Positions 1 to 21,705 of a stretch of 21,705 bases of DNA are shown here, in pieces. Within the stretch, counting starts at the first letter, position 1, and each line of letters begins with the position of its first letter. The DNA comes from a virus. The notes beneath the pieces are model-generated. The model was not told the origin of the DNA. It did no database searches and saw only the letters and a program-made list of their open reading frames with translations. The translations under genes were made by a program, and so were the position numbers. The DNA lies in the IMG/VR virus record IMGVR_UViG_3300023172_000223, positions 1 to 21,705 of that record; one strand, written 5' to 3'.

Positions 1-120
1 CATAAATATTCATTGACGGAGTTAGAAAATATGTTGCCTTGGGAGAGGGAGGTGTATATCAATCTGTTGGTCGCTCATCTAAAAGAAGAGCGTGATAAAA
101 GAAAAAGGGAGATAAAGTAA
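1..120 (+). CDS. C-terminal part of a T4-like baseplate hub assembly protein (gp26/gp51-like), 5' end outside window
   Basis: The frame is open from the first base and ends at TAA 118-120, giving 39 residues that include the stretch ENMLPWEREVYINLL followed by a highly charged Lys/Glu/Arg tail. Short C-terminal segments with this 'ML-P-WER-I/V-Y' pattern close the baseplate hub assembly proteins of T4-like marine phages (gp26/gp51 group). In T4, gp51 and gp26 act in building the central hub of the baseplate. The stop codon overlaps the start of the next gene (TAATG), so the two are translationally coupled. The family call rests on a short fragment plus position next to tail genes; the exact T4 equivalent is uncertain. 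Confidence 0.5.
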   Translation, partial: HKYSLTELENMLPWEREVYINLLVAHLKEERDKRKREIK

Positions 121-449
121 TGGAAGAGAGTATTACAGTACCATCTGATAAAAAAGAGGTATCAAAAAAAGTAAACGTAGAATTAGAAGTTGACACATCT
201 GTAAAAGATTTAGGACCTAATCCATACGCTAAATTAATTCATTTGGCAAGAGCAGTAGATAGTTGGAGAATATTTCCAAGAGTGTTTATATCTACATACA
301 TTTATCTATTATATAAAGTAGTAATTTGGTATATGAATTTATCAAGTCCTACTATGGAACAATCAGGCTTAGTATCAATCGTAGTTGGTGCTGGAGCGGC
401 TTGGTTTGGTCTATACACAGGTAGTAGAGCAAAATCAGATAAGAAATAA
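120..449 (+). CDS. small two-helix membrane protein (possibly holin-like), 109 aa
   Basis: A hydrophilic, Lys/Glu-rich N-terminal half (residues 1-50) is followed by two hydrophobic segments, roughly residues 53-73 (FPRVFISTYIYLLYKVV) and 82-101 (SGLVSIVVGAGAAWFGLY), and a short basic tail. Such a two-segment layout fits an inner-membrane hairpin. Proteins with a very similar second segment (V-G-A-G-A-A-W-F-G-L-Y) recur in T4-like marine phages and are usually annotated as hypothetical or structural; a holin role is possible but not shown. The start overlaps the previous stop (TAATG) and the end is 4 bases before the tape-measure-like gene, so it belongs to the tail operon. Confidence 0.7.
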   Translation: MEESITVPSDKKEVSKKVNVELEVDTSVKDLGPNPYAKLIHLARAVDSWRIFPRVFISTYIYLLYKVVIWYMNLSSPTMEQSGLVSIVVGAGAAWFGLYTGSRAKSDKK

Positions 450-453
450 TTAA

Positions 454-2652
454 ATGCCCGAACAATATGTACTAAAAGACGAATTAGCAAAAGAAGTAGT
501 TAAGTCTATGAAACCTAATTTAGGTGGTAGACGTGTTATGGGTAATAAAGATAGTTTAGATATTGAAATTAAAGAAAATAAAATATTATCTGATTTAAAA
601 GAAAATAGTTTAAAACAAAACAATCATTTACAAAAAATATCTTATTCAATGTCTGCTATGGTAGGTTTTGAAAGAGATAAACAGCGTAGAGCTAAAGATC
701 AACAAACTGAATTAGCCAGAGAACTAAAAAAAACTATGGCAAGAGGTGGTGCTATGGGTCCTAGTGGTGTAACAGGCTCACCTAAAACAATGAGTGGTGA
801 AGGTGGTGGAATGGGGATTATGGGTAAAGCATTAGCATTTTTAGGACTAGGTACTGCTGGAACTGCTGGTGCTAAACAATTACTAAAATTAAGAGGTTCA
901 AAATTAGGTGGAGGTACTGAAAGATTTTTTGGTGTAAATAAAGGTTATGACCCTAGAGCTGCTAAAAAATTAGGTGTAGGTGGTACAGCAAAAGCATTAG
1001 GAAAAAGAAGTTTAGGAGGTTTATCAAAAATGGCTACAGGTAAAGCTGGTGTCTTATCTGCTCTATTTGCTATACCATCTTTGATGTTAGATTATTCTGA
1101 TATGAAAAAATCACAAGCTGAAGGTGATGATTACGGCGCTAGTGAGGCACAAGAAAGTATGGTAGGAACAGGAGGTGCTGTAGCTGGATCTCTTGCTGGA
1201 GCGGCTACTGGTGCTGCTATTGGTTCTGTTGTTCCTGTAATAGGTACGGCAATCGGTGGTTTAATAGGTGGTTTAATAGGTGGTTTTGGTGGTTCTAAAT
1301 TAGGTAAAGGATTATTTAAAACTAAAGCAGAAAAAGAAGCAGAAGCGGCTAAAAAGAAAAAAAATGAAGAAGAACTGGCTAAAAAATATAATTACGATAA
1401 ACTTAATCCTAAAGATTTAAGTAAAGAAGCTGAGAAAGCACCTGAAATGAAAGAGGCCAAAAAAGGCATTGATATGACTAAAAAACCTGATTTATCAGCT
1501 ACAGCAAAAGTTGAGGGTGGAAAAGTTACAGGTGTTGAAGGAGATATGGCTTCAATATTAGCGGTAGAGAGATTGAAATTAGGAAAAACTAAAGCAGGAC
1601 AAAAATCAAGTGCTGATTTTGATAAAATGATGTTTGGTGATACTTTTGCTGGTCAAAGTAGAGAATTAAAAGAGGGTGAAGGAGCTAGAAGTACCGAAGA
1701 TATTATTGAAAAAGATGGTAAGAAATTTGCTGTATCAAAAACTAGTCAAATTAATTTAAATGATGCCGAACAAGAAATTGCTAAAAATGGTTATATGAAG
1801 TTATATAACGATATATTTGGATATTACTATGAATTATATAAAAATAAAGACTTTCAAAAATTATTAAAAAATGATCCTGATAAAGCTAAAGACGCTGAAA
1901 AGATAATATTTGATAAAGTACAAGATCAAATATTTGGCAGAGGTAGAAATTTAGGATTTGCTTCAGCAGCATATTTTAATGGTATGATTAGAAATAATAA
2001 AGCAAGTGAGATTATTAATAGAGCACAACAAAACGCTTATGCTGATGCTAAAAAAATAGGAACCGAAGAAGCAGGTAAAACAATGTTTGATAAAGTTAAA
2101 GGTTTCTTCAAAGGTTTTCAAGGAGAAGAGGCAGGCACAGCAGGCGATATTGCTGGAGAAGCTGCTATGGAAAATGCTGCTGGCGATCAGACTGAAACAC
2201 AAAAACCAGGCGATAAGAAAAGTATATTTTCTAAATTTAAAACAGTATTGAGAGGTTTAGCAAAAGTTAGTCCTATATCGGCTGCTACTATGGCAATTAT
2301 GGATAAAAATAAAATGCCTGAAGAAAATGCTCAATTCGGTGATATACCAACAGAAACAAAACCTAAAACAAGAGCAGATATAGCAAAAGATAGAATGATG
2401 AATATGGTTTTAAATCCTGAAGATGGTAAATATTACCCACCAGATTCACCAGTTTTGAACAAGTTTAAACCAAATGATTTGAGAAGTGTAAAAGACATAT
2501 TAGATTCAGGTCAATCAACACAGGCCGCTTCTGCTATGGCAGTATCAAATAACAATGTCAATAATGTAAGTAATAATAGTAATCAAAATATTTACACAGG
2601 TAAATTAAATGTTGATGTTGACAACTATGCTGAGAGAGTAAACGACTTTTAG
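454..2652 (+). CDS. tail tape-measure-like / baseplate hub protein (gp29-like by position), 732 aa
   Basis: This is a long Lys/Glu/Ala/Gly-rich protein. Residues 1-95 are charged and helix-prone. A Gly/Ala/Ile-rich stretch near residues 240-290 contains repeated small-residue motifs (IGTAIGGLIGGLIGGFGG), typical of the membrane-inserting glycine-zipper part of tape-measure proteins. It is followed by a long charged helical region (about 290-350). The C-terminus is Asn-rich and ends in NYAERVNDF. In T4-like phages the tape measure gp29 lies among hub genes and sets tail length; position between a hub assembly gene and the tail-tube cap/initiator gene supports this. No sequence motif proves identity with gp29; another internal tail or hub protein is possible. 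Its stop overlaps by 4 bases the stop of the gp4 gene on the other strand. Confidence 0.55.
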   Translation: MPEQYVLKDELAKEVVKSMKPNLGGRRVMGNKDSLDIEIKENKILSDLKENSLKQNNHLQKISYSMSAMVGFERDKQRRAKDQQTELARELKKTMARGGAMGPSGVTGSPKTMSGEGGGMGIMGKALAFLGLGTAGTAGAKQLLKLRGSKLGGGTERFFGVNKGYDPRAAKKLGVGGTAKALGKRSLGGLSKMATGKAGVLSALFAIPSLMLDYSDMKKSQAEGDDYGASEAQESMVGTGGAVAGSLAGAATGAAIGSVVPVIGTAIGGLIGGLIGGFGGSKLGKGLFKTKAEKEAEAAKKKKNEEELAKKYNYDKLNPKDLSKEAEKAPEMKEAKKGIDMTKKPDLSATAKVEGGKVTGVEGDMASILAVERLKLGKTKAGQKSSADFDKMMFGDTFAGQSRELKEGEGARSTEDIIEKDGKKFAVSKTSQINLNDAEQEIAKNGYMKLYNDIFGYYYELYKNKDFQKLLKNDPDKAKDAEKIIFDKVQDQIFGRGRNLGFASAAYFNGMIRNNKASEIINRAQQNAYADAKKIGTEEAGKTMFDKVKGFFKGFQGEEAGTAGDIAGEAAMENAAGDQTETQKPGDKKSIFSKFKTVLRGLAKVSPISAATMAIMDKNKMPEENAQFGDIPTETKPKTRADIAKDRMMNMVLNPEDGKYYPPDSPVLNKFKPNDLRSVKDILDSGQSTQAASAMAVSNNNVNNVSNNSNQNIYTGKLNVDVDNYAERVNDF

Positions 2653-3086
2653 TAAATACCTAATTCTTTTTCAGTAAAGATTTTAAATTCTAAACCATTA
2701 TCATTACAATAGACATCAGCGGCTTGCCATTTAGCCACATTTTTGATATACTCTAAACTCTCCCTCATAAATGCCTTTGATTTTTTTAGTTTGGGTGTAG
2801 GTTTTTTAGTTTGTGCTGATGGTTTTATCTCTATCATATAACGCTTGCCTTTTTTGGTTTTTATGATAAAGTCAGGATAGTAACGGTGAACTTTACGATC
2901 AAGTGGATTAACATATGGTATAGCTAATTCTTCACTTGCCCAATATATAATATCCTCATTTTTATCACAATAGACCATAAACTTACGCTCCCAATTTGAA
3001 CGATAGACTATTCTTGTATGGTCGCCAGCGTATTTGCTAGGGTTGGTGGGTCTGTAAATACCCTTATATGTTGCTCTCTTTTTCAT
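2649..3086 (-). CDS. 4: head completion protein gp4, TnsA/PD-(D/E)XK nuclease fold, 145 aa
   Basis: From the ATG at 3086 the protein carries the full gp4 pattern: YRSNWERKFMVYCDKN (residues 28-43), SEELAIPYVNPLD (51-63), HRYYPDF (67-73) and IEIKPSAQ (85-92). E33, D72 and E86-x-K88 are placed like the active-site residues of TnsA-like PD-(D/E)XK nucleases. T4 gp4 (about 150 aa) is needed to finish filled heads and is thought to process DNA ends before tail joining. A TTG 18 bases upstream keeps the frame open but ATG with the standard N-terminus is preferred. The gene is inverted relative to all surrounding tail genes and meets the tape-measure-like gene tail to tail with overlapping stops. 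In T4, gene 4 sits next to gene 53 on the same strand; here it is one gene away and flipped. Confidence 0.9.
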   Translation of the reverse strand: MKKRATYKGIYRPTNPSKYAGDHTRIVYRSNWERKFMVYCDKNEDIIYWASEELAIPYVNPLDRKVHRYYPDFIIKTKKGKRYMIEIKPSAQTKKPTPKLKKSKAFMRESLEYIKNVAKWQAADVYCNDNGLEFKIFTEKELGIY

Positions 3087-3094
3087 TATAAATA
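3087..3094 (+). promoter_or_regulatory. T4-type late promoter box
   Basis: TATAAATA matches the T4 late -10 element exactly and lies 20 bases before the ATG of the tail-tube cap/initiator gene. It starts one base after the gp4 start codon of the opposite strand, so the two start regions overlap. Confidence 0.7.
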
Positions 3095-3108
3095 TTACTA
3101 ACAAAGGT

Positions 3109-3116
3109 TATTTATG
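3109..3116 (-). promoter_or_regulatory. 4: possible late promoter for gp4 on the minus strand
   Basis: Read on the minus strand this is CATAAATA, one base off the T4 late box, 22 bases before the gp4 ATG (3086). It overlaps the start codon of the plus-strand gene at 3114. Single match with one mismatch, so only suggestive. Confidence 0.35.
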
Positions 3117-4259
3117 GCGAACATACCACTACAACAATTTAGAGCTAATAGATTATTAAATTCTAAATCTAATAATTCTACAGGTAAATTTGTTGATTCT
3201 ATTACAAATACATCAGCAACAGAAATTACAGATTCAATACAAGAATCAATGAAAAAAGATCCATTGAAATTTGCTGGATTAAGATATCCATTAGATATTG
3301 GTAGTGAGGGTTTAGGTCACTATGTTATATTTTATTGTATATCAAATAATTTTGGTAGTGGTACTTCTAGTGACAAAGTAATGGCGGCTAGAGTGGGTTT
3401 GGCAAAACCAATTATTGGTCGTGGAGGAGGCGGTAGAGATACAGGTGATCCAGAAATAAAAGATTTAAGGGTTAATCAACAAGGTGTAAATCCAGGATCT
3501 CTAAAATCAAACAATAGTGTAATATCAAAATTTCCAACACATAGCGTATCAACAGGTGCTATCGCATTGTATTTACCTCCAGGAGTTAAAGTTAGTTATG
3601 GAATGACATATGATACAGAACCTACAGACTTATCAGGACAATTATTAGGAACTATAGGTGAAGCTAAAAACGCTACAGGCGCTTTTGAAAAATTTAAAAC
3701 ATTAGCTGGTGGTGCTGTAGGTGGTGCGGCTACTGAATTGGGTAAAGCAGTTGGTGATTTATTTGGTAATGCTTCAATAGGTGATCCTGTAAAATTAGGT
3801 TCAAAGGCATTAGGTATTGCTATTAACCCACACGAAGAACAATTTTTTAATAAACCAAATTTTAGATCATTTAATTATACATTTACATTTTTCCCTAAAA
3901 GTGAAGATGAAATGGAAATGGTACATAACATTATATGGTTATTTAAATATCATATGCATCCAGGCTATGACGCTTCATCTGTAGGTGGAAGAGTTTTTAA
4001 AGTGCCTTCAGAATTTGAAATATTTTATTATTACAAAAATAATATAAACGATTTTTTAAATAAAATTACAAGAAGTGTATTAGAAACTATGGACGTAACA
4101 TATGGACCTGAAGGTAAGTTTAGCTCGTTTAATGAATACATTATGAATACAGGTTTAGGAGAAACTATAAAGGGTGCTCCGCCTGTACAGACAAATTTAA
4201 CTTTAGCGTTTAAAGAAACTACATTTATTACTAAATCAGATATTGAAAGAGGTCACTAA
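3114..4259 (+). CDS. baseplate tail-tube cap/initiator protein (gp48/gp54 family), 381 aa
   Basis: The C-terminal third has the features of the T4 gp48/gp54 tube-foundation family: RSFNYTFTFFPKSEDEME, a helix with FKYHMHPGYD, then FKVPSEFEIFYYY, and a late segment around TMDVTYGPEGKFSSF. In T4 these proteins sit on the hub and start polymerisation of the tail tube. The middle (about residues 195-215) is Gly/Ala-rich. Sequence alone does not let me choose between gp48 and gp54; only one such gene is in the window. A late promoter box lies 20 bases upstream, and the stop overlaps the start of gene 53 (TAATG), giving coupled translation. Confidence 0.8.
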   Translation: MANIPLQQFRANRLLNSKSNNSTGKFVDSITNTSATEITDSIQESMKKDPLKFAGLRYPLDIGSEGLGHYVIFYCISNNFGSGTSSDKVMAARVGLAKPIIGRGGGGRDTGDPEIKDLRVNQQGVNPGSLKSNNSVISKFPTHSVSTGAIALYLPPGVKVSYGMTYDTEPTDLSGQLLGTIGEAKNATGAFEKFKTLAGGAVGGAATELGKAVGDLFGNASIGDPVKLGSKALGIAINPHEEQFFNKPNFRSFNYTFTFFPKSEDEMEMVHNIIWLFKYHMHPGYDASSVGGRVFKVPSEFEIFYYYKNNINDFLNKITRSVLETMDVTYGPEGKFSSFNEYIMNTGLGETIKGAPPVQTNLTLAFKETTFITKSDIERGH

Positions 4260-4795
4260 TGGCATATTTTGAAAAGTTTCCTAAAATACTATACGACATA
4301 GACAACACAAAGAACTATAAACTTGTAACAGATATATTAAGACGAGTTAAAGTAAGAGAGTCAATTAGAGATAATGTCGAATTATTTGACAAATATGATG
4401 TAGATAGTGGTGATTCACCTGAAACAATTGCCTACAAGATATATGGATCAGTTAGATATTATTATGTTATACTATTATTGAATAATATAAAAGATAGATA
4501 CTATGACTGGCCGTTATCATATCAAGCATTTGAGTCATATGTAAAAGACAAATATGCCAACCCGAGTGGTATTCATCATTATGAAATAACACAATCAAGT
4601 GGTACAACAACATCAAATGGTCCTGATGACTATGATTATTTAATAGAAGTCAATAGCACACAACCAGGAGCAGTTGCTGTCACTAATTATGAATACGAAC
4701 AAAGATTACAAGATAAGAAAAGACAAATTAAATTATTAAAACCAGGTTTTTTAAGAGCATTTGAAACAGAATTTGAAAAACTAGTTAGAGTATAA
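4259..4795 (+). CDS. 53: baseplate wedge protein gp53, 178 aa
   Basis: N-terminal MAYFEKFPKILYD, then DVDSGDSPETIAYKIYG and YYYVILLLNNIKDRYYDWPLS, is the characteristic gp53 arrangement; the DSPETIAYKIYG part is a LysM-like motif. T4 gp53 (196 aa) links neighbouring baseplate wedges and clamps them around the hub. The order tube cap/initiator - gp53 - hub resembles the T4 53-5 neighbourhood. The start overlaps the previous stop by one base; the stop is followed after one base by the next ATG. No separate promoter is visible, so it is transcribed with its neighbours. Confidence 0.88.
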   Translation: MAYFEKFPKILYDIDNTKNYKLVTDILRRVKVRESIRDNVELFDKYDVDSGDSPETIAYKIYGSVRYYYVILLLNNIKDRYYDWPLSYQAFESYVKDKYANPSGIHHYEITQSSGTTTSNGPDDYDYLIEVNSTQPGAVAVTNYEYEQRLQDKKRQIKLLKPGFLRAFETEFEKLVRV

Positions 4796-4796
4796 A

Positions 4797-6299
4797 ATGG
4801 CAGTTGATGAAAAGAATCCTAATATTATAGAACAGGCCGGTGATTACAATTTAGAAATTTGTAATATACTATCTTATAGACGTAATGATGAGGAAGGTGT
4901 AAACTATGAGATGGATTTAGTGTCTGGTGGTGTTATACAATTTTTAGAATTAAAAGAAGACATATTAAGCAATTCAATACTTGGTTCAGTAACAGTATAT
5001 GATGCACAAGATATACGAACAATACTGCCAATAACAGGTTTAGAAAAGTTAGAACTTAAATTTAATACTCCAGGTCTGCCAGGCTATAACAATGTAAGAG
5101 GTGAGGGTTTTCCATTTCAGATATACAAAATAGAAAAAGTAGAAGTAGATCAAACCAATCCTAGAGCACAACGGTATAGAATATTATTTTGTTCGCCAGA
5201 GGCGTACAGAAACAGTATTACAAGAGTCAGTCAGGCGTACGCAGGACCAGTAGAGAACGGCGTAAACTCAATATTACGTGACCCATTATATCTAAACTCT
5301 AAAAAAAGATTTTTTATTGAACCCACAAACACCAACACAAAGATTGTTGTACCTAATTTTAAACCTTTTAGAGCAATACAACTATTAGGCAAAGACGCCA
5401 TATCACAGAAATACAACAACGCAGGTTATTTCTTTTATGAAACAACAGACGGCTATCACTTTAGAAGTTTAGAATCTATGATTGCGTCAGGTGGTAATAT
5501 GCCACGACCTATTAAGTTTAATTACTATTATCAAATTGCCAACTCAAATACAGACAAGAACGTAAAAGATGTAGAAATGGATATGAAAGGTGTGATTAAG
5601 TACGAGTTTGAACGACCAGTCAATATGTTAGAAAATGTCAACAAGGGTTTATATGCCTCTAAATTGTTTACACACGACACATTTTACAAGACATACGAAG
5701 AAAAGAACTATGACTACTTTGCAGACTTTAAAAACCATTTTCATTTAGAATTTGATAGTGGCGGTGAAAAGGCAAGATTTAAGGGCGTACTACCTATACA
5801 CCCATACGAAGATACAAGAAAAGACTTTGGACAACATTCAGACGCCAGAGTAATGGTTGAGTCAAACACAAGTAAAATACACAATGATTATGAAATTATA
5901 GATCCAAAAGTCACAGTACAACAAAAGAACTCACAAAGACTGGCTATGAACAATATTAATCTATCTCTACAAGTGTTTGGTAATACTGCCATCAACGCCG
6001 GAGATGTCATTACCTTTGATATACCTCTTATGCGACCACTTATAGAAGAAGGCGACACACAAGAGTCTAATCCTTTTTATTCTGGCCGATACTTGGTAAT
6101 GGCAGTAAAACATATTATTAATCCAACACTATTAAGACACGAAATGGTACTAAAGTGTATGAAAGATAGTGTAAACACCGAGTTTGTTGCCGAAACCACA
6201 GAATTTACACCTACATTAAAGGATTTTACAAGAAAAGTAGAAAACATCTACGAAATAGATCAAAACTATTACAACGAGAGTATAGGAGATGGATTTTAG
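4797..6299 (+). CDS. baseplate central hub protein, gp27-like, 500 aa
   Basis: The protein opens with a beta-rich domain (YNLEICNILSYR, GGVIQFLELKEDILSNSILG) followed by ITGLEKLELKF and a central segment with NAGYFFYETTDGYHFRSLESM (about residues 208-228). This combination is usual in gp27-type hub proteins of T4-like phages; T4 gp27 (391 aa) forms the trimeric torus holding the gp5 spike. The C-terminal half has an OB/barrel-like stretch with GDVITFDIPL and SGRYLVMAVKHII, also seen in hub and late-control proteins of other contractile tails. It is longer than T4 gp27. A gp5-like gene follows after one small gene, consistent with a hub-spike pair. Confidence 0.75.
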   Translation: MAVDEKNPNIIEQAGDYNLEICNILSYRRNDEEGVNYEMDLVSGGVIQFLELKEDILSNSILGSVTVYDAQDIRTILPITGLEKLELKFNTPGLPGYNNVRGEGFPFQIYKIEKVEVDQTNPRAQRYRILFCSPEAYRNSITRVSQAYAGPVENGVNSILRDPLYLNSKKRFFIEPTNTNTKIVVPNFKPFRAIQLLGKDAISQKYNNAGYFFYETTDGYHFRSLESMIASGGNMPRPIKFNYYYQIANSNTDKNVKDVEMDMKGVIKYEFERPVNMLENVNKGLYASKLFTHDTFYKTYEEKNYDYFADFKNHFHLEFDSGGEKARFKGVLPIHPYEDTRKDFGQHSDARVMVESNTSKIHNDYEIIDPKVTVQQKNSQRLAMNNINLSLQVFGNTAINAGDVITFDIPLMRPLIEEGDTQESNPFYSGRYLVMAVKHIINPTLLRHEMVLKCMKDSVNTEFVAETTEFTPTLKDFTRKVENIYEIDQNYYNESIGDGF

Positions 6300-6425
6300 A
6301 GAGGTATAGAGAATAAGAGAGTTTCCGACGCTTCCGAGCGCTGTGGAGCAGGCCACCAATCAACATATGAGTATATGGCCTACAATATAACACAAATGAA
6401 AGTGAAAGGCAAGTAAATAAAGACA

Positions 6426-6674
6426 ATGAACAAATTATATAACAAGATAAGAACTTCATACGGCCACCTCTCCGATAGACTGATAGAGGAATATGATAGA
6501 AGACAATATATGAGGTTCTACAAGGGTAAACTAGAAGGCCACGAAGCTAAAGTCAGTCTGGCGACTGCCTGTTTCTATATGGGACAAGGGTTTGGGTATA
6601 TACGAGGCCTTATAAGTGGTATAAGTAGTAGAATAGGCCATTTGCGTACAGTACGAAGAAATAGGTTAAAATAG
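6426..6674 (+). CDS. small basic protein of unknown function, 82 aa
   Basis: A strongly basic protein with many Arg, Lys and Tyr (MNKLYNKIRTSYGHLSDRL at the start, RIGHLRTVRRNRLK at the end) and a central stretch that could form an amphipathic or weak membrane helix (SLATACFYMGQGFGYIRGLI). I recognise no family. It lies between the hub and spike genes with 126 bases before it, which hold no other convincing gene, and 47 bases after it. The start is the only good ATG; no clear Shine-Dalgarno sequence is present. An opposing frame at 6226-6459 overlaps it and is considered a shadow. Confidence 0.55.
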   Translation: MNKLYNKIRTSYGHLSDRLIEEYDRRQYMRFYKGKLEGHEAKVSLATACFYMGQGFGYIRGLISGISSRIGHLRTVRRNRLK

Positions 6675-6721
6675 CGTATAGTGAGTGAATTAAAAGGCGA
6701 CAATTATCGGTAAAAATAAAA

Positions 6722-7624
6722 ATGATTACAGACAAAAATTTTCTAGGCCGTAACGGTTTCATCTGGTTCAATGGCGTAGTTGAAGACAGGCAAGACCCTC
6801 AATACACTGGCCGTGTGCGTGTACGTTGTATTGGTTATCATACACAAGACAAGATTAAATTACCAACGGCCGATTTACCTTGGGCAACTTGTTTGTTACC
6901 TACTACATCAGCCGGCATATCAGGAATTGGCCAATCACCTTCGGCCTTTGTTGAAGGTAGTTGGGTGTTTGGATATTTTAGAGATGAAGACTTACAAGAG
7001 CCTATAGTGTTAGGCAGTTTACCTGGCAGGCCGTCTTTATTGGGAAATCCAAATAAGGGGTTTAATGACCCAAATCCAAGGCCAGATGACGCAACAAAGT
7101 CGGTCTATCCACGAGAGGTAGATGAGCCAGATACCAATAGGTTGGCGGTAAATAATCCAGACAAAGAGGCAGCGTCATTGACGACACGAAAGGCCGATAG
7201 GATTACCAATATTGTAGGAGTAAATAATACTTGGTCACAACCTGAAATTGATTATGCGGCCGTTTATCCATACAATCACGTTTACGAAAGTGAGTCTGGC
7301 CATATAATGGAATTTGATGATACGGACACCAAAGAACGAATACACCTACGTCACAAGTCAGGCACCTCTATTGAAATGACAGCAAACGGTGATACCATTG
7401 AAATAATAAAAAACGACAAGTACATCTTAATCACCAACGACAACAAGGTCTATATACAAGGCGACAAAGATGTCATAGTTAACGGCGACTACGACTTAAA
7501 GATAAACGGTAACTATAATGTGGCCGTAGCAGGTAATAAAACAGAAACCATAAGTGGTACAAAGACAAGTAACACAACTGGAGCAGTAATACATACAGGC
7601 TCTACAATAGACTTAAACCCTTAG
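6722..7624 (+). CDS. gp5-like baseplate hub/spike protein without lysozyme domain, 300 aa
   Basis: Residues about 10-110 form the N-terminal OB-fold domain of gp5/VgrG-type spikes (FNGVVEDRQDPQYTGRVRVR, LPWATCLLP, GSWVFGYFRDEDLQEPIVLG). A linker is followed by a C-terminal beta-helix of short repeats (NDNKVYIQGDKDVIVNG, DYDLKINGNYNVAVAGNK, TETISGTKTSN). In T4, gp5 carries a lysozyme domain between these two parts; here the OB domain passes through a roughly 80-residue polar linker to GHIMEFDDTDTKERIHLRHK with no room or motif for a lysozyme. It is therefore a piercing spike rather than an enzyme. The PAAR protein encoded at 13492 would cap the needle. Base composition is richer in GGCC than that of most other genes here. 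Confidence 0.85.
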   Translation: MITDKNFLGRNGFIWFNGVVEDRQDPQYTGRVRVRCIGYHTQDKIKLPTADLPWATCLLPTTSAGISGIGQSPSAFVEGSWVFGYFRDEDLQEPIVLGSLPGRPSLLGNPNKGFNDPNPRPDDATKSVYPREVDEPDTNRLAVNNPDKEAASLTTRKADRITNIVGVNNTWSQPEIDYAAVYPYNHVYESESGHIMEFDDTDTKERIHLRHKSGTSIEMTANGDTIEIIKNDKYILITNDNKVYIQGDKDVIVNGDYDLKINGNYNVAVAGNKTETISGTKTSNTTGAVIHTGSTIDLNP

Positions 7625-7974
7625 CTTATATATGGCCGTGTTTTTTATGGCTCGAAAACCTGTGGTGGAAAAGTGCTTATGCAAACTAGAGCGGCTTGCT
7701 AAACTATAAATGTAATAAAGATGTTAATAGATATATTGGAGGCCATATTTAAATGGCCACCTTGTAGAGTTTCTATATCTTATACATAGTGGTGTTGAAC
7801 CATCAGGAAAAGCTCCTAGGTCCAGCTGGTAAGTAAAATACACTTCCTTTTACACAATTTTTTCCTCGGATAAAAATACACGTAGGAAGACGACTTTATC
7901 TCCTAAATATTAAAGTAATATTATTCTACATTCCCCTTAACAACTGGCCTGTTACTTACAAAGGACATACTACT
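7625..7974 (+). other. 350-bp intergenic region without a convincing gene; hairpin at 7738-7761
   Basis: I see no frame with gene-like length or composition on either strand. Two tiny frames exist (ATG 7632 to TAA 7709, 25 aa; ATG 7721 to TAG 7789, 22 aa), the second 8 bases after a TATAAATG late-box-like sequence (7705-7712). An imperfect 9-bp hairpin (GGAGGCCAT at 7738-7746 with ATGGCCACC at 7753-7761, one mismatch) lies inside the second frame. Short palindromes (CCTAGG, CCAGCTGG) and a weak stem with a T-run (around 7838-7862) follow. The composition is more GC-rich than the flanking genes. It may encode a structured RNA or hold regulatory sites. Confidence 0.4.
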
Positions 7975-8238
7975 ATGGCAAAATGGCCTAAGAGTTTTAC
8001 TCTACCTTATCTAAAAAAGAAGGCACCAAAGATACCTGATTACACTTGTATTCAAATAGATGATATAATAGAAAAGTTAGAACATTTACAACAAAATGAT
8101 AAACGACTTACAAAGGCACAAGTTACACGGTTACGTAATAGTCTGGAGAAGTTACGTAGTTCTAACAATAAACTACGACAAAGTGGTATATTCTGGTATG
8201 AAAACATTAAAAAGATACTATTAAGAATTAAGCCTTAG
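7975..8238 (+). CDS. small helical protein, 87 aa, unknown function
   Basis: After a short N-terminal part (MAKWPKSFTLPYLKKKAPK) the protein becomes a charged helical region with coiled-coil character: IDDIIEKLEHLQQNDKRLTK, VTRLRNSLEKLRSSNNKLRQ and then GIFWYENIKKILL. Short phage proteins ending in 'LR-SN-LR--G--W' helices are common in marine phages and have no assigned function. It stands between the spike gene and the 428-residue unknown gene. The start ATG at 7975 is supported by the upstream AAAGGACA, a modest Shine-Dalgarno sequence. Function cannot be inferred. Confidence 0.65.
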   Translation: MAKWPKSFTLPYLKKKAPKIPDYTCIQIDDIIEKLEHLQQNDKRLTKAQVTRLRNSLEKLRSSNNKLRQSGIFWYENIKKILLRIKP

Positions 8239-8283
8239 AGGCCACTTAACCACCGGAAACTCGGAAAAAATCTCTTGCCATTC

Positions 8284-8291
8284 TATAAATA
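8284..8291 (+). promoter_or_regulatory. T4-type late promoter box
   Basis: Exact TATAAATA, 23 bases before the ATG at 8315, with an AAAGAGAGAG purine-rich leader that is also found before the gene at 18714. Placement in a short intergenic space supports a real late promoter. Confidence 0.7.
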
Positions 8292-8314
8292 TTGAAGTAT
8301 AAAGAGAGAGAATT

Positions 8315-9601
8315 ATGGCGTCAATCGTAGAAAATAAAAAGTATGGTGAAAACCATAGAGTTATATTAAAAGATAAGCCTGTAAATAGTGCCTTGTTTAA
8401 AAAAGAGGGTTATGTGCCAGGTAAATCTGTGTTTTTAATTATACGTAGAAAAGTTAAGGCCAATAAGTTTATAGAATTGGCCAAAGGCAATAAATCCATT
8501 GTACTTAAAGATAGTAAAAATAAGATTGTGTTAATTGAAGGATCTGAAAGTTCTATTAACGGTTCATTTAATCACTATACGGCCAACGCCAAATCAAAAA
8601 CCAATGTATTGACTGAAATAAAAGAATTAGTATCAATGCATCTATTTGAAAGTTATATTGAAACAGGCCGTACTTTAAAAGAGGAACAAGTTAAATCAAT
8701 GGTGGGAAAAATTAAAGGTGTGTATGAAACATTGTTTGATAGTTTTTATTATGAAAGTGCTTTAAAGCAATTAAATGAATTAAAAAAGTATAAACTAAAA
8801 AAAGGTTATCATTACGAAAGACAAAAAGGTCCAATGACCAATGAGTTATATAAACTAGCTCGTGGGTTAACGGGTAAATTAGATGATAACTGGAATCCAG
8901 GTGATGTATGGATGATACGTAAAAATTATAATATGAAACCTTTATTAAATTCTAAATCGGCCAATGAGTTAAATGGTGAATTAACAAAGGCCTTTAAAAA
9001 AAGAGATGTTATTCCTATTTCACTTAAACAAGTAGAAAAGCCAAGAGCAACTTCTTCTATTATTGACCCGAGTAAATTAATGACACAAAAGTTAGATTTA
9101 GATTTAAAGTTTGATAGAGTGGATTTATCAGAAAGTTTTAATAATTTTATTGTTATAACTAAATCTGGTTTTGCTGTTCGTGTGGGTTTTAAGGCAAGTG
9201 CTACTACATTAAACGTTTCATTAGAAGGCCGTTTTATTGGTGCTGGTTTTCAAACAGGCGCCGTTGATGCTAAGGCTTATACAAAATATGTAGATGAAGA
9301 ATATAATTACAAATTAAGAGGTGGTGGTGTAAATCAATCAAGTTATAGTGTAGCACAAAGAGAATTAAAAGAAATGTTTAGTAAGTATAAACGATTGTCA
9401 AATACAATTGAAAACTATGATGAGGCCATACGATTGTTTAAAAGAGGTGACAAACTAGTACAAGATAGATTTGCCAACTTAATGAGTTATATGTATTCTT
9501 TTTTAATGAAACCAAAGTCTTTTGAAAATCATATGAAGTTTAATTACTTTACATCCAAAAAACTTACAACGGATAGTAGTATTTACCTTATCATACAATA
9601 G
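8315..9601 (+). CDS. unknown 428-aa phage protein with NPGDVW and PISLK motifs
   Basis: I do not recognise the family with confidence. The protein is basic and mixed alpha/beta. Residues 96-165 look helical (LTEIKELVSMHLFESYIE). Residues 184-199 contain GLTGKLDDNWNPGDVW, and residues 231-238 DVIPISLK. An acidic residue after a Pro-Gly (D197) followed about 40 residues later by a strand ending in S-L-K resembles the layout of divergent PD-(D/E)XK nuclease-fold proteins, where the usual E-x-K is replaced; this is my inference only. The C-terminal half has a beta-rich segment (FIVITKSGFAVRVGFKASAT) and helical ends. A late promoter directly upstream suggests late expression, compatible with a structural or packaging role. 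Confidence 0.6.
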   Translation: MASIVENKKYGENHRVILKDKPVNSALFKKEGYVPGKSVFLIIRRKVKANKFIELAKGNKSIVLKDSKNKIVLIEGSESSINGSFNHYTANAKSKTNVLTEIKELVSMHLFESYIETGRTLKEEQVKSMVGKIKGVYETLFDSFYYESALKQLNELKKYKLKKGYHYERQKGPMTNELYKLARGLTGKLDDNWNPGDVWMIRKNYNMKPLLNSKSANELNGELTKAFKKRDVIPISLKQVEKPRATSSIIDPSKLMTQKLDLDLKFDRVDLSESFNNFIVITKSGFAVRVGFKASATTLNVSLEGRFIGAGFQTGAVDAKAYTKYVDEEYNYKLRGGGVNQSSYSVAQRELKEMFSKYKRLSNTIENYDEAIRLFKRGDKLVQDRFANLMSYMYSFLMKPKSFENHMKFNYFTSKKLTTDSSIYLIIQ

Positions 9602-9649
9602 TATTAAACTTTTGTTACAATCACTTTTCTAGTTCTAAATATTTTTTAG

Positions 9650-10129
9650 ATGAGGTCTTCATTTAAAAAACTAATCAAAAAGGTCAAAGAAATGGAATTA
9701 GGGAATCCTATAATCACTACCCTTGTAGGTCTAGTGGTATTTTATATTGGTTTGAAAATGTTTTCAGGTGGAATGAAATCAATGGGTAATTTAGATCACT
9801 TATCTTATTTTACACACAATACAGTTTATATGTTTTTTGGTGGTATCATTATGACATTACTTTGGCAATCATCATCACTATCAACGACAGCAATCATAGC
9901 TCTTGTTGCCTCTGGTGCCGTTCCATTACCAGCGGCCATAGCCGCCGTATTAGGGGCAAACATAGGTACAACAGGTACAATATGGATTGCTGGATTTTTA
10001 GTATCTGATGGAATACCACAAGGAATTACAAGACATATCGCTTTAGCACATACTGGTGTAAATTTGATAATGGCGTTTACATTACTTCCATTTGTCAAAC
10101 AAATCGCAAACTTCTTATCAAAATTTTAA
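9650..10129 (+). CDS. half-size Na+/phosphate cotransporter-like membrane protein, 159 aa
   Basis: The protein contains one full unit of the Na/Pi-cotransporter family (NptA / Na_Pi_cotrans): a first membrane helix near residues 21-40 ending in FYIGLKMFSGGMKSM, LLWQSSSLSTTAIIALVASG (71-90) with the family QSSS motif (73-76), LGANIGTTGT (101-110), and RHIALAHTGVNLI (128-140). Family members normally have two such inverted repeats, often with a PhoU-like tail, and 300-550 residues; here there is only one repeat. It might work as a dimer that rebuilds the two-repeat transporter, or modulate the host system. The first 15 residues are basic. No consensus late box precedes it; TCTAAATA (9634-9641) is a weak candidate. 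The glutamine-riboswitch unit begins three bases after its stop. Confidence 0.85.
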   Translation: MRSSFKKLIKKVKEMELGNPIITTLVGLVVFYIGLKMFSGGMKSMGNLDHLSYFTHNTVYMFFGGIIMTLLWQSSSLSTTAIIALVASGAVPLPAAIAAVLGANIGTTGTIWIAGFLVSDGIPQGITRHIALAHTGVNLIMAFTLLPFVKQIANFLSKF

Positions 10130-10131
10130 CA

Positions 10132-10160
10132 TTGACATTTATACAGATATGTGTTATATT
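10132..10160 (+). promoter_or_regulatory. sigma70-type promoter (early/host type)
   Basis: TTGACA (10132-10137) and TATATT (10155-10160) are separated by exactly 17 bases, giving a near-consensus host-type promoter. Predicted transcription start is about 10167, so the transcript carries the riboswitch and the 64-residue gene. The left arm of an inverted repeat fills most of the spacer. Confidence 0.8.
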
Positions 10161-10190
10161 CATAGTTGATATGTTTTAGACACATATCTG
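10144..10190. repeat. 11-bp perfect inverted repeat around the promoter -10 (operator-like)
   Basis: CAGATATGTGT at 10144-10154 (inside the -35/-10 spacer) and its exact reverse complement ACACATATCTG at 10180-10190. Similarity continues outward: each arm is followed, on its own strand, by TATAAATG (left, minus strand) or, after one extra A, TATAAATA (right, plus strand). As the left arm lies upstream of the predicted start, it is not a hairpin of that transcript; a DNA-binding site for a regulator is the simpler reading. Confidence 0.6.
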
Positions 10191-10191
10191 A

Positions 10192-10199
10192 TATAAATA
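10192..10199 (+). promoter_or_regulatory. T4-type late promoter box before the riboswitch
   Basis: Exact TATAAATA. A late start about 5-7 bases downstream would fall at about 10205, just before the first base of riboswitch stem P1 (10208). The unit may therefore be transcribed both early (sigma70-type) and late. Confidence 0.55.
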
Positions 10200-10204
10200 A
10201 TAAT

Positions 10205-10255
10205 ACACGTTCAGCCATATGGCCGGAAGTAGGCAAATGCCGAAGGAACGCACCT
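10205..10255 (+). promoter_or_regulatory. glutamine riboswitch (glnA / Downstream-peptide RNA type)
   Basis: The conserved core of glutamine-binding RNAs is present in order: CGTTCA (10208-10213), CGGAAGTAGG (10224-10233) and CCGAAGGAACGC (10240-10251). The three-way junction can be drawn: P1 CGTTC 10208-10212 with GAACG 10246-10250; P2 GCC 10214-10216 with GGC 10221-10223; P3 GGC 10232-10234 with GCC 10239-10241. Glutamine riboswitches of this class occur in cyanobacteria and marine metagenomes, the Downstream-peptide form before short open reading frames, as here. A possible expression platform is pairing of GCACC (10250-10254) with GGTGT (10271-10275), which would enclose the Shine-Dalgarno sequence AAGGAG in a loop; that part is inference. 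Confidence 0.88.
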
Positions 10256-10276
10256 AACTTTAAAAAGGAGGGTGTT

Positions 10277-10471
10277 ATGGAAAGACATACAAGATTACTT
10301 ACAGGTTATAGTAAGTCTAAAGAGCTTGAGAAAAAAACAAAAGCTTTGTTTAGTGCCAGAAAAGAAGTTGACATCAATGCTGGTGGAACATCTGGTTACA
10401 TTGTTAAACACGGACCAAACAAAGATAAAGTCTTAGCTCACACAAAAGTTAAATCCACAAATAATTGGTAA
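10277..10471 (+). CDS. 64-aa peptide controlled by the glutamine riboswitch, unknown function
   Basis: The ATG at 10277 is chosen because AAGGAGGG lies 6-12 bases upstream, by far the best Shine-Dalgarno sequence on this strand, and because an in-frame upstream extension would run through promoter and riboswitch. The product is small and basic, starts MERHTRLLTGYSKSKELEK, has a charged helical N-terminal half, a GGTSGYIVKHGPNKDK turn-rich middle and ends in Trp. No Cys, signal peptide or membrane segment. Small peptides behind Downstream-peptide riboswitches are a known arrangement, and in cyanobacteria a glutamine riboswitch controls a glutamine synthetase inactivating factor. By analogy it could act on host nitrogen metabolism, but I see no sequence similarity that shows it. 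Confidence 0.8.
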   Translation: MERHTRLLTGYSKSKELEKKTKALFSARKEVDINAGGTSGYIVKHGPNKDKVLAHTKVKSTNNW

Positions 10472-10474
10472 GTG

Positions 10475-10482
10475 TATAAATA
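10475..10482 (+). promoter_or_regulatory. possible late promoter box facing into the hairpins and antisense to tRNA-His
   Basis: Exact TATAAATA three bases after the stop of the 64-residue gene. No plus-strand gene follows for 2 kb; the first products would be the two hairpins and then RNA antisense to the tRNA and minus-strand operon. Could be chance in AT-rich DNA. Confidence 0.4.
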
Positions 10483-10497
10483 ACTATACCACACCAC

Positions 10498-10553
10498 GAG
10501 AGAGCGTAGCTCTCTCATAGAGAGGTGCTTACCTCCACACACAAGCACCTCTC
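10498..10553. terminator. two strong hairpins between convergent transcription units
   Basis: Hairpin 1: GAGAGAGC 10498-10505 with GCTCTCTC 10509-10516, loop GTA. Hairpin 2: GAGAGGTGCTT 10520-10530 with AAGCACCTCTC 10543-10553, 12-base loop; 11 perfect pairs. They lie where the plus-strand 64-residue gene and the minus-strand tRNA operon meet, so a two-way terminator or 3'-end stabiliser is likely. Neither is followed by a clear T-run on either strand, so classical intrinsic termination is not supported; a structured small RNA is the alternative. Confidence 0.5.
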
Positions 10554-10579
10554 ACTTTAACAATCAACAACAAAGAAAC

Positions 10580-10656
10580 TGGTACAGACGGATTGAATCG
10601 AACAATCAACCTCTGGTTCCACAAACCAGCGCTCTAACCAATTGAGCTACGTCTGC
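10580..10656 (-). tRNA. tRNA-His (GTG) with encoded CCA
   Basis: Read on the minus strand: acceptor GCAGACG (10656-10650) pairs with CGTCTGT (10590-10584); D-arm with AGCTCAATTGGTTAGAGC; anticodon arm CTGGT-TTGTGGA-ACCAG with GTG at 10622-10620; T-arm GATTG-TTCGATT-CAATC; discriminator A (10583); CCA encoded (10582-10580). The acceptor has G1:U72 and A73, and the base before position 1 is A, so the usual encoded G-1 of bacterial tRNA-His is absent. This combination is known from a subset of alphaproteobacteria such as Caulobacter. The 5' end directly follows the stop codon of the upstream minus-strand gene, so the tRNA is presumably cut from the operon transcript by RNase P. Confidence 0.93.
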
Positions 10657-10896
10657 TTAAAAGAAATACGTGTAAACTAATCCTATAATAGTTACACTAG
10701 CTAAAACAACATTAGTTGTAATTAAGGCGGCTTCTTTCCACATAACTGAAACAGCCAACCATACAAAGCCACCTAATAAATTCATTAAAGGTCCATATGG
10801 ATAGATATTAAGTGAATTAAGAGCGGCGCCGATAATTAATAGGCCTGTCGCTATCCATTTTAAATAATAATCTATTTTATATTTTTTTGTATTCAA
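10657..10896 (-). CDS. small three-helix membrane protein, 79 aa
   Basis: Three hydrophobic stretches are visible: about residues 13-32 (LKWIATGLLIIGAALNSLNI), 34-52 (YGPLMNLLGGFVWLAVSVM) and 56-78 (ALITTNVVLASVTIIGLVYT). The N-terminus is basic. Three helices in about 80 residues recall SemiSWEET-type half transporters, but I see no PQ motif and make no family call. The only in-frame start before the first helix is TTG at 10896, which overlaps the end of the preceding gene by 20 bases; this start is uncertain. The stop codon (10657-10659) directly touches the tRNA-His 5' end. Last protein gene of the minus-strand operon. Confidence 0.65.
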   Translation of the reverse strand: MNTKKYKIDYYLKWIATGLLIIGAALNSLNIYPYGPLMNLLGGFVWLAVSVMWKEAALITTNVVLASVTIIGLVYTYFF

Positions 10897-11047
10897 AGTG
10901 TATCCAACTTTCTGTTTTCTCTTTTGAGTTTGTATATATTTTCATACCTGGTCCGTATTCATTATTACAGGCAAAGATGGCGGCATCCCAATCATTATCA
11001 AACTCTTTTAAAATCTTGCCGTCTTTTGTAACTTGATATTTTATCAT
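10877..11047 (-). CDS. small protein, 56 aa, unknown function
   Basis: The ATG at 11047 overlaps the TGA of the preceding gene (ATGA), a standard coupling arrangement, and the frame stays open to TAA 10877-10879. The product starts MIKYQVTKDGKILKEFDNDW, continues with DAAIFACNNEYGPG and KTESWIHFEYKKI. It is small, soluble and beta-prone with one Cys and three Trp/Tyr-rich patches. No family recognised. The tight overlap upstream and the 20-base overlap downstream support it as a real operon member despite its size. Confidence 0.6.
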   Translation of the reverse strand: MIKYQVTKDGKILKEFDNDWDAAIFACNNEYGPGMKIYTNSKEKTESWIHFEYKKI

Positions 11048-11316
11048 CTGTAATAAATGGCAAAAGTATCAGCATAGGCCATATGAACATAATCCCTTGG
11101 CCGTCTATAACCTGGTTTTGAATTGCCTCTATATCTTATTCTTAAAGGTTTTACTTTTTTAGAAAACTCTTTAAACAAAGGCAGATACTTCATTGGTATG
11201 CCTTTGGCTATTCCTTTCTCTAAAGGGTGGCCTTTATATTTTTTAGCAATACTATTACTAACCTTTTTTAGTTTTTGGTAATAATCAGTATTCATAACTT
11301 TATCAGCGTACAACAT
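11044..11316 (-). CDS. basic protein of unknown function, 90 aa
   Basis: The start ATG overlaps the stop of the preceding gene (TAATG at 11316) and the stop overlaps the next start (ATGA), so it lies inside a compact operon. The product is very basic: SNSIAKKYKGHPLEKGIAKG, FSKKVKPLRIRYRGNSKPGY and RRPRDYVHMAYADTFAIYY. The C-terminal stretch with many Arg/Tyr residues could bind nucleic acid, but no domain is recognised. N-terminal residues 1-30 are likely helical. Function unknown. Confidence 0.65.
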   Translation of the reverse strand: MLYADKVMNTDYYQKLKKVSNSIAKKYKGHPLEKGIAKGIPMKYLPLFKEFSKKVKPLRIRYRGNSKPGYRRPRDYVHMAYADTFAIYYR

Positions 11317-11555
11317 TATGCTACCTCCAACATTGTCATTGGTACTCTATAGATTCTGCCTGATAAATCAACCAGACATTTACTATTCATAATTTTGGTA
11401 ATTACACCAGGCGTCTTTTTAGTTTTTTGTACAACATTCACCTTTGTGCCAACCTTCATTTCGTTTTTAACTTTAGACTTGATTAATACATCAATCATAG
11501 CCTTGGTATCATTTAATTGAGTGATACTCATTTTGTTTAGTGTTTCTATCATCAT
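11316..11555 (-). CDS. small protein with SH3/KOW-like C-terminal half, 79 aa
   Basis: The ATG at 11555 has AAGGAGA 8 bases upstream (minus strand); a second ATG follows immediately. Residues 1-30 form a helix (LNKMSITQLNDTKAMIDVLI). Residues 34-79 read as a short beta barrel: MKVGTKVNVVQKTKKTPGVI, then CLVDLSGRIYRVPMTMLEVA, the V-G-x-x-V ... G-x-I ... V pattern typical of small SH3- or KOW-like modules that bind RNA or protein. The family is not identified. Its stop overlaps the next start (TAATG). Confidence 0.68.
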   Translation of the reverse strand: MMIETLNKMSITQLNDTKAMIDVLIKSKVKNEMKVGTKVNVVQKTKKTPGVITKIMNSKCLVDLSGRIYRVPMTMLEVA

Positions 11556-11576
11556 AGTGTTTTCTCCTTTATTATT

Positions 11577-11939
11577 TTATTTTAAATATAATGGACCTGT
11601 CCATTGAATTGGATAGTTACCTGTTAATACATTTCCTCTTGGTGAGTTTAAAGCAGGAGCATTCCAACCAGCCGCTTTTAATATATCACCTTTTTTAAAA
11701 TGTTTAAAGTCTTCTTTAGCAATAAAACAAAAAACACCAGTATCTTGTACAACTTTAATATACTTTTTACCGAATGAAACTCTTGTTTTCATATCCCAAT
11801 TGTCAACTTGTTCTTTAGAATAACCAGTAAGTTCTTTGCCACCCATTGTTGACATTCTTACATAGTCTTGTTTAGCACCAGCCATTAAGTTTTTAATTCC
11901 TTCGTCTAGTGTATTTGCTGTTTTTTCTACTTTTATCAT
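11577..11939 (-). CDS. conserved-looking phage protein of unknown function, 120 aa
   Basis: ATG at 11939 with AAGGAGA 7-8 bases upstream and a near-consensus sigma70-type promoter about 35 bases upstream, which marks it as strongly and probably early expressed. The product has a helical N-terminus (MIKVEKTANTLDEGIKNLM), a middle with TGYSKEQVDNWDMKTRVSFG and a beta-rich C-terminal half (KYIKVVQDTGVFCFIAKEDF, GDILKAAGWNAPALNSPRGN, YPIQWTGPLYLK). No catalytic motif or membrane segment is visible and I do not recognise the family. It is the first full gene behind the internal promoter of the minus-strand set. Confidence 0.7.
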   Translation of the reverse strand: MIKVEKTANTLDEGIKNLMAGAKQDYVRMSTMGGKELTGYSKEQVDNWDMKTRVSFGKKYIKVVQDTGVFCFIAKEDFKHFKKGDILKAAGWNAPALNSPRGNVLTGNYPIQWTGPLYLK

Positions 11940-11942
11940 AGT

Positions 11943-12119
11943 TTAGTCTCCTTTTTTAAGTGTTAATATGGTTAGTATACCACAAATCATAGCAATTGTC
12001 AAGCAAATAAAAAATGCTGTCCAATTTTCGTTTCCAATACAGGCGCCACCACAATCTTCAATGGCGCCAGCAGCTAATATTAATGAAACAATAGTAGTAA
12101 TAGATAAAATATTTGTCAT
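11943..12119 (-). CDS. small two-helix membrane protein with Cys pair, 58 aa
   Basis: ATG at 12119 overlaps the TAA of the upstream gene (TAATG) and the frame ends at TAA 11943-11945, four bases before the next start. The product has two membrane segments, residues 3-20 (NILSITTIVSLILAAGAI) and 33-53 (WTAFFICLTIAMICGILTIL), joined by a short loop with EDCGGACIGNEN. The two loop cysteines four residues apart could form a disulfide or bind metal. C-terminus KKGD. Function unknown; small membrane proteins of this kind in phages may act in lysis or exclusion. The promoter of the next gene lies within its coding sequence. Confidence 0.65.
   Translation of the reverse strand: MTNILSITTIVSLILAAGAIEDCGGACIGNENWTAFFICLTIAMICGILTILTLKKGD
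11974..12002 (-). promoter_or_regulatory. sigma70-type promoter for the 120-residue gene
   Basis: On the minus strand TTGACA (12002-11997), 17 bases, TATACT (11979-11974). Both hexamers are near consensus with ideal spacing. It lies inside the 58-residue gene and points to the gene starting at 11939. Confidence 0.75.
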
Positions 12120-12454
12120 TATGCTACTTTCTTTTCTTCTTTGTTAATAATATCAATATATTTTTGTATATCAATTGTTCTATACATAGATTGATTATAG
12201 ATTGAAGATATTTTCATCACAGGTTTTTGACTAGAAATATATTTCTTCGTTCTATTGAAAGGTCTGATAGTTTCTTTCACAACATATGAAGGCGTAACAC
12301 TATCATAATTAATGAAATAATAAGTTTTATTACTATCATTTTTCATTTTTGTTACTTTATTAACTAAATCATAATCATTTTTATCAATATACTTAATTGA
12401 TTTTAAAAGTGATAATGATATATTGTGTTTGTTTTTTTCTTTTTTGTTTAACAT
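12119..12454 (-). CDS. Lys/Asn/Ile-rich protein of unknown function, 111 aa
   Basis: The frame is open further upstream, but those codons lie in and just behind a sigma70-type promoter whose start would be about 12484; the ATG at 12454 with AAGGAA upstream is therefore chosen. An ATG at about 12481 would have almost no leader. The product is hydrophilic: LSLLKSIKYIDKNDYDLVNK, TYYFINYDSVTPSYVVKETI, then SSIYNQSMYRTIDIQKYIDI. No signal, membrane segment or known motif. It is the first gene of the minus-strand operon and is coupled to the 58-residue gene (TAATG). Its promoter type suggests early expression. Confidence 0.65.
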   Translation of the reverse strand: MLNKKEKNKHNISLSLLKSIKYIDKNDYDLVNKVTKMKNDSNKTYYFINYDSVTPSYVVKETIRPFNRTKKYISSQKPVMKISSIYNQSMYRTIDIQKYIDIINKEEKKVA

Positions 12455-12490
12455 TGTGTTTTCCTTTGTTTTTGTTGTCATTACTCGTCC

Positions 12491-12519
12491 AATATACCAG
12501 ATAAATACATAAAAGTCAA
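12491..12519 (-). promoter_or_regulatory. sigma70-type promoter of the minus-strand operon
   Basis: On the minus strand TTGACT (12519-12514), 17 bases, TATATT (12496-12491). One mismatch in each hexamer. It points into the operon starting with the gene at 12454 and ending in tRNA-His. Confidence 0.75.
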
Positions 12520-12537
12520 GCAAAAAAAGCAAAAAAA

Positions 12538-12747
12538 ATGAAGAAAAATCACATTTTTTTGTTATTTGTTCTTATTTTGTTCTCTTCCTGTGTTAAAAAT
12601 GTTGAAAAATGTCGTTTTTTGCCAGGAGTTGAGCTAGAATCACAAAAAAAAGACGAATCACAAGAAAAAAAAGAAAATACCGAAGAAAAAATTAGAGATT
12701 TATTAAAAAACGGAAAACCGAAAGCAGAAATAAGCTGTAATTTTTAA
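12538..12747 (+). CDS. small predicted lipoprotein, 69 aa
   Basis: The N-terminus is a lipoprotein signal peptide: MKKNH, a hydrophobic core IFLLFVLIL, then FSSC with the cysteine at residue 18 as the lipidation site. The mature part is short and highly charged (ESQKKDESQEKKENTEEK) with two more cysteines. After processing it would be anchored in a membrane facing the periplasm. Phage lipoproteins of this size can be outer spanins or superinfection-exclusion factors; no partner inner-membrane spanin gene is evident next to it, so the role is open. It starts the plus-strand gene block, divergent from the minus-strand operon; a GATAAATA at 12500-12507 is a weak late-box candidate upstream. No Shine-Dalgarno sequence; the leader is A-rich. 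Confidence 0.7.
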   Translation: MKKNHIFLLFVLILFSSCVKNVEKCRFLPGVELESQKKDESQEKKENTEEKIRDLLKNGKPKAEISCNF

Positions 12748-12755
12748 GATAAATA
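12748..12755 (+). promoter_or_regulatory. possible late promoter box (one mismatch)
   Basis: GATAAATA immediately after the lipoprotein stop and 6 bases before the ATG at 12762. It differs from TATAAATA at the first base and the leader would be extremely short, so this is weak. Confidence 0.3.
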
Positions 12756-12761
12756 TTAATA

Positions 12762-12953
12762 ATGACAAAAAAAATTCAGAAATGTCAAAATTGTGGGCAC
12801 GATTGCCATTGTGGCGGCCATTGTATGAAAAATTATGATGGAAACGGTGAAATTTTGTGTTGTAGTTATTGCCGACACGAAAAAAATAATGATTTTGATG
12901 AAAATGAAGTAACATACGATTCAATGGATTATGATTCGTTTAATGGAGTATAA
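12762..12953 (+). CDS. Cys-rich, probably zinc-binding small protein, 63 aa
   Basis: Eight cysteines and several histidines are packed in the first 39 residues: C8, C11, C15, C17, C21, C33, C34 and C37, with H13, H16, H20 and H39 (CQNCGHDCHCGGHC then CCSYCRH). This spacing fits one or two small zinc sites. The C-terminal tail is acidic (NDFDENEVTYDSMDYDSF), opposite to most neighbours. Small 'C-x-x-C-G-H-x-C-H-C-G' proteins are seen in marine phages without known function. It precedes the next gene by two bases. Confidence 0.7.
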   Translation: MTKKIQKCQNCGHDCHCGGHCMKNYDGNGEILCCSYCRHEKNNDFDENEVTYDSMDYDSFNGV

Positions 12954-12955
12954 AA

Positions 12956-13162
12956 ATGGCAAAAATGAGAGAGTTCTTATTTTGGAACGACAAAGGACAA
13001 GAAGAAAAAAACGAAAATACAAGTTTTAAGAAGGCCGTAAAGTCTATACAAGAAAAATTTAAAAATCAACTTGTTGGATTTGAGTATATTAGTAAAAAAG
13101 GCAAAAAGGTTGTAAGTTCAATTCAATTACCTCTTGGAAGAAAAAAGAAATTAGGTAAATAA
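12956..13162 (+). CDS. basic small protein, 68 aa, unknown function
   Basis: The protein starts MAKMREFLFWNDKGQEEK, has a helical basic middle (FKKAVKSIQEKFKNQLVGF) and ends with a Lys-rich tail (QLPLGRKKKLGK). The high Lys content suggests contact with nucleic acid, but no domain is seen. It begins two bases after the Cys-rich gene and its TAA overlaps the next ATG, so it is part of the run of coupled small genes leading to the PAAR gene. Confidence 0.65.
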   Translation: MAKMREFLFWNDKGQEEKNENTSFKKAVKSIQEKFKNQLVGFEYISKKGKKVVSSIQLPLGRKKKLGK

Positions 13163-13305
13163 TGGCGAAATTATCAAAAGGTTTTGTAAAACACGAAAGA
13201 ATGCCTAAAAAGACTTCACAAGGCACAAGTAAAAAAGTTAAAAAAAGTTCAATGAACAAACATAAAAAACGTTCATTTAAAGTTTATAACAAACAAGGTA
13301 AATAA
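13162..13305 (+). CDS. very basic 47-aa protein
   Basis: The ATG at 13162 overlaps the preceding stop (TAATG) and the TAA at 13303-13305 overlaps the next ATG, which is strong evidence for a coupled gene even at 47 codons. The product, MAKLSKGFVKHERMPKKTSQ followed by KKVKKSSMNKHKKRSFK, is about one third Lys/Arg and has no hydrophobic core; it is probably disordered and nucleic-acid binding. Short proteins with 'KHERMPK-TSQG' are familiar from T4-like marine phages near baseplate genes, but no role is known to me. Confidence 0.65.
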   Translation: MAKLSKGFVKHERMPKKTSQGTSKKVKKSSMNKHKKRSFKVYNKQGK

Positions 13306-13508
13306 TGTTAACAGGTGAGTTTGTCATAAGAAGAAATGGCAAATTAGAGAAATATAATAAGTTTAATGATATACCAAGTAGTTTTGAACACGTAATATCA
13401 TTTAAACCTGATTATCCACCTGAACCACATACCGAAGAACAACATAATCAAATGTCAAAGTTTGATGATTATTTAAAGGAGTTAATGACACGTGCCAGCG
13501 GTAACTAG
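13305..13508 (+). CDS. small conserved-looking protein before the PAAR gene, 67 aa
   Basis: MLTGEFVIRRNGKLEKYNKF is followed by DIPSSFEHVISFKPDYPPEP and a helix HTEEQHNQMSKFDDYLKELM. It looks like a short beta hairpin plus C-terminal helix. Start overlaps the previous stop (TAATG) and the last 17 bases overlap the PAAR gene. Small proteins of this kind regularly accompany PAAR genes in T4-like marine phages; a function is unknown. Confidence 0.65.
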   Translation: MLTGEFVIRRNGKLEKYNKFNDIPSSFEHVISFKPDYPPEPHTEEQHNQMSKFDDYLKELMTRASGN

Positions 13509-13779
13509 AATAGGTGATGCAGATGTGGCTCATTGTTCAGGAATGACAAGAGCTGAAGGATCTCCAAACGTAAGAGTAAATAGTATTCCTGTTTCACGTC
13601 AAGGTGATAATAACACATCACATTTATTACCAGCAGCTGTGTGCCCACCTCATACAGCACCTATTGCTGTAGGTTCAACTACTGTTTTTATCAACGGTAA
13701 AGGTTGTGGAAGAGTTGGTGACGCTATATCTGGTTGTACTAGTGTGGCTGAAGGTTCTTCAAATGTTTTCGCTGGATAG
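13492..13779 (+). CDS. PAAR-repeat spike-tip protein (T4 gp5.4-like), 95 aa
   Basis: The start is GTG at 13492, supported by AAGGAG at 13476-13481; it overlaps the preceding gene by 17 bases. The sequence is a complete PAAR domain: MPAVTRIGDADVAHCSGMTR, SPNVRVNSIPVSRQGDNNTSH, CPPHTAPIAVGSTTVFINGK and GCGRVGDAISGCTSVAEGSS. H14, C15, H44, C51, H54 and C72 are candidate metal ligands. PAAR proteins form the sharpened, metal-stabilised tip on the gp5 needle and pierce the outer membrane. The length matches T4 gp5.4 (97 aa). The gene is about 6 kb away from its gp5 partner, separated by the accessory island. Confidence 0.92.
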   Translation: MPAVTRIGDADVAHCSGMTRAEGSPNVRVNSIPVSRQGDNNTSHLLPAAVCPPHTAPIAVGSTTVFINGKGCGRVGDAISGCTSVAEGSSNVFAG

Positions 13780-13781
13780 TG

Positions 13782-13789
13782 TATAAATA
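13782..13789 (+). promoter_or_regulatory. 25: T4-type late promoter box before gene 25
   Basis: Exact TATAAATA in the 18-base gap between the PAAR stop and the gp25 ATG (8 bases between box and ATG). Position in a tight gap supports function, with a very short leader. Confidence 0.6.
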
Positions 13790-13797
13790 TTACTACT

Positions 13798-14223
13798 ATG
13801 GCAAGTTATGACGCTTCAAGCACAAATAAGAGTAAAAGAAGTAACAAAATCTATTCAGATTTGGATTTAAACTTTACAAGAAATCCTGTTACAAATGATA
13901 TACCTAAAGTTGAAGATGTTGACGCTGTAAAAAGAAGTGTTAAAAATTTGATACAAACTAATTTTTATGAGAGGCCTTTTCATCCAGAATTGGGTAGTGG
14001 AGTTAGAGGTCTACTTTTTGAAAATTTTACACCTATAACAGGTATATTTTTAAAAAGAAAAATTGAAGAAATTATTAAAAACTATGAACCTAGAGCTTCA
14101 TTACAAAATGTAACTGTGGATGATGAACCTGATAAAAATAGATTAAAAGTTTCTATTTACTTTTATGTAGTGGCTACAAACGAACCAGTTGTTGTAACAA
14201 CATTTTTAGAAAGATTAAGATAA
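13798..14223 (+). CDS. 25: baseplate wedge protein gp25, 141 aa
   Basis: The gp25 family pattern is complete: YSDLDLNFTRNPVTNDIP, AVKRSVKNLIQTNFYERPFH, PELGSGVRGLLFENF, and NYEPRASLQNVTV with the conserved E-P-R motif, then a final strand pair. gp25 belongs to the lysozyme-like fold family shared by contractile tails and type VI secretion (TssE). It attaches the first sheath layer to the baseplate wedge. T4 gp25 is 132 aa. It is followed after one base by gene 6. Confidence 0.93.
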   Translation: MASYDASSTNKSKRSNKIYSDLDLNFTRNPVTNDIPKVEDVDAVKRSVKNLIQTNFYERPFHPELGSGVRGLLFENFTPITGIFLKRKIEEIIKNYEPRASLQNVTVDDEPDKNRLKVSIYFYVVATNEPVVVTTFLERLR

Positions 14224-14224
14224 A

Positions 14225-16081
14225 ATGGCAAGTAATAAATTAACAGTTTCAGATTTAGATTTTGATTTAGTAAAACAAAATTTAAAAACATTTTTACAAT
14301 CACAATCAGAATTTCAGGACTATGATTTTGAAGGATCAGGTTTTTCCATACTTTTAGATTTATTAGCTTACAATACACATTATCTAGGTTTTAATGCTAA
14401 TATGTTAGCAAATGAAATGTACTTAGATAGTGCCGACATTCGAAAAAATATTGTGTCATTAGCAAAGATGTTAGGTTACACTCCTACTTCAGCAAAAGCT
14501 CCTTCAGCTTCATTAAATATTTTAGTCAATAATGCTTCAGGCGATTCCATTACAATGGCCAAAGGAACAGTTTTTACAACAAGTGTAAACGATACTTCTT
14601 ATCAATTTGTTACTAATGCTTCTCACACACTAACGCCCACAAATGGTGTTTATCAGTTTTCTAATATTCCTGTTTTTGAAGGTACTTTAGTAACTTACAG
14701 ATACACAGTTAATACATCCGATCCTGACCAGAGTTTTATAATACCTAGTAATAGAGCAGACACAACAACTTTAAAAGTACAAATTCAAAACTCATCATCT
14801 GATTCAACAACAGCGACATATACTTTAGCTACAGGTTTTACAAGTTTAGATTCAACAAGTAGAGTTTATTTTTTACAAGAAGTTGAAGATGGTAAGTTTG
14901 AAGTTTATTTTGGAGATGGTGTTATAGGCCGAGCATTAAGTGATGGTAATATTGTAATATTAGAATATATTGTTACAAATAAAACTGAAGCTAATGGTGC
15001 TTCAACTTTTGCTTTGTCAGGTGCTATTGAAACTTTTTCAGACGTTACAATTACTACAGTTTCAAGTGCTCAAGGTGGTGCTGAACCACAAAGTAAAGAG
15101 TCAATTCGATTTAATGCTCCTTTACAATATGCTAGACAAGATAGAGCAGTTACAACAGGTGATTATGAAACACTTGTACAAGAATTGTATCCTAATGCTC
15201 AATCAGTTTCAGCTTGGGGTGGCGAAGATGATGAAACGCCAATTTATGGTGTTGTAAAAATTGCTATTAAGGCCGCTTCAGGTTCTACTTTAACAGACGC
15301 AACTAAACAATCTATTGTAACACAATTAAAAAAATTCAATGTGGCTTCTGTAAGACCAGAAATTGTTGATCCAGAAATTACAAAAATACTTTTAACATCA
15401 AACATAAAGTATGATGAAAAGGCAACTACCAAAACAGCTGACACTTTAGAGTCTGAAGTTTTAACTGCTATTTCAAATTACAATAAAGACACATTACAAA
15501 AATTTGATGGTGTGTTTAGACATTCAAAAATTACAGGTTTAATAGATGATGCTGATACAAGTATTTTATCAAATGTCACAAGTTTAAAAATTAGAAAAAC
15601 TCTTACACCGACTATTGGATCATCCACAAGATATGACATTTATTTCAGAAACGGTATTTTTAATCCACATACAGGTCACAAATCTGGTACAGGTGGTGTA
15701 ATCAATACATCAGGATTTAAAGTGACAGGTGATACAACAAATGTTTATTACCTTGATGATGATGGACAAGGTAATGTAAGAAGATATTATCTTGTTTCTG
15801 GAATTAGAACATATGTAAATAATACACAAGGTACTGTTGACTATACAACAGGTCAAATTACAATTAACTCTTTAGATATTGCTTCAATAGAAAATATTAG
15901 AGGTTCTGCTTCGTCTGTAATAGAGGTTACAGTTGAGCCTGCTTCTTATGATATTGTTCCTGTAAGAGATCAGATTTTAGAAATAGATACAGCAAATTCA
16001 ACAATCACAGTAGAGGCAGATACCTTTGTTGGAGGTTCCGCTGACGCTGGTGTAGGTTACACAGTAACATCTAATTACTAA
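14225..16081 (+). CDS. 6: baseplate wedge protein gp6, 618 aa
   Basis: The N-terminus (FDLVKQNLKTFLQSQSEFQD, GSGFSILLDLLAYNTHYLGF, ANMLANEMYLDSADIRKNIV, LAKMLGYTP) is the hallmark of gp6/J-type baseplate wedge proteins. It continues with the beta-rich middle (VYFLQEVEDGKFEVYFGDGV) and the segment RAVTTGDYETLVQELYPNAQ that is conserved in this family. In T4, gp6 dimers make the continuous inner ring joining the wedges, and partner gp25 and gp53. T4 gp6 is 660 aa. The order gp25-gp6 and overlap with the next start (TAATG) fit an operon driven from the promoter at 13782. Confidence 0.92.
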   Translation: MASNKLTVSDLDFDLVKQNLKTFLQSQSEFQDYDFEGSGFSILLDLLAYNTHYLGFNANMLANEMYLDSADIRKNIVSLAKMLGYTPTSAKAPSASLNILVNNASGDSITMAKGTVFTTSVNDTSYQFVTNASHTLTPTNGVYQFSNIPVFEGTLVTYRYTVNTSDPDQSFIIPSNRADTTTLKVQIQNSSSDSTTATYTLATGFTSLDSTSRVYFLQEVEDGKFEVYFGDGVIGRALSDGNIVILEYIVTNKTEANGASTFALSGAIETFSDVTITTVSSAQGGAEPQSKESIRFNAPLQYARQDRAVTTGDYETLVQELYPNAQSVSAWGGEDDETPIYGVVKIAIKAASGSTLTDATKQSIVTQLKKFNVASVRPEIVDPEITKILLTSNIKYDEKATTKTADTLESEVLTAISNYNKDTLQKFDGVFRHSKITGLIDDADTSILSNVTSLKIRKTLTPTIGSSTRYDIYFRNGIFNPHTGHKSGTGGVINTSGFKVTGDTTNVYYLDDDGQGNVRRYYLVSGIRTYVNNTQGTVDYTTGQITINSLDIASIENIRGSASSVIEVTVEPASYDIVPVRDQILEIDTANSTITVEADTFVGGSADAGVGYTVTSNY

Positions 16082-18690
16082 TGGCAACTTTTAAAGACAA
16101 AATATCAAAACTGATTAATAGTCAGGCTCCAGAGTTCGTTGTTGAACAACACCCTAAATTTTTAGAGTTTGTAAAAACATATTACACTTTTATGGAATCT
16201 GCCGAGTTAGATGTAACTTCGGTACAAACTACAGACGGTATTCAATTAGAAACAGAAACAGCACAAACAAATGCTTTGTTATTAGATGGTTCTCGTATTG
16301 ATTCTGATAGAACACAATTAGACGCTGGTGATAAAATCATTTTAGAAAGTTCAGCCTTTGGTAAATTTACAAGAGGTGAAACTATCACAGGTCAAACTTC
16401 AGGCGCTACGACTACAGTTCTTGCTGAAGATTTAAATAATGGCCGCTTGTTTATTTCAGCACAAGATAAATTTATTATAGGTGAAACAGTATTAGGTGCT
16501 TCTTCAAACGCAAGCGCTGTTATTAATAACTACAGTCCAAATCCTGTAACTAATATACAAGAATTATTAAACTTTAGAGATCCCGATAAAGTTATTTCAA
16601 ACTTTTTAACAAAATTTAGAAATGAATTTTTAAATACATTACCAGAAAATTTAAATGCTGGTGTTAATAAAAGAAACCTTATTAAAAATGTAAAATCACT
16701 TTATAAAGCAAAAGGTACTAATAGAGGCCACGAATTATTTTTTAGATTACTATTTAACGAAGATTCTGAAATATTTTATCCTAGAGAACAAATGTTACGT
16801 GTTTCTGACGGACAATGGGACACACAAAAAGTTTTAAGAGCTATATCAACGACTGGTAATACAATTAATTTAGTAGGTCGTACTATTACAGGCCAAACTT
16901 CAGGTGCAACTGCTATTGTTGAATCAGTAAAAAAACTTATTTTAGGTAATCAAATAATTTCTGAATTTGTTATTAATGATGGTTCTTATGATGGAACATT
17001 TTCTATAGGTGAAGAAATTAGAGGAACATCTTCAGACACAGACGATTATTTTATTAAAGCAAATATTACAGGTATACCCGGAACAAAAACAACAATTAAT
17101 GATGGTAATCTTTACTCATATACAGATTTAATTTCTGTAAATGGAGGAGGGACTGGTGCTAGATTTTCTATAAATGATATTGGTTCTGGAGGTATTACTG
17201 AAATAATTGTTGATGACAGTGGTTTAGATTATTCTATGGGTGATAATTTAGTTTTTAATAATATAGGAACTCAAGGAGTTAATGCATCTGGATTTGTTTC
17301 AGTTGTCAATGGTGGGTTTACGCAAGAAACTTCAACATCAACAACAGAAGATCATATTGTATTAGAAGATGAAACTACAAGTGATGATACATATTCAGGA
17401 AATAAAATAGTACAAGAAGAAGGAACTGGTGTAGGAGATATTACAGATGTTTATATAACAAATTCTGGTTCTGGATATATTTCTTTACCTCTAGTATCGA
17501 TTACATCTTCATCTGGTGTAGGTGCAAAATTATTAACTTATGGATCTGAAATAGGAAGAATTATAGGAATAAAAACAAATGAATTAGGAGAAGGTTATGA
17601 AAATTCTCCATCACCTCCTACTTTAAGTTTTTATCAAAATTTAATTTTAACTACAGTAACAGGAAATTTTAACATAAATGACACAGTTACAGGTAGTTCT
17701 TCAGGTACTACGGGAACAATAGTTAACTATGATAGTGATAGAAATTTATTAAAACTTAAAAATGTAACAGGTAATTTTTCGATTGAAGAAACTATAACAT
17801 CTTCAAGTGGCGGTAGTTCAGTTTTAAACAAATTAGATGTTGCAAATATTAGCGTAAACATTGTTTCTGTAGGTGATACAGACGGTAAGTTTTTAAACGA
17901 AGATGGATTTGTTTCTGAACAAACAATGAAGATACAAGATAGTTTATACTATCAGGACTTTTCTTATGTATTAAAAGTTGGTCAATCAATTAATAGTTGG
18001 CGTAATTCTTTTAAAAAGACAATGCACACCGCTGGTTTTTATTTTACAGGACAAGTTGATTTAACAAGTAGATTAAATTTACAAATTAAGAGAATTACTG
18101 GAATTAATTCTGGAATTACAGAAATTCTAAGAAATATTTTAACAAAATTATATTCTACAATTGTAGGAAGAAGATTAGGAACTGAAACTGATGGAACAAC
18201 TTTAAGAACAAATCCTGAATTAGCTGTATCAGCAGATTTTGATACTAGTACTATTACTCCATTTGATAAAACAACAAGAGATGTTACTTTAAAAACACAA
18301 CCTATAAATATAGATTATGTAAGTAGAGTGAGAAGAAATTTATCTAATTCATTGGGTGACTTAGTAAATGTAAGACAAGGATTTGCATACGCTGGACCAA
18401 GATTTGGTGTTTTAAATAGATTTGCTAATACTGCATTTGGAGTTACTGCAAACAATTCTTTTAGTAGTAGTGGTATTACTTTTCAAATATTAAATGATAT
18501 TAAAGTTCAAGGAACTAGAACATCTTTAGACGGTTCAAACGCAATCTTTTTAATGACTTCCAATGAAGATGGAAGAAAACTTAAAACAAATTTTACTATA
18601 CCTGCTCAGGTTGGTGTTATTTCACAATCAACAATGGATCAAACTTCCATAACATTTGATAACACTAATAATACAATGGATGCTGGATAG
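16081..18690 (+). CDS. large virion structural protein in the gp7 position, 869 aa
   Basis: The N-terminus has ATFKDKISKLINSQAPEFVV and HPKFLEFVKTYYTFMES, a start shared by large baseplate-region proteins of T4-like marine phages. Several copies of a short beta motif, roughly G-E-x-I-x-G-x-T/S-S-G-A/T, are present near residues 99-113, 138-150, 268-280, 311-322, 533-546 and 570-580 (two contain TITGQTSGAT). A helical segment (about 160-235) includes NTLPENLNAGVNKRNLIKNV and KAKGTNRGHELFFRLLF. Another conserved block lies near residues 614-660 (KIQDSLYYQDFSYVLKV). Position directly after gene 6 suggests the role of T4 gp7 (wedge initiation, 1032 aa), but I see no direct similarity. Start overlaps the gene 6 stop. 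Confidence 0.75.
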   Translation: MATFKDKISKLINSQAPEFVVEQHPKFLEFVKTYYTFMESAELDVTSVQTTDGIQLETETAQTNALLLDGSRIDSDRTQLDAGDKIILESSAFGKFTRGETITGQTSGATTTVLAEDLNNGRLFISAQDKFIIGETVLGASSNASAVINNYSPNPVTNIQELLNFRDPDKVISNFLTKFRNEFLNTLPENLNAGVNKRNLIKNVKSLYKAKGTNRGHELFFRLLFNEDSEIFYPREQMLRVSDGQWDTQKVLRAISTTGNTINLVGRTITGQTSGATAIVESVKKLILGNQIISEFVINDGSYDGTFSIGEEIRGTSSDTDDYFIKANITGIPGTKTTINDGNLYSYTDLISVNGGGTGARFSINDIGSGGITEIIVDDSGLDYSMGDNLVFNNIGTQGVNASGFVSVVNGGFTQETSTSTTEDHIVLEDETTSDDTYSGNKIVQEEGTGVGDITDVYITNSGSGYISLPLVSITSSSGVGAKLLTYGSEIGRIIGIKTNELGEGYENSPSPPTLSFYQNLILTTVTGNFNINDTVTGSSSGTTGTIVNYDSDRNLLKLKNVTGNFSIEETITSSSGGSSVLNKLDVANISVNIVSVGDTDGKFLNEDGFVSEQTMKIQDSLYYQDFSYVLKVGQSINSWRNSFKKTMHTAGFYFTGQVDLTSRLNLQIKRITGINSGITEILRNILTKLYSTIVGRRLGTETDGTTLRTNPELAVSADFDTSTITPFDKTTRDVTLKTQPINIDYVSRVRRNLSNSLGDLVNVRQGFAYAGPRFGVLNRFANTAFGVTANNSFSSSGITFQILNDIKVQGTRTSLDGSNAIFLMTSNEDGRKLKTNFTIPAQVGVISQSTMDQTSITFDNTNNTMDAG

Positions 18691-18692
18691 TA

Positions 18693-18700
18693 TATAAATA
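18693..18700 (+). promoter_or_regulatory. T4-type late promoter box before the fibre-like gene
   Basis: Exact TATAAATA two bases after the preceding stop and 13 bases before the ATG at 18714, with a GTAAGAGAGAG leader much like that at 8305. Confidence 0.68.
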
Positions 18701-18713
18701 GTAAGAGAGAGTT

Positions 18714-19889
18714 ATGACAAAACAAACAATAAATATCGGAACTATACAAAATGATGGTACAGGTTCAACATTACGTGATGCTGGTGATCTAATTAATGAT
18801 AATTTCAATGAAATTTATACAGCAATAGGTGATGGTACAACATTAAATTCAGATGTACTAACAGCATCATCTACACATACTTTAACAAACAAGTCAGGAA
18901 ATATATCACAATGGACAAATGATACTGGCTATATAACTTCAGTTTCAGAAACAAATGATTTAACATCATCTGTTACTTGGGCAGATGTGCCTGATGTTAA
19001 CATAACTCAAAGTTCAGTAACACAACACGAAGCTGCTTTATCTATAACTTCATCACAAATAAGTGATTTAGCAAGTTCTACAATATCATTTACAAATAAA
19101 ACATTTGACGCAAATGGCACTGGTAACTCAATTTCAAATATAGAAGTTGCTGACTTAGCGTCTGGTGTTTTAGATACAGATTTAAACACAGTTTCATCAT
19201 TACATAATACTCTTGCTTCAGCAAAAGCAATTAAAACTTATGTTGATACAATTGCTTCTGCTGGTATTCATTACCATGATCCTGTAAGAGTAGAAGCTAT
19301 AACAAATCTAAACGCAACTTATAATAACGGTACTTCAGGTGTAGGTGCAACGTTAACAAACAATGGAACTTTAACAGCTATAATTATAGACGGTATTACT
19401 CTAAGTACAAACGATAGAGTTTTAGTTTACAATCAAACTAACGCTGTTCATAATGGTATTTACACAGTAACAACTGTTGGTGATGGAGCAACTGCTTGGG
19501 TACTTACAAGAGCAACTGATGCTGATAGTTATGGTGTTTCTGATCCTGATGCTTTAGGAGAAGGTGATGCTTTCTTTGTGGGTGAAGGTAACACTGGTGC
19601 TGGTGAATTGTATGTAATGAATACTGAAGGTACGATTACTTTTGGTACTACAAATATCAATTTCTCCCAAATTTCAACATTACCAGCTTTTACAGGTGGT
19701 GATGGTATAGATATTACAGGAACAATTTTTTCCGTAGATTATGATGATAATACAATCAATGTCAATTCAGGAGTATTGCAAGTTAAAAATGGTGGAATTA
19801 CCTCAACTCAACTGAATGGTGCTGTAAATTTACAAATTTTAGACTCATCCGGAAGTGTCTTAAAATCATTATATGGAACAGGAACTTAA
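18714..19889 (+). CDS. tail fibre / short-fibre-like structural protein, 391 aa
   Basis: The start INIGTIQNDGTGSTLRDAGD followed by LINDNFNEIYTAIGDGTTL is the usual attachment segment of marine phage tail fibres and neck/baseplate appendages. Residues 35-160 are Ser/Thr/Asn-rich with LTNKSGNISQW and ISFTNKTFDANGTGNSISNI, typical of extended trimeric fibres. A second motif, GIHYHDPVRVEAITNLNATY with DRVLVYNQTNAVHNGIYTVT (about residues 182-260), recurs in phage fibre and head-fibre proteins. The C-terminus is short without an evident receptor-binding or chaperone domain, so it may be an appendage connector. It has its own late promoter, and gene 8 follows. Confidence 0.75.
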   Translation: MTKQTINIGTIQNDGTGSTLRDAGDLINDNFNEIYTAIGDGTTLNSDVLTASSTHTLTNKSGNISQWTNDTGYITSVSETNDLTSSVTWADVPDVNITQSSVTQHEAALSITSSQISDLASSTISFTNKTFDANGTGNSISNIEVADLASGVLDTDLNTVSSLHNTLASAKAIKTYVDTIASAGIHYHDPVRVEAITNLNATYNNGTSGVGATLTNNGTLTAIIIDGITLSTNDRVLVYNQTNAVHNGIYTVTTVGDGATAWVLTRATDADSYGVSDPDALGEGDAFFVGEGNTGAGELYVMNTEGTITFGTTNINFSQISTLPAFTGGDGIDITGTIFSVDYDDNTINVNSGVLQVKNGGITSTQLNGAVNLQILDSSGSVLKSLYGTGT

Positions 19890-19911
19890 TTTAAAACATT
19901 AAAAGAAAGTG

Positions 19912-19919
19912 TATAAATA
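19912..19919 (+). promoter_or_regulatory. 8: T4-type late promoter box before gene 8
   Basis: Exact TATAAATA, 19 bases before the ATG at 19939, in the 49-base gap after the fibre-like gene. Confidence 0.7.
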
Positions 19920-19938
19920 TACAATATAGAGAAAAATT

Positions 19939-21432
19939 ATGCCAGCAATTATAACAAATAAGTTTAGATTAAATAATGCGGAACAATTTCATGAGTCTTT
20001 CTCAGAACCCGCAAATAACATATACTATCTAGGTATTGGAAGACCTCAGGCTTGGGGTACCTTAACTAGAGCTGATGGACGTACTGATTATGAGGGTACA
20101 GATTCAAATCCTACAACTCCTGGTGATACAGTAGTTAATGAATTTTATACATTTGATGAATTAACTGCGGCTAAAAGAATTACAGGATCAGATATTTCTT
20201 TTGTAATTCCAAGAAGAAACTGGACATCTGGTACAGTTTACGATATTTACAGACATGATTATGGAGAATATACAACTGGTTCTACTTCAACTAGAATAAC
20301 ATCTACTAGTGGTGCAATTACTTTATTCGATTCTACTTTTTATGTTTTGTCGTCAGATAGAAACGTTTATAAGTGTTTAGATAATAATAATGGTGCAACA
20401 GTCAATGATGAACCTACTGGAGTATCGACAACTCCTATTACAACTACAGACGGTTACATATGGAAATATATGTATACCTTATCTGCTGCTCAACAATCTA
20501 ATTTTCTATCAACAGATTTTATGGCAATTCCTACAAATGCAAATGCAGGAACAGATCATTTAAACGTAATATCTAATGCTATTAATGGTGCAATAGATAT
20601 TATTAAAATCAAATCTGCTGGTTCGGGTGGTACAAACGGAACATTTTCAAATATTCCAATAAGAGGTGATGGATCAGGCGGACTATGCGAAGTTGTAGTT
20701 TCGGGTGGTTTAGTATCTTCAGTAACCGTAACAACTGCTGGTGTAAATTATACATTTGCAACAGTAAGTAATGCTCAAATTGTTGCCGCTGGTGCTACAG
20801 GTTTATCTGGCGCTGAATTAGATGTAATCATTCCTCCAAAAGGTGGACATGGTGCAAATGCTTTAGAAGAATTGGGTGGTTTCTTTGTGATGTTAAATAC
20901 TTCATTAGAAGGTAGTGAATCTGCAAATACAGGAGACTTTTCTGCTGTAAACGATTTTAGAAAAATTGTTTTGTTAAGAGATCCTACAAAAAATTCTTCT
21001 GCTGTAACATCAACAACAGCCAGATTAACAAAGGCAATTAAAATTGCTGCTTCACCAACACCAGGTACATTTACAGTTGATGAAGAAATTAATCAAGCAA
21101 CAACAGGTGCTGTTGGTAAAGTTGTAGAATGGGATTCAACAAATAATATTTTATATTACATTCAGACAAGACATAGTGATGCTGGTATTGACAGTAACGG
21201 TAATTTAATTGATTTTTCTGGTGCAAACGTAATTACAGGACAAAGTTCAAGTGCAACAGGCACACCCGACACATCTGCTTCATCAACAGTTAATAATGTT
21301 ATTTTTGCTTCAGGATATTCTGTACCTGAAATCGACCACGATACAGGAGATGTTTTATATGTTGAAAATAGAACACCAATATCAAGAGCTGTAGATCAAA
21401 CAGAAAATATTAAACTGATTATAGAATTTTAA
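19939..21432 (+). CDS. 8: baseplate wedge protein gp8, 497 aa
   Basis: The N-terminus MPAIITNKFRLNNAEQFHES with NNIYYLGIGRPQAWG, then VYDIYRHDYGEY, and the block NVYKCLDNNNGATVNDEPTG with TTDGYIWKYMYTLSAAQQSN, are characteristic of the T4 gp8 wedge protein in marine T4-like phages. In T4, gp8 (334 aa) is a dimer binding gp7 and gp10 in the wedge. This one is longer, with an extra C-terminal beta-rich region (about residues 215-480) that has repeated G/T/S-rich turns such as GVNYTFATVSNAQIV and the motif VDEEINQATTGAVGKVVEWD, similar to the short repeats in the protein encoded at 16081. It has its own late promoter. Confidence 0.85.
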   Translation: MPAIITNKFRLNNAEQFHESFSEPANNIYYLGIGRPQAWGTLTRADGRTDYEGTDSNPTTPGDTVVNEFYTFDELTAAKRITGSDISFVIPRRNWTSGTVYDIYRHDYGEYTTGSTSTRITSTSGAITLFDSTFYVLSSDRNVYKCLDNNNGATVNDEPTGVSTTPITTTDGYIWKYMYTLSAAQQSNFLSTDFMAIPTNANAGTDHLNVISNAINGAIDIIKIKSAGSGGTNGTFSNIPIRGDGSGGLCEVVVSGGLVSSVTVTTAGVNYTFATVSNAQIVAAGATGLSGAELDVIIPPKGGHGANALEELGGFFVMLNTSLEGSESANTGDFSAVNDFRKIVLLRDPTKNSSAVTSTTARLTKAIKIAASPTPGTFTVDEEINQATTGAVGKVVEWDSTNNILYYIQTRHSDAGIDSNGNLIDFSGANVITGQSSSATGTPDTSASSTVNNVIFASGYSVPEIDHDTGDVLYVENRTPISRAVDQTENIKLIIEF

Positions 21433-21449
21433 CATACATAGGGATAGAA

Positions 21450-21705
21450 ATGGCCACAAAAACTGATTTTAATATTAGTCCGTACTTTGATGATTATTTA
21501 GAGTCAAAAAGATTTCATAAAATTTTATTTCGTCCTGGATTTGCTGTTCAAGCAAGAGAATTAACTCAAGTACAATCAATACTTCAAAATCAAATTAAAA
21601 GATTTGGAGATCACATATTTAAAGATGGCGCTCAAGTTATTCCTGGTGAAATACAATATATAAACACTTATCATTTCGTTAAACTTTCAACATTTTCAAC
21701 TTCAA
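21450..21705 (+). CDS. N-terminal part of a DUF4815-type virion structural protein, 3' end outside window
   Basis: The frame opens with ATG at 21450 and continues past the window end (85 residues visible). MATKTDFNISPYFDDYLESK, FHKILFRPGFAVQARELTQV and QSILQNQIKRFGDHIFKDGA match the conserved opening of DUF4815 proteins, large baseplate- or fibre-associated structural proteins of T4-like marine phages. It follows gene 8 by 17 bases and occupies the place of gp9/gp10 in the T4 order. A GGGATAG sequence upstream is a weak Shine-Dalgarno candidate. Confidence 0.85.
   Translation, partial: MATKTDFNISPYFDDYLESKRFHKILFRPGFAVQARELTQVQSILQNQIKRFGDHIFKDGAQVIPGEIQYINTYHFVKLSTFSTS

Follow-up and report, generated by a model that had tools for sequence, protein, structure and literature searches.

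A type 1 glutamine riboswitch lies directly upstream of a 64-codon gene in the baseplate region of a T4-like phage genome, and we consider it fairly probable that the two form a glutamine-sensing translational ON switch in a pelagimyophage, with the peptide adjusting host nitrogen assimilation. The window analyzed here is the whole of a 21,705-nt stretch (positions 1 to 21,705 of IMG/VR record IMGVR_UViG_3300023172_000223), and coordinates refer to it unless another record is named. Briefly, RNA polymerase starting from a late-type promoter, and perhaps also from a sigma-70-type promoter further upstream, would produce a leader RNA that folds into the type 1 glutamine aptamer. In the absence of glutamine, C60 of the aptamer and the next four bases would pair with the Shine-Dalgarno region and damp translation of the 64-codon gene; with glutamine, G23 would draw C60 into the aptamer, weakening this hiding helix so that the peptide is made. 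The peptide is the phage counterpart of a family of small SAR11 proteins, another subtype of which lies next to glnA, and may adjust host nitrogen assimilation, possibly via glutamine synthetase, when glutamine is plentiful.

Aptamer, gene and putative promoters in the phage genome

Comparison of the whole window with Rfam (cmscan) returned two matches: RF01739 (glutamine riboswitch, type 1) at 10206-10254 on the + strand, and a tRNA at 10583-10656 on the - strand, called tRNA-His by ARAGORN. The RF01739 match scores 58.7 bits against a gathering cut-off of 35 (E 7.4e-11) and covers all model positions 1-53; a lax Rfam search of 10100-10500 found it again (E 1.4e-12), alongside six further matches, each at E ≥0.9 and well under its own cut-off. 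The initial annotation had read a glutamine riboswitch core with a three-way junction from the letters and had named both the glnA and the Downstream-peptide models for an Infernal check. The glnA model (RF01739) bears out that reading at full length; the Downstream-peptide class is ruled out for this aptamer, as RF01704 gave no hit within 10100-10500 even with E allowed up to 10. All three helices were located from the sequence and the model alignment: P1 at 10208-10212/10246-10250, P2 at 10214-10216/10221-10223 and P3 at 10232-10234/10239-10241. Furthermore, comparison with the crystallised sequence (given in the available text of PMC5393176) finds the ligand-site and linchpin bases all present, with G22 at G10225, G23 (which pairs with C60 when ligand is bound) at G10226 and C60 at C10251. 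RF01739 exceeds its cut-off in one of 14 well-known control genomes, that of a cyanobacterium, which together with the co-recurrence of aptamer and peptide in 18 of 20 scanned IMG/VR loci places the match beyond chance.

The gene that follows (10277-10471, +) comprises 64 codons plus a stop, its ATG lying 22 nt past the end of the aptamer match and its Shine-Dalgarno GGAGGG at 10267-10272, as the initial annotation had proposed. The T4-like baseplate setting it described also held up, with window proteins matching T4-type gp6, gp8, gp9/10 and gp5 (PF21379, PF09215, PF07880, phrog_430). The gp6 protein shares 68.7% identity with that of Pelagibacter phage Mosig, 56.1% with that of HTVC008M and 54.1% with that of Methylophilales phage Melnitz, and megablast against GenBank phages matched 2% of the window to one record, Mosig. 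By these sequence comparisons, the phage is T4-like and pelagimyophage-like, closest to the SAR11 phages Mosig and HTVC008M, which makes SAR11 the likely host. An alphaproteobacterial host, as first suggested, thus agrees with the gp6 kinship; because the Melnitz phages, which infect OM43, are close as well, the host assignment stays an indirect one. Directly upstream of the cassette (9650-10129, +) lies a gene for a 159-aa Na/Pi-cotransporter-like protein (PF02690, E 8.5e-16), possibly a phosphate-uptake auxiliary gene, and the 95-aa protein encoded at 13492-13779 (+) looks by eye like a PAAR-type spike tip.

A motif scan places a T4-late-promoter-like TATAAATA at 10192-10199 (+), 8 nt before P1, so that the transcript would start close to the aptamer; from T4 late-promoter geometry we take the start to be ~10205, at the aptamer itself. 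This spacing recurs: 75 of 125 aptamers, or 50 of 90 when each 18-mer is counted once, carry TAAATA in the 18 nt that precede P1, compared with 1.0% of random 18-mers, and the gap to P1 is 6-9 nt in 68 of those 75. The aptamer sets behind these counts and the linker counts below draw partly on the listed matches of a larger IMG/VR core scan (at least 119 stretches). Within the window there are eight TATAAATA sites, all on the + strand, a total that is not unusual (15 of 100 shuffles reach it); an ORF start follows within 30 nt at five of them besides the 10192 site (3087, 8284, 13782, 18693 and 19912).

Further upstream, a sigma-70-like sequence, TTGACA-17-TATATT with a TG before the -10 element (10132-10160, +; 11/12 match), may act as an early promoter, and its first base is the position at which the initial annotation began its feature. 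Such sites are about as frequent in the region as chance would give (6 found, 6.3 expected); a similar TTGACA...TATATT was seen by eye in 9 of 19 aligned rows, the window and its near-copies among them. Early transcription is possible given this recurrence, and a purely late expression of the cassette was dropped on the same ground. A dyad read from the sequence, CAGATATGTGT (10144-10154) and ACACATATCTG (10180-10190), spans 10144-10190 (+) and overlaps the sigma-70-like promoter; lying upstream of the late-type promoter, it could be an operator or a hairpin, and similar sequence is seen by eye in related loci.

Just past the gene, at 10475-10565 (+), folding, alignment and a pattern scan point to a small-RNA candidate with its own TATAAATA and two hairpins (-31 kcal/mol). 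The second loop carries ACCUCC, in four of five aligned loci; the stems vary and the loop, which holds CCUCCACA, is kept. We take this CCUCCACA-containing loop to resemble the anti-Shine-Dalgarno of 16S rRNA. The pattern occurs in 13 IMG/VR stretches, with the peptide family just upstream in seven, and the whole-window Rfam search gave no family at 10475-10565.

Recurrence of the cassette and covariation of the hiding helix

With the window peptide as query, 44 IMG/VR loci were found, and RF01739 exceeds its cut-off directly upstream of the peptide in 18 of the 20 loci scanned; in the other two (L041 and L044), the peptide match starts at no ATG. A search of 22 whole records likewise placed RF01739 over its cut-off in 12 of 15 IMG/VR contigs and in Mosig, and in none of the six podo- or siphophage records carrying the peptide. 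Two of the three contig misses start inside the peptide gene, and the third contig carries L007, one of the 18 loci above, whose aptamer is interrupted (39.6 bits over 154 nt, and a sub-cut-off 18.1 bits in the whole-record search). An interrupted aptamer is what one would see if these RNAs were relics whose sequence persists through recent descent after sensing has been lost. We regard this as very improbable, since many phages preserve the core, C60 and the hiding helix despite wide sequence variation in P2 and the loops.

To place the cassette in a wider setting, we assembled 126 loci, consisting of the 44 peptide loci, 80 loci among the matches listed from an aptamer-core pattern scan of IMG/VR (at least 119 stretches), Melnitz and Mosig; some contigs appear twice (for example, L006/L104 and L012/L117). 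These loci hold 129 cores, and behind 108 of them, no more than 45 nt away, come a Shine-Dalgarno sequence and an ATG that opens an ORF of 26-81 aa; all but one of these ORFs (107) are at most 65 aa, and they encode 85 different proteins. As a baseline, 44% of 1097 simple ORF calls in the same loci are equally short. The other 21 cores comprise, on our own reading, ten first members of tandem aptamers, four at contig ends, five before very short ORFs, one whose gene starts with GTG and one (L089) that is probably a chance match. By eye, the target proteins fall into several families: that of the window, proteins starting MTYRPF, proteins starting MTLWxxYCR, the Mosig type, MTKYQ...NPFYP, MKTKNNWQL and YRGV-repeat proteins, two of the last matching DUF4278 below its cut-off. 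Tandem glutamine aptamers occur in phage contigs L078, L114, L121, L140 and L148, where they precede a single short gene in four of the five; L121 stops at the contig edge.

Against GenBank phages, blastn with the leader hit nine records; the four Melnitz genomes among them are the sole meaningful matches. The Melnitz aptamer (3004-3052, +, in MZ577097) begins after both Rfam tmRNA matches have ended (at 2951 and 2996), although ARAGORN extends the tmRNA to 3042, into the aptamer. Behind it is an unannotated 32-aa ORF with a Shine-Dalgarno sequence (3075-3173, +), which shares part of its length with an annotated 33-aa CDS of the - strand, and the style of the encoded protein resembles other riboswitch peptides. 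In Mosig, the aptamer is followed by the 51-aa gene Mosig_00116, and the tmRNA is ~19 kb away. Riboswitch control of ssrA is accordingly a misfit for Mosig and doubtful for Melnitz.

The nature of the expression platform was approached through C60, which forms with G23 the linchpin pair of the glutamine-bound crystal (PMC11477058) and is the base immediately 3' of P1, as placed from the published construct sequence (PMC5393176). From linker comparison and folding, an anti-Shine-Dalgarno arm CACCU begins at C60 itself (10251-10255, +) and would pair with a GGGUG arm at 10270-10274, which shares 10267-10274 (+) with the Shine-Dalgarno sequence; the helix would thus overlap and hide the ribosome site of the 64-codon gene. 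The two arms covary across phages. An exact 4-bp partner for C60-63 near the start codon (G-U allowed) is present in 53 of 71 unique linkers compared with 13.1 expected from shuffled ends, a count to be read with the caveat that related linkers are not independent trials, and is lacking in the remaining 18. The pair types include CACC:GGTG (30 linkers), CACT:AGTG (6), CATC:GGTG (6), CATC:GATG (5), CAAT:ATTG (1) and CGCT:GGCG (1). With one linker taken per distinct first four letters (12 types), arms pair at -4.15 kcal/mol with their own partners and at -3.05 kcal/mol with swapped ones, and the median number of shuffles that do as well is 0 of 500 (largest shuffle fraction over 200 picks, 0.012). 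Arms offset by 4 or 8 nt gave no pairing signal in the same comparison.

Folding does not reproduce a full release: the energy model favours the hidden state (-22.1 kcal/mol), and when the aptamer is imposed and C60 blocked, a 4-bp hairpin still lies over the Shine-Dalgarno sequence (-18.9 kcal/mol). The anti-Shine-Dalgarno helix of this platform thus covaries across phages, yet release by folding is incomplete and would need ligand energy or kinetics. That energy modelling alone shows no freeing of the Shine-Dalgarno sequence by the aptamer would suit a switch in which the same aptamer responds to glutamine by repressing, or acts on transcription termination. We hold such a switch to be improbable: the covarying helix covers the ribosome site, the sole terminator-like site within 9600-11100 is on the opposite strand, and the cyanobacterial type 1 and type 2 relatives activate on glutamine (PMC6316151, in its available text). 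A translational glutamine-ON switch fits these observations, its ON direction being taken by analogy from those cyanobacterial switches; ligand binding and the degree of switching are inferred too.

A peptide family shared with SAR11

By profile, the window peptide belongs to phrog_32989 (E 2e-12). Pfam gave no family for it at E 0.1 and none for two relatives at E 1, DUF4278 (PF14105) being unmatched at these same thresholds; NCBIfam recognised no family for the peptide, and the one match among PDB sequences (E 0.59) is not significant. An AlphaFold2 model (pLDDT 68) shows an N-terminal helix and three strands, and Foldseek found no resembling solved structure (best E 2.1). Among GenBank phages, tblastn at E up to 1 recovered 20 Pelagibacter phage records and one uncultured phage, nine of these 21 at E ≤0.01. 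Genome contigs carrying the family belong to SAR11, apart from three contigs from other bins that are phage-like or short. A profile search found it in 132 of 197 SAR11-order genomes, in one copy each except for one genome with two, so the family is not confined to phages. A tree of 56 sequences, built on few columns, with a long-branch warning and no settled inner order, splits it in two with support 100/99. Subtype i holds the glnA-side copies together with podo- and siphophage copies; subtype ii holds myophage copies, host copies located elsewhere and L188, and includes the window peptide.

Neighbourhoods were inspected at 77 loci (the 30 best-scoring, 40 down the ranking and 7 earlier ones, with two places doubled, L193/L200 and L194/L201). 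In 54 of these, the gene lies convergent, tail-to-tail, with GlnA, the matched stretches being 7-36 nt apart; NCBIfam confirmed two of these GlnA proteins as type I (TIGR00653; 649 and 651.5 bits), the others being named by tblastn. The other 23 showed no GlnA in the stretch examined, a few of them on truncated contigs, and at 21 of these, from subtype ii hosts, the neighbours are varied and no nitrogen theme was seen. Adjacency to glnA for the window's own subtype, entertained for a time, is ruled out by this wider sample and the tree. When 97 SAR11-order genomes were divided by the score of their copy against a subtype ii profile (≥77 vs ≤51 bits), subtype i was present in 32, with GlnA adjacent in all 17 inspected for neighbourhood. 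PII was found in none of these 32 compared with 42 of the other 65 (7 of 15 with subtype ii and 35 of 50 with neither), hence in 42 of 97 overall, and GlnE in 0 of 97, the same search finding GlnE in 3 of 14 controls. This distribution is a pattern rather than proof, as the genomes share ancestry and may be incomplete.

Whether the glnA neighbourhood says anything about function is a close call. It could well be mere synteny of streamlined genomes, with the PII pattern a matter of lineage, a view we rate slightly below an even chance: the SAR11 genomes share descent, the gene faces glnA tail-to-tail and is not co-transcribed with it, and subtype ii sits elsewhere. Set against this, the adjacency persists across family copies from 102 down to 50 bits, and PII is missing from every subtype i genome while present in most others.

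The riboswitch also reaches host chromosomes. Under stricter filters that lose weak matches, RF01739 exceeds its cut-off in two of 197 SAR11-order genomes (G054 and G178), in each directly before a subtype ii gene and with the same CACCTAACTT...GGAGGGTG linker. The surrounding genes are not phage-like by eye, and the G178 cassette lies on a 1.28-Mb contig; capture between phage and host could have run in either direction. Among the seven SAR11 genomes searched first, each of which has the glnA-side gene, no RF01739 match passed the cut-off; one of the seven has two sub-threshold matches (18.1 and 15.5 bits). Across a class sample of 385 alphaproteobacterial genomes, five exceed the cut-off. 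One (G377) carries eight RF01739 aptamers in four tandem pairs, which precede two genes that by eye are Amt-like, one that is GlnA-like and a further large ORF; in the other four (G456, G536, G225 and G358), a single aptamer has no ORF behind it by a simple rule.

The initial annotation had offered the peptide as a possible modulator of nitrogen metabolism and suggested a search for relatives, including GS inactivating factors. That search yielded phrog_32989 and the SAR11 homologues beside glnA, and, given no Pfam match at E 0.1, the peptide is not a recognised GS inactivating factor; the broader idea gains from those homologues and from the two SAR11-order chromosomal cassettes. A role in host nitrogen assimilation is therefore plausible, judged by the riboswitch ligand, the glnA-side sister subtype and the host cassettes, and an effect of the family on glutamine synthetase is conjecture drawn from the genomic association of that sister subtype. 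Weighing against our main explanation, the window peptide is of the subtype not beside glnA, whose host neighbours are unremarkable, six podo- or siphophages carry the peptide with no RF01739, and the peptide resembles no solved structure. Moreover, HTVC027P carries a family member, and its infection raises host glnA, gltB, gltD and amt transcripts (PMC12753301, in the part available), which is not obviously the behaviour of a glutamine synthetase brake, transcript level not being activity.

The switch might instead work as proposed while the peptide serves the phage itself, in late expression, packaging or lysis timing, glutamine merely reporting the stage or state of infection. The late-type promoter at the aptamers would suit this, as would the podo- and siphophage copies at most 1.5 kb upstream of DNA maturase genes in three of six regions and the speculation on lysis timing made for Melnitz (PMC9004378, available text). 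We consider a purely phage-internal job unlikely, if a serious contender, because the family occurs in about two-thirds of SAR11-order genomes, one subtype lies beside glnA at every inspected site, and the riboswitch cassette is found on two host chromosomes. Adjustment of host nitrogen assimilation thus remains the reading we prefer. A bolder version is doubtful and is offered tentatively: SAR11, with no GlnE found and PII absent alongside the glnA-side subtype, would control glutamine synthetase by its own tiny protein family; of the pelagiphages, which hold members of both subtypes, the myophages would use the glutamine riboswitch to have host nitrogen economy reset by glutamine level during infection.

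Relation to known glutamine-responsive systems

A 2018 review describes glutamine riboswitches as restricted to cyanobacteria (PMC6316151). They were already known from marine metagenomes (PMC2864571), have been described in cyanophages (PMC9602691, PMC9964418) and, in pelagimyophage-type genomes, in Melnitz and Mosig (PMC9004378); an earlier pelagimyophage survey with Riboswitch Scanner reports none in its available text (PMC7029224), the other sources likewise being cited for the portions available. A glutamine riboswitch in such a phage is therefore not new as such, Melnitz and Mosig being published. What is new is the nature of the targets, tiny proteins of several families, among them that of the window, which also occurs in SAR11. 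A literature search made largely outside subscription papers found no report of peptide families as targets, of the SAR11 glnA-side family, of the covarying C60 helix or of SAR11 chromosomal glutamine riboswitches. Taken together, aptamer, ribosome-site-hiding helix and tiny protein make up a recurring marine-phage cassette, and glutamine riboswitches also occur on a few alphaproteobacterial chromosomes. The protein family is a concrete candidate for regulation of nitrogen assimilation in SAR11, a dominant ocean heterotroph in whose order GlnE gave no hits and PII is patchy, and for viral interference with it; the relatives beside the glutamine synthetase gene hint that viruses tune host nitrogen handling.

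The closest cyanobacterial parallel is the gifB leader of Synechocystis (type 1, RF01739), with which the window shares the aptamer class, the conserved core, a short protein gene downstream and the logic of a small protein made at high glutamine (PMC6316151). It differs in belonging to a phage with a probably non-cyanobacterial host, in a target without DUF4278, a domain associated with glutamine riboswitches in cyanobacteria (PMC6316151), and in a 5' end adjacent to a T4-late-type promoter. Downstream-peptide (type 2, RF01704) RNAs similarly precede genes for proteins of 17-100 aa (PMC2864571), whereas the window lacks a match to that model and its peptide is not DUF4278 by Pfam. IF7, IF17 and DUF4278 proteins resemble the peptide in being small and linked to nitrogen, IF17 and DUF4278 proteins also being under glutamine-riboswitch control (PMC6316151), and have no sequence relation to it by Pfam, the level at which they were compared. 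The Melnitz and Mosig riboswitches are of the same RNA family and phage group (PMC9004378); the Melnitz riboswitch was read there as controlling ssrA/tmRNA, whereas here the 32-aa ORF lies behind the Melnitz aptamer and Mosig_00116 behind that of Mosig, which suggests that a riboswitch-controlled 32-aa protein may be the better reading of the Melnitz case. Finally, the window peptide is itself a member of phrog_32989, a family for which the links to SAR11 and to the riboswitch are new here.
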